A DNA stretch of 64,000 nt. Origin: Cryomorphaceae bacterium 1068 (GTDB taxonomy: Bacteria > Bacteroidota > Bacteroidia > Flavobacteriales_D > Cryomorphaceae). The notes under the pieces are model-generated. The model saw only the letters and a list, made by a program, of their open reading frames with translations. It made no database searches and had not been told where the DNA came from. This document shows positions 1 through 64,000 of this stretch, piece after piece. The translations under genes were made by a program, and so were the position numbers. Positions within the stretch are counted from its first letter, which is position 1. Each line of letters opens with the position of its first letter. The stretch is taken from positions 310,001-374,000 of the forward strand of contig JAPVXR010000002.1 in NCBI GenBank assembly GCA_027214385.1. Direction: 5' to 3'.

Positions 1-726
1 TCGATCGGAGGAAACCACCTCATTCACTTGTTGAGAAGGAACTTCGACATGAACGTACTTCTCTTCAATAACGAGATTTACGGATTGACCAAGGGCCAGT
101 ATTCACCCACTTCGCCTGAAGGAAAGGTGACCAAGAGCACGCCGATGGGCAGTGTGGATCACCCGTTCAATCCTTTGGCCTTGGCGGCAGGGGCAGACGG
201 AACCTTTATCGCCCGTACGATGGACAGAGATCCAAAACATCTGCGACAGATTTTAAAAGAAGCCGACGACCACAAGGGAACTTCGCTTATAGAGATCTAC
301 CAAAACTGCAATGTCTTCAACGATGGTGCTTTTGGGGTCTTTACCGACAAGGGCACTAAAGCTGATACGACGGTTTTTGTAGAACACGGTCAACCATTGG
401 TTTTTGGTGAACACGAAAACAAAGGAGTTCGGTTGGATGGAGCCACCCCGGTGGTAGTCGATCTTGAATCAGGAGATTTCTCAAAGGACGACCTGTGGAA
501 ACACGACAAGACTGATCGCTCGAAGGCAGGGCTTTTGATGCGTTGTTTCGAGACGCCTACAAAGGATCTTGAAAGCCTCCCACGTCCATTCGGTGTTTTC
601 TATCAGGAAGACAAAACCTGCTACGAAGAAATGCTTCACGCTCAAATCAAATCGAGTATTGAGACCAAAGGAAATGGCGATCTAGAAGCCCTGCTTAGAG
701 GAACCAACACTTGGGAAATCGAGTAA
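1..726 (+). CDS. korB: 2-oxoacid:ferredoxin oxidoreductase, beta subunit (5' truncated by window edge)
   Basis: The reading frame is open from base 1, so the start lies outside the window; 241 residues are visible. The subunit binds thiamine pyrophosphate and, with the alpha subunit (presumably just upstream), oxidatively decarboxylates 2-oxoglutarate or a related 2-oxoacid, reducing ferredoxin. The visible part starts inside the TPP-binding domain: it has IGGNH at the edge and then NNEIYGLTKGQ followed by SPTSP, characteristic of the KorB/PorB family. The C-terminal portion after about visible residue 120 is the usual family tail. Substrate (2-oxoglutarate versus pyruvate or branched-chain acids) cannot be settled from this fragment; KorB is the commonest annotation for this form in Bacteroidota. 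Confidence 0.88.
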   Translation, partial: SIGGNHLIHLLRRNFDMNVLLFNNEIYGLTKGQYSPTSPEGKVTKSTPMGSVDHPFNPLALAAGADGTFIARTMDRDPKHLRQILKEADDHKGTSLIEIYQNCNVFNDGAFGVFTDKGTKADTTVFVEHGQPLVFGEHENKGVRLDGATPVVVDLESGDFSKDDLWKHDKTDRSKAGLLMRCFETPTKDLESLPRPFGVFYQEDKTCYEEMLHAQIKSSIETKGNGDLEALLRGTNTWEIE

Positions 727-906
727 TCAGCCAAACGGGAACCACAATGCACTTCGAGAATCACCAATAGAAAAAGAGTCTCTGATACCTCATCGATCGC
801 GACTGCGATCCTCGGTGTACTCACCTAAAAACACCCTGCTAATCAACTTTTCTCTGTGCACTCTGTGCAACTTTCGAACACTCAACCCACGCAGGCTGTT
901 TCGAAA

Positions 907-1689
907 CTATCCTTTTAACTCTTGCGGAATCTCACAAACGGGAATTGGCACCATCTTGTGCTTATTGCGGTTGTGGTAGCCTTGATAAATCTCAAAGACT
1001 TCTTTTTTTCTGCCTTCCAGCGAATTCGGATCGCCTGAAAAATCCATGGCCCATTCCAATTCGGGGTAGGTGGCTCCTATTTGATCTTCATCGGTGCGGT
1101 CGTCTCCCCACAGACCGTCGGTGGGCGGTGCTTGCATGATTTCGTCTATCACACCCAATTCCTTTCCGAGGGCATAAACTTCGGTTTTGTTCAAGTCGGC
1201 GATCGGGCTGAGGTCTACTCCGCCATCGCCGTATTTGGTGTAAAACCCTACACCGAAATCTTCTACTTTGTTTCCCGTTCCGGCTACCAAGTAGTTATTC
1301 AATCCCGCGAAATAATAAAGCGTCGACATCCGAAAACGGGCTCGTGTATTGACCAAGCTGAATTCGTGCTTGTCCTTATTGCCGGAAGGCGGCAAGGCAT
1401 GAACGAAATTGTCAAAAATCTCAGTGAGCTCGACCCAATGCGAAGAAACGTTTTTATGGTGCGTTTTGAGCTTGGCTATATGAGTAGCTGCTCGGGAGAC
1501 TTGGTTGGCAGCTTGATGGATTGGCATTTCCACGCAAAGCGTGGGAAGACCTGTTAAAGCACATAGTGATGAAGTAACGGCAGAGTCGATTCCACCCGAA
1601 ACGCCTACCACGAAGCCATTGGAATGGGCTTGGTCTGCATACGTTTTCAACCAATGAACAATGTGCTGAACAACTGCCTCTGTCTGCAT
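907..1689 (-). CDS. nadE: NAD+ synthetase
   Basis: A 260-residue N-type ATP pyrophosphatase that amidates deamido-NAD+ to NAD+, the last step of NAD synthesis. The PP-loop SGGIDSA lies near residue 30. The family signature GTGNKVEDFG is near residue 137, followed by KYGDGGVDLSPIADLNKTEV. There is no N-terminal nitrilase (glutaminase) domain, so this is the short form that uses ammonia directly or glutamine through a partner. Length is usual for short NadE. It is convergent with the gene at 1-726 and stands alone. The long opposite-strand frames inside it are shadows. Confidence 0.95.
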   Translation of the reverse strand: MQTEAVVQHIVHWLKTYADQAHSNGFVVGVSGGIDSAVTSSLCALTGLPTLCVEMPIHQAANQVSRAATHIAKLKTHHKNVSSHWVELTEIFDNFVHALPPSGNKDKHEFSLVNTRARFRMSTLYYFAGLNNYLVAGTGNKVEDFGVGFYTKYGDGGVDLSPIADLNKTEVYALGKELGVIDEIMQAPPTDGLWGDDRTDEDQIGATYPELEWAMDFSGDPNSLEGRKKEVFEIYQGYHNRNKHKMVPIPVCEIPQELKG

Positions 1690-1728
1690 AAAACCTTTTT
1701 ATTCTTAACGAAGAGAAAGAGCTCTTGT

Positions 1729-2535
1729 TTAGAAGTAGACCCCGGCAGTGATCATGAATAAATTAGTGGAGGCTTTTACCCTTCTCTCGGTCTGGGGCTC
1801 ACCATTATCACCGGGGATCAGTTCACCTATGCTATTTGTTTTTGGGAGCTTGTAATCGTCGCTAAAAACATTGTTCAAACCACTGTTATAAGCCGCGGTG
1901 AAATAGAGGTTAGTTGTACCTCCGATTTGCATCTCGAAACCTGCTTCAATACGAAGTCCAAAACGCACAAGAGAAGTTAGATCAGAGGCGTCTTCATCCT
2001 CTACCGTTAGATCTGCTGCAGTTGGGTTGTCAAGATTTACGTCAGTATAATCAAAAGTACTTTTGGTATTGAAAGCAGCATCAAACCCAACACGACCGAA
2101 GTAGCGAATGTATCCTATCTCATTGGTGCGAAGCATCATGGTAACAGGGATGTTTACATAATTGATCCGAAAGTCGGAGGTGCGTTCCGTTTTGAAATAT
2201 TCGCCATTATCGTTTTCGGCAAAGTAATCATGGCGAAGAGTTCCCCCTGTATTTAATAAAAACAGACCTGTACTAAAGTAATAGTTGCTATTCTGTGCGA
2301 TTCTGAAATCGGTATTCAAACCAAACGCAATGTTGAATCGAGTTCCGTCGGGCTGCACTGCACCTGCATCACCCGAAGTGCTGAACCATGATAGAAGTGG
2401 AGAAAAAGAAAGTCCCAACCTTACTTGTTGGTTGACCGGAGCCGTTTGAGGCATTGGAGCCGGAGTGGTTGTGGCCTGCGAAAACGCCAGCACAGAGCAG
2501 AAGGAAGCGAGAATAAATAGACCTATCTTTTTCAT
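1729..2535 (-). CDS. Outer-membrane beta-barrel protein (PorT-like fold)
   Basis: The start at 2535 was chosen because it gives a clean signal peptide (MKKIGLFILASFCSVLAFSQ) and a 268-residue product; longer upstream frames add unrelated residues. After a proline/threonine-rich linker the protein shows alternating hydrophobic strands and ends in an aromatic residue (AGVYF), as expected of a C-terminal beta-strand recognised by the BAM complex. This is the 'outer membrane beta-barrel domain' class common in Bacteroidota. The specific role is unknown. It is divergent from gldB, only 46 bases apart, and a good -7 box lies at 2561-2568. Confidence 0.75.
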   Translation of the reverse strand: MKKIGLFILASFCSVLAFSQATTTPAPMPQTAPVNQQVRLGLSFSPLLSWFSTSGDAGAVQPDGTRFNIAFGLNTDFRIAQNSNYYFSTGLFLLNTGGTLRHDYFAENDNGEYFKTERTSDFRINYVNIPVTMMLRTNEIGYIRYFGRVGFDAAFNTKSTFDYTDVNLDNPTAADLTVEDEDASDLTSLVRFGLRIEAGFEMQIGGTTNLYFTAAYNSGLNNVFSDDYKLPKTNSIGELIPGDNGEPQTERRVKASTNLFMITAGVYF

Positions 2536-2560
2536 TATTTTTGCATTCTTTAATTCCCGC

Positions 2561-2568
2561 CAAAAGTA
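2561..2568 (-). promoter_or_regulatory. Candidate -7 box for the barrel gene
   Basis: The minus strand reads TACTTTTG, matching the Bacteroidota TAnnTTTG element, about 26 bases before the chosen start at 2535. No clear TTTG is seen 19 bases further upstream, so this is a partial match. Confidence 0.4.
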
Positions 2569-2581
2569 ACTAATTTTTAAG

Positions 2582-3589
2582 ATGAAGTGCATCCTCTCGG
2601 TCGCCCTCTATAGTCTGTTTTTCTTTCTCTTGTCCTGTTCAAGTGATCGCTTTAGCGTCGATACGTCTAAAGTAGATTACCAACCTGAATTTCTTCGACT
2701 CGACCGAGCTATTTTTGACGAGCAGAGCAAGCTGACTCAAGAAGAGCTCACGTCTTTGACGAGTCAGTACGGCTCTTTTTTAGAGGTGTATATGGTAGAC
2801 ATCATGCAGATGCCGCCCCCGGATAACCCGATGCTTCCTGAGTTTTTAAGTCGATTTACCGGCGATCTGACCTGGCAAAAACTTCAAGCATCCGTTGATC
2901 AAATTTATCCTGATCTTTCTGCTCAGGAAGAAGTTTTGGCGGAAGCCCTTCGGGCATATTCCATCCACTTTGGAAATAAAGACCTGCCTCAGTTGGTAGC
3001 CTATAATTCCGGATTTAATGTCGGGATATTTCCATCTTCAGAATGGCTCGGTGTCGGTTTGGAGTGGTATCTGAGCCCTGAGAATGAAGTGGTAAAACAA
3101 TTGCCGCCCGATCTTTTCCCGCAATACAAACGCGACAAAATGAAGCCACAATACCTCGCGGTGAATGCCTTGAAGGGTTGGCTATTTTTCAAAAATCAAG
3201 ATTTGACAGGAGAAGACATGCTGTCTTCGATGGTGTTTAACGGAAAGATGCTTTACATCACGCGAGCCTTGATGGAAGTGACCGATGCGGACTTATTGAA
3301 TTATTCTCCTGCTCAGCTAGAGTGGGCCGAGGATTCAGAGTACGCCATTTGGACCTATTTACTGGAAAACGATTTAGTATTCTCCACCGACTTCCGTCAA
3401 ATCAACAAGATGATGAACGACGGGCCTTTCACCCCCGGAATGCCGGCCGAATCTCCCGGAGGAGTGGGCAATTGGCTGGGACTCCAAATGGTGGAGGCTT
3501 ATATGAATGAAAATGAGAACCTTACCTTGCAAGACTTGCTGGGGGCGGGCGACCGACAAATTTTAGAAACCTACAAACCGGGAAGATGA
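2582..3589 (+). CDS. gldB: Gliding motility lipoprotein GldB
   Basis: A 335-residue lipoprotein of the GldB family, required for gliding in Flavobacterium johnsoniae; its molecular role is not well defined. The N-terminus is a lipoprotein signal (MKCILSVALYSLFFFLLSC) with Cys19 as the acylation site. The middle contains the family stretch FNVGIFPSSEWLGVGLEWYLS near residues 144-165 and the C-terminal region ends GVGNWLGLQMVEAYMNEN. Its stop overlaps the start of gldC (ATGA at 3586-3589), so the two are translation-coupled. Gene pairing with gldC is typical of Flavobacteriia. Confidence 0.9.
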   Translation: MKCILSVALYSLFFFLLSCSSDRFSVDTSKVDYQPEFLRLDRAIFDEQSKLTQEELTSLTSQYGSFLEVYMVDIMQMPPPDNPMLPEFLSRFTGDLTWQKLQASVDQIYPDLSAQEEVLAEALRAYSIHFGNKDLPQLVAYNSGFNVGIFPSSEWLGVGLEWYLSPENEVVKQLPPDLFPQYKRDKMKPQYLAVNALKGWLFFKNQDLTGEDMLSSMVFNGKMLYITRALMEVTDADLLNYSPAQLEWAEDSEYAIWTYLLENDLVFSTDFRQINKMMNDGPFTPGMPAESPGGVGNWLGLQMVEAYMNENENLTLQDLLGAGDRQILETYKPGR

Positions 3590-3924
3590 GCGACGAAATC
3601 AAAAAGAAGTCAAATATCAATATTCAAGTGGGGCTGGACGAAAATCACGTGCCGCTAAAAATGAAATGGCATGCCGACGATAGCAACGAAGGCGGCGACG
3701 TAAAAGCCATGATGCTCACCATGTGGGACGAGAAGGACGACAACACCATCCGTATTGACCTCTGGAACAAAGAGATGAATGTCTTTGATATGCAGCGGTT
3801 TTTCCACCAGTCCCTGCTCACCATGGCCGATACCTATTCAAGAGCTACGGGCCAAGAAGATATTGCCAAAGAGATCAGAACCTTTGCCACTGAATTTGCG
3901 GAGAAGACGAAGATTATGTCTTGA
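3586..3924 (+). CDS. gldC: Gliding motility protein GldC
   Basis: A 112-residue cytoplasmic protein of the GldC family, with no signal peptide or membrane segment. The body contains PLKMKWHAD near residue 24, a WDEKDD-IRIDLWNKEM core and a terminal helix ending EKTKIMS. It overlaps gldB by four bases. The last 52 bases (3871-3922) are repeated at 7511-7562 with two synonymous third-position changes, so the 3' end of this gene may have been supplied by an incoming element (see findings). GldC improves gliding in Flavobacterium but its biochemistry is unknown. Confidence 0.92.
   Translation: MSDEIKKKSNINIQVGLDENHVPLKMKWHADDSNEGGDVKAMMLTMWDEKDDNTIRIDLWNKEMNVFDMQRFFHQSLLTMADTYSRATGQEDIAKEIRTFATEFAEKTKIMS
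3871..3922 (+). repeat. Direct repeat, copy 1: 3' end of gldC
   Basis: A 52-base segment identical at 50 positions to 7511-7562. Both differences (3885 T versus 7525 C; 3909 G versus 7549 A) fall at third codon positions and leave the encoded residues unchanged. Copy 1 is part of intact gldC. The repeat brackets the block that carries two T9SS cargo genes. Confidence 0.95.
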
Positions 3925-3974
3925 TTAGTAGTCGGTAGCTAGTTGATCGATTTTGGTCGGTAGATCGGGGTTTT

Positions 3975-4022
3975 GTCCCCCGCTGGCGGGGGCGGCTTCA
4001 TTGGAGCCTGCGGAAATGAAGA
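3975..4022. repeat. Palindromic intergenic (REP-like) element
   Basis: Two nested palindromes follow gldC. The first is CCCCCG (3977-3982), CTGG, CGGGGG (3987-3992). The second is CTTCATT (3996-4002) paired with AATGAAG (4015-4021). Neither is followed by a T-run. The arrangement resembles short dispersed palindromes of Bacteroidota intergenic regions, but no second copy occurs in this window, so repeat status is inference. Confidence 0.4.
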
Positions 4023-4035
4023 CGGGGGTGGACAT

Positions 4036-4065
4036 AAAAAACCGCCCCGAAATTTTTCGGCGCGG
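4036..4065 (-). terminator. Rho-independent terminator for the T9SS cargo operon
   Basis: Read on the minus strand, an 11-base stem (4055-4065 with 4042-4052, one mismatch) is followed by six T residues (4036-4041). It lies about 25 bases beyond the stop of the gene at 4091-6025. Confidence 0.6.
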
Positions 4066-4090
4066 CTCAACCTTCTTTAAGGTAAGTAAA

Positions 4091-6025
4091 TTACCGTTTG
4101 ATCATCTTTTTGGTAAGCAATTCTGTATTGGCATAAAGCGAGTAATAATAGGTGCCGGGTGCAAATGCCGATGCATCCCAACGCTCGGTGTAGCGGCCTT
4201 CGGTCAGGGTTTGGTTTACCAATACTTCGAGCACTCTTCCTTGGCTATCGCTTATCTCCAAGCGTATTTGCGCAGGCTCATTAATGGTGAAGTTGATGGT
4301 CGTCACTTCATCAAAGGGATTGGGGAAGTTTTGCTCCAACTCAATGCCGCCCGTCTCTGTACTGCCTTTTTCGGTAGGGGTGGTACCGCAGCAGTTGTTC
4401 ATCTTGCTTTGGGTAGATTGAAATGATGACATGACGGCCGTCATTTGGGTTTGCATTTCTTCGATTTGCGTGGCCTGTGCCGCCAGTTGTTCTGATAGCT
4501 CGGCCACTTGAGCTTCGAGGGCTTCGTTTTCCTGCACTTGTGCAGCCATTACGGCGTTTTGCTCTTGGAAGCCGGCTATTAGAATTGATATGAGGTCGTT
4601 GTACCTCACCGCCTTAAACTCGACCACTTCTGAGTCTGTATTACTTTCAGCATCGAAAGCAGGCGGAGTCGTAACGTCTTTTACTAATTCAGGAAGAACC
4701 TCTTCTAATTCCTGTGCGAGAATTCCGTACTCTACTCCTGAAGGCAAATAAATTCCATCAACATTTGCATACTCATATACTTTTGGCTGCAATTGACTCA
4801 AGATTTCAGTTGCATTAGCAATTGGCTCGATGTTCATTTTTAGATTTTCATCACTTTGCTGATAACCTTGTGATGCGAAAACTAAGCCTGAGAAATAACC
4901 AGCCCAATCATTATTGGCAGGATCGGCCGTTGATGGAGTAATTCGACCAAGTACACCTGCATTGAAATTGCCTCCACCTAAATCTTCATTCACATATGCC
5001 AACCCTTCAACACCAATATTGTTAAATCCTTCCCTGGCAAGTCCCGTAACGCCATAATGCACAATAGCTCCGTCAGTTGTATTCGAAAATCCCCTTACAC
5101 CATATGCCCGTCCATCATCGAAAGCTATTGCGTTTCCCCTTACACCTACCGCTACTCGAACTCTGTTGGTATAAAAATCGCCTGCAACACCCAGTTCAAG
5201 AAAAGGTCCTTGACTATTTTCAATTGTACTAACTATACCTCTTTTTATATTTATGCTGGTTCCGCTAGGCACAATTTCTTCACAATCATTTAGGAATATG
5301 GCAGCCACATTCTCCGAGTTTTCAGAAAGTGTACCTCGTAGCTGCACATCAAGCCTGGCTTGGGGCTGTCCATAAGTTAGACCAATTCCACCAGTCATTG
5401 TACTGAAGTTTCCGAGACCAACATTACCATAAGGAGTTATACGCATGGTTTCCCTACCTTCTTCTGTTGAGCTTTCGGTTTGGATGAGATCAGTGGTAGG
5501 TGAGATAAACAAGAATCTAATATTATCAGGCCCTACAGTCGATCCGGGAATATTGCACCCCCATGCAATCACCGCATCAGTAATATCACTATTATTAGCA
5601 GTGCCCGGACTTTGAAGAATTCCCGTGTAGAAAATATCTTGCCCCGCACCATAAGTGGTTCCTACATTCATCCAATCTCTGCGAAGGCCGGGAGTAATAT
5701 CATATCCCATTTGGATAATACTAAACGGCACTTGTTCAACAACGGGAAGTGTTGTGGTTTCGAATGTATTTCCATTTACTCCAAAGTACATTCTACTTGC
5801 ATTTGGAAGCAATGGTGCACCACCGTAGCCACCCCATGTGGTGCTGGTCATGCGGATTCGATTTGTGTTGTTCTGCAGGAAGTCAAGATCAGTATTTCCG
5901 CTGTCATTCCAACCTAAAAAGGCATTATTAAAGGGTACATTCGAGTCAGTAGTTGACTGAGAAAAGGAAGAACAATTTAGGAGAAGGAATAATATGAAGA
6001 GGGATAATGGTTTATAGAAATTCAT
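4091..6025 (-). CDS. T9SS cargo protein with S74 (tail-fibre type) chaperone domain and type A sorting domain
   Basis: A 644-residue secreted protein with four visible parts. (1) A signal peptide, MNFYKPLSLFILFLLLNCSSFSQ. (2) A glycine-rich beta region, residues about 25-385, without a recognised family. (3) A Peptidase_S74 intramolecular chaperone-like domain starting at SDENLK (Ser391, Lys396) and including YGILAQELEEVLPELV. (4) A heptad coiled coil of about 55 residues, then CC-containing linker and a T9SS type A sorting domain from LEQNFPNPF to KKMIKR. S74 domains in phage tail proteins trimerise the fibre and self-cleave at the conserved Ser. The start overlaps the upstream gene by four bases. 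Base composition shifts sharply near 4650 (see findings), suggesting domain shuffling. Probable function: exported, surface-attached trimeric fibre or adhesin (inference). Confidence 0.82.
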   Translation of the reverse strand: MNFYKPLSLFILFLLLNCSSFSQSTTDSNVPFNNAFLGWNDSGNTDLDFLQNNTNRIRMTSTTWGGYGGAPLLPNASRMYFGVNGNTFETTTLPVVEQVPFSIIQMGYDITPGLRRDWMNVGTTYGAGQDIFYTGILQSPGTANNSDITDAVIAWGCNIPGSTVGPDNIRFLFISPTTDLIQTESSTEEGRETMRITPYGNVGLGNFSTMTGGIGLTYGQPQARLDVQLRGTLSENSENVAAIFLNDCEEIVPSGTSINIKRGIVSTIENSQGPFLELGVAGDFYTNRVRVAVGVRGNAIAFDDGRAYGVRGFSNTTDGAIVHYGVTGLAREGFNNIGVEGLAYVNEDLGGGNFNAGVLGRITPSTADPANNDWAGYFSGLVFASQGYQQSDENLKMNIEPIANATEILSQLQPKVYEYANVDGIYLPSGVEYGILAQELEEVLPELVKDVTTPPAFDAESNTDSEVVEFKAVRYNDLISILIAGFQEQNAVMAAQVQENEALEAQVAELSEQLAAQATQIEEMQTQMTAVMSSFQSTQSKMNNCCGTTPTEKGSTETGGIELEQNFPNPFDEVTTINFTINEPAQIRLEISDSQGRVLEVLVNQTLTEGRYTERWDASAFAPGTYYYSLYANTELLTKKMIKR

Positions 6026-7029
6026 AATATGATAAGTTTAGTCGTGTAAACCTGGCCATCTCCAAGTTGACTGGTGATAAGATATATTCCACTCTTCCAG
6101 TCAGAGCAATCAATAATCACACTTGGTTCAGGAGTTTCATAAGCTTTGGATAAAACCGTTCTTCCACCAATGTTAAAGACTCTTATCTGTTTAAGCTTGG
6201 AACGCCCCGTCTGTAATACAAAGAATTCACTGGCAGGATTAGGGTAAACAGATACCAACTCTATTTCCAAAGAAGCTTTATTGCTAAGCAGACAGAAATC
6301 ATTTTCGCCACTCAAACAGACTTGATCTATGTAAAGATATGCTGCGCACTTTCCGGAATCAGCAAGTTGAACCGTATCTGTATTTAAACCATCGTAAAAG
6401 TTACCAATGGCAAGCCAATTGTAATTTTGGTCTGCTACAAAAGAACCTTGTACATGAGTCCAGCCCATCGTATCCGCGTCACTAATATCCAGATCAATTT
6501 GTGGATTATTAGTAGGGAATACCGTGGGAGTAGGAGGATCAAAAATCACTGGGTCAACAAAAAAACTTACACCAAAGCGATTTGTCCTACAGCGCCAATC
6601 TGCAAAATCACCTGAATCGAACTCAGAAATATGAGCACTGAAAGAATAAGTATTTCCAATTTCTAAAGGTGTCAAAAGCTGACAAGCTGCAAATTCCCTG
6701 TAGTCAGGCTCGGTGTGAACATACGTTATCAGACCTGTGTAGGCTTGTCCGTCAAAGGCTGATTCAAAACCCAAATAATTCGATGGAATCCCTGCGATTC
6801 CTGTACCTGAATTGTTGCAAGCGTTAAAGTAATCACCAGTACCCGAAAAACTTATCCAATCGATTACCTGAGTATGAAGTTCTGTGGAGCTTGTGGGACA
6901 ATCTTCATAGAGTTCAAAACTCTCATTGGGTATGAGATTTTGTCCAACTACACTATTGATTAATAATAAATTGAACACATAGACAAACAGAGTTTTACCG
7001 CAGCTTATTTCTATACCGGATTTGAACAT
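6022..7029 (-). CDS. Secreted protein with type A T9SS sorting domain
   Basis: 335 residues. The N-terminus has a hydrophobic export segment (KTLFVYVFNLLLINSVVGQ). It is followed by a module beginning LIPNESFELYEDCP and containing GTGDYFNACN and AFDGQAYTGL, a jelly-roll-like pattern seen in many Bacteroidota surface and OmpA-family proteins. The last 75 residues form a type A sorting domain (VYPNPASEFF ... GGRTVLSKA ... WKSGIYLI). The product should cross the outer membrane through the T9SS. It is the first gene of a two-gene operon; its stop overlaps the next start by four bases. Ligand and function are unknown. The region is AT-rich compared with its housekeeping neighbours, consistent with acquisition. 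Confidence 0.78.
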   Translation of the reverse strand: MFKSGIEISCGKTLFVYVFNLLLINSVVGQNLIPNESFELYEDCPTSSTELHTQVIDWISFSGTGDYFNACNNSGTGIAGIPSNYLGFESAFDGQAYTGLITYVHTEPDYREFAACQLLTPLEIGNTYSFSAHISEFDSGDFADWRCRTNRFGVSFFVDPVIFDPPTPTVFPTNNPQIDLDISDADTMGWTHVQGSFVADQNYNWLAIGNFYDGLNTDTVQLADSGKCAAYLYIDQVCLSGENDFCLLSNKASLEIELVSVYPNPASEFFVLQTGRSKLKQIRVFNIGGRTVLSKAYETPEPSVIIDCSDWKSGIYLITSQLGDGQVYTTKLIIL

Positions 7030-7156
7030 TTGACAGAATGAAGGTTTACTATTATTAAAATACCCAACTGCGCATGGGCTAGCGCTTCCATTTTCAAACC
7101 ACGCATAGAAAAAGCGTATAGCACGAGACTCCTTGAATCTGATGGTTTGATTGTTG

Positions 7157-7164
7157 TACTTTTG
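7157..7164 (+). promoter_or_regulatory. Candidate -7 box of a small RNA
   Basis: TACTTTTG matches TAnnTTTG exactly. A CTTG at 7132-7135 lies 21 bases upstream as an imperfect -33 element. No plus-strand gene follows, but a terminator occurs about 55-85 bases downstream. Confidence 0.4.
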
Positions 7165-7169
7165 CTACT

Positions 7170-7249
7170 TCATATATACCTCCTTTCTAATTTGCGTTGG
7201 ATTAGGTGTATTTGATCGACCCGGGGTCTCCACACCTCGGGCTTTTTTT
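7170..7249 (+). ncRNA. Candidate ~80-nt small RNA
   Basis: An orphan plus-strand transcript is suggested by the -7 box at 7157-7164 and the strong terminator at 7220-7249. Inside it, ACCTCCTTTCTA (7178-7189) equals the usual 3' tail of bacterial 16S rRNA and could pair with ribosome-binding sites. CTAAT and ATTAG flank a 9-base loop, giving a short hairpin. No coding frame of note overlaps the terminator. No known family was recognised; expression is inferred only. Confidence 0.3.
7220..7249 (+). terminator. Rho-independent terminator without an annotated upstream gene
   Basis: CCCGGGG (7220-7226) pairs with CCTCGGG (7235-7241) with one G-T pair, around an 8-base loop, followed by C and seven T. 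It is oriented for plus-strand transcription, where no gene lies upstream for several kilobases. Confidence 0.65.
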
Positions 7250-7270
7250 ATTTCTATTTGGGGTCGGGCA

Positions 7271-7515
7271 TCATCTCGTTTTGGCTAGCTCTTTTCTGAA
7301 TCTGTCGTCTAAAGTTTGCGAAAAGAAACGAGTAATAAAAGAAAACTCATTCGATAATTCTTTCAGGGGGGGGGGTAATTCCTTGATATTCAGTTGTAAA
7401 ATTCCGCTATTATTTCTGTGTTAAGCCAAGGTTTATTCTCAACGAATAATTTGTTCGTTTTCTGAATACCATCAGGCGCACTTGCATCCAAATTAAATCT
7501 CGCGGCACCGGAGAT
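7271..7515 (-). pseudogene. Possible frameshifted gene remnant
   Basis: Two minus-strand frames, each with protein-like composition, overlap near 7390-7420. One runs 7515 to 7390 and ends FVENKPWLNTEIIAEFYN. The other runs 7420 to 7271, includes ELPPPLKELSNEF encoded partly by ten C residues, and ends RFRKELAKTR. Neither has a start, and the first enters from the gldC repeat. Together they could be the 3' end of a gene broken by a frameshift and cut by the repeat junction. No family was recognised and chance reading frames are not excluded. Confidence 0.25.
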
Positions 7516-7562
7516 CAGAACCTTCGCCACTGAATTTGCGGAGAAGACAAAGATTATGTCTT
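7511..7562 (+). repeat. Direct repeat, copy 2: detached gldC 3' end
   Basis: 50 of 52 bases match 3871-3922. The gldC reading frame is kept and closes with TAG at 7562-7564, overlapping the stop codon of convergent engB. Upstream of 7511 there is no similarity to gldC, so this is only a 3' fragment. Confidence 0.95.
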
Positions 7563-8193
7563 AGTCACCCAATCGCTCTTCCTTAAAAAGCTGATTGGTA
7601 TCTGCGATAAACGACAAAATTTCTTCCCGCCCCAGGAACTTAGAGGATGAGGTAATAAATTGATTAGGAAGATCTTCCCAGTCTTGGAGCATGCGCTCAT
7701 TGTAGGCCTCGACCTTTTTGGTCAGTCCTCCGGGCTTCATCTTGTCGCATTTGGTGAAAACCATCGCGAAGGGCACGCCGTGCTGACCGAGGTAGGCCAT
7801 AAAATCCAAGTCGATGGGCTGAGGCTCGTGACGAATGTCCAGCAAAACAAACAAGCACATCAGGTTTTCCCGCTTCTTGATGTACGGGTAGATCAATCGC
7901 TGAAATTCATCGCGAATGGTGCGCGACACTTTGGCGTAGCCATAGCCTGGCAAATCGACTAGGTACCAAGCTTCATCGCTGCCCGGATAAGAAATCGTAA
8001 AGTGATTGATCAGACGAGTCTTTCCAGGTTTTCCAGAAGTCTTCGCTAGATTTTTTCTTCCCGTCAAAAGGTTAATCAATGACGACTTGCCCACGTTACT
8101 GCGCCCTACAAAAGCGTATTCGGGCATATCGCTTGGAGGTAGTTGAGTGGCAACGGTACTGCTCTTTAGAAATTCGGCCTTGACGTCAATCAT
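7561..8193 (-). CDS. engB: Ribosome biogenesis GTPase EngB/YsxC
   Basis: A 210-residue TrmE-Era-EngA-EngB-Septin-like GTPase needed for late 50S assembly. Motifs in order: G1 GRSNVGKSS near residue 31, G2 region GKTRLINHF, G3 DLPGYGYAK near residue 77, G4 TKCDK near residue 145, and G5 SSS near 178. Length is normal. It is convergent with the detached gldC fragment, which touches its stop codon. In many Flavobacteriia gldC and engB are close, supporting the view that the intervening cargo block is an insertion. Confidence 0.95.
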   Translation of the reverse strand: MIDVKAEFLKSSTVATQLPPSDMPEYAFVGRSNVGKSSLINLLTGRKNLAKTSGKPGKTRLINHFTISYPGSDEAWYLVDLPGYGYAKVSRTIRDEFQRLIYPYIKKRENLMCLFVLLDIRHEPQPIDLDFMAYLGQHGVPFAMVFTKCDKMKPGGLTKKVEAYNERMLQDWEDLPNQFITSSSKFLGREEILSFIADTNQLFKEERLGD

Positions 8194-8528
8194 GGGATGG
8201 TATCAAAATCTTTTAGGATTATCTGTTTGCAAACCACTTTAAAATAAACATTTGAAGAGGGCATAAAGATAAACTGAAATGTTTTAGTCCTGGTTTTCAA
8301 GCTTTTCTTATCACGCCATGCTTTGGAGAAAATTTATTGGGCTCGATGCCCGATAAATTTTCAGGGTCTTCCAGAGTGCAGCTCAGAGCAAATTATGCAG
8401 ACGACCATAGGGAGCGAATAATTTGATCGAGCGAGTCGAAGGGTCACTTACATTTTCAAAAGTGACCGAAGACGCACCTTGGAAGACAAACGAATTTTGG
8501 TTCTTTTCTTCTACGGGAAAAGAACAAT
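8194..8528. other. Palindrome-rich spacer between engB and the hydrolase gene
   Basis: 335 bases with no credible gene. 8328-8525 is a dense set of inverted repeats. A 14-15-base-pair hairpin occupies 8328-8362. An outer stem 8366-8373/8480-8487 encloses two hairpins (8381-8432 and 8442-8467). A 9-base-pair hairpin at 8500-8525 touches the hydrolase stop. Only the last abuts a gene end; none has a T-run, so ordinary terminators do not explain them. Confidence 0.7.
8366..8487. repeat. Three-way-junction palindromic element
   Basis: GTCTTCCA (8366-8373) pairs with TGGAAGAC (8480-8487). Inside, GCTC+AAATTAT (8381-8384, 8390-8396) pairs with ATAATTT+GAGC (8418-8424, 8429-8432), and GGTCACTT (8442-8449) pairs with AAGTGACC (8460-8467). 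The fold is possible as RNA or single-stranded DNA on either strand. It could be a structured RNA or a copy of a dispersed intergenic repeat. Confidence 0.5.
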
Positions 8529-9287
8529 TCAGAACTTCTTGGCCAACCAGCCATCCAGAATTTCATTGAATTCATCAGGGTGCTCCATCATCGGGGCATG
8601 GCCGCATTTGTCAATCCAAAATAACTCTGAATCAGGAATTTTTTCGTGAAACTCCTCTGCCACGTCAGGTGGAGTGATGGTATCATCTTTTCCCCAAATC
8701 AAGCACACGGGCATGGTGTAATTCTTCAGGTCATTGCGCATGTTGTGACGGATGGCAGATTTGGCCATAGCCAAAACCTTGATCAACTTTGTTCGGTCTT
8801 GAACCAAGTCGAAAGTCACGTCTACCAATTCATCTGTTACCATTTCGGGATCGTAAAACGTCACCGCGATTTTCTTGCGGATGTAGTCCTTGTCTTCCCT
8901 TCTGGGAAAAGAGCCACCGAAGGCATTTTCATAGAGGCCGGAACTACCCGTCAAGATCATGGCTTTGATCAATTCGGGGCGCCTTTTGGTCAAAACCAAA
9001 CCAACGTGACCACCGAGTGAGTTTCCCAAAAGTAATACGTCCTTCAGCCCCTTGAACTCCATAAATCCAATCACGAAATCTGCCAGACTTCCCACCCCGG
9101 TTTTAACCAAGGGTAGATCGTATAGTGGCATCATGGGGACGATGACCCGATGCGTCTTTTTGAAGTGAGAAATAACTCCGTTGAAATTGCTCAATGCACC
9201 GAACAATCCGTGCAAAACCAGTAGCGGCTGTCCTTCACCTTCGTCGATGAATTTGTACTTGCCTTCTTCTTTTATGTTTAATTCCAT
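8529..9287 (-). CDS. Alpha/beta-fold hydrolase
   Basis: 252 residues using the start at 9287 (MELNIKEEG), which follows a -7 box. The oxyanion turn HGLFG lies near residue 26, the nucleophile elbow GNSLGGH near 92-98 (Ser94), the acid probably Asp in WGKDDTITPP near 200, and the catalytic His in CGHAPMMEHP near 227. These are the complete Ser-Asp-His triad of the alpha/beta hydrolase superfamily, closest in pattern to the meta-cleavage hydrolase/haloperoxidase-type group. Substrate unknown. In Flavobacteriia such a gene often sits between engB and mraZ, as here, without known functional link. It is cytoplasmic, with no signal peptide. Confidence 0.82.
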   Translation of the reverse strand: MELNIKEEGKYKFIDEGEGQPLLVLHGLFGALSNFNGVISHFKKTHRVIVPMMPLYDLPLVKTGVGSLADFVIGFMEFKGLKDVLLLGNSLGGHVGLVLTKRRPELIKAMILTGSSGLYENAFGGSFPRREDKDYIRKKIAVTFYDPEMVTDELVDVTFDLVQDRTKLIKVLAMAKSAIRHNMRNDLKNYTMPVCLIWGKDDTITPPDVAEEFHEKIPDSELFWIDKCGHAPMMEHPDEFNEILDGWLAKKF

Positions 9288-9303
9288 AACGCGTCTAAGC
9301 TCC

Positions 9304-9311
9304 CAAATATA
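9304..9311 (-). promoter_or_regulatory. Candidate -7 box for the hydrolase gene
   Basis: The minus strand reads TATATTTG, an exact TAnnTTTG match, 17 bases before the start codon at 9287. No TTTG at the ideal 19-base spacing. Confidence 0.45.
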
Positions 9312-9487
9312 GACTTTTTTGAATACGACTGCCCGAAAGCCATGCGTGGATGAAGTCAACAAAATCTTGTGAAAAGCTTTTGCCTTTCTTTAAGTCCGAG
9401 GGTCTTTTTATAGGGAAATTAACCTCTTCTGATCAACCCACCTCAATGGCCGTTTCCAAGGCTATTTTGTTAAACTTTTCAACATGG

Positions 9488-9522
9488 TGGTAAAAAATGG
9501 TAGATCGTGGGAAATTGTGGTA
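9488..9522 (+). promoter_or_regulatory. Four MraZ boxes (operator of the dcw operon)
   Basis: Four direct repeats of TGGKA occur at 9488, 9498, 9508 and 9518 (TGGTA, TGGTA, TGGGA, TGGTA), each separated by exactly five bases. In other bacteria MraZ binds TGGGN repeats with 5-base spacers upstream of its own gene. The array ends ten bases before the likely -7 element (9532-9539), a position suited to repression of mraZ and the downstream division genes. Confidence 0.85.
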
Positions 9523-9531
9523 AACATTTTC

Positions 9532-9539
9532 TACTTTAG
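9532..9539 (+). promoter_or_regulatory. Candidate -7 box of the dcw operon
   Basis: TACTTTAG differs from TAnnTTTG at one base and lies 20 bases before the mraZ ATG. The -33 region would fall within the MraZ boxes. Confidence 0.45.
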
Positions 9540-9559
9540 CTGTAATATAGCTACATCTC

Positions 9560-10021
9560 ATGCTGAATCTACTCGGAGAATACGATTGCAAAATGGACGC
9601 GAAAGGGCGCTTAATGTTCCCTGCGCCATTGAAGCGACAGCTCGAAGATGTGCTGCATGAGGGGTTTGTGATCAATCGCGATCTCTTTGCAACTTGCCTC
9701 GTTCTTTACCCTGCTCAGCAATGGGCCGAGGTTTCGGGTCAGTTGGGGAAGCTCAATCGTTTCATTGAGAAGAACGTTCGATTTATCAGAAGATTTAATA
9801 ATGGCGCTACGCCTGTGACTCTTGACGGGACAGGTCGTTTGTTGGTTCCGGGAGCGTTGGCCAAGTATGCCGATTTGACCAAAGAGGTTAAGCTGATGGG
9901 GAACGGTGATCGGATTGAAATATGGAGCAAGTCTCGTTACGATGAGATGTTGAACGAGGATATTGACATGGGCGCTCTCTCGGAAGAGGTGATGGGCGAT
10001 CGTGATACCAAAGATGAGTAG
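9560..10021 (+). CDS. mraZ: Transcriptional regulator MraZ
   Basis: 153 residues with two tandem AbrB-like MraZ/SpoVT domains: LLGEYDCKMDAKGRLMFP at the N-terminus and NGATPVTLDGTGRLLVPGALAKYA near residue 80. The DxxGR motif occurs in both halves (DAKGR, DGTGR), as expected of the family. MraZ forms ring oligomers that bind direct repeats before its own gene; four such repeats are present at 9488-9522. It is the first gene of the division and cell wall cluster, and its stop overlaps rsmH. Confidence 0.95.
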   Translation: MLNLLGEYDCKMDAKGRLMFPAPLKRQLEDVLHEGFVINRDLFATCLVLYPAQQWAEVSGQLGKLNRFIEKNVRFIRRFNNGATPVTLDGTGRLLVPGALAKYADLTKEVKLMGNGDRIEIWSKSRYDEMLNEDIDMGALSEEVMGDRDTKDE

Positions 10022-10925
10022 TTCGGGCTACCACGAGCCCGTTCTTTTGCGGGAGAGCGTGGATGCGCTGATTGAAGATATGAATGGCGTCTATGTGGAC
10101 GTCACCTTTGGCGGGGGAGGACATTCCCGCGAAGTTCTTTCAAGGTTAGGGGATAAAGGCAAATTGATCGCGTTTGATCGCGATGAAGATGCGCAAAGCA
10201 ATGTGATTAATGATCCGAGATTCACTCTGGTGCCCTCGGATTTTCGCTTTATGCAAAATCACCTCCGCTTCGCTGGATACAGAAAGGTGGACGGCATCCT
10301 GGCAGATTTGGGTGTTTCATCTCATCAGTTTGATGTGCCCGAGCGTGGTTTTTCCATTCGCACGGAAGGGAAGCTCGATATGCGGATGGGCAAGACTACG
10401 GAGTTGACGGCCGCCAAGGTGGTCAACAAGTACGACGAAGCCGAGCTGATGCGGGTGCTGAAGAATTATGGTGAGTTGTCCAACGCTCGGCAATTGGCTT
10501 CGATTATTGTGGCGAGGCGCAACGAGCGAAAATTTGAAACCACCGAGGATTTGGTGCAAGCCATCGAAAAGGTTTTTCCGCCCCAAAAGCGGATGCAGAA
10601 TTTGGCGAAGGTTTTTCAAGGCATTCGCATTGAGGTGAACGATGAGATGGGTTCGCTTGAAGCACTGCTCAAGCAGTCGGTAGAAGTGCTGAAGCCAAAA
10701 GGAAATTTGGTGGTGATTTCATACCACAGCTTGGAAGACCGCCCGGTGAAGCGATTTATGCGAGCCGGAGATTTGGATGGAGAAGTGAAAAAAGACTTTT
10801 TCGGAAATCCGGAAAGACCTTTTACGCCGCAACCTGGAAAACCCATTACCCCTTCGAAAGAAGAGATTGAAAAAAATAGCAGAGCACGAAGTGCAAAACT
10901 GAGAGTAGCAAAACGAAATGAGTAA
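10014..10925 (+). CDS. rsmH: 16S rRNA (cytosine1402-N4)-methyltransferase
   Basis: 303 residues from the ATG at 10014, which overlaps the mraZ stop by eight bases; an ATG four codons earlier (10002) is also possible. It methylates C1402 of 16S rRNA using SAM. Motifs: YHEPVLLRESVD at the N-terminus, the SAM loop DVTFGGGGHSREVL near residue 28, GILADLGVSSHQ near 95, and the C-terminal ISYHSLEDRPVKRFM near 238. Length is typical. Position directly after mraZ is the standard dcw order; its stop overlaps ftsL. Confidence 0.95.
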   Translation: MSSSGYHEPVLLRESVDALIEDMNGVYVDVTFGGGGHSREVLSRLGDKGKLIAFDRDEDAQSNVINDPRFTLVPSDFRFMQNHLRFAGYRKVDGILADLGVSSHQFDVPERGFSIRTEGKLDMRMGKTTELTAAKVVNKYDEAELMRVLKNYGELSNARQLASIIVARRNERKFETTEDLVQAIEKVFPPQKRMQNLAKVFQGIRIEVNDEMGSLEALLKQSVEVLKPKGNLVVISYHSLEDRPVKRFMRAGDLDGEVKKDFFGNPERPFTPQPGKPITPSKEEIEKNSRARSAKLRVAKRNE

Positions 10926-11283
10926 AGCAGGAGAAACCAAAAAAGCAAAAAAGCGCGGCCTCGCTAAGGGGTTGAGTTCCCTGCTGAGCGGTAATTTCCT
11001 GACGCGCAGTTTGGTTCAAGCCAACATGCCTTTTATTTTCTTCCTGGTTGTGATGATGATTTGCTACATCGGGTACGGCTACTTTGCTGAAAAAAATGCC
11101 AAAGATTTGGTGCAAGCCGAAACTCAATTGAGAGAGGTGAAGGCTGCCAATCTTTCGATTAATGCCAGACTGGAAAAATTGAAACAGCAATCGCAGGTGG
11201 CTAGATCCATCAGCGACCTAGGACTTAAAGAGTCCACCGATCCGCCTAAGGTTATTCGCATTCCCAAATCAGAAGAAGAGTAA
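10918..11283 (+). CDS. ftsL: FtsL-like cell division protein
   Basis: A 121-residue bitopic membrane protein. A basic cytoplasmic N-terminus is followed by one membrane helix (MPFIFFLVVMMICYIGYGYF, residues 37-56) and a periplasmic coiled coil (about 60-95). This topology, size and position between rsmH and ftsI identify the Bacteroidota FtsL-like protein (DUF-type FtsL), which joins FtsQ and other divisome proteins at the septum. Primary sequence of FtsL is poorly conserved, so the assignment leans on context. Overlaps rsmH by eight bases and is three bases from ftsI. Confidence 0.85.
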   Translation: MSKAGETKKAKKRGLAKGLSSLLSGNFLTRSLVQANMPFIFFLVVMMICYIGYGYFAEKNAKDLVQAETQLREVKAANLSINARLEKLKQQSQVARSISDLGLKESTDPPKVIRIPKSEEE

Positions 11284-11286
11284 GAG

Positions 11287-13401
11287 ATGGCGGAACGTAA
11301 AAATATAATCAACAAGGCATATTTGGTTTTCCTTGGCATCTGCCTCTTTTCCCTTTTCGTGCTGGGAAAGATCATCATGATCCAATTTATGGAGGGCGAA
11401 AAGTGGGAAGCGAAAGTGGAAAAACTAACCACTGATCTTCGTGAGATTACTCCCGTGCGTGGAAACCTCTACACTGCTGACGGCAATATGCTGGCTACCT
11501 CCGTGCCCATCTATGAGATCCGAATGGACATGAAGTGCGAAGGCTTTGATGAAGAAGCTTTCGCTCAGGAAATTGATTCTCTTTCCTACAGATTAAGCGA
11601 GCTCTTTGAAAATAAAACAGCGGCTGAGTACAAGCGCGACCTCCTTGCTGCGAGGAAAGATGGGAATCGCTATTACCGAGTAAAAGGTAAAGTAGAGCAT
11701 GACCAATTACTCGAAGCTGAAAATTTCCCCTTTTTCAGAAGAGGTCGTTTTAAAAGTGGAGTTATTTATGAAAAGAAAACAGTGCGTAAGCATCCCTTCG
11801 GGAGCCTCGCAGCACGGACCGTGGGGTACGAGCGTGACGGTGTTCGGCCGGTAGGGCTCGAAGGTGCTTATGATGTGGAGCTTCGCGGAGTGCCGGGAAG
11901 TCGCTATGAAAAACGATTGGCCGGAGGCACATGGATGCCTATTGACAATACCAATGAAGTGGAGCCGCAAGACGGTTACGATGTGTATACCACAATCGAT
12001 ATAAATATTCAAGACGTTGCTGAGAGTGCTTTGCGAAAGCAACTGAGGAAACACAGGGCACGCCATGGCTGCGCTGTCTTAATGGAAGTTAAAACCGGGC
12101 GGATCAAGGCCATTGCGAATTTGACATTGAGCAAGGATAGTACCTATAGAGAAGTATACAATTACGCCGTTGGTGAAGCTACAGAGCCGGGATCAACTTT
12201 TAAGTTGCCTGCCTTAATGGCTGCCCTGGAAGACGGGTTGTTGGAATTAACTGATACGGTGGATACCAAGAGAGGAAAGCATCAGTTCTACGACCGAACT
12301 ATGAAGGATAGTAATGATAAGGGCTTCGGTAAGATAGATGTGGTGACGGCTTTCCAAAAATCATCCAACGTCGGCATTTCTCGTTTGATCTTCGACCGAT
12401 ACAAAGACAATCCGAGAGAATTTGTGGATCGACTTTACAAGATGGGTTTAGGCCGACCGATTGGAGTTGAAATTACAGGAGAGGGAGAACCTAAAATCAA
12501 GGATCCGTCTGATCCATCTTGGTCGGGAACCACACTTCCGTGGATGAGCATCGGGTATGAAACGCTGATGACCCCGCTGCAGATTTTGACATTCTATAAT
12601 GCTGTTGCCAATGATGGCAAAATGGTGAAGCCTGCTTTTGTAAAAGAATTGAGAAGAAATGGCAAGGTGCTCAAGACTTTTGATCCTGTCGTAATTAATT
12701 CGGCCATCGCATCGCACGAGACTTTAACAGAGGCTCGACGCATGTTGGAGACGGTGGTAAGCGCTGAGGGGACTGCGTCCAATTTGAGATTTGGTGCGTA
12801 TTCCATTGCCGGTAAAACGGGAACAGCTCAAATTGCCAATGCTCAATATGGCTACAAATACAAAGAAGCAGTGAGCTACCAGGCGTCTTTTGTGGGGTAC
12901 TTTCCTGCCGATGAGCCTGAGTATACGTGTATCGTTGTGGTAAATGGCCCCTCCAATAATGTGTACTACGGAAATCAAGTTGCAGGCCCTGTTTTTAAAG
13001 AGATTGCTGATAAAGTCTTTGCCGGAAGGCTCGACCTCCATGACTTGGATGAGCAAGAGCCCGCCCTGACGACGGTAAAAATACCCGTTTCCAAGAGCGG
13101 TCAAAAAGAAGATTTGGATTTCATCTTTAATGAGTTTCACGTGCCCGTGAATGATGAGGCAAACGGGTATGCCTGGGTAACTACTCATACGGGTGCTGAC
13201 ACGGTTACCGTAGAACGTAGAACCATCCCTGAAGACCGTGTGCCCAATGTAGTAGGAATGGGACTGCGCGATGGTCTTTTCCTGTTGGAAAAAGCTGGAC
13301 TCGACGTAAAGGTGAAAGGCAAAGGAATGATTTCGAAACAGAGTATTCCTCCCGGAACCAATCTCAGCAGATACGAATCCATAGAAATTGAATTGTCCTG
13401 A
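11287..13401 (+). CDS. ftsI: Septal peptidoglycan transpeptidase (PBP2/PBP3 class, FtsI/SpoVD type) with PASTA domain
   Basis: 704 residues: one N-terminal membrane helix (about 13-32), the dimerisation/pedestal domain (with RGNLYTADGNMLAT near 56), the transpeptidase domain and a single C-terminal PASTA domain (about 640-704, PNVVGMGLRDGLFLLEKAGL). Catalytic motifs: S303-T-F-K306, S359-S-N361 and K510-T-G512. It crosslinks septal peptidoglycan with FtsW. The gene follows ftsL, in the usual dcw place. The PASTA tail is shared with SpoVD-type enzymes and typical of Bacteroidota FtsI. The start at 11287 follows AAGAG; the long antisense frames are shadows. Confidence 0.95.
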   Translation: MAERKNIINKAYLVFLGICLFSLFVLGKIIMIQFMEGEKWEAKVEKLTTDLREITPVRGNLYTADGNMLATSVPIYEIRMDMKCEGFDEEAFAQEIDSLSYRLSELFENKTAAEYKRDLLAARKDGNRYYRVKGKVEHDQLLEAENFPFFRRGRFKSGVIYEKKTVRKHPFGSLAARTVGYERDGVRPVGLEGAYDVELRGVPGSRYEKRLAGGTWMPIDNTNEVEPQDGYDVYTTIDINIQDVAESALRKQLRKHRARHGCAVLMEVKTGRIKAIANLTLSKDSTYREVYNYAVGEATEPGSTFKLPALMAALEDGLLELTDTVDTKRGKHQFYDRTMKDSNDKGFGKIDVVTAFQKSSNVGISRLIFDRYKDNPREFVDRLYKMGLGRPIGVEITGEGEPKIKDPSDPSWSGTTLPWMSIGYETLMTPLQILTFYNAVANDGKMVKPAFVKELRRNGKVLKTFDPVVINSAIASHETLTEARRMLETVVSAEGTASNLRFGAYSIAGKTGTAQIANAQYGYKYKEAVSYQASFVGYFPADEPEYTCIVVVNGPSNNVYYGNQVAGPVFKEIADKVFAGRLDLHDLDEQEPALTTVKIPVSKSGQKEDLDFIFNEFHVPVNDEANGYAWVTTHTGADTVTVERRTIPEDRVPNVVGMGLRDGLFLLEKAGLDVKVKGKGMISKQSIPPGTNLSRYESIEIELS

Positions 13402-13402
13402 T

Positions 13403-14869
13403 ATGAAGTTGCTGAAAGACATATTGTATCAGTCGCGAATCAAGCACGTTAAAGGCACAACCAACGTGGCGGTGGAAGCCGTGGTGTTTGATTCTCGGAA
13501 GGTTGTGGGTTTCTCGCTCTTCGTAGCTGTGAGAGGCGATCAGGCCGATGGCCATCTATTTATCGATAAGGCTATTGAGCTGGGAGCTGTGGCCATCGTT
13601 TGTGAAGAACTCCCCGAAGAATTACGTGAAGAGATCACTTACGTTCAGGTAGAGAATAGCCGAGAAGCATTGGGGCACTTGGCCGCCAATTTCTTTGACA
13701 ATCCTTCCGGTGAATTGAAGCTGGTTGGTATTACCGGAACCAACGGTAAGACGACCACGGCCACTATGCTTTATCGTCTTTTCAAGCTTTTGGGCAAGAA
13801 AGTGGGTTTGATATCGACAGTCGAAAATCGAATCCAAAACGAGGTGATCGGTGCGACTCATACCACGCCCGACCCTGTTCAGCTCAATGAGCTTCTGCGA
13901 AGAATGGTAGATGCCAAATGCGGTTACTGCTTTATGGAAGTGAGCTCTCACGCTTTGCATCAGCACCGTGTGGCAGGAATTGAATTTGCTGGTGGAGTCT
14001 TCACGAATATTTCGCGAGACCATTTGGATTACCACAAGACTTTCGACGAATACATTGCCGCAAAAAAGCTGCTCTTTGATATGCTTCCTTCCCCTGCCTT
14101 CGCTTTGGTCAATCTCGACGATCGTCAGGGAGAAATCATGCTGCAAAACTGCAAAGCAGGAGATCAAAAAACCTATGCTTTGAAGGCAATGGCCGATTTT
14201 AAGGCCAAGGTCATTGAAAATCTCTTTTCAGGCTTACACGTCAATTTGGATGGCATGGATCTGTACTCCAAATTGGTAGGTCGATTCAATGCGTACAATA
14301 TTCTTTGTGTGTATGGCGCAGCTCGTTTGCTCGGAGAAGACAAGATGGACGTTCTTACGGCATTGAGCAATATCAATCCGGTGGCCGGTCGATTTGAATT
14401 GATTAAAAGCACCGAAGGCGTGAGTGCCATAGTAGATTATGCCCATACGCCTGATGCCTTGGAGAATATACTTGCAACGGTCACTGAGATTCGTACCCAC
14501 AATGAGCAAGTCATCACAGTGGTTGGCTGCGGTGGAAATCGTGACAAGGGAAAGCGGCCTGAGATGGCCTCCATCGCTTGCAAATACAGTGACCGCGTTA
14601 TCCTTACTTCTGACAATCCGCGAGATGAGGATCCACAAAGCATTGTAAATGATATGAAGGTCGGAGTAGATCCGGTTGATTTCAAAAAGACCAATACCAT
14701 TCTTGATCGAGCTGAAGCCATTCGTATGGCTTGCGGACTCGCTCAAGCAAACGATATAGTTCTCATTGCCGGAAAAGGCCATGAGAAGTACCAGGAAATT
14801 AAAGGTGAGAGGTTTCCATTTGATGATCTCGCCACTGTTATGGAATCCTTTAAAGAGTTGAAGAGCTAA
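13403..14869 (+). CDS. murE: UDP-MurNAc-L-Ala-D-Glu:diamino acid ligase
   Basis: 488 residues from the ATG at 13403, one base after the ftsI stop codon. Three Mur ligase domains: UDP-binding N-terminus with FDSRKV, central ATPase with [14 protein letters not shown] near residue 112 and TTPDP, and C-terminal ligase domain with [11 protein letters not shown]. The DNPRDE motif near residue 405 is the one that selects meso-diaminopimelate rather than lysine, so the peptide should contain mDAP (family knowledge). Ends by sharing the A of its stop TAA region with the mraY start. Confidence 0.96.
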
Positions 14870-16089
14870 TGCTATACTACCTTTTCGAATATTTGGATGA
14901 AGCATATGGCCTCCCGGGAGCAGGTGTATTTCAATTCATCTCCTTCAGGGCGGCCATGGCCGTCATCACCTCTTTGATTATTTCTTTGGTGTTCGGGAAG
15001 TCGCTTATTTCCATGCTGCACCGAAAACAGGTGGGAGAAACCGTGCGCGACTTGGGATTGAAAGGTCAGATAGAGAAACAAGGGACCCCGACAATGGGCG
15101 GACTTATCATCATTGCTGCAATTCTTATTCCGACACTTCTCTTTTGCGAATTGGATAATATTTACGTGATCATCATGATCATTACCACCGTCATTCTTGG
15201 TGGTATCGGATTTTTGGACGACTACATCAAAGTATTCAAGAAGAATAAAAAAGGTCTTGCGGGTAAGTTTAAAGTAGTTGGTCAAGTAGCCGTAGGTATT
15301 TTGGTTGGAGCCGTTCTGTTTTTCAATCAGGATGTGGTAAGCAAGCGAAAAGTCTACTTTCAGAGCGAACAAACTGGAGAAATCACATCTGAATGGTTTC
15401 AGGAAAAATCGGTAAAGACGACGATTCCATTTATCAAGAACAATGAATTTGATTATGCTTGGCTTCTCGGCTTTTTCGGAAAAGAAAAGGCACAAGATTG
15501 GGCGTGGTTGATTTTTATTCCGCTTGTGATTTTTGTGGTGACTGCGGTTTCAAATGGTGCTAATATTACAGATGGGTTGGATGGTTTGGCTACGGGCACA
15601 TCTGCTATTATTGGCGTTGTACTGGCCATATTTGCCTTCGTTTCGGGGAACTTGGTTTTCTCCGACTACCTCAATATTATGTTCATTCCCGAGTCAGGTG
15701 AACTGACTGTATTCATCTCGGCATTTGTGGGAGCGTGCATTGGTTTCCTTTGGTACAACTCATTTCCGGCTCAAGTTTTTATGGGTGATACGGGAAGTTT
15801 GGCCTTGGGAGGAATCATCGCTGTTTTTGCGATTTCCATCAGAAAAGAACTGCTCATTCCGCTCTTCTGCGGAGTGTTTCTTATTGAGAATATTTCAGTG
15901 ATGCTGCAAGTCAGCTACTTCAAGTACACCAAAAAGAAGTACGGAGAAGGAAAGAGGATTTTCCTCATGGCGCCCTTGCATCATCATTACCAAAAAGTGG
16001 GATACCACGAATCTAAGATCGTGTCGCGGTTTTGGATTATTGGAATTATCCTGGCGGTATTGTCTATCGTAACGCTTAAGCTCAGGTGA
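14869..16089 (+). CDS. mraY: Phospho-MurNAc-pentapeptide-transferase
   Basis: 406 residues, about ten membrane helices. MraY transfers phospho-MurNAc-pentapeptide to undecaprenyl phosphate, giving lipid I at the inner face of the membrane. Conserved elements: GTPTMGG near residue 76, LDDYIKV near 118 (acidic pair), [13 protein letters not shown] near 227, [12 protein letters not shown] near 304 and the cytoplasmic [14 protein letters not shown] loop near 365. An insertion of roughly 60 residues after the second aspartate region ([11 protein letters not shown]... to the next helix) is typical of Bacteroidota MraY. Overlaps murE by one base and murD by four. Confidence 0.96.
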
Positions 16090-17420
16090 AAAAGCTATTG
16101 GTGCTTGGAGCAGGGGAGAGTGGTGTGGGCGCGGCTTTGCTCGGAAAGAAATTGGGATACTATGTCTTGGTTTCTGATTCGGGAAAAGTAGCGGACAAAT
16201 ACCAAAACGTTCTTAACAAGTCGGGAATTAAATGGGAAGAAGGAGGCCACAGCGCTGAGTTTCTTGCAGGGGCAGAAATCGTGGTGAAGAGCCCGGGAAT
16301 ACCGAGCGATATTGCTTTAATCAAGAATCTGAAGGAGACAAGTGCTGAAGTGATTTCTGAGATTGAGTTTGGCGCACGAAATTCCGATGCGAAAATCATC
16401 GCAATTACGGGTACCAACGGCAAGACTACTACCACTCTGCTCACCTACCACATTCTGCAAAAAGCAGGGTTGGACGTGGGAATGGCGGGTAATGTAGGAA
16501 ATAGCTTTTGTGCAGAATTGGCGGAAGGAGATCGCGAATATTTTGTATTGGAAGTGAGTAGTTTCCAGTTGGATGATGCTTACGATTTCAAGCCGTACAT
16601 CTCAGTGATCACGAACATTACCCCTGATCACCTCGATCGCTATGGCTATGAAATGAGTCGATACGTGGATGCGAAGTTCAGGATCACCCAAGCTCAAGAT
16701 GAAATCGATCACTTTATCTATTCGGCAGATGATGAAATCCTAATCGCCGAAATAGAAAAACGAATGCTCAAGCCAAATTTACACCCCATTTCCATTACCC
16801 GATCCGTTGAAAACGGAGCTGAATTATTGAATGAAAAACTGATTATAAATATCACTGATAAACCATTTGAAATGTCCATACACGACTTAGCCCTTTTGGG
16901 TAAACACAATGCAAAGAACTCCATGGCCGCAGGAGTTGCCGCTCGTATCCTCGAGATACGAAAAGAGGTGGTTCGAGAGAGCCTTGCCGATTTCCAGAAT
17001 GTGGAGCATCGACTCGAGTTCGTTGCTACCATTCACGGAATCCAATTTATCAACGACTCAAAAGCCACCAACGTCAACTCCACTTGGTATGCCCTCGAAA
17101 GCATGCGAGAGCCGACTGTTTGGATTGTAGGTGGAGTAGATAAGGGCAATGATTACTCCATGCTATTTGACTTGGTAAAGGAGAAAGTAAAAGCCATTAT
17201 TTGCTTGGGCAAAGACAACAAGAAACTACTCGAAGCATTTAGCGATAAGGTAGACCAAATCGCTGAAGCTTCTTCTGCAAGGGAAGCTGTGGGACTTGGC
17301 TATCAATTTGCCGAAAAAGGAGACACGGTGCTACTCTCTCCTTGCTGTGCGAGCTTTGACCTATTCGACAATTACGAAGATCGGGGTCAGCAGTTCAAGC
17401 ACTCGGTGAAAATGCTCTGA
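16086..17420 (+). CDS. murD: UDP-MurNAc-L-alanine:D-glutamate ligase
   Basis: 444 residues starting with GTG at 16086, overlapping the mraY stop by four bases. It adds D-glutamate to UDP-MurNAc-L-Ala. The N-terminal domain has [12 protein letters not shown]; the ATPase loop [13 protein letters not shown] lies near residue 105; the central His/Asn region is [12 protein letters not shown]; the C-terminal domain has [21 protein letters not shown] and [17 protein letters not shown]. All known substrate-binding positions are kept, so this is the active enzyme. It is followed by two genes that copy only its C-terminal domain. Confidence 0.96.
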
Positions 17421-17442
17421 TAAACCTAACACACCTTAAACT

Positions 17443-17955
17443 ATGGATCCTAAAAAGACATCAAAAGACCTCTCGGAGAATCCATTGATTCGATCGCGAA
17501 TGAAGGCACTCCAAACGGAGAGACCCTTTTCGCTTGAGCCTGCCGGAATGATCAAAGGAGTGACTTTCGTCAATGATTCAGCAGCTACCACTGTCATGGC
17601 GGTTATTGAATCATTAAGTCATTTTGAGGAACCCGTAGTGTGGATTACCGAAGCAAATGATCCCGGGTTTGAATTCGAAGACTATGTCGAGATCCTGCGG
17701 GATAAAGTGAAAGCCGTTGTCGTGTACGGCGAACTTACTGCAGCATGGCACGAGGCGCTTTGGGACTACTTGGGCTTTTTCGTCAAAGCGGATACTTGGG
17801 ATGAGACCATTGATTTGAGTTTGGAAATAGCCAAGGCCAATGATTCGGTGATCTTCTCGCCAGGATGCCGTGCTTCTGAGCCCTTTTCAAATTTTCAGGA
17901 AAGAGGAGCTTATTTCAATCAGCTGCTCAAGATTAAATCCAACGCAAAAGGATAG
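17443..17955 (+). CDS. MurD C-terminal-domain-only protein, paralogue 1
   Basis: 170 residues, not a recognised named family. From about residue 27 it aligns along its length with the last 135 residues of MurD next door: FVNDSAATT corresponds to [27 protein letters not shown] to [24 protein letters not shown] to KVKAIICLG, and FSPGCRASEPFSNFQERG to [18 protein letters not shown]. The N-terminal and ATPase domains are absent, and the substrate lysines (DSKAT and GVDKG) are lost, so ligase activity is not expected. It has no signal peptide or membrane segment. It lies 22 bases after murD and three bases before a second such gene, inside the dcw operon. Probable pseudoenzyme, perhaps regulating Mur ligases or recruiting them (inference). 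Confidence 0.8.
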   Translation: MDPKKTSKDLSENPLIRSRMKALQTERPFSLEPAGMIKGVTFVNDSAATTVMAVIESLSHFEEPVVWITEANDPGFEFEDYVEILRDKVKAVVVYGELTAAWHEALWDYLGFFVKADTWDETIDLSLEIAKANDSVIFSPGCRASEPFSNFQERGAYFNQLLKIKSNAKG

Positions 17956-17958
17956 GAG

Positions 17959-18489
17959 ATGGGAGAGGGCAAGTCATATACGATTCATAAGGGAAAGAAA
18001 AGTCAGTTGAAGACCTCTATGACAGCGCTCGAAAGAATGCGTCAAAACTTAGAGGGGACGGCCTACAGAATGGATTCGGTTGGGCTGATAGATGATATTC
18101 AGTTTCTCAATGACAGTCGTGCGGTTGACCTGCTTTCTACAAGAGACAGTTTTAAGTGCTTGAAGTCGCCTGCTGTTTGGCTTACTACCACTACGCCTCA
18201 TGAGCGCGATTTTGCATTGATTGAGAGATACATCCGAAAGAAAATCAAGGCCATTGTCGTGTATGGGACTGAGGCGATCGACATGCGGTCGCAATTGGAA
18301 AAAATGGTCGATGTATTCTTAACTGTTGCAGACTTGAAAGAAGCGGTAAACGCTAGTTACGACCTCGCCGAACCAAACGATGTGGTGATATACTCACCTA
18401 GTTGTGTCGTTACAGACGGCTACCTCAATTTTGTAGATCGTGGCCAAGCTTATGAGAAATACGTGAAAGAATTAGGAAGCAGTGAATAA
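17959..18489 (+). CDS. MurD C-terminal-domain-only protein, paralogue 2
   Basis: 176 residues, related to both paralogue 1 and the MurD C-terminal domain. Matches: FLNDSRAVD (Mur[10 protein letters not shown]), PAVWLTTTTPHERDF, KIKAIVVYG, and YSPSCVVTDGYLNFVDRG (Mur[18 protein letters not shown]). The catalytic lysine is replaced by Arg and the threonine by Val; the second lysine motif is gone. A basic 20-residue N-terminus (HKGKKSQLK) precedes the domain. A good ribosome-binding site (AGGAG) sits before ATG 17959. The 3' end overlaps the ftsW start by eight bases, so translation is coupled to ftsW. Cytoplasmic; function unknown. Confidence 0.8.
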   Translation: MGEGKSYTIHKGKKSQLKTSMTALERMRQNLEGTAYRMDSVGLIDDIQFLNDSRAVDLLSTRDSFKCLKSPAVWLTTTTPHERDFALIERYIRKKIKAIVVYGTEAIDMRSQLEKMVDVFLTVADLKEAVNASYDLAEPNDVVIYSPSCVVTDGYLNFVDRGQAYEKYVKELGSSE

Positions 18490-19666
18490 AATCTGGACGA
18501 CATATCTTAAAGGAGATCGGGTTATTTGGATGGTCTGCCTCATACTTGGAATGGTATCGCTCCTAGCTGTATATTCCAGTATTTCGTCCTTAGCATACAA
18601 GTACACCCAGGGCAATACGCTCTACTATCTCTTCAAGCATGGTATTATGCTCGCTTCGGGCTTCTTTATCATGGTCCTCATTCACAAAGTAAATTACCGG
18701 TACTTCTCCCGCTTGTCGCAAATAGCGGTTTGGGTGGCTGCCGTTCTTCTTTTGCTAACGCTATTGCTCGGTGTAAACATCAACGATGCCAGCCGCTGGC
18801 TGAAGATTCCCATTATAAATCAAAACTTTCAAACCTCAGATTTTGCCAAGATCGCACTTGTAGCCTACGTGTCTCGAATGCTGGTCGTTAATCGGAACAA
18901 TCTACACAGCTTTAAAGATGGACTTCTCCCTATTCTTGTTCCGATTGGCTTAATTTGTGGTTTAATCTTGCCTGCCAATTTCTCGACGGCAGCCCTTTTA
19001 TTCTTCGTTTGTTTTACCCTTCTTTTCGTAGGAGGAATTCCCTTCAAGCACCTTTTGGCGGTGGTGGGAATTGCGGCAGCGGGTTTTGTCTTGTTACTCA
19101 GTCTTTCATCTGTGGCTCCCGATCTACTTCCGCGAGTGGAGACATGGAAAACCAGGCTAATGAGCTTCGAGTCGGGAGATAGCGAGGCCAATTATCAAGT
19201 CGAACATGCCATGATGGCCATCCACTCGGGAGGGCTTTTGCCGGCAGGGCCAGGCTCCGGCGATTCCCGGAATTATTTACCTCACCCATATTCCGATATG
19301 ATCTACGCCTTCATCATCGAAGAGTATGGTGCCATCATCGGAGGTTTTGGAATGCTTCTGCTCTACCTGATATTCCTCTACCGAAGTATCAAGGTGAGTA
19401 ATGCCTGTGAGCGTGATTTCGGTACCCTGCTAGTCATTGGACTGAGTTTCCTATTGGCCTTTCAGGCTTTCATCAATATGGGCGTGGCGGTGAGCATATT
19501 GCCCGTTACAGGTCAGCCCCTGCCTTTGGTTAGTATGGGTGGAACTTCTATTTGGTTCACATGTCTTGCCGTCGGGATGATCTTGAGCGTAAGCCGTACA
19601 AACATTGAAGGAGAGACCGTTAAAGGAAAGAAACGAGTTAAAAGAAAGAGCTATGCAGTCGCCTAG
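18482..19666 (+). CDS. ftsW: Septal peptidoglycan glycosyltransferase FtsW
   Basis: 394 residues of the SEDS family with about ten membrane helices, starting at GTG 18482. FtsW polymerises lipid II into glycan with FtsI at the division site. Visible features: DASRWLKIPIINQNFQTSDFAKIALVAY near residue 101, the large periplasmic loop with GGLLPAGPGSGDSRNYLPHPYSDMIYAFIIEEYG (residues about 250-284) and the C-terminal LPVTGQPLPLVSMGGTS. The conserved catalytic Asp of SEDS proteins falls in the HPYSDMIYAF region by analogy with the usual H-TDFIF stretch. It overlaps MurD-like paralogue 2 by eight bases and precedes murG by overlap. Confidence 0.95.
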   Translation: MNKIWTTYLKGDRVIWMVCLILGMVSLLAVYSSISSLAYKYTQGNTLYYLFKHGIMLASGFFIMVLIHKVNYRYFSRLSQIAVWVAAVLLLLTLLLGVNINDASRWLKIPIINQNFQTSDFAKIALVAYVSRMLVVNRNNLHSFKDGLLPILVPIGLICGLILPANFSTAALLFFVCFTLLFVGGIPFKHLLAVVGIAAAGFVLLLSLSSVAPDLLPRVETWKTRLMSFESGDSEANYQVEHAMMAIHSGGLLPAGPGSGDSRNYLPHPYSDMIYAFIIEEYGAIIGGFGMLLLYLIFLYRSIKVSNACERDFGTLLVIGLSFLLAFQAFINMGVAVSILPVTGQPLPLVSMGGTSIWFTCLAVGMILSVSRTNIEGETVKGKKRVKRKSYAVA

Positions 19667-20759
19667 GGTCATCATAAGCGGAGGAGGTACGGGAGGACAT
19701 GTCTTCCCCGCCATCGCTATTGCCGATGCGATCAAGGCATTGCGCCCCGATGCAAAGTTTCTCTTTGTGGGAGCAAATGGCCGTATGGAGATGGAGCGAG
19801 TGCCTAAAGCAGGATATGAAATTAGGGGTCTCGAGATCAGTGGTTTTCAGCGTAGCCTTTCGGCAAAGAATCTGAGCTTCCCGATCAAGGTGTTAAAAAG
19901 CTTGAGGGATTCTCGAAAAATTATCAAGGAGTTCAAGCCCGATGTGGCTGTAGGTGTTGGAGGCTATGCTTCCGGTCCTTTATTGCAAGTGGCAAGCCGG
20001 AAGAAGATCCCTGCTTTGATTCAGGAGCAGAATTCCTTTCCGGGAATTACCAATCGCCTTTTGGCAAAAAAGGTGAATAAAATATGTGTCTCCTATGACG
20101 GAATGGAGAAGTGGTTTCCACAGGCGAAAATGATCATGACGGGCAATCCCATTCGGAGCGCTGTTGTGGATATCGAAGGGAAGAAAGAAGCCGGATTGAA
20201 AGCATTTGGCCTCGATTCTGAAAAGCCAACCTTATTAATCGTTGGAGGGAGCCTTGGGGCCAGAACGATCAATGAAAGCATTGCCGGAGTGTTGGAGGAG
20301 ATTGCCCAATCGAACTACCAAGTTATTTGGCAAACGGGAAAACTCTATATCGACAAAGCTGAAGCTCTGGTAAAAGAAAAAGGAGCTACGAATGTACATG
20401 TAACGGCCTTTATCGAAGAGATGGATTTGGCCTATGCCGCCGCCGATCTGATTGTATCGCGTGCAGGGGCCATGGCGCTTTCAGAGCTTTGCTTGATTGG
20501 CAAGCCTTCGGTGTTGGTGCCTTCGCCAAATGTAGCAGAGGATCATCAAACAAAGAATGCATTAGCGCTAGTTAAGAATGAGGCGGCGATGATGGTGAGC
20601 GATGCAAACGCCCGAGGAGATATGTGGCCAACGGTGAGTCAGCTACTACTGAATACAGAAGCTCGAGCGTTGCTGGCCAAGAACGCTAAGGACATGGGAA
20701 AGCCGCATGCGGCAAAAAAGATTGCAGAAGAAGTATTAAAACTGATAGAAAAGAATTGA
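19653..20759 (+). CDS. murG: Lipid II synthase (GlcNAc transferase) MurG
   Basis: 368 residues from ATG 19653, overlapping ftsW by 14 bases. MurG adds GlcNAc from UDP-GlcNAc to lipid I on the inner membrane face. Motifs: N-terminal GGGTGGHVFPAIA at residue 11, GGYASGPLL near 108, NSFPGITNRLLA near 132, the C-terminal UDP-GlcNAc loop GGSLGARTINESI near 198, and SRAGAMALSELCLIGKPSVLVPSP near 273. The next gene, murC, starts within the murG stop. Confidence 0.96.
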   Translation: MQSPRVIISGGGTGGHVFPAIAIADAIKALRPDAKFLFVGANGRMEMERVPKAGYEIRGLEISGFQRSLSAKNLSFPIKVLKSLRDSRKIIKEFKPDVAVGVGGYASGPLLQVASRKKIPALIQEQNSFPGITNRLLAKKVNKICVSYDGMEKWFPQAKMIMTGNPIRSAVVDIEGKKEAGLKAFGLDSEKPTLLIVGGSLGARTINESIAGVLEEIAQSNYQVIWQTGKLYIDKAEALVKEKGATNVHVTAFIEEMDLAYAAADLIVSRAGAMALSELCLIGKPSVLVPSPNVAEDHQTKNALALVKNEAAMMVSDANARGDMWPTVSQLLLNTEARALLAKNAKDMGKPHAAKKIAEEVLKLIEKN

Positions 20760-22135
20760 ATTTAAACGGCTTACATAAGGTCTATTTTTTTGGAATCGGG
20801 GGCATCGGCATGAGTGCTATCGCTCGGTATTTCAATCAAATGGGATTGGATGTTGCCGGTTATGACCGAACGTCCTCACCGCTCATCAGTGAGTTGGAAA
20901 AAGAGGGAATTGAAGTGAATTTTAACGCATCGCCCGAGGCGGTTCCTTCTAGATTCATAGACTCACCACTTGACCGGGTGTTGTTTATTTACACCCCAGC
21001 CATACCAGCGAGACATGAGGGATTGGGTTTTTGTAAGAGCCGCGGATTTAACGTAATCAAGCGCTCTCAAGCCTTGGAGGCGATCGTTGCCGAAAAAGAC
21101 ACGTATGCCGTGGCCGGGACACATGGAAAAACGACTACTTCTTCCATGGTCGCTCACCTTCTTAATCAAGGAAATCACAACGCGACGGCCTTTCTGGGAG
21201 GCATAGCCACAAACTTCAAATCGAATTTAGTGGTAGCCAAAGACTCTACTAGGACCATAGTGGAAGCTGATGAATACGATCGTTCATTTTTGAGACTGAG
21301 ACCTTCTGTAGCAGCTATTACTTCCGTCGATGCGGATCATTTGGACATTTATGGAAATGCCGAAAGTCTGCGTTCAAGTTTTGAGCAATTCGCTCAACTC
21401 GTGCCGAAAGATGGATTACTCCTCCTTTGTGAGGGAATCGAAATGAATGTGGAAGCACCCGTTTGGTCCTACGCAGTAGAAAGTGAGACTGCCGACCTTA
21501 CCACCAAGAACTTACGGGTGGAAGATGGAGCATACTGTTTTGAAGTGTGGCTCAAAGGAGAGAAGCTGGGAGAAATCGTGATGCATTATCCGGGAAGGCA
21601 CAATGCTGAAAATGCACTGGCCGCCATCGGTATGGCATTACATGCCGGAGTAGACTGGAACGAAATTGCCGAAGGGCTTAAAACCTTTTTGGGCGTAAAG
21701 CGACGCTTTGAATACCAAATAAGGCGAGAAAATCGCGTATACATTGATGACTACGCGCATCATCCTACTGAGATCACGGCTTGTGTGAATTCTGCTAAGG
21801 AATTGTATCCCGAAAAGAGAATAACAGGAGTCTTCCAGCCTCACCTATATAGCCGCACACGCGACTTTGCTGATGAATTTGCCGAGAGTCTTTCTGAGTT
21901 GAATGACCTTTTGCTGATGGATATTTATCCCGCTCGAGAAGAACCCATTGAAGGAGTAGACTCACAAATGCTGCTGAATAAAGTACGCTTGGTGAATAAA
22001 AAGTTGGTAGACCGCGAAAACCTAGTGGAAGAAGTTCTGAGATTGAGCCCTGAAATACTCCTCACTATGGGTGCAGGAGATATAGACCGAATGATCGAAC
22101 CTTTAAAAAACGCTCTCGATGAAAAAGACGAATAG
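20756..22135 (+). CDS. murC: UDP-MurNAc:L-alanine ligase
   Basis: 459 residues. The only sensible start is TTG at 20756, which overlaps the murG stop (TTGA), because the Rossmann motif FFGIGGIGMSAIA begins just nine codons later. MurC adds L-alanine to UDP-MurNAc. ATPase loop AGTHGKTTTSSM near residue 121, EADEYDRSFL near 169, VDADHLDIYG near 194 and the C-terminal DDYAHHPTEI near 326 are present. Normal length; operon position between murG and ftsQ is standard. Confidence 0.96.
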   Translation: MNLNGLHKVYFFGIGGIGMSAIARYFNQMGLDVAGYDRTSSPLISELEKEGIEVNFNASPEAVPSRFIDSPLDRVLFIYTPAIPARHEGLGFCKSRGFNVIKRSQALEAIVAEKDTYAVAGTHGKTTTSSMVAHLLNQGNHNATAFLGGIATNFKSNLVVAKDSTRTIVEADEYDRSFLRLRPSVAAITSVDADHLDIYGNAESLRSSFEQFAQLVPKDGLLLLCEGIEMNVEAPVWSYAVESETADLTTKNLRVEDGAYCFEVWLKGEKLGEIVMHYPGRHNAENALAAIGMALHAGVDWNEIAEGLKTFLGVKRRFEYQIRRENRVYIDDYAHHPTEITACVNSAKELYPEKRITGVFQPHLYSRTRDFADEFAESLSELNDLLLMDIYPAREEPIEGVDSQMLLNKVRLVNKKLVDRENLVEEVLRLSPEILLTMGAGDIDRMIEPLKNALDEKDE

Positions 22136-22922
22136 AGCTTTACGTTGGTTGGGCTACTGCATTGCCATATGCGGTACCATTGGCATGCTTGGCTTTATAG
22201 AAAGTTCCAAGTCAGGCTCGGTATGCGAAGGAATAGAGGTAGATTTTATTCGAAATGCAGCGGAGCCTTTGATAACGGAAGACTTCGTTCGTCAAACGCT
22301 TTTGGATGTCTCCGATCAAATTGTCGGTCAAAATCTTCGTCAGGTCAATTTTGATCGATTGGAAGATGCGCTCAGCGAGATTCCCTATTTGAATCATGCC
22401 GTGGTTTATACCACCATCGATAATCATCTAAAAGTTCAGGTGACGGAACGCACACCCATCGTACGCCTTATCGACGAAAATGGCACTTCGGCTTTGATTG
22501 ATGCAAATGGTTACTTGATGCCTCTTTCCGAAGTTTCTCCCTTGCGATTGCCTGTGATAACAGGAAGTTTTCATTTGGAGAAAACCATGGTGGAAAGTAA
22601 TCTGCATACTTCTGATTCGTTGGTAGAACCCAGGTTGGCTGAATCGTACGTAATGGGAACTCTGATTTATGGAGATAGCCTTTGGAGGGCGCAGTTTCAG
22701 CATCTTTCATTTGAAAGCAACGGAGATTTGATTGCTTTTCCCCAGGTGGGCAATCACACGATAATATTCGGTTCAGACCGTCTCGAAGAGAAGCTCGAAG
22801 TCCTTCGCATTTTTTATCGAGAAGGAATGAGCCAAGAAGCCTGGAATAAATACAAGTCAATAAACCTGAAATACAAGGATCAAATTGTTTGCACCAAAAA
22901 ATACCCCTATGGAGGAACCTGA
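22119..22922 (+). CDS. ftsQ: Cell division protein FtsQ-like
   Basis: 267 residues: short cytoplasmic N-terminus, one membrane helix (about 9-27), then a POTRA-like region (ITEDFVRQTLLDVSDQIVGQNLRQVNFDRLEDALSEIPYLNHA split over residues 51-93) and a beta domain with VTERTPIVRLIDENG. It links FtsB/FtsL-like proteins in the divisome. Sequence identity in this family is low; topology and its place between murC and ftsA give the call. Overlaps murC by 17 bases and ftsA by 14. Confidence 0.88.
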   Translation: MKKTNRALRWLGYCIAICGTIGMLGFIESSKSGSVCEGIEVDFIRNAAEPLITEDFVRQTLLDVSDQIVGQNLRQVNFDRLEDALSEIPYLNHAVVYTTIDNHLKVQVTERTPIVRLIDENGTSALIDANGYLMPLSEVSPLRLPVITGSFHLEKTMVESNLHTSDSLVEPRLAESYVMGTLIYGDSLWRAQFQHLSFESNGDLIAFPQVGNHTIIFGSDRLEEKLEVLRIFYREGMSQEAWNKYKSINLKYKDQIVCTKKYPYGGT

Positions 22923-24192
22923 AATCATCGTCGGACTAGACATTGGGACTACTAAAATCGCCTGCATCGTGGGCCGAATCAACGAGTTCGGCAAGGTGGA
23001 GATCATCGCTTTGGGTAAGTCTGAATCACTCGGTGTAAGAAGCGGAGTGGTAAGTAATATTAACCGAACGGTAGAATCCATTCAGCGTGCCGTAGATATG
23101 GCCGTTGAGCAGACCGGAGAAGAGGTTGGAGAAGTAATCGTCGGCATAGCCGGACAGCATATTCGCAGTCTACAGCATCGTGGAATCTTAACCCGAAAGG
23201 CCAAAGATTCGGATGAGGAAATCTCACAAATCGATATCGACAATCTTGTAGAAGACATGCACCAGCTGGTAATGAACCCCGGTGAAGAGATTATCCACGT
23301 GCTCCCGCAGGAATACATCGTAGATAATGAGCAGGGTATCAAAGACCCCATCGGGATGGCGGGAATTAGGCTAGAGGCCAATTTCCACATCATTACCGGT
23401 AAGGTGAATGCCGTGAAAAACATTTACAAAAGCGTGAGCAAGGCCGATCTCGAAGTAGGCGACTTGGTGTTGGAGCCATTGGCTTCTGCTGAATCGGTGC
23501 TTAGCCTCGAAGAGAAAGAAGCAGGAGTAGTATTGGTAGACATCGGAGGTGGTACTACTGACATTGCGATTTTTCAAGATGGAATCATTCGCCACACGGC
23601 TGTAATTCCTTTCGGTGGAAACATCATTACCGATGATATCGCTTCCGGTTGCAGCATTTTAAGAAAGCATGCCGAGCAGCTCAAAGTTAAGTTTGGTTCG
23701 GCCCTCAGCTCAGAGAGCATGGAGAATCAGATTGTATGTATTCCCGGATTCAGCGGACGCGAGCCCAAAGAAATCTCTATCCGCAACTTGGCGAATATCA
23801 TCCAAGCGCGGACCGAGGAGATTGTCGAACAGATCGTTTACGAAATAAAAAGTTCGGGCTACGAAAAACGACTTATTGCCGGTATTGTGCTCACAGGTGG
23901 TGGATCTCAACTCAAGCACTTGCCACAATTGGTGGAGTACCTCACCGGTTTGGAAACCAGAATGGGATATCCCACGGAACACCTTGGAAAAGATAACAAA
24001 GCTGACCTTTCAAGTCCGATGTACGCAACGGGTATTGGTCTTGTATTGAAAGGCTACCACTTGCTGCAAAAGAACAAGAAAAGAACCGCTGGAAAGCGCT
24101 CTCCGATTCGCTTGGGCGGCAAAGATAAAATGAACTTATTCGATAAAATCCTCTCTAAAGGACAGGCTTTTTTTGACGACGACGATATTTAA
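22909..24192 (+). CDS. ftsA: Cell division protein FtsA
   Basis: 427 residues from ATG 22909; a TTG eight codons earlier is possible but less likely. FtsA is the actin-like membrane tether of FtsZ. Motifs: phosphate-1 GLDIGTTKIACIVG at residue 9, the SHS2/1C domain after residue 85, phosphate-2 VVLVDIGGGTTDIAIF near 205, and adenosine motif VLTGGGSQLKHL near 334. The C-terminus ends with an amphipathic stretch rich in Lys, Phe and Leu (KMNLFDKILSKGQAFF), suited to membrane binding. Followed by ftsZ after 27 bases. Confidence 0.96.
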   Translation: MEEPEIIVGLDIGTTKIACIVGRINEFGKVEIIALGKSESLGVRSGVVSNINRTVESIQRAVDMAVEQTGEEVGEVIVGIAGQHIRSLQHRGILTRKAKDSDEEISQIDIDNLVEDMHQLVMNPGEEIIHVLPQEYIVDNEQGIKDPIGMAGIRLEANFHIITGKVNAVKNIYKSVSKADLEVGDLVLEPLASAESVLSLEEKEAGVVLVDIGGGTTDIAIFQDGIIRHTAVIPFGGNIITDDIASGCSILRKHAEQLKVKFGSALSSESMENQIVCIPGFSGREPKEISIRNLANIIQARTEEIVEQIVYEIKSSGYEKRLIAGIVLTGGGSQLKHLPQLVEYLTGLETRMGYPTEHLGKDNKADLSSPMYATGIGLVLKGYHLLQKNKKRTAGKRSPIRLGGKDKMNLFDKILSKGQAFFDDDDI

Positions 24193-24219
24193 AAAACCAA
24201 CTCTAAAACTCTCTTATTT

Positions 24220-25806
24220 ATGGAATTCGATATGCCAAAAAACCAATCCTCTATCATCAAAGTCATTGGTGTAGGAGGAGGCGGTAGCAACGCGGTAAAC
24301 CACATGTACGAGGCGGGAATCAAAGGGGTCGACTTCATCGTCTGCAACACCGACTCTCAAGCGCTCGACATCAGCCCTGTGCCCATCAAAGTTCAACTTG
24401 GCCAAAGCCTGACTGAAGGTCGTGGTGCAGGATCTATTCCCGACGTGGGGCGAAATGCTGCCATCGAGAATTTGGATGATATACAGGAAATTCTCTCTCA
24501 CAATACTCATATGGTATTTGTAACTGCCGGAATGGGTGGTGGAACGGGTACGGGAGCTGCTCCCGTTATTGCCAAAGCAGCAAAAGACCTCGGTATCCTT
24601 ACTGTTGGAATCGTGACTATTCCCTTCACCTTTGAAGGCAAGAAGAGAATGCTTCAAGCGGAAGAAGGTTTGCGTGAAATGCGGGCCTCTGTGGATACTC
24701 TGCTAGTGATTACCAACGATAAGCTCCGTGAGATCTATGGAAACCTCTCGCTTAAAAATGCTTTCTCTCAAGCGGATGGAGTCCTCTCTGTAGCTGCTAA
24801 GGGAATCGCCGAGATCATTTCGGTAACGGGAGCGATCAATGTGGACATGAACGATGTAAATACTGTGATGAAAGACAGTGGGGTAGCCATCATGGGACAG
24901 GGAACTGCTCGAGAGGAAAATCGTGCGCTCAAGGCCGCCAAAGAGGCTTTGGAGTCGCCACTACTCAATGATAACAATATTGAAGGAGCTAAATACATCC
25001 TTCTCAATATCACTTATGGTGAGAATGAGATAATGATGGACGAGATCTCTGATATTACGGATTATATCCAGCAAGCTGCAGGCTCAACGGCCGATGTAAT
25101 CTGGGGGCACGGAAATGACGATAGCCTTGCTGAAGATGAGGTGAGTGTAACGATTATTGCTACCGGATTTAAGATTACGCCTGACACCGGCTTCGAGATG
25201 GACGAACCTGTTCGCCATATTTTGACGACGGATGAGAAAAAGGATACCCCTGTGGCCAAACAAATGGATGATCCTATGGGATCTTCTGACGATGTGGAGC
25301 CCTACTTAAAAGAGGTAAAAACTTCTGAATCGGAACCGATGATGGAAGAAAAGCCTGCGGAAGAAGTTCAGAAATTTAATCTTTTCGAAGATGAGCCAAT
25401 TGAGGAGTCTCAGAACGAAGAGAAGGAGGTAGAAGAGACTCCAACTGTTGAAAGCGTTGAAGAACCACAGGAAGAAAAGAAGTACTACACACTGGACGAA
25501 TCAACAAACGAAGAAGAGGAGGAAAATCTCGGAAACAGGGTAAATGCCGAAGTGGTAAATCAAGTCAATAGGGAGCGTCTTCGAAACTTGCGCGAGATGG
25601 CCGATCGTTTGAAAACTCCTGAAGGATTGACTCAATTGGAGAAAGAACCGGCATACAAGCGCCGAAACGTTCGGTTGGACAATATTCCGCACAGTAGCGA
25701 CTCCGAAGTGTCAAAGTACACGTTGGCTCCTGAAGAGGATGAAGATGGAAACAAGCGTTCCGGTTTACGACCCAATAATCCTTTTCTCCACGACAATGTA
25801 GATTGA
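24220..25806 (+). CDS. ftsZ: Cell division GTPase FtsZ
   Basis: 528 residues. It polymerises into the Z-ring. The GTPase core (about 10-325) contains [13 protein letters not shown], the tubulin signature [10 protein letters not shown] near residue 107, and NVDMNDV near 207 (the T7 loop is [11 protein letters not shown]). A long acidic linker (about 340-470, many Glu) precedes the conserved tail [15 protein letters not shown], a Bacteroidota form of the FtsA-binding C-terminal peptide. The linker makes it longer than the 380-residue E. coli protein. Last gene of the dcw cluster; yqeY follows with its own -7 box. Confidence 0.97.
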
Positions 25807-25814
25807 TACCTTTG
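25807..25814 (+). promoter_or_regulatory. Candidate -7 box for yqeY
   Basis: TACCTTTG matches TAnnTTTG exactly and begins on the base after the ftsZ stop, 16 bases before the yqeY ATG. A T-rich stretch at 25782-25785 is a weak -33 candidate. Confidence 0.5.
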
Positions 25815-25830
25815 CAGGAAAATCAAGAGA

Positions 25831-26280
25831 ATGTCATTAGCAGATAAAATAAACGATGGCCTGAAGACGGCCATGAAGAATAAGGACAAGGATAAGTTGG
25901 CGGTTTTGCGCGCGGTAAAGTCTGAATTGCTTCTTCATGCCACGAAAGGTGGCGATGGAAGTATCACCGAAGCAGAGGAGATGAGAATCCTCACGAAGCT
26001 GCACAAGCAAAGAAAAGAAGCGGGTGCGCTTTATAACGAGCAAGGCAGAGAAGACCTGGCAAAAGAAGAAGAGTTTCAAGCAACGGTGATCGAGGAGTTT
26101 CTACCCGCGCAGTTATCCGAAACTGAAATCGAAGCCAAAGTCGCTCAGATCATAGCCGATACGGGTGCTGAAGGAATGAAGGATATGGGAAAGGTAATGG
26201 GTCAAGCCAATGCTGCCATGGCTGGAAAAGCCGATGGAAGCCTCGTTGCTAAAATCGTTAAAGTCAAATTGGGTTCTTAG
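25831..26280 (+). CDS. yqeY: GatB/YqeY domain protein
   Basis: 149 residues, the complete length of the YqeY family. This family resembles the tail domain of GatB, the tRNA-dependent amidotransferase subunit, and has been proposed to act on tRNA; the role of free YqeY is not settled. Visible family features: KINDGLKTAMKNKDKDKLAVLRAVKSE at the N-terminus (helical, split motif), EEFLPAQLSETEIEA near 88 and the C-terminal GMKDMGKVMGQANAAMAGKADG. Cytoplasmic. It lies after ftsZ and before a bidirectional terminator. Confidence 0.92.
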   Translation: MSLADKINDGLKTAMKNKDKDKLAVLRAVKSELLLHATKGGDGSITEAEEMRILTKLHKQRKEAGALYNEQGREDLAKEEEFQATVIEEFLPAQLSETEIEAKVAQIIADTGAEGMKDMGKVMGQANAAMAGKADGSLVAKIVKVKLGS

Positions 26281-26301
26281 AGCCTTTAAGAGTTGGAAAA
26301 G

Positions 26302-26328
26302 AAAAAGGGGTGTTGAGCCCCTTTTTTT
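26302..26328. terminator. Bidirectional terminator between yqeY and the response regulator
   Basis: AAAAAGGGG (26302-26310) pairs with CCCCTTTTT around a 7-base loop, with T-runs on both strands. It can end transcription from yqeY (+) and, 60 bases after the stop, from the regulator gene (-). Confidence 0.8.
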
Positions 26329-26388
26329 GTGTTTGAATTTTTTAGTGAGTCTCACCTTTTGGTCACCTCAAAGAAAGAAATCGACAGC

Positions 26389-27087
26389 CTAAGAGTTACT
26401 AGTCTCCAACTTAAACCCCACTCCGTGCACATTTTTAATGCTTACGTTCTCATCGTGCCGGAGGTACTTTCTGAGCTTGGTGATAAATACGTCTAAACTT
26501 CTCCCTACGAAGTAACTGTCGTCGCCCCAAACTAAGTTGGTGATTAATTCTCGCTCGATGACTTGGTTTTTCTGTTCGCAGAGAATCTTTAGGATTCCCG
26601 CTTCTTTTTTCGTCAGTACTTTAAGGAAGTCACCTGACCGCAGTTCGTAGTTCTCCGGATTGAAGGAGTAAGTCCCGATTTCGAATTCCTCGGTTTTAGT
26701 GTTTCCATCTGTGAGGTTATTACGTCTCAAGATTGCCTCCAGGCGAAGTAAAAATTCTTCGTTGCTGAATGGCTTCGTGATATAATCGTCTCCTCCCGAA
26801 CGAAAGCCCTCTACCTTGTCTTCGGTCATGCTTTTTGCCGTAAGGAAAACGATGGGCACTTGCTTATCAACTTTACGAATATCACGAGCCAACTCAAATC
26901 CATCTTTTTTCGGCATCATCACATCCAGAATACACAAGTCGTAAGAGTGGGCATTAAACTGCTGCAGTCCCTCTTTGCCATCTCTGCTCAGGTGAACTTT
27001 GTATCCTGCCACCGATAGCGTGTCTTGAATCACAAAGCCCAAGGAGGGGTCGTCTTCGACTAGGAGTATTTTGATAGGCTCGCTCAT
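26389..27087 (-). CDS. OmpR-family response regulator (RprY-like)
   Basis: 232 residues: receiver domain (1-120) with acidic pocket EDD at residues 11-13, phospho-acceptor Asp in CILDVMMPKKDG near 55 and FLTAKS near 83; then a winged-helix DNA-binding domain (about 130-230) with LTKKEAGILKIL and VGRSLDVFITKLRKYL. The pattern fits RprY of Bacteroides, which works with the kinase RprX. It overlaps the upstream kinase gene by four bases, so the pair is an operon. Target genes cannot be told from the sequence. Confidence 0.92.
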   Translation of the reverse strand: MSEPIKILLVEDDPSLGFVIQDTLSVAGYKVHLSRDGKEGLQQFNAHSYDLCILDVMMPKKDGFELARDIRKVDKQVPIVFLTAKSMTEDKVEGFRSGGDDYITKPFSNEEFLLRLEAILRRNNLTDGNTKTEEFEIGTYSFNPENYELRSGDFLKVLTKKEAGILKILCEQKNQVIERELITNLVWGDDSYFVGRSLDVFITKLRKYLRHDENVSIKNVHGVGFKLETSNS

Positions 27088-28412
27088 TTTTCTAACGGAA
27101 GTGTAAACGTAATACTCGTCCCTTTTCCTTCTTCACTTTCGGCCTTAATTTTTCCGCCGTGGGCTTCTACCATCTGTTTCACATAGTAAAGACCCAAACC
27201 AAAACCTTTCACGTCGTGTAAATTCCCTTTTGGTACTCGGTAGAATTTATCGAAAACGAGCGAGATTGACTTTTTTGGAATACCGATACCCTTATCGCTA
27301 ATGGTAATTTCGATCGAATCCCCATTTGAACTTGTGGTGATTTTTATTAGCGGGTTTTCGTGACTGTACTTAACGGCATTGTCGAGCAAATTGAAAATCA
27401 CGTTTGAAATATGCACTTCGTCACCTTGGATACTATAGTCGATGGCGTTAAGGTTTAGATTGATGTTCAGCCCATCTTGCTCGTTGGCCACCTGAAGGGT
27501 GTTTACGGTACTTCGAAGCATGGAGTGAAGGTCGAGTGTCTCGCGCTTAAGTTCTACGTTTTTTCGCTCTAGCGTGGCCAGCTGTAATACCTTATCAACC
27601 TGAAGCCGAAGTCTGCGTACCTCACTGAAAATTAATTCGGCATATCGGTGAAGTCGCTCCGGCTGTTGAGCGATGTCGGGTTTGAGCAATACTTCGCTGG
27701 AGAGGCTTATGGAACTGATTGGTGTTTTCAGTTCATGGGTCATATTATTAATGAAGTCCGTTTTCATTTCTGAGAGCCGCTTTTGACGGAGCACGATGTA
27801 CACTGCATAGGCGAAGAATACAAAAACGATTAATGAAATCAGGGCAGAGAATGCCCATGTGGAAATTTTAGTGGAAGGGGTTTCAATGGTAAATGGTTCC
27901 TTGTGTGGAAAGAAAACTCCGAAGTAATGGCCGTCTTTCTCCCATTTGATTTGTGGTGCTTCTGAATTACTTGGCTGAGCAGCTTCTTCGTTCAGGGCAA
28001 TGTAATCGCCAAAAACGATGCTATCGGTAAAGCAGTCGTAGACACCGTATTCAAAGTTTTCCTGGATGTTTCTTCTTTCGAATTCGTTTCGCAGAAGGCG
28101 TTCGAGAAGGTAAGGGTGTACCGTATCGTTAATGGCTACGGTGAAGTAGTTTGGGCGAATTTGCTTGACGGCTTGAAAGAGTTCGGCGGGATCATCGTTG
28201 ATGGTGAGAATCTCATCGGCTACGTTAGTGAGCGCAATAGTCACTCGGTCATTGAACTGTTTGGCCTCGGCCGCTTCCTGATCTTTGCGAAGGTCTATTT
28301 GTGTTCTTTGAACCTCAAATGCCTTATCGAGCCAATAAATTTGCGTGGCGATAATTCCCGCTACACTGACTATGGCCAGTAAAATAAGGATACCGATTAG
28401 CTTGCGGCTCAT
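27084..28412 (-). CDS. Sensor histidine kinase (RprX-like)
   Basis: 442 residues. A first membrane helix (about 5-25), a periplasmic sensor region of about 165 residues and a second helix (about 190-213) are followed by HisKA with phospho-acceptor His in NNMTHELKTPISS near 227 and a HATPase domain with N-box FNLLDNAVKYS near 346, G1 DKGIGIP near 377 and G2 GFGLGLYYVKQM near 404. No HAMP domain is evident. Partner of the adjacent OmpR-type regulator. Signal sensed is unknown. Confidence 0.92.
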   Translation of the reverse strand: MSRKLIGILILLAIVSVAGIIATQIYWLDKAFEVQRTQIDLRKDQEAAEAKQFNDRVTIALTNVADEILTINDDPAELFQAVKQIRPNYFTVAINDTVHPYLLERLLRNEFERRNIQENFEYGVYDCFTDSIVFGDYIALNEEAAQPSNSEAPQIKWEKDGHYFGVFFPHKEPFTIETPSTKISTWAFSALISLIVFVFFAYAVYIVLRQKRLSEMKTDFINNMTHELKTPISSISLSSEVLLKPDIAQQPERLHRYAELIFSEVRRLRLQVDKVLQLATLERKNVELKRETLDLHSMLRSTVNTLQVANEQDGLNINLNLNAIDYSIQGDEVHISNVIFNLLDNAVKYSHENPLIKITTSSNGDSIEITISDKGIGIPKKSISLVFDKFYRVPKGNLHDVKGFGLGLYYVKQMVEAHGGKIKAESEEGKGTSITFTLPLEK

Positions 28413-28506
28413 AACGCTAAGTTAATGACTCAGCGGAGCTGTCCTAAAGAGTTTAACAGATTGCTAACGAATGCCAGTCACTATAAGAGCTACCGACAAG
28501 TGTTCG

Positions 28507-28683
28507 TTATGCTACGCGCTTGCGTTTTTTCCGAATGATGGAGCAGACCTTGATGACATCAAGGGTGTTCGAGTAAATCGTATGATTGAGTCTGATAATC
28601 TCCCCCAGAAGATCGGCCTCGGGAGTCGAAAGTAAATGCTGAAGATCGGCTTGCTTTAGCCCAGATGCGTTTATATCTTTCAT
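28507..28683 (-). CDS. Small hypothetical protein
   Basis: 58 residues from ATG 28683 to TAA 28507. The product begins MKDINASGLKQADLQHLL and ends in a strongly basic tail (IIRKKRKRVA), with predicted helices in between (EADLLGEIIRLNHTIYS). Codon use and amino-acid mix look like a real protein rather than a shadow, but there is no recognised family and no strong ribosome-binding site. It lies between the kinase and groEL on the same strand as both. The basic end would fit nucleic-acid or ribosome binding, purely as inference. Confidence 0.45.
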   Translation of the reverse strand: MKDINASGLKQADLQHLLSTPEADLLGEIIRLNHTIYSNTLDVIKVCSIIRKKRKRVA

Positions 28684-28846
28684 TCTGAAGAAGACTTTGG
28701 TCCTCGTTGTTTTTCGGTTTTAGGAGGTGAAAGGTTTCACTCTCTTTGAATCATGTACAATATCGGTGCCTACTCTCCCCACATCAATAGCCTGACTTTC
28801 CTCAATTTTTTATCGATTTATGAGTTTTGATTTATTTCAAACAAAG

Positions 28847-28876
28847 AAGGCCATCCACGATAAAGTGAATGGCCTT
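28847..28876 (-). terminator. Terminator hairpin after groEL
   Basis: AAGGCCAT (28847-28854) pairs with ATGGCCTT (28869-28876), with inner CAC/GTG pairs. It begins 26 bases past the groEL stop. T-richness follows on both strands, better on the plus strand (TTTTGATTTTA), so direction is not certain. Confidence 0.55.
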
Positions 28877-28901
28877 TTGATTTTATAGTGACGCAGTATT
28901 A

Positions 28902-30554
<1,653 letters not shown>

Positions 30555-30561
30555 TTAATTA

Positions 30562-30846
30562 TTAGTTGTTGCTGATGACACCGAAAATGTCTGACTCTCT
30601 CATGATGAGGTAGTCTTTTCCTTCAATCTTAATTTCGGTGCCGGCGTACTGTCCGTAAATGACGTTGTCGCCAACTTTTACCGTCACGGGTTCGTCTTTT
30701 TTTCCACCGCCAACGGCTACAACTGTTCCTTTTTGTGGTTTTTCTTTGGCCGTATCAGGGATGATAATCCCACTTGCGGTTTTTTCTTCAGCAGGAGCTG
30801 CTTCTACAAGCACTCGATCTGCTAATGGTGTAAGATTTACTGACAT
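30562..30846 (-). CDS. groES: Co-chaperonin GroES (HSP10)
   Basis: 94 residues, the lid of the GroEL chamber. Starts [18 protein letters not shown], mobile loop [18 protein letters not shown] near residues 20-37, and ends with the conserved [15 protein letters not shown]. It forms an operon with groEL. No CIRCE (TTAGCACTC-N9-GAGTGCTAA) lies upstream, so heat control, if present, uses another system. Confidence 0.97.
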
Positions 30847-30930
30847 TGATTTCTATTTAAGATTTGTGAAAAGCCCTCAGTCACAAAATGTGCCGGAGGA
30901 TAGAACCTGAAAAGAAGTCCGATTTGGACA

Positions 30931-30969
30931 AAAAAAATGTCAGTGCATCTGTGACACACTGACATTTTT
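30931..30969 (-). terminator. Rho-independent terminator after secG
   Basis: On the minus strand a 13-base stem (30957-30969 with 30933-30945) is followed by a run of eight T. It lies 20 bases beyond the secG stop and separates secG from groES. Confidence 0.85.
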
Positions 30970-30988
30970 ACAGTTTTATTGAATGATC

Positions 30989-31330
30989 TTATTGCTCTGG
31001 CTCTGCAGGAACTTCTTCAGATCCTGTAGAAGCGGGTGCTTCTTCAGTCGGTGGAGCTTGTTGTTGTGGTACAACTTCTTCGAATTGACCTGGTTGAGCT
31101 ACTGCTGCATTGTCTTGAAGTCCGGCTGATGCCAAGCATAGTACAAATAAGACAATCGCTAAACTCCAAGTTCCTTTTTCAAGGAAATCTGCAGTACGCT
31201 GAACGCCTCCTATTTGGTTTGCAGAAGAGAAGCTTGAGTCAAGTCCTCCACCTTTTGGGTTTTGAATTAATACGATAAGCGCTAAGAAAACGCAAACTAG
31301 AATAATGAGTACGAAAATAAACACCTGCAT
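30989..31330 (-). CDS. secG: Preprotein translocase subunit SecG
   Basis: 113 residues with two membrane helices (about 2-22 and 50-70) joined by the conserved cytoplasmic loop QNPKGGGLDSSFSSANQIGG with GVQRTADFLEK. SecG aids SecYEG-mediated export. The C-terminal 40 residues are acidic and rich in Pro, Gln and Glu, a variable extension seen in Bacteroidota. It is the last gene of the miaB-to-secG run and is followed by a strong terminator. Confidence 0.95.
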   Translation of the reverse strand: MQVFIFVLIILVCVFLALIVLIQNPKGGGLDSSFSSANQIGGVQRTADFLEKGTWSLAIVLFVLCLASAGLQDNAAVAQPGQFEEVVPQQQAPPTEEAPASTGSEEVPAEPEQ

Positions 31331-31347
31331 GTCTTCGTGATTTTTTT

Positions 31348-32217
31348 TTAAGATTGTTCTTCAGCCCGTTTTTGAAGAGCGGCAAAATAACGTCTTTTTT
31401 CCGGATATTTCAAACTCAGATTTTTATACGCTCTAGCAGCCTTTTTAAAGTCTCCTTGACGTTCGTAAATCTTCGCCAATGTTTCGGTTATAAAGGATTC
31501 GTCTTCCATCAAACTCATCTTGCCCATTTGGGTTGGAGAGAAGAATGCCTTTTTGGCCGGAGTGATTTTTCGGTCTTCCGAAATGAATTTTTCGATTATT
31601 TCTCGCTCAGGTTGCGACTGATTGGTGCCCCGATCAATATTTAATAAGAATCGACTAAAAGCCGAGCCACCGGCTGTCCGTTCTTCTTCAGTCTTTATTT
31701 CAGCCTCTTTGTGGCTTGATTCTGTGGAGTCAGAATCTTTGGTTTCGTCAAGTTTATTTTCCATCTCAAGCTCTCCCAACTGCATAACTGCTGCAGCCAT
31801 GATTTGCTCTTCAAGTGGGTCCTTGGAGACAATGGAATCAATTGGTTCCTCGGTAGTTTGATTAGCTTGTTTTTGCTGAGATTGCCCTACTGGTTTCTCT
31901 TCCGGAATGGTCACGGATTCATCCGGAACACGATCATCAATTACTTTCGAAGCGGTTTCACCTTCCTCGATTTTTCTTAGAAGGCCATCTCTGACCACTC
32001 GGTCGTAGAGCTTTGACCGATCTTGAACATAGATGGACGCCATGTTTATGAATTCCTTCAGCTCCAGATCGTCATTTTCTTTTGCCCCCATAGCCAGAAG
32101 CACTTTGAATGACGAGCAATACGGATATTTCAGTGAAAGATTTCGAACTTCATTGAAATCTGACCCATCGGGAATCAGACCTGAATCAATCATTTCTATG
32201 ACTTTCGCTCTTTCCAT
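31348..32217 (-). CDS. Conserved hypothetical protein with C-terminal TPR-like helices
   Basis: 289 residues. The N-terminal 100 residues are helical (LSLKYPYCSSFKVLLAMGAKEN), followed by a long acidic, Gln/Glu/Ser-rich disordered linker (about 105-200) and a C-terminal helical hairpin resembling one tetratricopeptide unit (LAKIYERQGDFKKAARAYKNLSLKYPEKRRYFAALQ). No signal peptide. It sits two bases after lptE and before secG, an order common in Flavobacteriia, so a role near envelope assembly is possible, but the function is unknown. Confidence 0.75.
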   Translation of the reverse strand: MERAKVIEMIDSGLIPDGSDFNEVRNLSLKYPYCSSFKVLLAMGAKENDDLELKEFINMASIYVQDRSKLYDRVVRDGLLRKIEEGETASKVIDDRVPDESVTIPEEKPVGQSQQKQANQTTEEPIDSIVSKDPLEEQIMAAAVMQLGELEMENKLDETKDSDSTESSHKEAEIKTEEERTAGGSAFSRFLLNIDRGTNQSQPEREIIEKFISEDRKITPAKKAFFSPTQMGKMSLMEDESFITETLAKIYERQGDFKKAARAYKNLSLKYPEKRRYFAALQKRAEEQS

Positions 32218-32219
32218 AC

Positions 32220-32726
32220 CTACCAGGCTCCGAGTGAAGCGTCAAAAATATCTTGGATTAGCTGGCTGTTCACGTCTTCTACGAGTTCAGTTTCTATATC
32301 AGAGAAGTTCTGTTGCGAGTCGTAATCGACAAATCGCGAAAAGTTTTTCTCGAAGCTTTTATCCTTTTCAATTGTGTTGGTGTATTTCACCTTTACCGTA
32401 ATGGTGAGCCTGTTGAGACTCGTAAATTCTTCGCTGGAAATGGCGGCATTACCAATCTGATACCCCGTTACCACACCTTCGAATTGAAGATCTCCTCGTT
32501 TTTCGGCCAAATCCAATCGAGTCTGAGCGAGCATAAGGTCTTTGAGAGACTCAGACAATACCAATCCGTATTCGGGTGCAGCCTGCGGCGTGGCAATCTG
32601 AAATTGCTGAATCGAAAAAGTGTCGGCGTCAGCAGGAATATCTGCCCCGGTAAAAGAGTAATTTACCGTGCATCCTGAAATGGCGACCACAAAGAGTACA
32701 AGTGATATTCGGAGTTTTTGTGTCAA
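32220..32726 (-). CDS. lptE: LptE-family lipoprotein
   Basis: 168 residues. The lipoprotein signal ends VAISGC with the acylated Cys near residue 19. The body contains the LptE-like pattern SFTGADIPADADTFSI and a strand-helix repeat ending LVEDVNSQLIQDIFDASLGAW. LptE plugs the LptD barrel that places lipopolysaccharide in the outer leaflet. Sequence conservation across phyla is weak; the call follows the Bacteroidota 'LptE family' and the conserved neighbourhood (sigma-54 activator upstream, TPR gene and secG downstream). Confidence 0.82.
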   Translation of the reverse strand: MTQKLRISLVLFVVAISGCTVNYSFTGADIPADADTFSIQQFQIATPQAAPEYGLVLSESLKDLMLAQTRLDLAEKRGDLQFEGVVTGYQIGNAAISSEEFTSLNRLTITVKVKYTNTIEKDKSFEKNFSRFVDYDSQQNFSDIETELVEDVNSQLIQDIFDASLGAW

Positions 32727-32729
32727 AGC

Positions 32730-33989
32730 TTAGTTAAGGTTGTATTCCTTGATTTTGCGATACAAGGTTCGTTCCGAAATACCCAATTCTTTAGCGGCCC
32801 ACTTCCTGCGGTTGTTATGCTTCTTAAGCGCTCTTTCAATCAAATCTCTTTCCGTTTGCTCCAGAGATAGTGTCTCTTCTACTTCTTCGTGCTCATCTAT
32901 ATATTGTGCTGGTGATGGTTTCGAGATATTGTAGTCCGCCGGAGTAAAATTGTGATCTACATCTGTCTCCTCATTTCGTTCAAACTCCTGATTGTCTTGA
33001 AACAGACGCTTGATCGCCGAAGGGTTTTTGGTTCTCAGGCTGTCTTCATTCGTGCGGTTTTGCATGAGCTCAAGTACGATCGACTTAAGATCGCTTACGT
33101 CTTGACGCATTTCGAAAAGAACCTTGTACAGTATTTCTCTTTCGCTGAAGTCATTGCCTCCACTTGAGCCATCTTTTTGGCTGATGATAGCTGGTAAATT
33201 GGAGTTACCAACTTCAGGAAGGTATTGACGCATAATTTCGGCGGTAATATTCCGCTCTTCCTCTATTACCGAAAGCTGTTCGGTAATATTTTTGAGTTGC
33301 CTAATGTTTCCGGGCCAGTTGTAATTTTCTAAAAGAGTAATTGCGTCTTCATTCAGACGGATTGCAGGCATCTTGTACTTTTCAGCAAAGTCAACCGCGA
33401 ATTTCCGAAACAGCAAATGGATATCTTCTTTGCGATCCCGCAAGGGAGGAAGGTATATCGGAACTGAATTCAATCGGTAAAAAAGGTCTTCTCGGAAAGT
33501 TCCTTTTGAAATGGCCTTATCCATATTGACATTGGTAGCAGCGATGATCCGTACGTCTGTCTTAATGTTTTTGGACGATCCTACACGAAGGAATTCACCG
33601 GTTTCTAACACCCGTAGTAGTCGCACTTGAGTTTGTAGCGGCAGTTCTGCTACCTCGTCCAGAAAGATTGTTCCTCCATTGGCCACTTCGAAATACCCTT
33701 TGCGAGAATCGTGTGCGCCGGTAAATGCTCCTTTTTCGTGACCAAATAGTTCAGAGTCAATAGTTCCTTCCGGAATTGCTCCGCAGTTTACAGCGATGTA
33801 CTGTCCGTGCTTTCTGGCGCTCAGGGCATGGATAATCTGGGGCATGGTCTCTTTTCCCGTTCCACTTTCACCTGTGATCAAAACAGAAATATCAGTCGGA
33901 GCTACCTGTACTGCAATATCGAGTGCCCGATTGAGCAAACGGGAATTACCGATAATTCCAAAACGTTGTTTTACTTGTTGTATATCCAT
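32730..33989 (-). CDS. Sigma-54-dependent transcriptional activator without receiver domain
   Basis: 419 residues. The AAA+ domain starts almost at the N-terminus (IGNSRLLNRALDIA) with Walker A GESGTGKE near 40, the sigma-54 contact loop GAFTGA near 90, Walker B GGTIFLDEV near 108 and arginine fingers in RLNSVPIYLPPLRDR. A variable linker (about 270-360) leads to a Fis-type helix-turn-helix ending ERTLYRKIKEYNLN. With no receiver or GAF domain, its activity is probably set by expression or a partner. It lies between miaB and lptE in a conserved Bacteroidota order; targets are unknown. Confidence 0.92.
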   Translation of the reverse strand: MDIQQVKQRFGIIGNSRLLNRALDIAVQVAPTDISVLITGESGTGKETMPQIIHALSARKHGQYIAVNCGAIPEGTIDSELFGHEKGAFTGAHDSRKGYFEVANGGTIFLDEVAELPLQTQVRLLRVLETGEFLRVGSSKNIKTDVRIIAATNVNMDKAISKGTFREDLFYRLNSVPIYLPPLRDRKEDIHLLFRKFAVDFAEKYKMPAIRLNEDAITLLENYNWPGNIRQLKNITEQLSVIEEERNITAEIMRQYLPEVGNSNLPAIISQKDGSSGGNDFSEREILYKVLFEMRQDVSDLKSIVLELMQNRTNEDSLRTKNPSAIKRLFQDNQEFERNEETDVDHNFTPADYNISKPSPAQYIDEHEEVEETLSLEQTERDLIERALKKHNNRRKWAAKELGISERTLYRKIKEYNLN

Positions 33990-35420
33990 TTATTGATTGA
34001 CTACTTCACCTATTAAGGTAGCAGATGTGTAATCCGTAACTCTCACATCCACATATGTTTTGAGCTCAATTTCTCCTCGGTCAAATACAATCACAGCATT
34101 CTGGCTGTTACGTCCGTATAGCATTTGATCAGATTTTTTTGAAACACCTTCCACCAAGACTTTAAATGTTTTTCCAACCGAAGCTTTGTTTCGAACTGTA
34201 CTTCCTGCGCGTTGAATCGTGATAATTTCTTCTAACCGTTTTTGCTTTACCTCTTCAGGAACATCGTCTTCGTATTTTCTCTCCGCCAATGTTTTTGGTC
34301 TCTCTGAATATTTAAAAGTGTAGGCATATTCGTACATCACCTCTTTAATAATCGACAGTGTATCTGCGTGTTCTTCATCTGTCTCACCACAAAACCCCGT
34401 AATGATATCAGTGCTGATCGCTGCCATCGGCATGATGCGTCTTATCGCTTCGATTCGATTCATATACCACTCACGCGTATAGCCTCGATTCATTCTTTTA
34501 AGAACATCGCTGTTTCCACTTTGCACAGGAAGGTGAATGTACTTGCAAATATTCTCGTATTTGGCCATAGTATGCAACACGTCATCGGTCATATCCTTCG
34601 GGTGAGAGGTAGAAAAACGTATTCGAAGGTCAGGGTGCACCAAAGCCACTTTTTCCATCAATTGCGCAAAGTTTACCGTTTCCTTTTCGGGATCAATTAT
34701 TTCACCTTTTTTGGAAATATTCCATCGGTACGAATCTACGTTCTGGCCCAGCAAGGTCACTTCTCGGTACCCTTGTTCAAAGAGGTATTTGGCTTCATGG
34801 ACGATTGTTTCTGGATCACGGCTTCTTTCGCGGCCACGAGTAAACGGCACAACACAAAAAGAACACATGTTGTCACAGCCTCGCATAATCGATATGAAGC
34901 TGGTCACACCTCCGCTATCCAGACGCACGGGATTTATTTCCGCGTAAGTTTCTTCTCGCGAAAGCAATACATTCACTGCTTTTCGACCATCAGTTACTTC
35001 TTCAACTAATGAGGGTAGTTCACGATAGGCGTCCGGTCCGACTACAAGGTCTACGAGTTTTTCCTCCTCCAGTAGTTTTTCTTTAAGGCGCTCAGCCATG
35101 CAGCCAAGGATACCGATCATCATATCCGATCGCTTTTTTTTCTTCTGGGTATTAAACTGCATCAATCGCTTGCGAATCCGTTGTTCAGCTTTATCGCGAA
35201 TTGAGCAAGTATTGATCAGAATCAAATCCGCTTCTTCGCTATCACGAGTGGTTTCAAAGCCATTTTCTTGCATGATGGAAGCTACTATTTCGCTATCCGC
35301 AAAATTCATAGCACAACCATAACTCTCCAAATAGAGTTTTCTTCCCTTCTTGGTGCTTTTACTTTCTAGCAAAGTTGCTTCGCCTTGTCGTTCTTCCTCT
35401 AGCATACTCTGTGATTTCAT
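33990..35420 (-). CDS. miaB: tRNA-2-methylthio-N6-dimethylallyladenosine synthase
   Basis: 476 residues from ATG 35420. A radical-SAM enzyme that adds a methylthio group to i6A37 in tRNAs reading UNN codons. The N-terminal UPF0004 domain supplies three Cys (YGCAMN, NTCSIR, LGCMAE) for one cluster; the radical-SAM motif CDNMCSFC (near 190) supplies the second; a TRAM domain forms the C-terminus (about 405-475). MiaB rather than RimO or MtaB is supported by [14 protein letters not shown] and [12 protein letters not shown]. First gene of the run reaching secG. Confidence 0.95.
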
Positions 35421-35447
35421 TTGATTCCCGCTTTTTTGAAACGGGTG

Positions 35448-35455
35448 CAAAGTTA
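35448..35455 (-). promoter_or_regulatory. Candidate -7 box of the miaB operon
   Basis: The minus strand reads TAACTTTG, an exact TAnnTTTG match, 28 bases before the miaB start. A TTTG lies 22 bases further upstream (35478-35481), slightly more than the ideal spacing. Confidence 0.5.
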
Positions 35456-35593
35456 TTGAAAAAATAAAGGTTTCTGCCAAAATGACATGCTATCCAAACG
35501 TAGGGAAAACTTGAATTTATTCGTCTCTGAAGTCAATTAAGAATTCATTGCTTTACTTTGCATCCGACGGCACGGTGCCCAAAACAAGAAGGA

Positions 35594-37978
35594 ATGTCAA
35601 AGAATCTAGTCATTGTTGAGTCTCCTGCAAAAGCAAAAACCATAGAGGGTTTTTTGGGAAAAGACTTTGTTGTAAAATCGAGTTATGGACATGTTAGAGA
35701 CCTCAAAAAGAAGGGGTTATCTGTAGATGTGGAGAATAGCTTTGAACCGGAATACGAGATATCGCCGGACAAGAAAAAAGTCATAGATGAACTCAAGAAA
35801 TTGGTCGCGAAATCGGATAAGGTTTGGCTGGCGACGGACGAGGACCGTGAGGGAGAAGCCATCAGTTGGCACTTGGAACAGGTACTCGACCTGTCTAAAA
35901 AAGATGTGAGTAGAATCGTTTTTCACGAGATAACTAAGGTGGCGATTACCAAAGCCATTGAAAATCCTCGAAAACTGGACTACCGATTGGTTGATGCTCA
36001 GCAGGCCAGAAGGGTACTGGATCGATTGGTTGGTTTCGAATTGTCTCCGGTGTTGTGGCGTAAGGTAAAGCCATCGCTAAGTGCGGGGCGTGTTCAATCA
36101 GTCACCGTCCGTCTTATCGTAGAAAGAGAACGTGAAATAAATAATTTCGAGGAGAAGTTTGCTTACCGAGTTACGGCTGTTTTTTCAGCGAATGGAAAAT
36201 CCTTCAAGGCTGAGTTGAACAAGCGATTCGATACCGTAGGGGAGGCCCGAGACTTTGTAAATGCGTGTAATGGTTCGTCCTACAAGGTAGATGACCTCCA
36301 GGTAAAACCGGCAAAGAAAAGTCCGGCTGCGCCATTTACTACCTCTACACTTCAGCAGGAGGCGAGCAGGAAGTTGAGTTTTAGTGTTGCCAGAACCATG
36401 TCTGTAGCACAGAAACTTTACGAAGAAGGAAAGATTACCTACATGAGAACGGACAGTCTCAACCTGTCTGATACGGCTAGAGACGGAGCTAAGAAACAAA
36501 TCACCTCCAGTTATGGTGCGGAGTTTTCCAAGCCGCGAACATTTTCTACCAAATCAAAAGGTGCGCAAGAGGCTCACGAGGCCATTCGCCCTGCTGATAT
36601 GTCGGTAACATATGTTGATGGCGATCCTGCGGGACAAAGACTTTACGACCTTATATATAAGAGAACACTCGCTTCGCAGATGGCGGATGCAGAGTTGGAA
36701 AAGACTACGGTAAGAATTAAAGTAGAAGGATCGAACGCCCCTGCAGATAACCTACAATTCGTAGCTAGAGGAGAGGTGATTAAGTTCGAAGGTTTCCTGA
36801 AAGTTTATTTAGAAGGGACCGACGACGAAGACAATGAAAAGGAAGAAGAAGGATTGCTCCCGAACATGAAAGTCGGCGATTCTTTAGAGAGAAAAATAAT
36901 CACCGCCACCCAAAGGTTTTCGAATCACCCGCCACGCTATACCGAAGCCAGTTTGGTGAAGAAATTGGAAGAATTGGGTATAGGAAGGCCGAGTACTTAT
37001 GCGCCAACTATTTCAACCGTTCAGAAGCGTGGCTACGTGGTCAAAGAAGATCGCGAAGGTCATCCGAGAGAATATACAGTAATCGAACTTGAGGGGAATG
37101 CCCTTGAGGAAAAGTCCAAGACTGAGACGACGGGAGCTGAAAAACAAAAGCTATTTCCCACGGATATAGGTATTGTCGTGAACGATTTCTTGGTAGAGCA
37201 CTTTGAAAAAATATTGAGCTATGACTTTACTGCCAACGTTGAGAAACAGTTCGATGATATAGCAGATGGTATGTTGAAATGGACTGATATGATCAGAACT
37301 TTCTACAAACCATTCCATGAAAACGTGGAAGAAACTCTCGAGCACGGCGATCGGCCGACTGGAAGAGAGCTAGGAAAAGACCCCAAAACGGGAAAGCCGG
37401 TTTATGCCAAGATCGGTCGTTACGGTCCCATGGTTCAGATAGGAGACGCAGAGGATGAAGAAAAACCTCGATTTGCGTCGCTGCGTCATGAACAAAGTAT
37501 GACTACCATCAACCTAGAAGATGCATTGGAGCTATTCAAACTACCGAGAGAAGTTGGAGAGTTTGAAGGTGAGAAAGTGACAGCTGCAATTGGTCGCTTT
37601 GGTCCATACTTGAGGCATAAGGGAATTTTTGTTTCCATAAAGGAAGCAGACGGAGATGATCCGTTGAGTATTGAAATCGATCGTTCTATTGAATTGATTG
37701 AAGCCAAAAGAAAAGCTGATCTGGAAAGGATTATCAAGACTTACGAAGAGGACGAAACCGTTCAGATACTTAAAGGTCGATGGGGTCCTTATTTGAAAGC
37801 GGGAAAAAAGAACATCAAAATCCCGAAAGATGTAGAGCCTGAGTCACTCACTTTTGCAGATTGCCAAAAGCTTATTGAAGAAGCACCTGAGAAAAAAGGA
37901 AGAGGAGGCGCACCGAAGGCCAAAAAAGCTGCTCCTAAGAAGAAGGCCGCTTCAAAGTCTAAGAAGAAATCGAAGTAA
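35594..37978 (+). CDS. topA: DNA topoisomerase I
   Basis: 794 residues from ATG 35594. Type IA enzyme that relaxes negative supercoils. The Toprim domain has VESPAKAKTIEGFLG at residue 7 and DEDREGEAISWHL near 84. The catalytic Tyr lies in ITYMRTDSLNLS near 287, and GRPSTYAPTISTVQ is near 465. The C-terminus lacks cysteine zinc ribbons; instead it has three GRYGP/GRFGP/GRWGP-type repeats and a lysine-rich tail (KKAAPKKKAASKSKKKSK) that should bind DNA, as usual in Bacteroidota. Followed by an arginase-fold gene after 12 bases. Confidence 0.96.
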   Translation: MSKNLVIVESPAKAKTIEGFLGKDFVVKSSYGHVRDLKKKGLSVDVENSFEPEYEISPDKKKVIDELKKLVAKSDKVWLATDEDREGEAISWHLEQVLDLSKKDVSRIVFHEITKVAITKAIENPRKLDYRLVDAQQARRVLDRLVGFELSPVLWRKVKPSLSAGRVQSVTVRLIVEREREINNFEEKFAYRVTAVFSANGKSFKAELNKRFDTVGEARDFVNACNGSSYKVDDLQVKPAKKSPAAPFTTSTLQQEASRKLSFSVARTMSVAQKLYEEGKITYMRTDSLNLSDTARDGAKKQITSSYGAEFSKPRTFSTKSKGAQEAHEAIRPADMSVTYVDGDPAGQRLYDLIYKRTLASQMADAELEKTTVRIKVEGSNAPADNLQFVARGEVIKFEGFLKVYLEGTDDEDNEKEEEGLLPNMKVGDSLERKIITATQRFSNHPPRYTEASLVKKLEELGIGRPSTYAPTISTVQKRGYVVKEDREGHPREYTVIELEGNALEEKSKTETTGAEKQKLFPTDIGIVVNDFLVEHFEKILSYDFTANVEKQFDDIADGMLKWTDMIRTFYKPFHENVEETLEHGDRPTGRELGKDPKTGKPVYAKIGRYGPMVQIGDAEDEEKPRFASLRHEQSMTTINLEDALELFKLPREVGEFEGEKVTAAIGRFGPYLRHKGIFVSIKEADGDDPLSIEIDRSIELIEAKRKADLERIIKTYEEDETVQILKGRWGPYLKAGKKNIKIPKDVEPESLTFADCQKLIEEAPEKKGRGGAPKAKKAAPKKKAASKSKKKSK

Positions 37979-37990
37979 ATTTTTCGATAC

Positions 37991-39163
37991 ATGTCTTGGG
38001 TTGACGACATCTCCTATTTCTTTACTCCTTTAAAAAATGCTCTCTCTGGCTATTCGGCAGAAGAGGGGGCGAAGGTTGGTAATACACTTAGAATCCACAG
38101 CACTACATCCTTTCCCGATCTGGAAGGAGTGAAGTTTGCCATTGTCGGCGTTAAGGAGTCTCGAAGATCTCATTATGAACATCAGTCACATGCTCCCGAT
38201 GCAGTACGATTAAAGCTCTATGAGCTCTTCGTTCCCTCAGAGAGTTTAGTTGGTGCAGATTTGGGTAATATTGAACCTGGAGAAACACCCGAAGACACAG
38301 ATGCTGCCTTGAAGCAGGTCGTTGCCAATTTGACCACTCGTCGAATTCCTGTGATCGTTTTAGGAGGCACGCAAGAGCTCACCTTTGCAATCCATCAGGG
38401 ATATGAGGCACTTGAGGTTCCTGTCAATCATACTATTGTCGATAACCGCATTGATCTGGGAGAATTTCGCGATCAATTGTCTATTGAGAATTACTTGAGT
38501 AAGATTGTGCTTCACGATCCATCCTATCTATTCAATCTTACCGTTCTGGGATATCACACGTACTATGCAGACCCTCAGGTGATGGAATTAATGGAAAAGA
38601 TGTACTTCGAATCTATCAGAATTGGTCAAATCAAATCTGATCCCACAATCACTGAGCCCCTGATTCGCAATTCGGATACTGTTTCCATTGACATGATGAG
38701 CGTTAAAAATGAATCAGCACCAGGAACCTTTGAGCCGAATGGATTTGACGGAGAGTCGATCTGTAGAATAGCGAGATATTCGGGAATGAGTGACAAGGTT
38801 TCCACATTTGGCGTATTTAATTACAATGTGGAAAGTGATTCCTATGGGCAACAGGCTAACTTAATTGCACAGATGATATGGTATTTCTTAGAGGGATTAC
38901 TCGGTAGGGTCAAAGAATTTCCTCTGGTTAAAAAACAGAACTTTTTGGAGTACAAGGTGCAGTTACCTGAATACAAAGAGGACCTTGTTTTTTTCAAAAG
39001 TAAGAGGACAGATCGATGGTGGATGAAAATTCCTTACGCTGTAAATGGCTCTAAGTTTTCTGATAGACACCATCTTATGCCTTGTGGTTATGATGACTAC
39101 AAGAGAGCAAGTCAAGGAGAGATGCCTGACCTATGGTGGAAAACTTATCGCAAACTTGGTTGA
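37991..39163 (+). CDS. Arginase/formimidoylglutamase-fold protein, metal ligands degenerate
   Basis: 390 residues with the ureohydrolase fold. The three metal-binding motifs can be located but are altered: GGDH is GGTQ (near residue 123), DAHxD is DNRID (near 152) and SxDxDxxDP is SIDMMSV (near 238). Active arginases need the His and most Asp residues to hold two Mn ions, so hydrolysis is doubtful. The family is labelled formimidoylglutamase in many Bacteroidota and occupies the same place between topA and porP/sprF-gldK genes. No signal peptide. A link to gliding or T9SS is suggested only by position. Confidence 0.75.
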   Translation: MSWVDDISYFFTPLKNALSGYSAEEGAKVGNTLRIHSTTSFPDLEGVKFAIVGVKESRRSHYEHQSHAPDAVRLKLYELFVPSESLVGADLGNIEPGETPEDTDAALKQVVANLTTRRIPVIVLGGTQELTFAIHQGYEALEVPVNHTIVDNRIDLGEFRDQLSIENYLSKIVLHDPSYLFNLTVLGYHTYYADPQVMELMEKMYFESIRIGQIKSDPTITEPLIRNSDTVSIDMMSVKNESAPGTFEPNGFDGESICRIARYSGMSDKVSTFGVFNYNVESDSYGQQANLIAQMIWYFLEGLLGRVKEFPLVKKQNFLEYKVQLPEYKEDLVFFKSKRTDRWWMKIPYAVNGSKFSDRHHLMPCGYDDYKRASQGEMPDLWWKTYRKLG

Positions 39164-39224
39164 TTTATCAATTATAGGATTCCTCTTTATCTTAATATAA
39201 CGAGCGCGGGTGACGTTAAAAATT

Positions 39225-39254
39225 TTTGTCAGTAAGCTTATTTAGTTATTTTAG
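39225..39254 (+). promoter_or_regulatory. Candidate promoter of the porP/sprF-gldKLMN region
   Basis: TTTG (39225-39228), 18 bases, then TATTTTAG (39247-39254), one base off TAnnTTTG. The predicted leader contains a hairpin ACCCCT-CTCAA-AGGGGT at 39276-39292 about 30 bases before the start codon. Confidence 0.5.
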
Positions 39255-39321
39255 CCACGTTCTTAGCGGCTAATGACCCCTCTCAAAGGGGTTGTTTTCG
39301 TTAGAAAACCAATTGAACCGA

Positions 39322-40293
39322 ATGAAAAAACTTAGCCTTTCAATTGCTTCCATACTCATTGGCAGCACCTTGGTTTGGGGTCAACAAGACCCTCAATTTT
39401 CACAATTCATGTACGATAGGCTTTCTGTCAATCCTGCTTTTGCAGGAAGTAAAGATGCTATCTGTGCTACTTTAATTGGGAGGCAGCAGTGGTCCGGTCT
39501 TTCCGGTCAGCCTTCTACAGGCTTACTAAATGTATCTGGTCCTATTAATTCGATAAAAAGTGGAATTGGTGCTACAGTATATTTAGATGAAATAGGCCCT
39601 CAATCAACAACGGCCTTCAGGCTTTCATATGCCTACCACATCAAGATTTCCGGTTCCACCAAGCTTGCCCTAGGTGTTGGCTTGGGACTAATTAGTAGTT
39701 CATTAAGTAATGACTGGAGAGCATATGACTATGACAGCGATGGAAATTTGACGGGAGGAGGACTTGGTATAGGTGCGGGAGACCCTTCTATTCCACAACA
39801 GAGTCAACAAGCGTCCACCTTTGATGCTTCTTTTGGGGCCTACCTCTATAATTCGAAATATTATGTTGGCGTTTCGGCAGTTCACTTGAACGAAGGTGAT
39901 TTGTCTGATCTTAATATTAAGGTAGCGCGACATCTTTACTTCATGGCGGGATATGATTTTGAATTGACGCCAATGTTGACACTGACTCCGCAAACATTGG
40001 TGAAAACAGACCTTGCTTCGACTCAAGTAGATGTTAATGCAACGGCTACCTACAATAATACTTTTTGGTTGGGCGTTAGTTACCGACTCGAAGATGCGAT
40101 AGCGCCAATGGCTGGCTATAATTATCAATTTCCTGATGGAAAAAGTAACTTAAGAATAGGATATTCATACGACTTGACAACTTCGGAATTAAATAACTAC
40201 AGCAGCGGTAGCCATGAAATAATGTTGGGCTATTGCTATAAGTTGCAAAAACCTTTACCCAAGCGAGTTTATAAAAACCCACGCTTCTTATAA
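39322..40293 (+). CDS. PorP/SprF-family T9SS outer-membrane protein
   Basis: 323 residues from ATG 39322, with a signal peptide (MKKLSLSIASILIGSTLVWGQ) and the family opening QDPQFSQFMYDRLSVNPAFAGS. The remainder is an outer-membrane beta-barrel. Members of this family bind T9SS peptidoglycan-associated proteins such as PorE, or help export cargo such as SprB (SprF). Its place ahead of gldK supports a role with the GldKLMN machine. A hairpin is visible in its leader. The last residues end NPRFL. PorP versus SprF cannot be separated from sequence alone. Confidence 0.88.
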   Translation: MKKLSLSIASILIGSTLVWGQQDPQFSQFMYDRLSVNPAFAGSKDAICATLIGRQQWSGLSGQPSTGLLNVSGPINSIKSGIGATVYLDEIGPQSTTAFRLSYAYHIKISGSTKLALGVGLGLISSSLSNDWRAYDYDSDGNLTGGGLGIGAGDPSIPQQSQQASTFDASFGAYLYNSKYYVGVSAVHLNEGDLSDLNIKVARHLYFMAGYDFELTPMLTLTPQTLVKTDLASTQVDVNATATYNNTFWLGVSYRLEDAIAPMAGYNYQFPDGKSNLRIGYSYDLTTSELNNYSSGSHEIMLGYCYKLQKPLPKRVYKNPRFL

Positions 40294-40379
40294 CGAAATT
40301 GTTTGAAACCATTAACCCCTGACTCTCGTAAAGAAGTTGCTGTAAAATCGTTTTTTAGAGGATTAATAACCTGCAAGGC

Positions 40380-41729
40380 ATGAAAAGAATCATATTATTT
40401 CTGTTAGTTGCCGCGACCTTGGCTAGTTGTGTCGGTGGAAACCGAGGCGAACTTGTCGGTGTAGCACCGAGAGAGGATTGGATTCAGTACAATCCTTATG
40501 GAATGAATTATATTCATTTCGGGAGTTATGTAATGGGTTCTGATGATCAGGATGTGCCATACGCTCAAGTGAATAATAACAAGCGTGTGACCGTTTCGGC
40601 TTTTTATATGGACGATACCGAAATTTCTAATAACGAATATCGACAGTTCGTTTATTGGGTGAGAGATTCTATTGCTCACAGATATTTGGGCGAGGCTGGT
40701 ATTGGCGAGCACGTGATCGAAGAAGATGAGTATGGTGAAATCATTGATCCGCCTATCATTAACTGGGATGAAGAGATCGAGTGGAATGGAGAAGATGAAC
40801 GTGAAGAGCTTGCGGATTTATTTTTGCCTGAATATGAGCGATTCTACAGAAGGAAAGAGGTAGATACACGGAAGCTTAAATTCGAGTATTTCTGGGTAGA
40901 CCTGAAAGCAGCGGCGAGCAAATCGGGTCGAGACTTAGACTTATCCTACACCAACATCAAAGGTCAGAACAACGCCATTAAAGGGCACACGGATAGAAGT
41001 AAGTTTATCATTAGAGAGATCATTAACGTATATCCCGATACCCTCGCGTGGGTGCATGATTTTACATATGGTTTTAATGAACCAATGACCGAAACTTATT
41101 TCTGGCATCCTGCATATGATAATTATCCTGTAGTTGGTGTGACTTGGCAGCAAGCCAAAGCATTCAACGTGTGGAGATCACAACTCCTGAGTTCTTGGCA
41201 ACAAAGAAACGGTGAAACATACGTGCAAAGATTTAGGTTGCCTACAGAGGCGGAATGGGAATATGCTGCTCGCGGGGGTTTAGATAAAAACCCATACCCG
41301 TGGGGCGGCCCATACATCAGAAACATCTTGGGTTGTCCTTTGGCCAACTTTAAGCCACAGAGAGGTGATTATGTGGATGATGATGGATGTACAACAGTTG
41401 ATGTTCGCTCTTATGAGCCGAATGGCTACGGATTATACTGTATGTCAGGAAATGTTGCAGAGTGGACAAGTACGGCATATGACGAATCTGTTTACGAATT
41501 TGCACATGATCTCAATCCGGAATATCAGTATGATGCATTGGCTGATGATCCACCTGCCTTGAAACGTAAGGTTATTCGCGGTGGATCTTGGAAAGATGTG
41601 TTCTATTACCTGCAAAACGGAACACGCTCATACGAATATCAAGATACTGCCAAATGCTATATAGGATTCCGCTCAGTCATGAGTTATCTCGGAAGAGGTA
41701 AGACTGGTAATCCTGAGGATTGGAATTAA
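40380..41729 (+). CDS. gldK: T9SS/gliding lipoprotein GldK
   Basis: 449 residues. The lipoprotein signal ends TLASC with Cys near residue 17. The body is a formylglycine-generating-enzyme (SUMF1)-like fold with NYIHFGSYVMGSDDQD, FYMDDTEISNNEYRQFVYW, YPVVGVTWQQAKAFNVWRSQLL, RLPTEAEWEYAARGG and the C-terminal RGGSWKD ... IGFRSVM. GldK and GldN form the periplasmic ring attached to the outer membrane in the T9SS. Compared with sulfatase-modifying enzymes it has a long insertion (residues about 100-220) typical of GldK. First gene of gldKLMN. Confidence 0.95.
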   Translation: MKRIILFLLVAATLASCVGGNRGELVGVAPREDWIQYNPYGMNYIHFGSYVMGSDDQDVPYAQVNNNKRVTVSAFYMDDTEISNNEYRQFVYWVRDSIAHRYLGEAGIGEHVIEEDEYGEIIDPPIINWDEEIEWNGEDEREELADLFLPEYERFYRRKEVDTRKLKFEYFWVDLKAAASKSGRDLDLSYTNIKGQNNAIKGHTDRSKFIIREIINVYPDTLAWVHDFTYGFNEPMTETYFWHPAYDNYPVVGVTWQQAKAFNVWRSQLLSSWQQRNGETYVQRFRLPTEAEWEYAARGGLDKNPYPWGGPYIRNILGCPLANFKPQRGDYVDDDGCTTVDVRSYEPNGYGLYCMSGNVAEWTSTAYDESVYEFAHDLNPEYQYDALADDPPALKRKVIRGGSWKDVFYYLQNGTRSYEYQDTAKCYIGFRSVMSYLGRGKTGNPEDWN

Positions 41730-41807
41730 AGACCTTCTCTTAAATCACCCCAAATTCTTCTTATTGAAACCAGCAAGAATTATTAACTATTTGTAAAAGC
41801 AAGGAAA

Positions 41808-42596
41808 ATGAAACCAGGAAGTAAATCATGGAAAAAGTTTATGGCCAAACTCTACGGAATCGGAGCGGCTGTAGTAATTATTGGAGCACTATTTAAAATT
41901 CAGCATTGGCCGTTTGCGGGTGCGCTATTAGTAGTTGGTTTGACTACTGAGGCCGTTATTTTCTTCTTTTCGGCTTTCGAGCCTGTTCACGAAGAGTTGG
42001 ATTGGTCACTTGTTTATCCTGAATTGAGATCGGGTGAACCTGCGAAAGAATCACTTTCACGTGGTGATGACGAGTCGATTACCGAACAATTGGATAATAT
42101 GCTCGAAGAGGCCAAGATTGAGCCCGAGCTGATAGCCAGTCTTGGTAATGGCTTGAGGAGTCTAAGTAGTCAAGCTGAAAAGCTTAACGAAATTTCGGAT
42201 GCTTCTGTAGCTACGAACGAATACACTGAATCCTTAAAAGGAGCTTCTGCTAAGGTTGGTGAATTATCAGACTCTTATGCAAGAGCTTCTGAAGCCCTTA
42301 CAGGTCTTACTGAAGGTCAGGCAGAAGGAGCCTCAACAGGTGAGCACCTGAAGAAAATGAGCTCCAATTTAGCTGAGCTGAACAATATGTATGAAACTCA
42401 ACTGCAAGAACTTCAAACTTCTTCTCAATTGTACAGTGGCATCACTGAATTGATGAAGAATCTTAACGAGTCAGTTGAGGATACGAAGAAGTATAAGGAG
42501 AACATCTCTGAATTGGCATCGAATCTTTCTCGACTGAATACAGTTTACGGCAATATGCTCTCTGCTATGAGTGCACCTGCCTCTGTTAACGTCTAA
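41808..42596 (+). CDS. gldL: T9SS motor protein GldL
   Basis: 262 residues. Two membrane helices lie near the N-terminus (about 10-32 and 36-55, ALFKIQHWPFAGALLVVGL), including Glu at the end of the second region that matters for proton flow in the family. The rest is a long cytoplasmic helical and coiled-coil domain (SLSSQAEKLNEISDAS, LAELNNMYETQLQELQ). With GldM it forms the proton-driven rotary motor of the T9SS and gliding. Located between gldK and gldM; spacing of 26 bases to gldM. Confidence 0.96.
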   Translation: MKPGSKSWKKFMAKLYGIGAAVVIIGALFKIQHWPFAGALLVVGLTTEAVIFFFSAFEPVHEELDWSLVYPELRSGEPAKESLSRGDDESITEQLDNMLEEAKIEPELIASLGNGLRSLSSQAEKLNEISDASVATNEYTESLKGASAKVGELSDSYARASEALTGLTEGQAEGASTGEHLKKMSSNLAELNNMYETQLQELQTSSQLYSGITELMKNLNESVEDTKKYKENISELASNLSRLNTVYGNMLSAMSAPASVNV

Positions 42597-42622
42597 TCAC
42601 TCTTAAAACAAAGTCTTAAGAC

Positions 42623-44308
42623 ATGGCAGGAGGAAAAGAAACCCCAAGGCAGAAGATGATCGGTATGATGTACCTCGTACTGACCGCTCTTCTGGCCCTT
42701 AACGTTTCGAAAGAAATCTTGGATGCGTTTATCACGATCAACAATGGTCTGGAAACCACCATGGTTACTTTTGATGGAAAGCTCGGCGGACAATATGGTG
42801 CCTTTAATGCTTCCTATAACGAGAATAAAGAAAAGTACGGTGCAGCTTGGGCTCAGGCGCAGGAACTCCGTACCAAAGCCAACGAGATAGTGAGTCATAT
42901 CGATCTTATCAAAGCAAAAACGATTGCTGAGACTGAAGGTTTGACCATAGAGGATGTGTTGGCTAAAAACGAATCTACAGGCAAAGATACCGTCTTAGAC
43001 CTCAAATACGTGAGTAGTAAGGATAACTATGACGTGAATACCAACATTATGATTGGTGCTGAGCCTGATAAGCCACTAGACACGGATAATCCTGACGGTA
43101 ATAACTACCGTGCAGTAGTTTTGAAGCAAGAGCTCATTGACTTTGGAAACGAGTTAAAGCAGATGGCTAAGGGAAATCCTACGCTGGTTAATTCTCTTGA
43201 CAGTCTTTTTACATATCCCGAAAAGGTCAAAGACGCTTCAGGAACTACTACGAATTGGGAATCTTTGAATTTCTTTCACGTTCCACTAGCGGCTACGACT
43301 ACTCTATTGAGTAAGCTACAAGCCGATGTGCGGAATGCTGAGTCTGATGTTTTGGGACACCTTTTTGCTGATGTTGAGGCCGCTTCTTATAAGTTCACTC
43401 AGCTGGCTCCGGTAGTTATCCCTGAGAAAACATACATCCTTGAAGGCGACTCGTTCAGAGCTAAAGTTTTCTTGGCAGCTTATGACAACACAAATTTACC
43501 TGCAATTGATTTAGGTCCTGAAGGGCTTGAACTTGATAGTGCTAGTTTAAGCCTTCCTGAAGGCCAGGGTTCGCCGGTTAAAGTTGGTGCAGATGGCTTC
43601 GGTCGAGTATCGCTACCGGCAAGAGGTATTGGTGATAAGCATTGGGAAGGAATTATTAAATTCCGAAATCCTGCTACAAAAGCAGAGGAGCCCTACAAAT
43701 TTATTGTTGACTATGAAGTGGCGAAGCCTAGCTTGGTTGTTTCTCCAACAAAAATGAATGTACTATACAGGGGTATTGATAATCCTGTAGAGATTTCAGT
43801 TCCCGGAATTCCTCAAGATGCTTTGACTGCTACGATCTCTAATGGAACTCTATCCAAAAAGCCTGATGGATCTTACATTGCTAAGGTGAAGAAAGGATCT
43901 GAAGCAATCGTTAGAGTTTCTGCTGAAGTGCAAGGGAAGAAGAAGAGCATGGGAGAGTTTAAGTTCCGTCTTAAATCTGTTCCTGATCCTGTTGCAAAGT
44001 TCGCAGGTAAAACTGCGGTAGATAATACTGTGAAGAAAGCTGAGTTGACTGCTGCTTTGGGTGTTATTGCCGATTTGAAAGATTTTGTATTCGATTTGAA
44101 TTATCCAATACGATCTTTTGACATTGCGGTGACTAATGGAGCTGATGTGAAGATTCTTTCTTCAACAAGTAACAGATTGACGGCACAGCAGAAAGAATTG
44201 CTTAGAGAAACCAGAAGGAATCAAACAGTAAGTGTTGAGAATATCAAGGCTACTGCACCTGATGGTACCATCAGAAAGCTGGCGGGTATTACCCTACGTA
44301 TACTATAA
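42623..44308 (+). CDS. gldM: T9SS motor protein GldM
   Basis: 561 residues. One membrane helix close to the N-terminus (MMYLVLTALLALNVSKEILDAF, in parts residues 12-32) anchors it in the inner membrane with GldL; the rest is periplasmic, formed of four domains by analogy with known GldM structures: a helical first domain to about residue 215 and then immunoglobulin-like beta domains (start YILEGDSFRAKVFLAAYD). It passes motor torque to the GldK/GldN ring. The basic start AGGKETPRQKMIG is typical. Confidence 0.96.
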   Translation: MAGGKETPRQKMIGMMYLVLTALLALNVSKEILDAFITINNGLETTMVTFDGKLGGQYGAFNASYNENKEKYGAAWAQAQELRTKANEIVSHIDLIKAKTIAETEGLTIEDVLAKNESTGKDTVLDLKYVSSKDNYDVNTNIMIGAEPDKPLDTDNPDGNNYRAVVLKQELIDFGNELKQMAKGNPTLVNSLDSLFTYPEKVKDASGTTTNWESLNFFHVPLAATTTLLSKLQADVRNAESDVLGHLFADVEAASYKFTQLAPVVIPEKTYILEGDSFRAKVFLAAYDNTNLPAIDLGPEGLELDSASLSLPEGQGSPVKVGADGFGRVSLPARGIGDKHWEGIIKFRNPATKAEEPYKFIVDYEVAKPSLVVSPTKMNVLYRGIDNPVEISVPGIPQDALTATISNGTLSKKPDGSYIAKVKKGSEAIVRVSAEVQGKKKSMGEFKFRLKSVPDPVAKFAGKTAVDNTVKKAELTAALGVIADLKDFVFDLNYPIRSFDIAVTNGADVKILSSTSNRLTAQQKELLRETRRNQTVSVENIKATAPDGTIRKLAGITLRIL

Positions 44309-44319
44309 ATTCGATCATT

Positions 44320-45183
44320 ATGAAGAGGAAATTTCATCTTGTACTCGCTCTCTTGATTGGTTCATTCGCTTTCACAAGCGGGTCTGAACTCCAAGCGCAA
44401 ACCGTATTGGACGGTGCCTGGATCAAAGAGCACAACAAAACGAAAAAGGTTATTCAGTATCCTTTTATTCGTGAAGCAGATGTGATGTTTGCTAAACGGA
44501 TATGGCAGGATATCGATCTCCGTGAGAAGATGAATATGCCTCTTTATTATCCTTTGGAGGAATCCAACGGAATGAAGAGTCTCTTCGACGTGATCAAGGA
44601 TGCCTTATTGGTTGAAGGATCAATTACCGCCTACAGCACGGGAGTTACGGGGCGTGAGGATGATTTCCGTACACCACTTTTAAGAAGTGATGTTCAAAAC
44701 ATGCTCGAAAAGCCTGATACTACGTTTACTGAGGATCCTGATACAGGTGAGTTGGTCCCTGTTTATCAGGTGATCAAAACGACCTCTCAAGACATCAAAA
44801 GATACAGAGTCAAAGAAGATTGGTTTTTTGATAAGCAGCGCTCTGAACGTTATGTTCGAATCATCGGTATAGCTCCGCTAAAAGAGCGTAGAGATGAGAA
44901 TGGCGAAGCTACGGGAGCCTATGAGACGTTATTTTGGTTGTACTTTCCTGAGTGTAGATATGTATTTGCCAACTGGGATTCGTTTAACCGATTTAACGAT
45001 TCAGAAAGACGTTCTTTTGATGACCTGTTTCAGAAAAGAATGTTTAACTCAACGATAGTTAAAGAATCCAACGTTTATGACCGTAAGTTAGATGACGTTT
45101 ACTCTGGAATCGACAGGCTACTTAAAGCTGAAGAGGTAAAGGAGAAGTTGTTTATTATGGAACATGACCTTTGGAGCTTTTAA
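44320..45183 (+). CDS. gldN: T9SS ring protein GldN
   Basis: 287 residues with a cleavable signal peptide (about 1-27, ending SELQAQ). The family pattern is clear: VIQYPFIREADVMFAKRIWQDIDLREKMNMPLYYP split over residues 47-80, EDWFFDKQRSERYVRIIGIAP near 167, YFPECRYVFANWDSFNRFND near 213, and SFDDLFQKRMFNSTIVKESN near 237. GldN joins GldK in the periplasmic outer ring. Last gene of gldKLMN; ends 22 bases before a strong terminator. Confidence 0.96.
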   Translation: MKRKFHLVLALLIGSFAFTSGSELQAQTVLDGAWIKEHNKTKKVIQYPFIREADVMFAKRIWQDIDLREKMNMPLYYPLEESNGMKSLFDVIKDALLVEGSITAYSTGVTGREDDFRTPLLRSDVQNMLEKPDTTFTEDPDTGELVPVYQVIKTTSQDIKRYRVKEDWFFDKQRSERYVRIIGIAPLKERRDENGEATGAYETLFWLYFPECRYVFANWDSFNRFNDSERRSFDDLFQKRMFNSTIVKESNVYDRKLDDVYSGIDRLLKAEEVKEKLFIMEHDLWSF

Positions 45184-45204
45184 TTGCTTTTACAAATTGA
45201 ATTC

Positions 45205-45236
45205 AAAAGCATCATGCTAGCGCATGGTGCTTTTTT
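45205..45236 (+). terminator. Rho-independent terminator after gldN
   Basis: A 13-base stem (45205-45217 with 45222-45234, one G-T pair) around TAGC, then a T-run. It lies directly before the next start codon at 45242, so the ABC-F gene must have little or no leader or be read through. Confidence 0.85.
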
Positions 45237-45241
45237 GCTTT

Positions 45242-47140
45242 ATGTTTAGACTAGAGAATATCCGTTTGAATTTTGCCCAACGTCCCATCTTTGATGGGAT
45301 AGATCTGTTTATAGGTGAAAATGATAAAATAGGCCTGGTTGGAAAGAATGGTGCTGGTAAGACAACTTTGTTCAAGGTGATTATCGGGGATCAAGGCGTT
45401 GATGAAGGTCATATTTCCAAGCCCAAGGAGTATGGAATTGGTTACCTGCCGCAAGAGTTGGCTTTCAATTCTGATCTTTCGGTTAAGGAGGAAGTCTCAA
45501 AGGCTTTTGAGGTTACTCAGCATCTGGAAAGAAAAATCGAATCGATTTCAAAGGAGTTGGGCGAGAGGGAGGACTACGAAAGTGAAGAGTACATGGACCT
45601 CGCTGAGGAACTGAATCGAATCTCTACTCAACTTGGAATATATGATGTCGACTCCCAAGATCAGCAGATAGAGCTCGTTCTTCTTGGACTGGGATTCCTC
45701 AAGGAAGAATTCAAAAAGCCTCTTTCAGCATTTAGTGGTGGATGGCAGATGAGAGTAGCTTTGGCCAAGATTCTTCTTCAAAAACCCAACTTGTTGCTTC
45801 TCGATGAGCCTACAAACCACTTGGATATTGAGTCCATTCAATGGTTGGAGGACTATCTAAAGAATTATTCAGGAGCTGTCGTTCTTATTTCACACGACCG
45901 TTTGTTCCTGGACAATGTGACCAATCGCACAGCTGAATTGTTGAACGGGTCTATTTTCGATTATAATGCCGCCTATTCAAGATTCGTAGAGCTTCGAAAA
46001 GACGTCATTGAAAAACAAATTGAAGCGAAGAAGAACCAGGAGAAAGAAATCAAACAGACCGAAGACCTGATTAATAAATTCAGGGCTAAGGCCAACAAGG
46101 CTGCATTTGCTCAGAGTTTGATTAAGAAGCTGGACAAGATGGAGCGAATTGAAGTAGATGAAGAGGATGACTCTGCTATGGATTTTCGTTTCCAGCCTGC
46201 ACCTCGAGCAGGGAAAGTCGTTGTAAAAGGACAAGGTTTGTCAAAATCCTACGGGTCTAAACAGATTTTTAAGGGATTGGATTTTGAGATTTTGAGAGGC
46301 CAGAAAGTAGCACTCATTGGGAAGAATGGAGTAGGTAAAACCACGATGACTAAGGTGATAGCGGGAGAGACCAGCTACGAAGGCGATTGCGAATTGGGCT
46401 ACAACGTAGATGTTGGATACTACACACAAAACCAAAGTGACGAACTTCCCCCAAATCTAACAGCTCTCGAAGTGATTGAGAACGAGGCCACGGGAGAATA
46501 CCGAAAAAAAGTGCGGTCTCTATTGGGGGCGTTCATGTTCAGTGGCGATGATGTATTCAAGAAAGTGAAGGTTCTTTCAGGGGGTGAAAAGGCCAGATTG
46601 GCCCTTTGTAAGCTTATGCTGCATCAGTATAACTTCTTGATCCTTGATGAGCCCACAAATCACTTGGATATGAGGTCAAAAGAAGTTCTCAAGCAGGCCA
46701 TTATGGCCTATGATGGGACATTGTTAGTTGTTTCGCACGATAGGGATTTTCTGCAAGGCTTGGCTAATCCGGTAATTGAAATGCACGACTCTGCGATAAC
46801 TACCTTTCCGGGAACGATTTCTGAGTTTCTTCAAAGAAAACGAGCTGAGAGTATTAAGCAGTACGAATACATCAAAAACTCCCCGAAAGAAAAGGTCAAA
46901 AAATCGACGGGTGTATCGGAGAAAGATAAGTGGAAGCTGAACAAGAGGTTGTCGGCTCTTGAGAAGGAGATAGAAAAAGTAGAAGATCAGATATCTAAAC
47001 TCGAAATGGAAGGAGTGAACTTGGATCACACCGATCCCGAAAAAATCCAGGCCCATAGTTCAATGCTCGAGACAGCTCAGAAAAAACTGGAAAAGAAAAT
47101 GACGGAGTGGGAGGAAGTGACTACCAAACTAGAGGGTTGA
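45242..47140 (+). CDS. ABC-F family ATPase (Uup-like)
   Basis: 632 residues from ATG 45242. Two ABC domains without membrane segments: first Walker A GKNGAGKTT near residue 37, signature SGGWQMRVALAK near 165 and LLLLDEPTNHLD; second GKNGVGKTT near 354, LSGGEKARLALCK near 444 and LILDEPTNHLDMRS. An inter-domain linker (about 240-320) and a C-terminal coiled coil (about 550-632) point to the Uup/YdiF side of the family, which acts on ribosomes rather than in transport. An antibiotic-protection role cannot be excluded but nothing here favours it. Confidence 0.92.
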   Translation: MFRLENIRLNFAQRPIFDGIDLFIGENDKIGLVGKNGAGKTTLFKVIIGDQGVDEGHISKPKEYGIGYLPQELAFNSDLSVKEEVSKAFEVTQHLERKIESISKELGEREDYESEEYMDLAEELNRISTQLGIYDVDSQDQQIELVLLGLGFLKEEFKKPLSAFSGGWQMRVALAKILLQKPNLLLLDEPTNHLDIESIQWLEDYLKNYSGAVVLISHDRLFLDNVTNRTAELLNGSIFDYNAAYSRFVELRKDVIEKQIEAKKNQEKEIKQTEDLINKFRAKANKAAFAQSLIKKLDKMERIEVDEEDDSAMDFRFQPAPRAGKVVVKGQGLSKSYGSKQIFKGLDFEILRGQKVALIGKNGVGKTTMTKVIAGETSYEGDCELGYNVDVGYYTQNQSDELPPNLTALEVIENEATGEYRKKVRSLLGAFMFSGDDVFKKVKVLSGGEKARLALCKLMLHQYNFLILDEPTNHLDMRSKEVLKQAIMAYDGTLLVVSHDRDFLQGLANPVIEMHDSAITTFPGTISEFLQRKRAESIKQYEYIKNSPKEKVKKSTGVSEKDKWKLNKRLSALEKEIEKVEDQISKLEMEGVNLDHTDPEKIQAHSSMLETAQKKLEKKMTEWEEVTTKLEG

Positions 47141-47180
47141 TCAGGGTAAATTCTTCAAACTAGCTTAAATATCTAAATAA

Positions 47181-47208
47181 AAAAGCCGCTCATTTCTGAA
47201 CGGCTTTT
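47181..47208 (-). terminator. Bidirectional terminator after the ABC-F gene and tRNA
   Basis: AAAAGCCG (47181-47188) pairs with CGGCTTTT (47201-47208). A T-run follows on either strand (six T on the minus strand). It lies eight bases after the tRNA 3' end and 40 bases after the ABC-F stop. Confidence 0.75.
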
Positions 47209-47215
47209 CTCGTAG

Positions 47216-47288
<73 letters not shown>

Positions 47289-47366
47289 ATATCTCTTGGG
47301 TTATTTTGGTCTTTATGTTCCGTTAGAAGTCAATTCGCTAATTGATTCTTTTCTTTAACGGGGGTG

Positions 47367-47397
47367 CAAATATATATTTTGTTTCTTTGTTGGCAAA
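47367..47397 (-). promoter_or_regulatory. Perfect consensus promoter for the initiator tRNA
   Basis: On the minus strand TTTG (47394-47397), 19 bases, TATATTTG (47367-47374): an exact match to TTTG-N19-TAnnTTTG. Start of transcription would be near 47360, about 72 bases before the tRNA. It overlaps the region just upstream of era on the other strand. Confidence 0.75.
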
Positions 47398-47408
47398 ATT
47401 TATTTTCC

Positions 47409-48290
47409 ATGGCGCATAAAGCGGGCTTTGTCAACATTATCGGTAGACCCAATGCAGGCAAGTCAACGCTGATGAATCGCTTGGTAGGAGAGCATATCTC
47501 CATTATCAATCGAAAGGTGCAGACTACCAGGCACCGAATAACGGGAATTGTCAATACGGAAGAGTATCAGATTGTCTACAGTGATACTCCTGGAATCCTT
47601 GAACCCAAGTATGCTCTGCAAAATAGCATGATGTCTTTCGTTAAGGAAGCTATTTCAGACGCTGACGTTCTACTTTTACTGGTAGATATCTACGACAAAA
47701 ATGCTGACTTTTTTGGCCTTGAAACACCATTAAAGAACTTGGACATTCCCATTATTGGAGTTTTAAATAAAATAGATCTATCAGACCAAAGTAAGGTGGA
47801 AGAGATGTCTGATATTCTAAAGGAAAAATTTGGTCTAAAAGAGGTCATCCCTGTTTCTGCCTTGCACGATTTTGGTGTGGATGTACTAGAGCGAAGAGTG
47901 AAAGAACTGATCCCTGAGTCTCCGCCTTATTATGAGAAGGATGCGTTAACAGATCGACCTATGCGCTTTTTTGTAGAAGAGAGAATTCGTGAGAAGATTT
48001 TAACTCACTATAAAAAGGAAATTCCCTATTCAGTGGAAATCCAAGTGGAGGAATACAAAGACGAAGAAAATATTGTCAGGATCTCCGCTGTGATCTATGT
48101 AATGCGAAAGAGTCAAAAAGGGATTCTGATCGGCCACCAAGGGGCTGGGCTAAAACGAGTAGGTACTGAGGCCAGAAAGGACCTGGAAAAGTTTCTCGAT
48201 AAGAAAGTCTTTCTTCAACTATATGTGAAGGTTGATGAAGACTGGAGAAACAAAGAGAACAAACTGAAGAATTACGGATACAAAGGATAA
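47409..48290 (+). CDS. era: GTPase Era
   Basis: 293 residues from ATG 47409. A ribosome-assembly GTPase that binds the 16S rRNA 3' end. G motifs: GRPNAGKST near residue 11, the G2 region [17 protein letters not shown] near 59, NKIDLS near 119 and SAL near 148. The C-terminal KH domain contains [25 protein letters not shown], followed by [18 protein letters not shown], both standard. Two bases separate its stop from der. Confidence 0.97.
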
Positions 48291-48292
48291 TC

Positions 48293-49597
48293 ATGCCCAA
48301 TATAGTTGCAATAGTAGGAAGACCCAATGTGGGCAAATCCACTCTTTTCAATCGCCTAACCGAGACGAGAGATGCGGTAGTAGATCCTACCAGCGGGGTA
48401 ACCCGAGATCGTCACTACGGTAAAGCTGAATGGACGGGATGGGAATTTTCTGTGATTGATACGGGAGGATATACCGTCAATAGCGAAGATGTCTTCGAGG
48501 AGGAGATAAAGAAGCAAGTAGAGTTGGCCATTGAGGAGTGCAGTTCCATTATCTTTTTGAATGACGTTACTACAGGTATCACGGATCATGATGAGGCAAT
48601 TGCCGCTTTATTGAGAAAATCTGATAAGCCTATTCTAACCGTTGCCAACAAGGTAGATACCAACGATCGTATCGTACAAGCCTCTGAGTTTTACTCTTAT
48701 GGTTTAGGGGAAGTTTATTGCGTTTCAGCTGCAAATGGTGGAGGAACAGGCGATCTTCTTGATGCTCTGGTTGCTACCTTTCCTGAGAAGATTCAGGAGC
48801 CCGAAGATGATATTCCAAAGATTTCGGTAGTTGGAAAACCGAACGTAGGGAAGTCTTCATTCATCAATGCTCTTCTTGGAAAGGAAAGAAACATTGTTAC
48901 TGATCAAGCCGGTACCACGCGCGATTCGGTATTCACTCGCTATAATGCGTACGGATTTGATTTTAACTTGGTCGATACAGCTGGTATCCGGAAGCGAAGT
49001 AAGGTACATGAGGACATCGAGTTTTACTCCGTACTGCGCTCAGTAAGGAGCATTGAAAACAGCGATGTATGTATCCTAATTCTTGATGCTACTGAAGGAA
49101 TTCAAAAGCAGGACCTCAACATCTTCAATATGATTGAGAAGAACGGGAAAGGTGTTGTGATTCTTGTGAATAAGTGGGATTTGGTGGAAAAGGATACCAA
49201 CTCCACAAAAGTCTATGAGGACAAAATTCGCGATCGCATTGCTCCGTTCAATGACGTGCCGATAGTATTCACTTCAGCGCTTACTAAGCAGCGAATTCAC
49301 AAAGCGATTGAAGAAGCTTTGAGCGTTTATGATCGATTGAAAACACGAATTCCCACTTCGAAACTCAACGAAGTATTTCAACCAATTTTTGAGTTTAGAC
49401 AACCGCCTGCGTACAAAGGGAAGTACATTCGCATAAAATACCTGATGCAATTGCCAACTTCTAAAGTGGCTTTTGCCTTTTACTGCAATCTCCCTCAGTA
49501 TATTAAGGAACCGTATCGTAGGTTTTTAGAAAATCAATTCAGGGAAAATTTCAACTTAGAAGGAATTCCCATAATGATTTTCTTTAGAAAGAAGTAG
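48293..49597 (+). CDS. der: GTPase Der (EngA)
   Basis: 434 residues with two tandem G domains and a KH-like C-terminus. First domain: [14 protein letters not shown] at residue 8, DTGGY near 55, NKVDT near 117. Second: [15 protein letters not shown] near 181, [19 protein letters not shown] near 228 and NKWDLVEK near 293. Der is essential for 50S assembly. Directly follows era. Confidence 0.97.
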
Positions 49598-49626
49598 TCA
49601 CAAAAGACACAAAATTTAACCCCATA

Positions 49627-49654
49627 AAAAATCCCACTCTCGAGTGGGATTTTT
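49627..49654. terminator. Bidirectional terminator between der and metK
   Basis: AAAAATCCCACT (49627-49638) pairs with AGTGGGATTTTT (49643-49654) around CTCG. It serves der (+) and metK (-), which converge here. Confidence 0.85.
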
Positions 49655-49682
49655 GATTACTGCTTTGTTATTGTCGAAAATA

Positions 49683-50981
49683 TTAAAGGCCAAAAGCTTT
49701 TTTGATATCATCCACACGGTCAAGCTTCTCCCATGTGAATAGCTCTACCTCGACTTCCTTGGAGACGGTTGCATTTCCGTTGGAGCGGGTGAATGTTTTT
49801 GTTACCAACTCAGGAGTTCTTCCCATGTGGCCATAAGCTGCAGACTCTCCGTAAATAGGTTGTCTTAGTTTCAGGTCGCGTTCAATCATTCCGGGTCGAA
49901 GGTCGAATAGATCGGTTACCTTTTTAGCGATTTCACCATTGGACAAGTTCACGTTTGATGTTCCGTAAGTATCGATATACACTCCTGTCGGCTCAACAAC
50001 TCCGATGGCATAAGAGACCTGAACCAATACTTGATCGGCCACTCCTGCTGCTACTAAGTTTTTAGCAATGTGTCGAGAGGCATAAGCTGCCGAACGATCT
50101 ACTTTACTAGGGTCTTTTCCACTGAAAGCACCACCACCATGAGCACCTTTTCCTCCGTAAGTATCCACGATTATTTTTCTTCCCGTCAATCCTGCATCAC
50201 CGTGTGGTCCACCGATAACGAATTTACCTGTTGGGTTGATGTGGTAAACGATGTCATCTGTGAATAAATCCTGAATGTGATGAGGAAGCTGTGCTACCAC
50301 TCGTGGCATCAATATATTGATCAAATCCTTTCGAATTTCACCGCACATATCAGCCTCGGCTTTTTTCTTTGTAGCGTGATCGTTTGATTCAGCCATAACG
50401 AACTCATCGTGCTGGGTAGAAACTACGATAGACAAAATTTTCTGAGGTTGGTGATCGTCATTGTACTCAATAGTTACCTGCGACTTCGCGTCAGGACGTA
50501 AATATGGAATTTCCTTTCCTTCTCTTCTTAGTTCGGCAAGTACGCGCAAAATTCGATGTGATAAATCCAATGCCAACGGCATGTAATTATCTGTCTCATT
50601 AGTCGCATAACCGAACATCATTCCTTGGTCGCCAGCTCCTTGATCCTCAGGGTTTCCACGGTCTACACCTTGGTAGATATCGGGTGATTGCTCGTGAAGA
50701 GCACTCAATACACCACAGCTATTGGCCTCGAACATGTATTCGCTCTTGGTATAACCAATTCGCGTAATGACATCTCTTGCAATATTCTGAATGTCCACAT
50801 ACGTATCCGATCGCACCTCTCCGGCGATCACTACTTGGCCAGTTGTAACTAATGTTTCGCAGGCTACTTTTGACGTTGGGTCAAAAGCTAGGAAATTGTC
50901 CAAAATTGAATCGGAAATCTGATCGGCAATTTTGTCCGGGTGCCCTTCAGACACCGACTCGGAAGTGAAGGAGTAAGGCAT
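49683..50981 (-). CDS. metK: S-adenosylmethionine synthetase
   Basis: 432 residues from ATG 50981 ([17 protein letters not shown]). Makes SAM from methionine and ATP. Signatures: [13 protein letters not shown] at residue 11, [12 protein letters not shown] near 120 (methionine-binding loop) and [19 protein letters not shown] near 288. Family length is about 385-430, so this is at the upper end, as in Bacteroidota. The leader carries a SAM-II-type riboswitch, giving feedback on SAM. Convergent with der. Confidence 0.97.
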
Positions 50982-51032
50982 GAAATATTTTAAGTTTTTT
51001 GTTAGTGTCCCGTTCGGAAAGGCCAATAGAAA

Positions 51033-51086
51033 ATGCATTTTTTAGCATTTTTTACTGTGGTTGCAATAGGCCAAATCTTTCCACGG
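51033..51086 (-). promoter_or_regulatory. SAM-II-like riboswitch before metK
   Basis: Read on the minus strand: CCGTGG, AAAGATTTGGCC, TATTGCAA, CCAC, then GTAAAAAATGCTAAAAAATGC. The order GTGG stem, GATTT, TTGCAA, CCAC stem, an A-rich joiner and GCTAAAA is the conserved core of the SAM-II (metA-type) pseudoknot aptamer. Stem P1 is GTGG (51081-51084) with CCAC (51057-51060). It ends about 50 bases before the metK start and starts just after a -7 box, so it opens the transcript. The class and its gene agree. Confidence 0.8.
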
Positions 51087-51094
51087 AAGTGGCA

Positions 51095-51102
51095 CAAAAA
51101 TA
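51095..51102 (-). promoter_or_regulatory. Candidate -7 box of metK
   Basis: The minus strand reads TATTTTTG, an exact TAnnTTTG match. Transcription would begin near 51088, exactly at the 5' edge of the riboswitch. Confidence 0.55.
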
Positions 51103-51126
51103 GAAAAAAAGAGACGTTGAAAACCT

Positions 51127-52029
51127 CTATTTCGTCAAGGACTTGAAAACATCTTCCAATCGACGTTCTTCCTTTCGTAACTCTTCAATATCGAGACCTT
51201 CGCGTGAAGCCAATTTCGAGAGTTCTCCGGTTAGTCCGTTTCCTTTTTCTGCGGAAACCAAATATTGACCCGAACCCAATCCCTTCACCTTCGTCACTCC
51301 GGGAAGGGCTTGAATCAATTCTGTATTGAGCTTACCATTTACATGGAAAAACACAACGTCTGATACGGCCTCTTCCTTCAGGTGAGTCATGCTATCATCG
51401 GCTACAATTTCACCTTTCTTAATGATAATCACTCGATCACAAATGGCCTCCACCTCTTGCATAATGTGCGTGCTGAGCAAAACTGATTTCTCCTTTCCGA
51501 TTTTCCGAATCAAGGATCGAATGTCTTCCAATTGATTGGGGTCGAGCCCTGATGTGGGCTCATCCAGTATGAGAACTTCCGGGTCGTGAAGCATTGCCTG
51601 AGCCAAACCTACACGTTGCTTGTATCCTTTTGAGAGTTCACCGATCTTTTTATGACTCTCAGGGCTGAGGCCCACCGCTTCGATCATTTCCTCCACACTC
51701 TGTTTCTTGTTTTTCAACCCATACATTCCTCCTACAAAGGACAAGTATTCGCGAATGTACATTTCGTGGTAAAGCGGATTGCTCTCAGGGAGGTAGCCTA
51801 CTCTTTTTCTTACGTCAATAGGCTTTTCATTCACGTCAAACCCTGAGACGTCAACGCTGCCTTCATCCGCAGGCAAGTAGGTGGTGATGATTTTCATCAT
51901 CGTTGACTTACCTGCACCATTAGGTCCTAAGAATCCTACTACTTCACCTTTCTTTACTTCAAAAGATACTCCTTTTAAGGCCGCCTGGCTTCCGTAATAC
52001 TTTGATACATTTTCGACTTTGATCGACAT
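51127..52029 (-). CDS. gldA: Gliding-associated ABC transporter ATPase GldA
   Basis: 300 residues: an ABC ATPase with Walker A GPNGAGKST near residue 34, Q-loop region RVGYLPESNPLY near 80, signature LSKGYKQRVGLAQ near 130, Walker B VLILDEPTSGLDPNQ near 152 and switch His in STHIMQEVEA. A C-terminal domain of about 70 residues follows (ending EERRLEDVFKSLTK), a pattern typical of GldA. GldA works with the membrane proteins GldF and GldG, which are not in this window; gldA is commonly unlinked from them. Divergent from rsgA. Confidence 0.88.
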   Translation of the reverse strand: MSIKVENVSKYYGSQAALKGVSFEVKKGEVVGFLGPNGAGKSTMMKIITTYLPADEGSVDVSGFDVNEKPIDVRKRVGYLPESNPLYHEMYIREYLSFVGGMYGLKNKKQSVEEMIEAVGLSPESHKKIGELSKGYKQRVGLAQAMLHDPEVLILDEPTSGLDPNQLEDIRSLIRKIGKEKSVLLSTHIMQEVEAICDRVIIIKKGEIVADDSMTHLKEEAVSDVVFFHVNGKLNTELIQALPGVTKVKGLGSGQYLVSAEKGNGLTGELSKLASREGLDIEELRKEERRLEDVFKSLTK

Positions 52030-52082
52030 AGGCTGACGAAATTATACAACTTTCTTTGATCTATGCTACTTTAGCTTCCGCA

Positions 52083-53009
52083 ATGCAGGAAGGGCTCGTA
52101 ATAAAAAGCACAGGCAGTTGGTATACTGTTGAAACAACGCAAGGAGAAATTATAGATTGTCGCGTTAGAGGAAAGCTACGCATTAAAGGCATTCGTTCCA
52201 CTAATCCTGTTGCCGTTGGTGATGTGGTGGATATAGATGGCGGGGCTGATAGCTATGTCATTTTAAATATTCACGAGCGTAAAAACTACATCGTTCGTAA
52301 ATCGGTCAATCTTTCTAAGCAAAGTCACATTATAGCGGCCAACTTAGATTTAGCGGCGATCGTTGTTACGTTAAAAAATCCGACGACCTTCCCGACTTTC
52401 ATCGATCGATTCTGTGTAGCGGCTGAGGCGTACCACATTCCTGTAGCGGTGGTCATCAACAAAGCTGACCTGCTGGATCGAGAAGAGCTTGAGATGGCTA
52501 ATCATTTTTTAAGTGTCTATGCGAGCTTAGGTTATCAGACCTTAATCACTTCGGCAGAAGCGGCACAAGGACTTGAGGAATTCAAAAACCTCCTCGAAAA
52601 CAAAACCGTTTTATTGACCGGACATTCTGGCGTTGGAAAATCCAGATTGGTCAATGCCATTGATCCAAACCTCAATGCAAAGGTTGGCGAGATTTCTGAT
52701 TTCCATCAAATGGGAAAGCATACGACGACCTTTGCACAAATGCATCACCTCAGTTTTGGAGGGTACATTGTGGATACACCTGGGATTCGCGGTTTCGGAT
52801 TGGTGCATTTTGAAAAAGAAGAATTGGCAGGATATTTCCCCGAAATGCGTCGCCTATTACCTGACTGCAAATACTACAATTGTATTCACGACAATGAACC
52901 GGGCTGCGCTGTGAAGGCAGCTTTGGATACTGGAGAAGTGGCGCGAACCCGCTACAACAGTTATTTAAATATGCTCCAAGAAACGGATGAACAAACCTTC
53001 AGAACATGA
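52083..53009 (+). CDS. rsgA: Small-ribosomal-subunit GTPase RsgA
   Basis: 308 residues from ATG 52083. A circularly permuted GTPase acting late in 30S assembly. An OB-fold (about 1-70) is followed by G motifs in permuted order: NKADL near 135, SAE near 170, GHSGVGKSRL near 190 and DTPGIRGFGL near 236. The C-terminal zinc site is CKYYNCIHDNEPGC (Cys-Cys-His-Cys). Overlaps dtd by four bases. A TACTTTAG at 52067-52074 could be a -7 box, giving a nearly leaderless message. Confidence 0.96.
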   Translation: MQEGLVIKSTGSWYTVETTQGEIIDCRVRGKLRIKGIRSTNPVAVGDVVDIDGGADSYVILNIHERKNYIVRKSVNLSKQSHIIAANLDLAAIVVTLKNPTTFPTFIDRFCVAAEAYHIPVAVVINKADLLDREELEMANHFLSVYASLGYQTLITSAEAAQGLEEFKNLLENKTVLLTGHSGVGKSRLVNAIDPNLNAKVGEISDFHQMGKHTTTFAQMHHLSFGGYIVDTPGIRGFGLVHFEKEELAGYFPEMRRLLPDCKYYNCIHDNEPGCAVKAALDTGEVARTRYNSYLNMLQETDEQTFRT

Positions 53010-53458
53010 AAGCGGTTATTCAGCGGGTGCGAAAATCCAAAGTAGAAATTGACGATGAAGTCAAAGGTGAAATAGGCACCGGACTTAATGTCCTGGTAGG
53101 AGTGGGGCAAGATGATACCGAGGAGGATGCTAATTGGCTGGCAGCCAAAATCGCGACTTTGAGAATTTTCAATGACAAAGACGGCCTGATGAACCTCTCG
53201 GTGAATGAAGTAAGAGGAGATGTATTGGCGATAAGCCAATTCACCTTGCATGCCAAAACCAAGAAGGGTACAAGACCTTCATACATTCGAGCAGCTAAGC
53301 CCGATCTTGCCGTGCCGCTTTACGAGCATTTTTTGAAAGTGCTCCAGCATGAAGTGTTTGGTAGAGTAGAGTCAGGGATTTTCGGTGCTGATATGAAAGT
53401 AATGATTGAAAACGATGGGCCCGTGACTATTCTCATCGATACAAAAAACAAAGACTGA
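53006..53458 (+). CDS. dtd: D-aminoacyl-tRNA deacylase
   Basis: 150 residues, full length. It removes D-amino acids and glycine mischarged on tRNA. The start MKAVIQRVRKSKVEID, the catalytic-site motif SQFTLHAKTKKGTRPSY (residues 77-93) and the Gly-cis-Pro motif DGPVTILID (near 137) are all family hallmarks. Translation is coupled to rsgA before it and to the MazG-like gene after it (one-base overlap at 53458). Confidence 0.96.
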   Translation: MKAVIQRVRKSKVEIDDEVKGEIGTGLNVLVGVGQDDTEEDANWLAAKIATLRIFNDKDGLMNLSVNEVRGDVLAISQFTLHAKTKKGTRPSYIRAAKPDLAVPLYEHFLKVLQHEVFGRVESGIFGADMKVMIENDGPVTILIDTKNKD

Positions 53459-53787
53459 TGGAGATAAAAGAATTGCAGGAGCAAGTCGATGCGTGGATAA
53501 AACAATATGGAGTGCGCTACTTCAATGAGCTGACCAATATGGCCATCCTTACGGAAGAAGTAGGGGAGTTAGCACGTATCATATCTCGACGCTACGGCGA
53601 ACAGTCAGAGAAAGAAAGCGACAAGAACAAAGACTTGGGAGATGAGATGGCTGATGTGCTTTGGGTGCTGACCTGTCTGGCAAATCAAACAGGGATAGAC
53701 TTGGAAAAAGCCGTTCAGAAAAACTTTGAAAAGAAGACTGGGCGAGACAACAAAAGACATTTCGATAACCCTAAGTTGAAGGAGTAA
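53458..53787 (+). CDS. MazG-like nucleotide pyrophosphohydrolase
   Basis: 109 residues. The all-alpha NTP pyrophosphohydrolase core has the metal-binding helices EEVGELARIISRRYG (near 31) and DLGDEMADVLWVLTCLANQ (near 60), the ExxE and ExxD signatures of the MazG/dUTPase-type group. It should hydrolyse a nucleoside triphosphate to the monophosphate, perhaps a non-canonical one; substrate is unknown. It follows dtd, suggesting a housecleaning operon (rsgA-dtd-mazG-like). Confidence 0.88.
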   Translation: MEIKELQEQVDAWIKQYGVRYFNELTNMAILTEEVGELARIISRRYGEQSEKESDKNKDLGDEMADVLWVLTCLANQTGIDLEKAVQKNFEKKTGRDNKRHFDNPKLKE

Positions 53788-53818
53788 AAAATTGTGAAAC
53801 TAAAATAGATTCGACGCG

Positions 53819-53859
53819 TAAAAGGAGACAGAATCATATGATTCGTTCCCCTTTAAAAA
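53819..53859. repeat. Long imperfect palindrome after the MazG-like gene
   Basis: The centre is a perfect 14-base palindrome GAATCATATGATTC (53831-53844), flanked by AAAGGAGAC and GTTCCCCTTT, which pair imperfectly. It has no T-run, unlike the terminator at 53880. Confidence 0.5.
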
Positions 53860-53879
53860 CAAGTTTAATCCTCAACAGC

Positions 53880-53914
53880 AGCGCTGATTCTTTAATGAAT
53901 CGGCGCTTTTTTTT
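53880..53914 (+). terminator. Rho-independent terminator of the rsgA-dtd-mazG operon
   Basis: AGCGCTGATTC (53880-53890) pairs with GAATCGGCGCT (53897-53907, one G-T pair), followed by seven T. It lies 93 bases past the last stop. Confidence 0.85.
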
Positions 53915-53922
53915 ATTGTATG

Positions 53923-53952
53923 AAAAAGCCGCTCTTTATGGAGCGGCTTTTA
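53923..53952 (-). terminator. Rho-independent terminator of atpDC
   Basis: AAAAGCCGCTC and GAGCGGCTTTT form a stem around TTTATG; on the minus strand it is followed by a short T-run. It lies 21 bases after the atpC stop. Confidence 0.75.
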
Positions 53953-53972
53953 ATATTCTGAGACCTTAGTGG

Positions 53973-54209
53973 CTATTCGGCCAAGATGATCACTTTGTTG
54001 TCTTTCACTTCAGCCACGCCACCGTCGATGTCAAAGGTTGTTTCCTTTCCTGAAGCATCGGTTACTTTCACCTGTCCTTTTTTGAGGGCAGAGATAAGCG
54101 GAGCGTGACGGTCGAGAATACCCAGACTTCCGTCGATACCGGGAACCGTCACAGAAGTGGCGTCGCCTGAATATAGACTCTCATCGGGTGTAATGATGTC
54201 AACGTTCAT
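53973..54209 (-). CDS. atpC: ATP synthase F1 epsilon subunit (short form)
   Basis: 78 residues, only the N-terminal beta-sandwich (MNVDIITPDESLYSGDATSVTVPGIDGSLGIL, in parts; GGVAEVKDNKVIILAE at the end). The C-terminal helical hairpin of the 139-residue E. coli protein, which inhibits ATP hydrolysis, is missing. Short epsilon subunits are usual in Bacteroidota. Three bases after atpD. The remaining F1Fo genes are elsewhere, also typical of the phylum. Confidence 0.95.
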   Translation of the reverse strand: MNVDIITPDESLYSGDATSVTVPGIDGSLGILDRHAPLISALKKGQVKVTDASGKETTFDIDGGVAEVKDNKVIILAE

Positions 54210-54212
54210 GTC

Positions 54213-55742
<1,530 letters not shown>

Positions 55743-55764
55743 TTAGGGTCGCTAAATTGCGGTG

Positions 55765-55772
55765 CAAAGCTA
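55765..55772 (-). promoter_or_regulatory. Candidate -7 box of atpDC
   Basis: The minus strand reads TAGCTTTG, an exact TAnnTTTG match, with GTTG 20 bases upstream (55793-55796). It is 47 bases before the atpD start. Confidence 0.55.
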
Positions 55773-55820
55773 AAATTTAACTTGGTTATTACCAACCCGT
55801 TTAGCGCATTTAATTTTTCA

Positions 55821-55828
55821 TAATTTTG
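55821..55828 (+). promoter_or_regulatory. Candidate -7 box of ribF
   Basis: TAATTTTG matches TAnnTTTG, 45 bases before the ribF start. A TTTA at 55800-55803 is a weak -33 candidate. It is divergent from the atpDC promoter. Confidence 0.45.
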
Positions 55829-55872
55829 AAGCCGCTTTGCAGCGCTAATCCTATTAAACAAAGGAGACTAAC

Positions 55873-56829
55873 TTGGAAGTATACCACGATGTTGCCGATT
55901 TTCATCCTACCTCTGGTACCATCGTTACGGTGGGAACATTTGATGGAGTTCACATCGGGCATAAAACCATTATCAATCGCATCAATGAATTGGCAAAAAA
56001 TCAAAACGGCGAATCCGTTCTTTTGACTTTTTGGCCACACCCTAGGTTGGTGCTCTTTCCAGATGATAACGAACTGAAGCTTCTTTCCACCCTTAGAGAA
56101 AGAATTGAGCTCTTGAGGGAATCAGGAATTGATCATTTGATCATCCATCCCTTTTCAGTCGATTTTAGTCGGATCACTGCGGTGGAATACGTTCGCGATA
56201 TTTTGGTGAGAGACCTCAACGTCTCCAAATTAGTCATAGGCTATGACCATCATTTCGGTAGGAACCGTGAGGGTAATTTGGAGGAGCTTAAGAGTGTAGC
56301 CCCTGATTACGGTTTTGAAGTAGAGGAGATCTCAGCACAAGAAATTGACGACGTCAATGTGAGCTCTACAAAAATTAGAAATGCGTTATTGGATGGAGAT
56401 TTGGCTAAGGCCAATGAGTTTTTGGGGTATCGGTACTCCGTTTCCGGTAAGGTTATAAAAGGACAGGAAATTGGCCGCAGTATTGGTTTTCCCACGGCCA
56501 ACTTAGAACCTGATGAATCCTACAAATTGATTCCCGGTAACGGAGTATACTCTGTGGCTGTTGATTATGATGGGAGAATCTATCGCGGAATGGCTAATCT
56601 CGGGAATCGCCCTACTGTGAGTGATTCTGAAGATCGAATTTTAGAAGTCAATCTATTTGAATTTGACGGAGACCTTTACGAAAAGGAAATCAAGGTTACC
56701 TTCGTGGATCGAATTCGCGATGAGATCAAATTTGAAAGCCTTGAACAACTTCGTGCCCAGCTTCAAAAGGATGCTACTGTGGCTGGTCGTCACCTCGACG
56801 ATCTTTCTGACCACGATATCATTTACTAG
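55873..56829 (+). CDS. ribF: Bifunctional riboflavin kinase/FMN adenylyltransferase
   Basis: 318 residues. The start is TTG at 55873, supported by a strong ribosome-binding site AAGGAG six bases ahead (55861-55866); no ATG is close. It converts riboflavin to FMN and FAD. The N-terminal adenylyltransferase has VGTFDGVHIGHKTII near residue 19 and GYDHHFGRNREGN near 124; the C-terminal riboflavin kinase has GRSIGFPTANL near 202 and GVYSVAV near 226. The C-terminal coding region is overlapped by the start of the next gene in another frame. Confidence 0.95.
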   Translation: MEVYHDVADFHPTSGTIVTVGTFDGVHIGHKTIINRINELAKNQNGESVLLTFWPHPRLVLFPDDNELKLLSTLRERIELLRESGIDHLIIHPFSVDFSRITAVEYVRDILVRDLNVSKLVIGYDHHFGRNREGNLEELKSVAPDYGFEVEEISAQEIDDVNVSSTKIRNALLDGDLAKANEFLGYRYSVSGKVIKGQEIGRSIGFPTANLEPDESYKLIPGNGVYSVAVDYDGRIYRGMANLGNRPTVSDSEDRILEVNLFEFDGDLYEKEIKVTFVDRIRDEIKFESLEQLRAQLQKDATVAGRHLDDLSDHDIIY

Positions 56830-57295
56830 GGTTTCTCCCTGCACCGGTGTTAAAAACGGGCTTCTTTCCTTGAAAGGTCAGCAAGCAGCCGAATTGGATC
56901 ATTTCTGCGATTGCTCATTTGAGAAGCTCCAAATCAAGAGGGCTTCATTGGTTAATCTTCCCGCTTGTGTAAGAAGTATGGATTTGACTTCTCTCAAAAT
57001 TGAGAATGCACCATTGGTCAAACTCCCTGACGGAATACTGAGCTTAAAGAGGTTGGAAGAGCTCTCTTTCAAGCACACAGCACTTCCTTTTCTTCCAGAA
57101 GAAATCAATCAACTCAAGTCATTACGACGGCTCGATTTGCGCGGAACGGAGATCAATTCTCTACCGGAAGGCCTGGATCATTTGGAGAAGATCGACCTGC
57201 GCTTTACCAAAATCAATAAGTCGGATCAGAAGGCTATTCGAAATCAATACCCGCAAGTAAAAATATTCTTTTCATCACCTTGCAATTGCAAATAA
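56771..57295 (+). CDS. Secreted leucine-rich-repeat protein
   Basis: 174 residues from ATG 56771. This start gives a hydrophobic export signal (MLLWLVVTSTIFLTTISFTRVSPC) and makes the gene overlap ribF by 59 bases in a different frame; no start after ribF would keep the signal. The rest holds short leucine-rich repeats (LKIENAPLVKLPDGILSL, LRRLDLRGTEINSLPEGL). A Cys pair (CDC) and a C-terminal SSPCNCK may form disulfides. No named family was recognised. It leads the thiamine operon but no functional link is evident. Confidence 0.6.
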   Translation: MLLWLVVTSTIFLTTISFTRVSPCTGVKNGLLSLKGQQAAELDHFCDCSFEKLQIKRASLVNLPACVRSMDLTSLKIENAPLVKLPDGILSLKRLEELSFKHTALPFLPEEINQLKSLRRLDLRGTEINSLPEGLDHLEKIDLRFTKINKSDQKAIRNQYPQVKIFFSSPCNCK

Positions 57296-57296
57296 T

Positions 57297-57563
57297 ATGA
57301 CCGCTACAGTAGAAGTATCCATGTATCCATTGCGCGAAGATTACGAAGAGCAGATTCTAGCTTTTCTCGCTTTGCTTCACAGAGAATCAGAATTGGTGAT
57401 TCGTGTAAATGCTATGAGCACTCAGGTGAAAGGCGATTATGATTTGGTGTTCGAGACATTGAAGAATGCGACCAAGGAGGTTTATAAAAACGGAGTGAAA
57501 GCCTCATTCGTGATGAAGGTTTTGCAGGCAGATCTCGATTTGGGCTATAGTTATGACGCCTGA
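57297..57563 (+). CDS. YkoF/thiamine-binding-like small protein
   Basis: 88 residues. The pattern matches the thiamin/HMP-binding YkoF-like and MTH1187-like fold: an N-terminal strand TVEVSMYPLREDYEEQI, then VIRVNAMSTQVKGDYDLVFETLKNATKEV and a strand SFVMKVLQA. The neighbours (PnuC-type transporter, kinase, TPP riboswitch, ThiE-like) support binding of thiamine or its pyrimidine. It overlaps the transporter gene by 11 bases, so the two are coupled. Cytoplasmic. Ligand is inferred. Confidence 0.75.
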   Translation: MTATVEVSMYPLREDYEEQILAFLALLHRESELVIRVNAMSTQVKGDYDLVFETLKNATKEVYKNGVKASFVMKVLQADLDLGYSYDA

Positions 57564-58131
57564 AACGCTTGAATATACCGCCGTGGCTTTCAACATCGGA
57601 TACGTGATATTGGCTGCGCGTGAGAATATTTGGTGTTGGCCATTGGGAATTATCGGATCTGCATTGAGCATTTGGCTTTTTATCGATTCGAAAATCTATG
57701 CCGAGTCGGTGCTATTCACATATTACGTTATCATGGGGTTTTACGGCTGGAGGGCTTGGAATCGAGGAAAAAGCGATTCCGGCAAATTTGAAATCAGAAC
57801 CTTGACTATTCCGATTCACTTGGGTATTCTGCTTGGAGGATATGCCGCTACCGTTGGGCTTTTTTTTCTTCTGAAGACATTCACGGATGCTGAGATGCCA
57901 CTGCTTGATTCCTTCACCACCATCTTTAGCTTCATTGCCACCTGGATGGTCGCCAAGAGAATCATCGAAAATTGGCTTTACTGGATTTGCATCAATGCCT
58001 TAACCATTTATCTTTATTATTCTCGCGATCTCAATGTCTATGCAATGCTTTCAGTGGTCTACACTGTTTTGGCCGTTTACGGTTATTTCGCTTGGCGAAA
58101 AGATTTTGAAAAACAAACCCTCACCTCATGA
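57553..58131 (+). CDS. pnuT: PnuC-family transporter, probably PnuT (thiamine)
   Basis: 192 residues with about seven membrane helices. The PnuC family pattern is clear: ENIWCWPLGIIGSALSIWLFIDSKIYAES near residue 22, YYVIMGFYGWRAW near 57 and the C-terminal NWLYWICINALTIYLYYSRDL with YGYFAWRK. PnuC imports nicotinamide riboside; the related PnuT imports thiamine in Bacteroidota. The adjacent thiamine-binding-like gene and TPP riboswitch favour PnuT. Transport is by diffusion, trapped by phosphorylation, so the kinase next door is the probable trap. Confidence 0.85.
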   Translation: MTPETLEYTAVAFNIGYVILAARENIWCWPLGIIGSALSIWLFIDSKIYAESVLFTYYVIMGFYGWRAWNRGKSDSGKFEIRTLTIPIHLGILLGGYAATVGLFFLLKTFTDAEMPLLDSFTTIFSFIATWMVAKRIIENWLYWICINALTIYLYYSRDLNVYAMLSVVYTVLAVYGYFAWRKDFEKQTLTS

Positions 58132-58649
58132 TTCGCATTGCTATCACAGGTCCTGAAAGCAGCGGGAAGTCTGATTTGGCGAAAGCCTTAGCACAACATT
58201 TCGATACGACGCATGCCCCCGAGTATGCCCGCATATATTTGGAAAAGAACGGGCCCGAATATGCCTACCAAGACTTGGATGAGATTTGTCGAGGTCAAAT
58301 AGCCCAGGAACAAAAGGCCTTGGCTGCGGCCAAAAGAATCTGCTTCTTCGATACCGATATGTTGGTTCTAAAAATCTGGTCGAAATTTCGCTTCGGCCGA
58401 GTTTCTAATGTCATCGAACAAGCCATGAGCGAAAGAAAATACGATCACTATTTGCTTTGCAAGCCCGATCTACCGTGGTCATTAGACCCTCTTCGCGAAA
58501 GTCCATCTGACGCAGAGCGGAATGTTTTATTCACTTTTTACCGAAATGAATTGGAAAGCGGTCGCTGCTCTTATTCCATCGTAGAAGGTGAGGAGAATGA
58601 ACGACTTCATTCAGCAGTCAGCGCCTTAGAAAGGCTGAAGTTGGTTTAA
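58128..58649 (+). CDS. NadR-like P-loop kinase
   Basis: 173 residues of the AAA_28/NadR ribosylnicotinamide-kinase-like group. Walker A GPESSGKSDLA is at residue 8, YARIYLE near 38, Walker B CFFDTDMLVLKIW near 80 and the lid segment PDLPWSLDPLRESPSDAER near 114. It overlaps pnuT by four bases. In NadR the domain phosphorylates nicotinamide riboside. In this thiamine context it could phosphorylate thiamine (or HMP) after import, but the substrate is not decided by sequence. Cytoplasmic; normal length for the single-domain form. Confidence 0.82.
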   Translation: MIRIAITGPESSGKSDLAKALAQHFDTTHAPEYARIYLEKNGPEYAYQDLDEICRGQIAQEQKALAAAKRICFFDTDMLVLKIWSKFRFGRVSNVIEQAMSERKYDHYLLCKPDLPWSLDPLRESPSDAERNVLFTFYRNELESGRCSYSIVEGEENERLHSAVSALERLKLV

Positions 58650-58701
58650 ACATGCAGAATAGTCTTAAAAAAACAATCGACCACTTTTCTATGTCAAAAT
58701 C

Positions 58702-58732
58702 CTTGATTTGAAATTTCAACCGATTACATTTG
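58702..58732 (+). promoter_or_regulatory. Candidate promoter of the TonB receptor gene
   Basis: CTTG (58702-58705), 19 bases, TACATTTG (58725-58732). Transcription would start near 58739, just before the TPP riboswitch. Confidence 0.6.
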
Positions 58733-58738
58733 ACCCAT

Positions 58739-58860
58739 CTCACAGGGGTGCCTTACACGAAACGGTCAAACGAGACCATTCATAAAGGCTGAGATCATAC
58801 CCTATGTCCTCAAATCGTAGAGGACATATACCTGATCCGGATAATGCCGGCGTAGGGAGC
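58739..58860 (+). promoter_or_regulatory. TPP riboswitch (THI element)
   Basis: All conserved blocks appear in order: CACAGGGGTGCC (58741-58752), GGCTGAGA (58788-58795), ATACCC, then ACCTGATCCGGATAATGCCGG (in parts, 58830-58850) and CGTAGGGAG (58851-58859). Two variable arms are extended: GGTC-AAACGA-GACC inside the first arm, and TATGTCCTC pairing with GAGGACATA. It lies 61 bases before the start of the TonB receptor. When TPP is plentiful it should shut off that gene. Confidence 0.95.
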
Positions 58861-58920
58861 TAATTGTTTTGGTTATCGACTGCCCCCAAGCACGAGACCT
58901 CAACTAAAAAATTAATTGAA

Positions 58921-61224
58921 ATGATTCAAAAATTAAGTTCAGCCATAGCGGCTGTGATGTTCCTGTTTGCAGGAGCAAATGGACAAGATCTGATCCAAGG
59001 AACGGTGATGGATGCGGACGGTAATCCGCTGGTAGCGGCTACTGTTCAAATTTATGGTAAATCGCTTGGCACTTATTCCAATGCTAAGGGAGCCTACAAA
59101 TTCTCCAATTTGAAGTCTGGAGATTATACCCTCTTGTTTTCATATTTAGGTATGGAGCCTGTGAAGAAAGAGGTCACGCTTTCGGGCGTTGCGGTTGTGG
59201 ATGTTGTGATGCAATCCAGTACCTATGTTTCTGAAGGCGTCACCATTACAGCGGTGCGCGCCGAGGCGGATGAGCCCGTCTCGCAAGTGACACGTGGCCT
59301 CAAGACCATCGAGTCAAATTTTCAAGGGCAGGACGCGGGGTTTTTATTGGAAAAATTATCTCCATCCATCGTTACCTATTCTGAAAGTGGAACGAATTTC
59401 TCGAATTATGCGGGATTCCGTTTGCGCGGAATGGATCAAACTCGGGTCAATATGACCCTCAATGGAGTTCCATTGAACGACATGATTGACCAAGGAGTAT
59501 TCTTTTCAAACTTCACAGATTTTGGAAATAGTATTCAATCGGTTCAAATCCAGCGAGGTGCTGGAACGAGCTCCAACGGAACATCGTCGTATGCGGGTTC
59601 TATCAACTTTGAATCGATCAATGTATACGATACCGTTCCTTCGGCTCAGGTGCAGCTCACTGGCGGATCCTTCAACACCTTTCGCGCCAGCGCCGAAGTG
59701 CAAACAGGCAGAATGGAAAACAATTTGGCTTTCTACGCTCGATATGCTGGAATGACTTCAGATGGGTACCGAGATAACACGGGTACAGATTCGAGATCGT
59801 TTTTCTTTTCAGGAGCTTATTTTGCCAAAAAGCATACTCTGAAATTTACGGGTTTCGTTGGTCGATCTCAGAATGAACTCGGCTATTCCCCCGTTTCCAT
59901 TGAGGACATCCGGAATAATCCCAGAACCAACTATATCTCGCCAAACGATGTGGATGACTTCGGGCAATGGATGGCGCAGTTTCAGCACAATTACGAAATC
60001 AACAAGCGAATATCTCTAGTCAGCACAGTTTATGTTAACGGAGCTGGTGGCGATTTCCCTTTTGGATTTGAGGATGAGGCTGGTGCGTTTACACAAATCA
60101 ATTATCCGCTATACAACCAGCACATTGGAGCTATGTCGCAGCTCAATGTCCGGTCGGATGACAATAAAACTCGAATGAATTTTGGCCTGCATGGATATAC
60201 ATTCGGCCGTGAGAACATCGAGCAGATTATTCCCGATTACGACAATCCTTATTATGAAGATGAGTCGCGGAAAAACGAATTCGCTGCCTTTGCGAAAGCC
60301 CGCCACTCATTTGGATCGTTAACGGTATTTGGAGATGTACAGATTCGTGCAGTGCAATTGGCGTTAACACCTGATAGCGAATTTCTTGGGTCTGACACTG
60401 CCATTCCTGATCGTGAGTGGTTGTTTGTAAACCCGCGAGCTGGAGTAACGTATGCGTTCACCGATCGGATCAGCGGATACGCCTCGATTGGACGGACGGG
60501 TCGCGAACCAACGAGGTTCGATATTCTTGGTTCAACACAAATAAACGCGGGGAACATCGGTATTGCTCAAAATGAAAATTCGGTAAAGCCCGAATATGTG
60601 AATGATCTGGAGGTAGGAGCCAAGCTTCAAGGTCAGAGTTTCGCCGTGAACGCGAATTTCTTCTTTATGCAATTTGAAAATGAGATTGCTCCTATTGGAG
60701 CTTTTATTCCGGAAGGGTTCGTTCAAGTTTATGAAAATCAAGAATCCAGCTACCGAACCGGTATTGAACTGGACTATTCGTGCCGTATACTTCCGATACT
60801 AAGGTTATTTGGAAATGCGACCTATATGCAGAGCCGTATTTCTGAATATATTCCCACCGACAGTGATGAAACCTTTACCGACATCACCCCAATATTGAGT
60901 CCTGAATGGAATGTTCGTGCCAGCCTCGAAGTAGAAGTTATCGAGGATCTCTTTGTCTATTTCTCAGCGCGCTATTTGAGCGAAAGCTATTTGGAGTTGA
61001 CCAACAATTCTGAATTGATCATCCCTGAATCATTCGTGGCCGACGTAGGCGTGAGGTATACTATCCTGAAAAAGTATGAAATCAAAGTAGACTTGAACAA
61101 CGTTTTTGACAACCTCTACTATACCAATGGTGCTCCTATTGATAATTTTGAGGGCACCTTCAGTCCTGGATTTTTTGTTCAGCCACCGCGAAATGTATTT
61201 GCAACGCTGACAATGCGATTTTAG
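58921..61224 (+). CDS. TonB-dependent outer-membrane receptor, TPP-regulated (probable thiamine receptor)
   Basis: 767 residues from ATG 58921. A signal peptide (about 1-21, ending ANGQ) is followed by a carboxypeptidase-regulatory-like domain (QGTVMDADGNPLVAATV, residues about 25-100), a plug domain (NYAGFRLRGMDQTRVNMTLNGVPLNDMIDQG) and a 22-strand-type barrel ending NVFATLTMRF. It should bind thiamine or a derivative outside the cell, as for other TPP-riboswitch-controlled TonB receptors in Bacteroidota; the ligand is inferred from the riboswitch. No SusD-like partner follows, consistent with a small-molecule receptor. Confidence 0.9.
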   Translation: MIQKLSSAIAAVMFLFAGANGQDLIQGTVMDADGNPLVAATVQIYGKSLGTYSNAKGAYKFSNLKSGDYTLLFSYLGMEPVKKEVTLSGVAVVDVVMQSSTYVSEGVTITAVRAEADEPVSQVTRGLKTIESNFQGQDAGFLLEKLSPSIVTYSESGTNFSNYAGFRLRGMDQTRVNMTLNGVPLNDMIDQGVFFSNFTDFGNSIQSVQIQRGAGTSSNGTSSYAGSINFESINVYDTVPSAQVQLTGGSFNTFRASAEVQTGRMENNLAFYARYAGMTSDGYRDNTGTDSRSFFFSGAYFAKKHTLKFTGFVGRSQNELGYSPVSIEDIRNNPRTNYISPNDVDDFGQWMAQFQHNYEINKRISLVSTVYVNGAGGDFPFGFEDEAGAFTQINYPLYNQHIGAMSQLNVRSDDNKTRMNFGLHGYTFGRENIEQIIPDYDNPYYEDESRKNEFAAFAKARHSFGSLTVFGDVQIRAVQLALTPDSEFLGSDTAIPDREWLFVNPRAGVTYAFTDRISGYASIGRTGREPTRFDILGSTQINAGNIGIAQNENSVKPEYVNDLEVGAKLQGQSFAVNANFFFMQFENEIAPIGAFIPEGFVQVYENQESSYRTGIELDYSCRILPILRLFGNATYMQSRISEYIPTDSDETFTDITPILSPEWNVRASLEVEVIEDLFVYFSARYLSESYLELTNNSELIIPESFVADVGVRYTILKKYEIKVDLNNVFDNLYYTNGAPIDNFEGTFSPGFFVQPPRNVFATLTMRF

Positions 61225-61841
61225 AAAGCATCAGCAGCTTCCAAGGCCTTTTTGAAAACGATATGCGGTGCTTCTTCCGAGTTCCAAACCGAACCGAGGA
61301 GCACCGCTCCTTCAAATCCTAAATCGGCTATTTCGGGAATTCTCTCAGCATCTACACCACCCAAGGCAAAAACGGGCTGTCTGGCTTGTGGAATCATGAT
61401 GAGCAGCGCTCTTTTGCTGAATCCTCCTGACAAGGTGCTGTGCGTAATGCTATCGAAAACAGGACTCAAAAAAGTGTAAGAGTATTTGCGCTTTTCGTTG
61501 GTGATGTCTGTAAGCTTGTGAAAGGTTCGCGTCACCAAAAGGTTTTTATCGAATTTCCTTTTTAAGTAAAGGCGGAACCCGTAAAATTTCCCGCGCTTTC
61601 TGTGTTTTCTACTCAAGTGAATTCCTCCCAGTTTTAAACTGGCAGCTAGACCGTGGTAGCTATGTATGACCAAACGCTTTCGGTATTTTTCTGGAAACAA
61701 CTTAATATACTCCGTCAATTCTTTACGGTTCAACCTTGGTTTTCTGATGTGAAAATGCTCCAATCCTGCCTCAAACATTCTGATCACCTCGACGATTTCA
61801 TCGGGCTGATCTTTTGGACTGGATACGACAACGATTTTCAT
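61221..61841 (-). CDS. ThiE/TenI-like thiamine phosphate synthase family protein
   Basis: 206 residues, a TIM barrel. Family marks: FHIRKPRLNRKEL near 31, LVIHSYHGLAASLKLGGIHLSRKHR near 57, FLSPVFDSITHSTLSGGFS near 124 and the phosphate-binding loops FALGGVDAERIPEI and GFEGAVLLGSVW. ThiE joins HMP-PP and thiazole phosphate; TenI is an aromatase with the same fold. This short form, with basic stretches (RKHRKRGKFYGFRLYLKRKF), could be either. Convergent with the TonB receptor (four-base overlap) and overlaps the upstream GGGP synthase gene by four bases. Confidence 0.78.
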   Translation of the reverse strand: MKIVVVSSPKDQPDEIVEVIRMFEAGLEHFHIRKPRLNRKELTEYIKLFPEKYRKRLVIHSYHGLAASLKLGGIHLSRKHRKRGKFYGFRLYLKRKFDKNLLVTRTFHKLTDITNEKRKYSYTFLSPVFDSITHSTLSGGFSKRALLIMIPQARQPVFALGGVDAERIPEIADLGFEGAVLLGSVWNSEEAPHIVFKKALEAADAF

Positions 61842-62584
61842 GTCGACTGGGTTTTTAATAAACCCAATTCTTGAATCAAATGGGGATTCTCTTCTGCTCC
61901 GTTGCCAACAACGATCATATCTGCTCCTGCTTCAAATGCTTTTGCGGCCGCTGCACCACTTCTGATTCCGCCTCCTACGATTAACGGGAGGTCTATGGAT
62001 TTCCTTACTTCAGAAATCATCTTGGGACTCACAGCCTTGTCGGCTCCGCTGCCACCATCGAGATACATGAGTTTCAGTCCGAGCATTTCTCCAGCCATGG
62101 CTGTCGCTGCGGCTATGCCAGGTTTGTGATAGGGTATCGGTTGGGTGCCGCTGACATATTCAGCGGTGGTTGGTCTTCCGCAACCTATTAATAGGTATCC
62201 AGTGGGAAGAATTTCCAATGACGCGTTTTTCAACAAAGGTGCTGCCGCCACGTGATGCCCAATCAAGTATTCGGAATTTCTTCCGCTCAATAGACTTAAA
62301 AAAAGAATGGCATCTGCCTCTGTGCGAATTTGAGCAGGACTCGATGGGAACAAGATCACAGGAATGGTTGTAATCTCTTTGATCATCTTTAAGGAATCAA
62401 ATTCCTCATTTTTCGTAATGAGGCTTCCGCCAAAGAGGATAAAGTCAATGGAAGCATTTTCGGCTTTTCTCACCACATCCATCACCTGATCTGAGTTTTG
62501 AATTGAGTCAGGGTCAATTAAAAGAGCTAGCAATTTCTTGCCTTCTGCTTTTGCATGAATTATAGAGTCGAGGATTTTCATCAT
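61838..62584 (-). CDS. Geranylgeranylglyceryl phosphate synthase (PcrB family)
   Basis: 248 residues, TIM barrel. It joins glycerol-1-phosphate to a polyprenyl diphosphate with an ether bond, a reaction best known from archaeal lipids; Bacteroidota carry a geranylgeranyl-using group. Motifs: LLALLIDPDS near 19, DFILFGGSLITKNEEFD near 47, YLDGGSGADKAVS near 174, and the phosphate loop VGGGIRSGAAAAKAFEAGADMIVVGNG near 204-230. A consensus promoter sits so close that the message could be leaderless. It is the first gene of a pair with the ThiE-like gene. Product use in this organism is unknown. Confidence 0.9.
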   Translation of the reverse strand: MMKILDSIIHAKAEGKKLLALLIDPDSIQNSDQVMDVVRKAENASIDFILFGGSLITKNEEFDSLKMIKEITTIPVILFPSSPAQIRTEADAILFLSLLSGRNSEYLIGHHVAAAPLLKNASLEILPTGYLLIGCGRPTTAEYVSGTQPIPYHKPGIAAATAMAGEMLGLKLMYLDGGSGADKAVSPKMISEVRKSIDLPLIVGGGIRSGAAAAKAFEAGADMIVVGNGAEENPHLIQELGLLKTQST

Positions 62585-62590
62585 TTAGCC

Positions 62591-62621
62591 CAAAAGTATC
62601 TATTCGAGCACATACGCCAAA
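62591..62621 (-). promoter_or_regulatory. Perfect consensus promoter of the GGGP synthase gene
   Basis: On the minus strand TTTG (62618-62621), 19 bases, TACTTTTG (62591-62598): exact match. The -7 box ends six bases before the ATG at 62584, so the transcript may start at or inside the start codon. Confidence 0.7.
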
Positions 62622-63208
62622 CTCAGGTCATCGAGAAAATCGCCAAAAAGAGTATGAACGGCCGTTCTGTCTTGGCGTGGCAAGCTGACATTTACCGTGT
62701 TGGTAACGGGGTCGTGGTTTTCAATAATCACCGCTTTGAAAGGAACTCCTGTACCATAATATTTAAAAACGGCTTCTTTTATGGACCAAGTGAGAGAAAG
62801 TGCAGCCAATTCTGAAGGGGCTTTTATCTGCTTCAACTCCTCAGAATTCGTGAATTTGTCTTGAATTTTTTTCAACTTATCATTGAAAACCTGTACATCA
62901 AGCCCCGCATTTTTTTGCGAAAGCATAAGACCCACCACATTATCTGAATGTGAAAATGAAATTTGTGGTCCGTTATAAAGATGGGGTTTACGCTCCTTGT
63001 AAAAGTCGATCGCTGCGGGGTGAGAAGTGATAAGCAGAAATCTCGAAGCATACCACTGCAGTGCCTTCTCGGGTCTTTTTATCCTATCTCCCACTTCTGT
63101 CGGGAACCCTTCGTCAATTAGTTTGTTTCTAAAATAAGATGCCTCTTCCGTGATTTTCCAAAGGGTGACTTCGCAATCTGAATGAGACCTGTGATAGTGG
63201 AGTGGCAT
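62600..63208 (-). CDS. 4'-phosphopantetheinyl transferase superfamily protein
   Basis: 202 residues, a Sfp-type double-domain PPTase that would attach phosphopantetheine to carrier proteins. Motifs: [16 protein letters not shown] near residue 75 (the usual FNLSHS motif), [11 protein letters not shown] near 97 with the metal Asp, and [12 protein letters not shown] near 145 (the W-x-x-KE-x-x-x-K-x-x-G motif). Residues needed for catalysis (Asp, Glu, Lys) are visible. No polyketide or peptide synthase genes are nearby, so the substrate is probably the fatty-acid ACP or unknown. It stands alone; its 3' end holds the next promoter. Confidence 0.85.
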
Positions 63209-63237
63209 CGTGCAAATATCTAATTATTAAGGTGTCG

Positions 63238-63268
63238 ATTGAAGACTTCAAGGTTCTTCGTATCTTTG
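63238..63268 (+). promoter_or_regulatory. Candidate promoter of ahcY
   Basis: ATTG (63238-63241), 19 bases, TATCTTTG (63261-63268): exact -7 box, one mismatch at -33. The start codon follows at 63298. Confidence 0.65.
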
Positions 63269-63297
63269 CGCCTCGAAATCAAAAAGATTACAAAAGA

Positions 63298-64000
63298 ATG
63301 AGCAATTCTGCCGAAACACAAAAGTTACCTTATAAAGTTAAGGACATCACCCTAGCCGACTGGGGAAGAAAAGAAATTCAGCTTGCAGAAGCTGAAATGC
63401 CCGGATTGATGGCATTGAGAGAAGAGTACGGAAAGGAGAAGCCATTGAAAGGCGCTCGCATCGCGGGTTGTCTTCACATGACTGTGCAAACTGCAGTACT
63501 AATTGAGACCTTGGTGGAATTGGGAGCAGATGTGACTTGGTCCAGCTGTAACATTTTCTCTACTCAAGACCACGCTGCCGCGGCTATCGCTGAAACGGGC
63601 GTTCCTGTATATGCTTGGAAAGGTATGACCGACGAAGAATTTGACTGGTGTATCGAGCAGACGATCATCTTCCCTGACGGGCAGCCGTTGAACATGATTC
63701 TGGACGATGGCGGTGACCTTACTAATATGGTATTGGACAACTACCCTGAGCTGGTAGATGCTATCAAAGGTCTTTCAGAAGAAACGACTACAGGTGTTCA
63801 CCGTCTGTATGAGCGCATGCGTAACGGAACACTTACGATGCCTGCAATCAATGTGAACGACTCTGTAACCAAGTCTAAGTTTGACAACAAGTACGGATGT
63901 AAAGAATCATTGGTAGATGCGATCCGTCGTGCTACTGATGTGATGATGGCCGGAAAAGTTGCCGTGGTTGCCGGATACGGAGATGTGGGTAAAGGTTCTG
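63298..64000 (+). CDS. ahcY: Adenosylhomocysteinase (3' truncated by window edge)
   Basis: The frame is open from ATG 63298 to the end of the window, 234 residues plus one base. The enzyme splits S-adenosylhomocysteine to adenosine and homocysteine. Visible motifs: [16 protein letters not shown] near 11, [16 protein letters not shown] near 58, [15 protein letters not shown] near 83, LDDGGDLTN near 139, [12 protein letters not shown] near 184 and the NAD-binding loop [11 protein letters not shown] at the edge. With metK it belongs to the methyl cycle. The start is supported by a promoter 30 bases upstream. Confidence 0.96.

Follow-up and report, generated by a model that had tools for sequence, protein, structure and literature searches.

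The gldC–engB interval

Near the beginning of the window (the whole 64,000-nucleotide stretch analysed here, from the marine flavobacterium Cryomorphaceae bacterium 1068), two genes converge: the gliding gene gldC (3586–3924, forward strand), intact at 112 amino acids, closed by a TGA stop, scoring above the TIGR03515 (GldC) cut-off and matching PF19937, and engB (7561–8193, reverse strand), a YsxC/YihA GTPase gene recognized by TIGR03598. Separating them is an inserted segment of 3,588 bp (3923–7510) that is missing from a genome of the same genus and that carries two cargo genes, both on the reverse strand. The larger (4091–6025, 644 amino acids) combines a Peptidase_S74 domain (PF13884) like that of tail-fibre chaperones with a T9SS type A sorting domain (PF18962, TIGR04183), and its protein resembles phage tail-fibre tips in PHROG. 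The smaller, here called T9b (6022–7029, 335 amino acids), encodes a protein with a predicted jelly-roll fold and a tail that matches T9SS sorting domains (PF18962, TIGR04183). Its predicted model is poor (pLDDT 64), the best solved neighbour being a CBM4 module (Foldseek E 1.5e-7), and a motif such as NLVPNxSFEEYxxCP is common to T9b proteins. The two cargo proteins may act in surface adhesion; neither gene has a match in PADLOC.

The remainder of the segment is a patchwork. A REP-like intergenic repeat unit (3974–4031, forward strand) has four further matches (78–81% identity), located at contig ends or close to them. A non-coding stretch (7124–7374) is 80% identical to a sequence on contig C8 that lies upstream of another T9b/S74 pair, and contains a strong terminator hairpin followed by a T run (7220–7241, through 7248, forward strand), possibly part of an RNA; Rfam yielded no match. 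At the far edge of the insert lies a reading frame of 39 codons and a stop (7393–7509, reverse strand), truncated and apparently cut by the junction; it has no homologue in 100 genomes (one genome per species) or in Pfam and could be a chance ORF. G+C content is about 39% over 6000–7500, compared with about 43–49% in the flanks. Apart from the two cargo genes, the segment contains no ORF of integrase size, and there is no tRNA gene nearby.

What makes the interval unusual is a direct repeat that brackets the cargo. The forward-strand bases 3871–3922, which form the 3′ end that gldC now uses, recur at 7511–7562 with 50 of 52 bases identical. Both mismatches are synonymous third-position changes (TTT/TTC and ACG/ACA), and each copy runs into a stop of its own, TGA in the first and TAG in the second (7562–7564), where it overlaps the stop of engB (7561–7563). 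This bears out the preliminary description of a duplicated gldC end with silent differences. The proximal copy is probably of donor origin, while the displaced end as a whole (7511–7564) is probably the resident one. Its abrupt start at 7510/7511 marks a putative illegitimate junction, at which imported DNA would meet the resident 3′ end of gldC; a comparable junction is resolved in a related genome (below). A search of the 4.32-Mb genome returned these two copies only (E 5e-18), the next-best match being a 26-nt chance match; a repeat family scattered through the genome, one of the two findings that had been named as fatal to the idea, is thereby excluded. A scan of 878 kb of this genome for direct repeats (30 bp or longer, partners no more than 15 kb apart) yielded no further pair with 95% identity or more; its other hits belonged to a single intergenic repeat family or were weaker pairs, few in number.

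An empty site in the same genus

A site with a single gldC 3′ end, the comparison called for at the outset, exists in the same-genus genome G001 (Flavobacteriales MAG ALOHA_ZT_11, JAKVAV010000005.1), where gldC directly abuts engB with no insert. In this genome (locus L039) the gldC stop TAA at 4859–4861 overlaps the engB stop at 4858–4860, in a register identical to that of the window's displaced end. The window's gldC up to 3870, joined to that displaced end, aligns to G001 with a score of 219.5, against 173.5 for the filled site. Because of the shared register and the better alignment of the joined sequence, the displaced end can be placed at the position of the ancestral gldC terminus, so 3,588 bp have been added. 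At both sites where the window's copies differ, the G001 orthologue has the state of the proximal copy.

The same interval is undistinguished elsewhere. In most relatives with the convergent pair, gldC and engB are 3–108 bp apart. Four relatives have wider gaps (424–2,098 bp), none with T9b or S74 cargo seen in it, and the largest, in G003, holds genes for an FkbM-type methyltransferase and a membrane-protein-like ORF. With the relatives' gaps either short or lacking such cargo, gldC–engB was rejected as a recurrent cargo hotspot, and the proposal that gldC is a cassette site at which varying cargo is exchanged found no comparable insert in relatives to sustain it.

Displaced gene ends beside T9SS cargo

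T9b and S74 genes are present at many loci across the order. In a survey of 69 loci with a T9b gene (0.94 Mb), 18 were bracketed by a direct repeat of some sort, mostly repeat arrays or paralogous cargo, and three reproduce the window's pattern. At the first (L120, genome G004), the last 338 bp of glgP, stop included, are repeated at 14093–14430, past T9b and S74 genes. At the second (L123, G006), 42 bp from the 3′ part of pgm are repeated beside DUF4301, past a T9b gene and two S74 genes; DUF4301 and pgm form a convergent pair with little or nothing between the genes in G001, G002, and G007. This pgm fragment is without its terminal ~100 bp, which requires a later deletion and counts against the mechanism proposed below. 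At the third (L285, G068), a transglutaminase-like gene contributes its final ~58 bp, which together with ~94 bp downstream (152 bp in all) are repeated at 8984–9135, an S74 gene, a DDE transposase gene, and a T9b gene lie between the repeats, and a META-domain gene takes the convergent position. Within the L285 repeat the intergenic/META part is identical and the part from the gene (gene A) has diverged, an observation likewise at odds with the mechanism, which may mean that more than one step took place.

All four genes read intact into their inserts, with no visible junction on that side. The duplicated ends measure 52 bp in gldC, 338 bp in glgP, 42 bp in pgm, and 152 bp, intergenic sequence included, in the transglutaminase-like gene, and a comparison of the four by eye revealed no evident common core. 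Among the three other loci, recombinases were seen at two: L120 has an IS21-type pair past the displaced end of glgP, and L285 has the DDE transposase within its cargo.

It is at the far side that a break can be read to the base. In L285 the insert closes with a 203-bp fragment of an S74 gene, broken mid-gene and 98% identical to the intact S74 gene of the same block. The sequence leaves S74 after CGCAA, passes through one extra untemplated base, and enters the displaced gene end, with no microhomology at this break. Judged from its sequence, this junction looks like an illegitimate join, not an att site.

Two further bracketing repeats proved to be of another nature: that of L126 is the cargo's own terminator, copies of which follow several S74 genes in G008 and G019, and that of L184 belongs to the REP-like family. 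Transposition with a long target-site duplication, suggested by repeats of 42, 52, and 62 bp, was dropped because of these two identifications and because the 338 bp of glgP carry a bias toward silent change; it fails on both the varying repeat length and the synonymous-biased divergence. Controls consisted of 1.54 Mb of unmatched sequence, the window's locus included, and returned the window's own repeat and one intergenic repeat family only. The resulting contrast, four displaced ends in 0.94 Mb of T9b loci versus none in about 1.5 Mb of unmatched controls, the window not being an independent draw, is a modest enrichment and suggestive.

Two intervals look like exchange sites. Between DUF4301 and pgm, G006 has T9b and S74 genes; in G004 the cargo is different, a gene for an Ig-like T9SS protein. 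The interval between rpmH and an ABC transporter gene measures 149–163 bp in G002, G005, G006, and G007; in G000 (contig C8) it holds an S74-like gene together with a T9b gene, and in G003 it has the end of an S74 gene beside the transporter. No displaced gene end was found at the G000 site on C8 or at the G004 DUF4301–pgm site.

Divergence between intact and displaced ends

How the paired ends differ speaks to where they came from. Under neutrality about 23% of changes are expected to be synonymous. The two glgP ends differ by 19 silent codon changes, one of them the stop, versus 4 non-silent ones, while 20,000 neutral simulations never produced fewer than 7 non-silent changes. Pooled over the four cases with stops excluded, the differences are 25 synonymous versus 5 non-synonymous (P about 4e-12), and the bias persists when glgP is left out (P 2e-4). 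In all three cases where both copies reach a stop, the stops differ yet remain stops. This synonymous bias, a signature of purifying selection, indicates that the paired ends diverged mostly as working gene ends in different lineages and were thus joined later.

An event within a single cell makes a different prediction. A staggered break or template switch could have copied the cargo from elsewhere and doubled the 52-bp end of gldC, the copies then drifting apart; their 96% identity would suit such an origin, and the gldC pair taken alone is compatible with it, two of two synonymous differences having a chance of about 5% under neutrality. The glgP pair, whose non-synonymous count falls below that of every simulation, excludes local duplication followed by drift in that case, and the combined P makes it unlikely overall; for the gldC repeat we consider it very improbable.

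How the cargo may have entered

The reading that we favour, as probable by a modest measure, is that a linear fragment originating in a related strain or species, on which a gldC end preceded a T9SS cargo block, entered the genome by recombination with no need of an integrase. On one side, an ordinary homologous crossover would have taken place upstream within gldC. On the other, the free end of the imported DNA would have been fused illegitimately to the resident gene at a point 52 bp short of the gldC stop. The resident stretch between crossover and join would thereby be replaced, such that gldC finishes with the imported end, and the resident last 52 bp would be stranded past the cargo, still touching engB and free to decay. 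A like process may have scarred glgP, pgm, and the transglutaminase-like gene in the related genomes. A crossover coupled to an illegitimate join would explain the variable repeat length, the abrupt start of the displaced copy, the silent divergence, the differing targets, and the missing integrase. Three hallmarks of homology-facilitated illegitimate recombination are seen here: a near boundary inside a conserved gene, incoming DNA from a diverged relative, to which the 25 synonymous versus 5 non-synonymous differences point, and a non-homologous far boundary, as found in L285. The donor, the linear form of the import, the identity of the foreign copy, and any selection for surface variation are what we infer from these comparisons. 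Of the preliminary description, the notion of a replacement end is supported, gldC being intact and its old end displaced, in an architecture that the three other loci repeat around cargo of the same type.

The main rival is a Campbell-type integration, whereby a circle, or a larger tandem merodiploid that deletion later trimmed, would bring in the cargo and a donor gene end by plain homologous recombination. Such an event yields exactly two direct copies flanking the cargo and likewise makes an integrase unnecessary, and the L285 repeat, which duplicates a whole gene–intergenic–gene junction of 152 bp and includes a 75-bp identical tract, has a crossover-like appearance. Against this, the far boundary of L285 lies inside a cargo gene next to an untemplated base and would demand an extra illegitimate step of a circle, and homologies of 42–52 bp are short for RecA; we regard this route as rather unlikely, its merits at L285 included. 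Integrative elements such as e14 at icd swap the 3′ end of a gene and carry an integrase and a fixed core. A tyrosine integrase supplied in trans and acting at gene 3′ ends would make the repeats attL and attR, with the element bringing the replacement end. The likeness is real, for an insert bracketed by direct repeats and a replaced 3′ end with mostly synonymous differences in a gene that stays intact are the typical trace of such elements. What e14-type elements possess and these loci appear to lack are the integrase and the fixed core: the cargo block contains no ORF for an integrase, no tRNA gene is nearby, the targets are four different genes with repeats of 42–338 bp and no evident common core, and the L285 junction falls within a cargo gene. 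An integrase is therefore improbable, and on these same grounds the label att-like, given to the repeat at first, is not supported. An assembly chimera fusing two strains at the gldC end is scarcely credible. The genome is a draft in 59 contigs and the named relatives are metagenome-assembled, but the architecture is repeated in four separate genomes, the window and L285 sit on contigs of 508 kb and 702 kb, respectively, and the cargo is nested in native flanks on both sides.

Relation to known systems and implications

Entry by homologous crossover and illegitimate join, the reading favoured above, has partial counterparts. In Vibrio, displacement of T6SS effector–immunity modules has been attributed to homology-facilitated illegitimate recombination (PMC5361080), and the likeness extends to a module beside a conserved anchor, one homologous and one illegitimate end, and resident sequence orphaned downstream. 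The Vibrio orphan, however, is an immunity gene that belongs to the system itself and that selection probably maintains; here a piece from the 3′ end of a housekeeping gene is orphaned, and T9SS surface-protein genes make up the cargo. Rhs/CdiA C-terminal displacement with orphan tips (PMC3150448, cited in PMC5361080), for which a like origin has been proposed, similarly refits a conserved gene with a new 3′ end and leaves the old one downstream; the end exchanged in those systems is the variable, functional part of the protein, while here the product is unchanged and the end appears to be a mere handle. Genomic islands of aquatic prokaryotes show peaks of silent substitution at their borders (PMC4033161). 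Replacement flexible genomic islands of this kind share with the present loci surface-related cargo, homologous recombination as proposed here, and mostly synonymous border differences, but their two-sided homologous exchange leaves no duplicated end, in contrast to the additive outcome here, with one side probably illegitimate.

Because a like scar flanks similar blocks at three other genes in relatives, our analysis suggests that such surface genes are brought in by recombination that has its anchor in conserved neighbouring genes and involves no integrase. More tentatively, T9SS blocks of jelly-roll and S74 genes in Flavobacteriales might constitute an integrase-free exchange system that uses mostly convergent housekeeping genes as homology handles, the displaced ends recording arrivals; were this so, interspecies traffic in surface genes could be mapped genome-wide from such ends.

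Bacteroidota have many T9SS surface proteins, and to our knowledge it is not settled how they acquire and exchange these when no mobile elements are obvious. A displaced 3′ end is a simple, testable scar that shows where, on which side, and how long ago in relative terms an arrival took place and that provides, within one genome, a measure of the donor's divergence. If the link to T9b and S74 genes holds, it would offer a way of drawing up an inventory of surface-gene traffic and of asking whether pressure from phages or grazers drives it.

Non-coding DNA upstream of the T9b/S74 pairs

A non-coding stretch at window 7124-7374 recurs at 80% identity on another contig of the same genome (C8:21000-21248, equivalent to 11000-11248 of fetched locus L112), each copy lying upstream of a gene pair that encodes a jelly-roll-like protein with a T9SS sorting domain (T9b) and a Peptidase_S74 tail-fibre-like cargo protein (S74). 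In contrast to this upstream DNA, the proteins of the two pairs are only ~30-38% identical. The + strand of the stretch folds unusually strongly (z -3.1), and the terminator hairpin that closes it is identical in both copies; because of these two features, this strand may be an antisense RNA across the T9b leader. A search of 39 other genomes turned up no copy of the stretch. In the C8 pair, the S74-like gene (L112 9006-9965) carries neither an S74 domain nor a sorting domain; it abuts the start of an ABC transporter and looks as if truncated.

Cargo intervals and associated repeats

In the related genome G004, the interval between DUF4301 and pgm (L177 3708-5934) is occupied by another kind of T9SS protein, an Ig-like one, together with a further ORF of 334 aa. 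At locus L272, a 37-bp stretch of a gene's 3' end (5417-5453) has a second copy (6298-6334) past one neighbour gene of a different type, a possible displaced end bracketing no T9SS cargo.

On contig 2 of G045, T9b genes are flanked on both sides by long arrays of ~60-bp repeats, with units like TCCGTGTAAACGGTGATTC...GGACGCCAGGTTGGCGTCCCTA (L252, L271 and L283, three fetched regions of one genome). The REP-like unit at window 3974-4031 has its remaining copies in its own genome at or near contig ends (C30:70-124, C18:98-152, C6:202993-203047 and C6:203181-203235). Finally, a ~60-bp terminator-like element occurs at several places in two species (L126 6173-6234 and 9348-9409, and contigs of G008 and G019), in the majority of cases immediately 3' of S74 genes; it is a conserved cargo 3' end that might itself be usable as homology.

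Follow-up and report, generated by a model that had tools for sequence, protein, structure and literature searches.

The window analyzed here, a stretch of 64,000 nucleotides from a contig of Cryomorphaceae bacterium 1068, carries a dcw cluster in which two small genes, here denoted A and B, are inserted between murD and ftsW. Their products appear to consist of little more than the C-terminal domain of MurD, and stand-alone copies of this domain are called X in the following. The features of the region are:

14869..16089, + strand: mraY, the upstream neighbor of X in family f82, where murD has left the cluster.
16086..17420, + strand: murD, canonical, with the listed ligand residues all kept and 396.7 bits with the NCBIfam murD model TIGR01087, over its cut-off; the apparent parent of the domain.
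17443..17955, + strand: gene A, 170 residues, a predicted MurD C-domain-only protein.
17959..18489, + strand: gene B, 176 residues, a predicted MurD C-domain-only protein.
17977..18006, + strand: the N-terminal motif YTIHKGKKSQ of B, seen in alignments and by a pattern count, and of low confidence in the structure model.
18482..19666, + strand: ftsW, with a GTG start at 18482, the constant downstream neighbor of the X family.
19605..20759, + strand: murG, the next gene after ftsW.

In the open reading frame list of the window murD and A are separated by 22 bp and A and B by 3 bp, and the last 8 bp of B also belong to ftsW. This confirms the two small reading frames of the original prediction, including their 3-bp spacing and the 8-bp overlap, and the tight packing supports its claim that A and B are in one operon with ftsW. 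When the whole genome was searched with gene A as query, only A, murD and B were retrieved.

The similarity to MurD is confined to its C-terminal part. In BLASTP comparisons residues 31-164 of A align with residues 310-443 of the MurD of the window (31% identity, E 1e-23, 134 residues, 0 gap positions), residues 29-172 of B align with residues 304-444 (32% identity, E 8e-26, 144 residues, 3 gap positions), and A and B share 27% identity (E 2e-24). The scores against MurD were 83.2 bits for A and 89.7 bits for B, to be compared with 34.7 and 25.0 bits for the best of 1000 shuffled sequences each, of which 994 (A) and 995 (B) gave any match. TIGR01087 matched A at model positions 308-440 of 441 only (E 5.8e-26, 91.6 bits) and B at positions 298-440 only (E 1.4e-22, 80.4 bits), so that a full-length match was absent, and neither protein reached the curated cut-off of 211.95 bits. 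In the Pfam search only Mur_ligase_C (PF02875) was seen in A (E 7.2e-5, 24.1 bits) and B (E 6.1e-5, 24.3 bits), in both below the gathering score of 28.4 bits, which is passed by X of some other families (e.g. 52.3 bits in genome G361 and 48 bits in G142). The N-terminal (UDP-binding) and middle (ATP-binding) domains were absent from both proteins in this search, and all three Pfam domains were present in the MurD of the window.

AlphaFold2 models of A and B (mean pLDDT 84.3 and 83.0, respectively) had MurD as their best PDB match in Foldseek (E 1.6e-11 and 5.7e-11), and the 33 top matches of each model were all MurD, with TM scores (query) of about 0.6-0.7. Since the alignments and NCBIfam matches cover the C-terminal part only and the top structure matches are MurD, A and B are, as judged from sequence and modeled fold, the end of MurD, i.e. 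a helix followed by the C-domain, standing alone. Structure prediction thus returned the expected fold for both proteins rather than an unrelated one, and the claim that they are devoid of the UDP-binding and ATPase domains was borne out by Pfam and by the partial TIGR01087 matches.

The reference for active-site residues was a set of 89 canonical MurD C-domains; every listed column of this set has its most frequent residue in 83 to 89 rows. In gene A, HR is replaced by F and S, the CAS serine by A, and the two Gly of GGxDKG by E and A. In gene B the Arg of HRLE is kept, GG is replaced by TT, and the CAS serine by V. NDS, SP and RG are kept in both. The predicted lysine losses were found as well, with A (gene A) and R (gene B) at the lysine of DSK, and P and H, respectively, at that of GGVDKG. 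In E. coli MurD, K348 is located near D-Glu and K319 near ADP according to a section of a review (PMC8788868); the equivalent lysines, with numbers assigned to columns by motif, are missing in A and B. The loss of domains and of residues supports the view that the two proteins are non-catalytic, and because the parts for binding ATP and the UDP-substrate are missing, a ligase role of its own is excluded for X by its predicted architecture.

Short copies of the domain occur in at least 32 of 60 genomes of the same order, including the present one (30 by protein search, and G024 and G051 by profile; the remaining loci were read in part). With a profile built from these order-level copies (A1), X was found in 71 of 296 sampled Bacteroidia genomes, distributed over 23 of 73 families. 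The 71 comprise 66 genomes with two or more matches, each of which has a short frame on re-listing (cut by a contig end in G274), and G000, G013, G024, G030 and G051; genomes with a single profile match were left out of the inspection. In G126 the X copy is shortened and very diverged. Since X went undetected by the profile search in 50 of the 73 sampled families, its function is dispensable or replaceable across the class. Outside the class, 89 genomes of the phylum were searched, and a complete short X was found in 0 of them; an 88-aa frame was seen at a contig start in G395, next to one of 431 aa, and G392 and G443 gave no match.

Twelve carrier genomes were chosen for a closer count of Mur_ligase_C matches, and 92 were listed at E 0.01 or less. 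Seventeen lie in frames shorter than 260 aa, and these are all X, 16 in the slot before ftsW and one being the unlinked X of G142; the remaining 75 lie in frames of at least 406 aa. Since the short-frame matches are all X, the stand-alone C-domains in these 12 genomes derive from MurD only. The domain and fold are those of PF02875 generally, but X stands alone, and the non-X matches are parts of the long frames. The original prediction had described the pair as duplicated MurD fragments. The derivation from MurD stands, but the fragments are not confined to this lineage, as the survey of relatives makes the pair one case of an old, Bacteroidia-wide family that is single-copy in most carriers.

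The family to which the window belongs (f1, Cryomorphaceae) has a diverged tandem pair of X copies, with B as an open frame in 8 of 8 genomes and an intact A in 7 of 8. A B-type X is present in Cryomorpha ignava. In the draft assembly of the eighth genome (G004), about 74 codons are apparently missing from gene A (L036:2175-2440), and B is intact. A frameshift was considered and set aside, since residues 9-64 and 139-168 were matched in overlapping DNA, which indicates an internal deletion; the copy thus seems to carry such a deletion, with an assembly error possible. Tandem pairs are also present in f2 and f7, where the ftsW-proximal copy is of B type, and f4 has a tandem pair with a very diverged second copy. 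One X copy was observed in the genomes read of f3, f10 and f11. The pattern [YF]TIH[KQ][SG]K[KQ]S was found in 12 of 12 B-type copies of f1, f2 and f7, and in 0 of 119 other X rows; in the model of B, residues 1-12 have pLDDT values below 50.

Three genomes of f8 contain a very diverged X of 155-167 aa (L068:2433-2906; L070, frame 2299-2766, and L061, frame 2232-2735, the latter two counted on the minus strand), two of which were detected by the family profile only. In G014, the only further f8 genome that was read, 8 bp separate murD and ftsW. In G059 (L060:2615-4215) two tandem lipoprotein-like reading frames with similar N-terminal sequence are situated between murD and X.

The position of X is nearly invariant. 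In 109 of the 112 genomes whose locus of linked X was read, the start of an ftsW frame on the same strand follows X within 300 bp, and the gap is at most 30 bp, or the frames overlap, in 87. The three exceptions are two contigs that end before ftsW (G062, G350) and a gap of 729 bp (G248). X adjoins murD in most carriers read outside f82, and in G030 and G098 X stands before ftsW and murD is found on another contig. Six extra, very diverged X copies without a recognized dcw gene nearby were encountered in f16, f52 and f56 (L104, L106, L107, L108, L109, L110), and every genome concerned has a linked X as well.

Family f82 lacks canonical murD in its cluster. Short X was found in 39 of 41 f82 genomes (none in G359 and G373; a weak match only in G370), with mraY upstream and no murD between in 30 of 30 loci read, and ftsW following in 29 of 30 (the contig of L172 ends). 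The MurD-type gene is located elsewhere than in the dcw cluster, and the MurD-type proteins from 18 loci (L193-L210) are closer to the MurD2-like half of a fusion protein in G315 than to the MurD of the window. Such fusions of a MurL-like epimerase and a MurD2-like ligase were found at 10 of 19 f82 loci, G315 counted (L112:3764-6394, minus strand; L196, L201, L202, L204, L206-L210). A MurL-like protein is present in 39 of 41 f82 genomes; in G315 its match of 257.8 bits is below the NCBIfam cut-off of 700. Glutamate racemase was found in 0 of 41 f82 genomes by a search that was positive for 10 of 14 controls. Where MurD has the DSK lysine, the MurD2-like proteins of f82 carry Ile (13 of 13), and G369, G372 and G379 have X alone with no other MurD-type match. 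MurD2 and MurL are a full ligase and an epimerase, and it is this kind of pair that f82 carries alongside X. In its relevant section the review PMC8788868 names Gammaproteobacteria, Alphaproteobacteria and actinobacteria for the MurD2/MurL pathway, and 'bacteroid' gave 0 matches in its main text.

In f82, X thus outlives the canonical ligase, being kept before ftsW while the MurD2/MurL-like pair stands elsewhere. Given that X is retained although canonical MurD is gone from the dcw cluster of f82, a partnership with that enzyme is not required.

Whether X arose once or twice was approached with trees of different row sets. In a FastTree phylogeny of 233 rows, 10 of 31 f82 X rows fell inside canonical MurD and 21 among other long X branches, and 16 X rows of f16, f22, f24, f38, f52 and f56 were placed beside or among MurD. 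A quick C20 tree of 110 rows, for which the X rows of 20 loci and most MurD2 rows had been dropped and each family, genus and type was represented by a single row, put 9 f82 X rows as one group inside MurD and 42 of 44 other X rows as one group outside it, the two separate rows being from f24. AU tests on this tree rejected neither a single X clade (p-AU 0.912) nor a clade of X without f82 (p-AU 0.908), but both constrained trees scored above the free tree, indicating a poor search. The set was then reduced to 62 rows by removing the MurD2 rows, the A-type rows of f1 and two further X rows, and by limiting each family to a single MurD row and to one X row of each type. Constrained searches on this set favored a grouping of f82 X with MurD, by about 10 log units under LG+F+G4 and by about 23 when the trees were rescored under C20, and one origin was not rejected by the AU test (p 0.407 and 0.342 for the best one-clade trees). 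The C20 tree suggests an old group, distinct from MurD, for X outside f82, and for f82 X a possible descent from canonical MurD by a second truncation; two origins are simply the better-scoring reading.

The X family is, judging from coding sequence comparisons, under purifying selection. Of 36 comparisons by the Nei-Gojobori method over the last 150 codons, 10 were saturated and 26 had usable dS; the latter gave dN/dS ratios of 0.008-0.149, which are rough at high synonymous divergence. The window pair compared with G001 belongs to the saturated ones and gives no ratio (dN 0.133 for A, 0.341 for B and 0.070 for the MurD C-domain). For A-type copies one pair gave a usable value (0.142), and for B-type copies three did (0.109-0.148). 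The original claim that the genes are kept by selection thus holds for X, and ratios near 1 with frequent frameshifts were not observed, one broken A being seen in 8 f1 genomes. Since X is under selection, it does something. That X copies are functionless, decaying murD duplicates is highly improbable: X mostly evolves faster than the MurD C-domain, and the apparent deletion in G004 and the degraded copy of G126 are of the kind expected from decay, but all 26 usable ratios are low, frames are open in 23 of 73 sampled families, and the position is constant in 109 of 112 genomes.

The exception in rate is f24 (L124, L135, L141, L145, L148, L151, L155), where X is far more conserved than the neighboring MurD C-domain. 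Four pairs gave dN/dS values of 0.008-0.023 for X versus 0.119-0.129 for the MurD C-domain (three pairs with usable dS), and identities of 93-99% versus 71-90% in the same four pairs. Of the listed active-site residues nearly all are kept in the X of f24 too, with T in place of the Gly after DK in 7 of 7 and Tyr kept in 5 of 7; the C-domain of the f24 MurD likewise retains its active site.

In the family at large the nucleotide loop is mostly lost, the DK lysine being present in 88 of 89 canonical MurD rows versus 11 of 94 rows of linked X outside f82. Among the same 94 rows, 79 retain the NDS Asp, 53 the DSK lysine, 61 the CAS serine and 91 the SP Pro. Such retention would suit a ligand sensor, i.e. 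an isolated domain that binds D-Glu or the UDP-MurNAc-peptide and reports precursor supply to the membrane-stage enzymes. We regard this as quite unlikely for the family, since lysine and serine are lost in both copies of the window and in most A-type (lysine 0 of 7, serine 1 of 7) and B-type copies (3 of 12 and 1 of 12), and are kept in only 13 and 14, respectively, of 31 f82 X rows.

Covariation of evolutionary rates was calculated for 68 loci and 133 branches, using the copy adjoining ftsW in tandem families; 17 loci had been excluded beforehand and others because of incomplete neighbors. The rank correlations (rho) of X were 0.30 with MurG, 0.23 with the MurD C-domain, 0.19 with MraY, 0.12 with FtsW (p 0.18, not above chance) and -0.03 with the N-terminal plus middle domains of MurD, in comparison to 0.05 to 0.47 for pairs of non-X proteins, and the branches are not independent. 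Rate covariation is weak, and neither MurD nor FtsW is strongly backed as a partner.

These values bear on two further explanations. X could be a regulator or trans-acting subunit of MurD that docks on its N-terminal and middle domains, or on its C-domain, and tunes ligase activity. The adjacency to murD in most carriers read outside f82, the weak covariation with the MurD C-domain and the conserved active site of f24 X are in favor of such a role. We nevertheless consider it doubtful, as X persists in the murD-less clusters of f82 and accompanies ftsW, not murD, in G030 and G098, the covariation is absent for the domains on which it might dock, and the f24 MurD retains an active site of its own. 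A regulator or ligand-sensor role is possible above all in f24 and in single-copy members. It could also be argued that the function of X is unrelated to peptidoglycan and that its place before ftsW reflects operon inertia, in line with the unlinked copies of f16, f52 and f56 and with an X-FtsW covariation within chance. This is unlikely, since ftsW still follows X in genomes with a broken cluster (G030, G098) and in f82, from whose cluster murD is gone.

The most probable explanation, to which we assign a probability of roughly 0.5, is that A and B are paralogs within a Bacteroidia family of ligase-dead MurD C-domains, and that X acts as a non-catalytic adaptor for membrane-stage peptidoglycan synthesis (MraY/MurG/FtsW). 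It is favored because X is under selection, has ftsW as its constant neighbor, survives the replacement of MurD and lacks the ligase parts. X would bind via the surface of its folded C-domain, and in B-type copies a short basic N-terminal tail would be used as well, such that cytoplasmic precursor enzymes or substrate are held close to MraY, MurG and FtsW. The binding partner would be one of these three proteins or a Mur ligase. With regard to the scaffold linked to FtsW/MurG that was originally proposed, gene order (ftsW as the constant neighbor, mraY in f82) would favor ftsW, and the weak rate covariation would favor MurG over FtsW. The earlier function may have been ligand sensing, with pure protein binding as a later step, since the D-Glu-side lysine is kept in more than half of the linked X outside f82 and the nucleotide loop is mostly lost. 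In Cryomorphaceae the job may be divided between two copies, both now without most ligand contacts. On the other hand, the order of genes in a cell-wall operon can stay fixed even if their products do not touch, and the seemingly broken gene A of G004 argues against indispensability.

A more far-reaching and tentative extension is that the C-domain of MurD itself has a second, non-ligase job at the membrane stage. This job would have been passed to a separate X early in Bacteroidia and split off again in f82, where a MurD2/MurL-type pair replaced the canonical ligase and only the C-domain of the old murD stayed before ftsW.

Compared with MurD as described by TIGR01087, A and B share the C-terminal domain fold, the anchors NDS, SP and RG and the operon, but they differ in having neither N-terminal nor middle domain, in the loss of the nucleotide loop and the D-Glu contacts, and in scores under the cut-off. 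MurT, which works in a complex with GatD, likewise has a Mur-ligase-like fold, and the weaker structure matches of B include 6h5e and 6gs2. The MurT subunit is an enzyme of Mur type and nearly of full length, whereas X is one domain. In Bordetella, MurG has been described as a scaffold for MurE and MurF in a passage of PMC6420597, and the shared idea is that of a protein that brings wall-synthesis enzymes of the cytoplasm together at the membrane. MurG is itself active as a transferase, in contrast to X, a ligase-derived domain without the ligase parts. We found no description of a stand-alone MurD C-domain in open-licence PMC papers, and in the accessible part of PMC8871954 murD is named once, in a gene list. 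As far as the open PMC literature shows, the domain itself is known, but a conserved family of stand-alone, ligase-dead MurD C-domains is apparently undescribed.

Short 'murD' annotations in Bacteroidia may accordingly represent a separate protein family. Mur ligases are among the best studied enzymes of the cell wall, and to our knowledge it is an open question how MraY, MurG and FtsW are supplied with their products in the cell. A conserved ligase-dead piece of MurD before ftsW, kept despite replacement of the ligase, offers a direct genetic handle on a non-catalytic function. An old and still-selected family of this kind suggests that the C-domain of MurD has a hitherto undescribed job other than making the cell-wall peptide.
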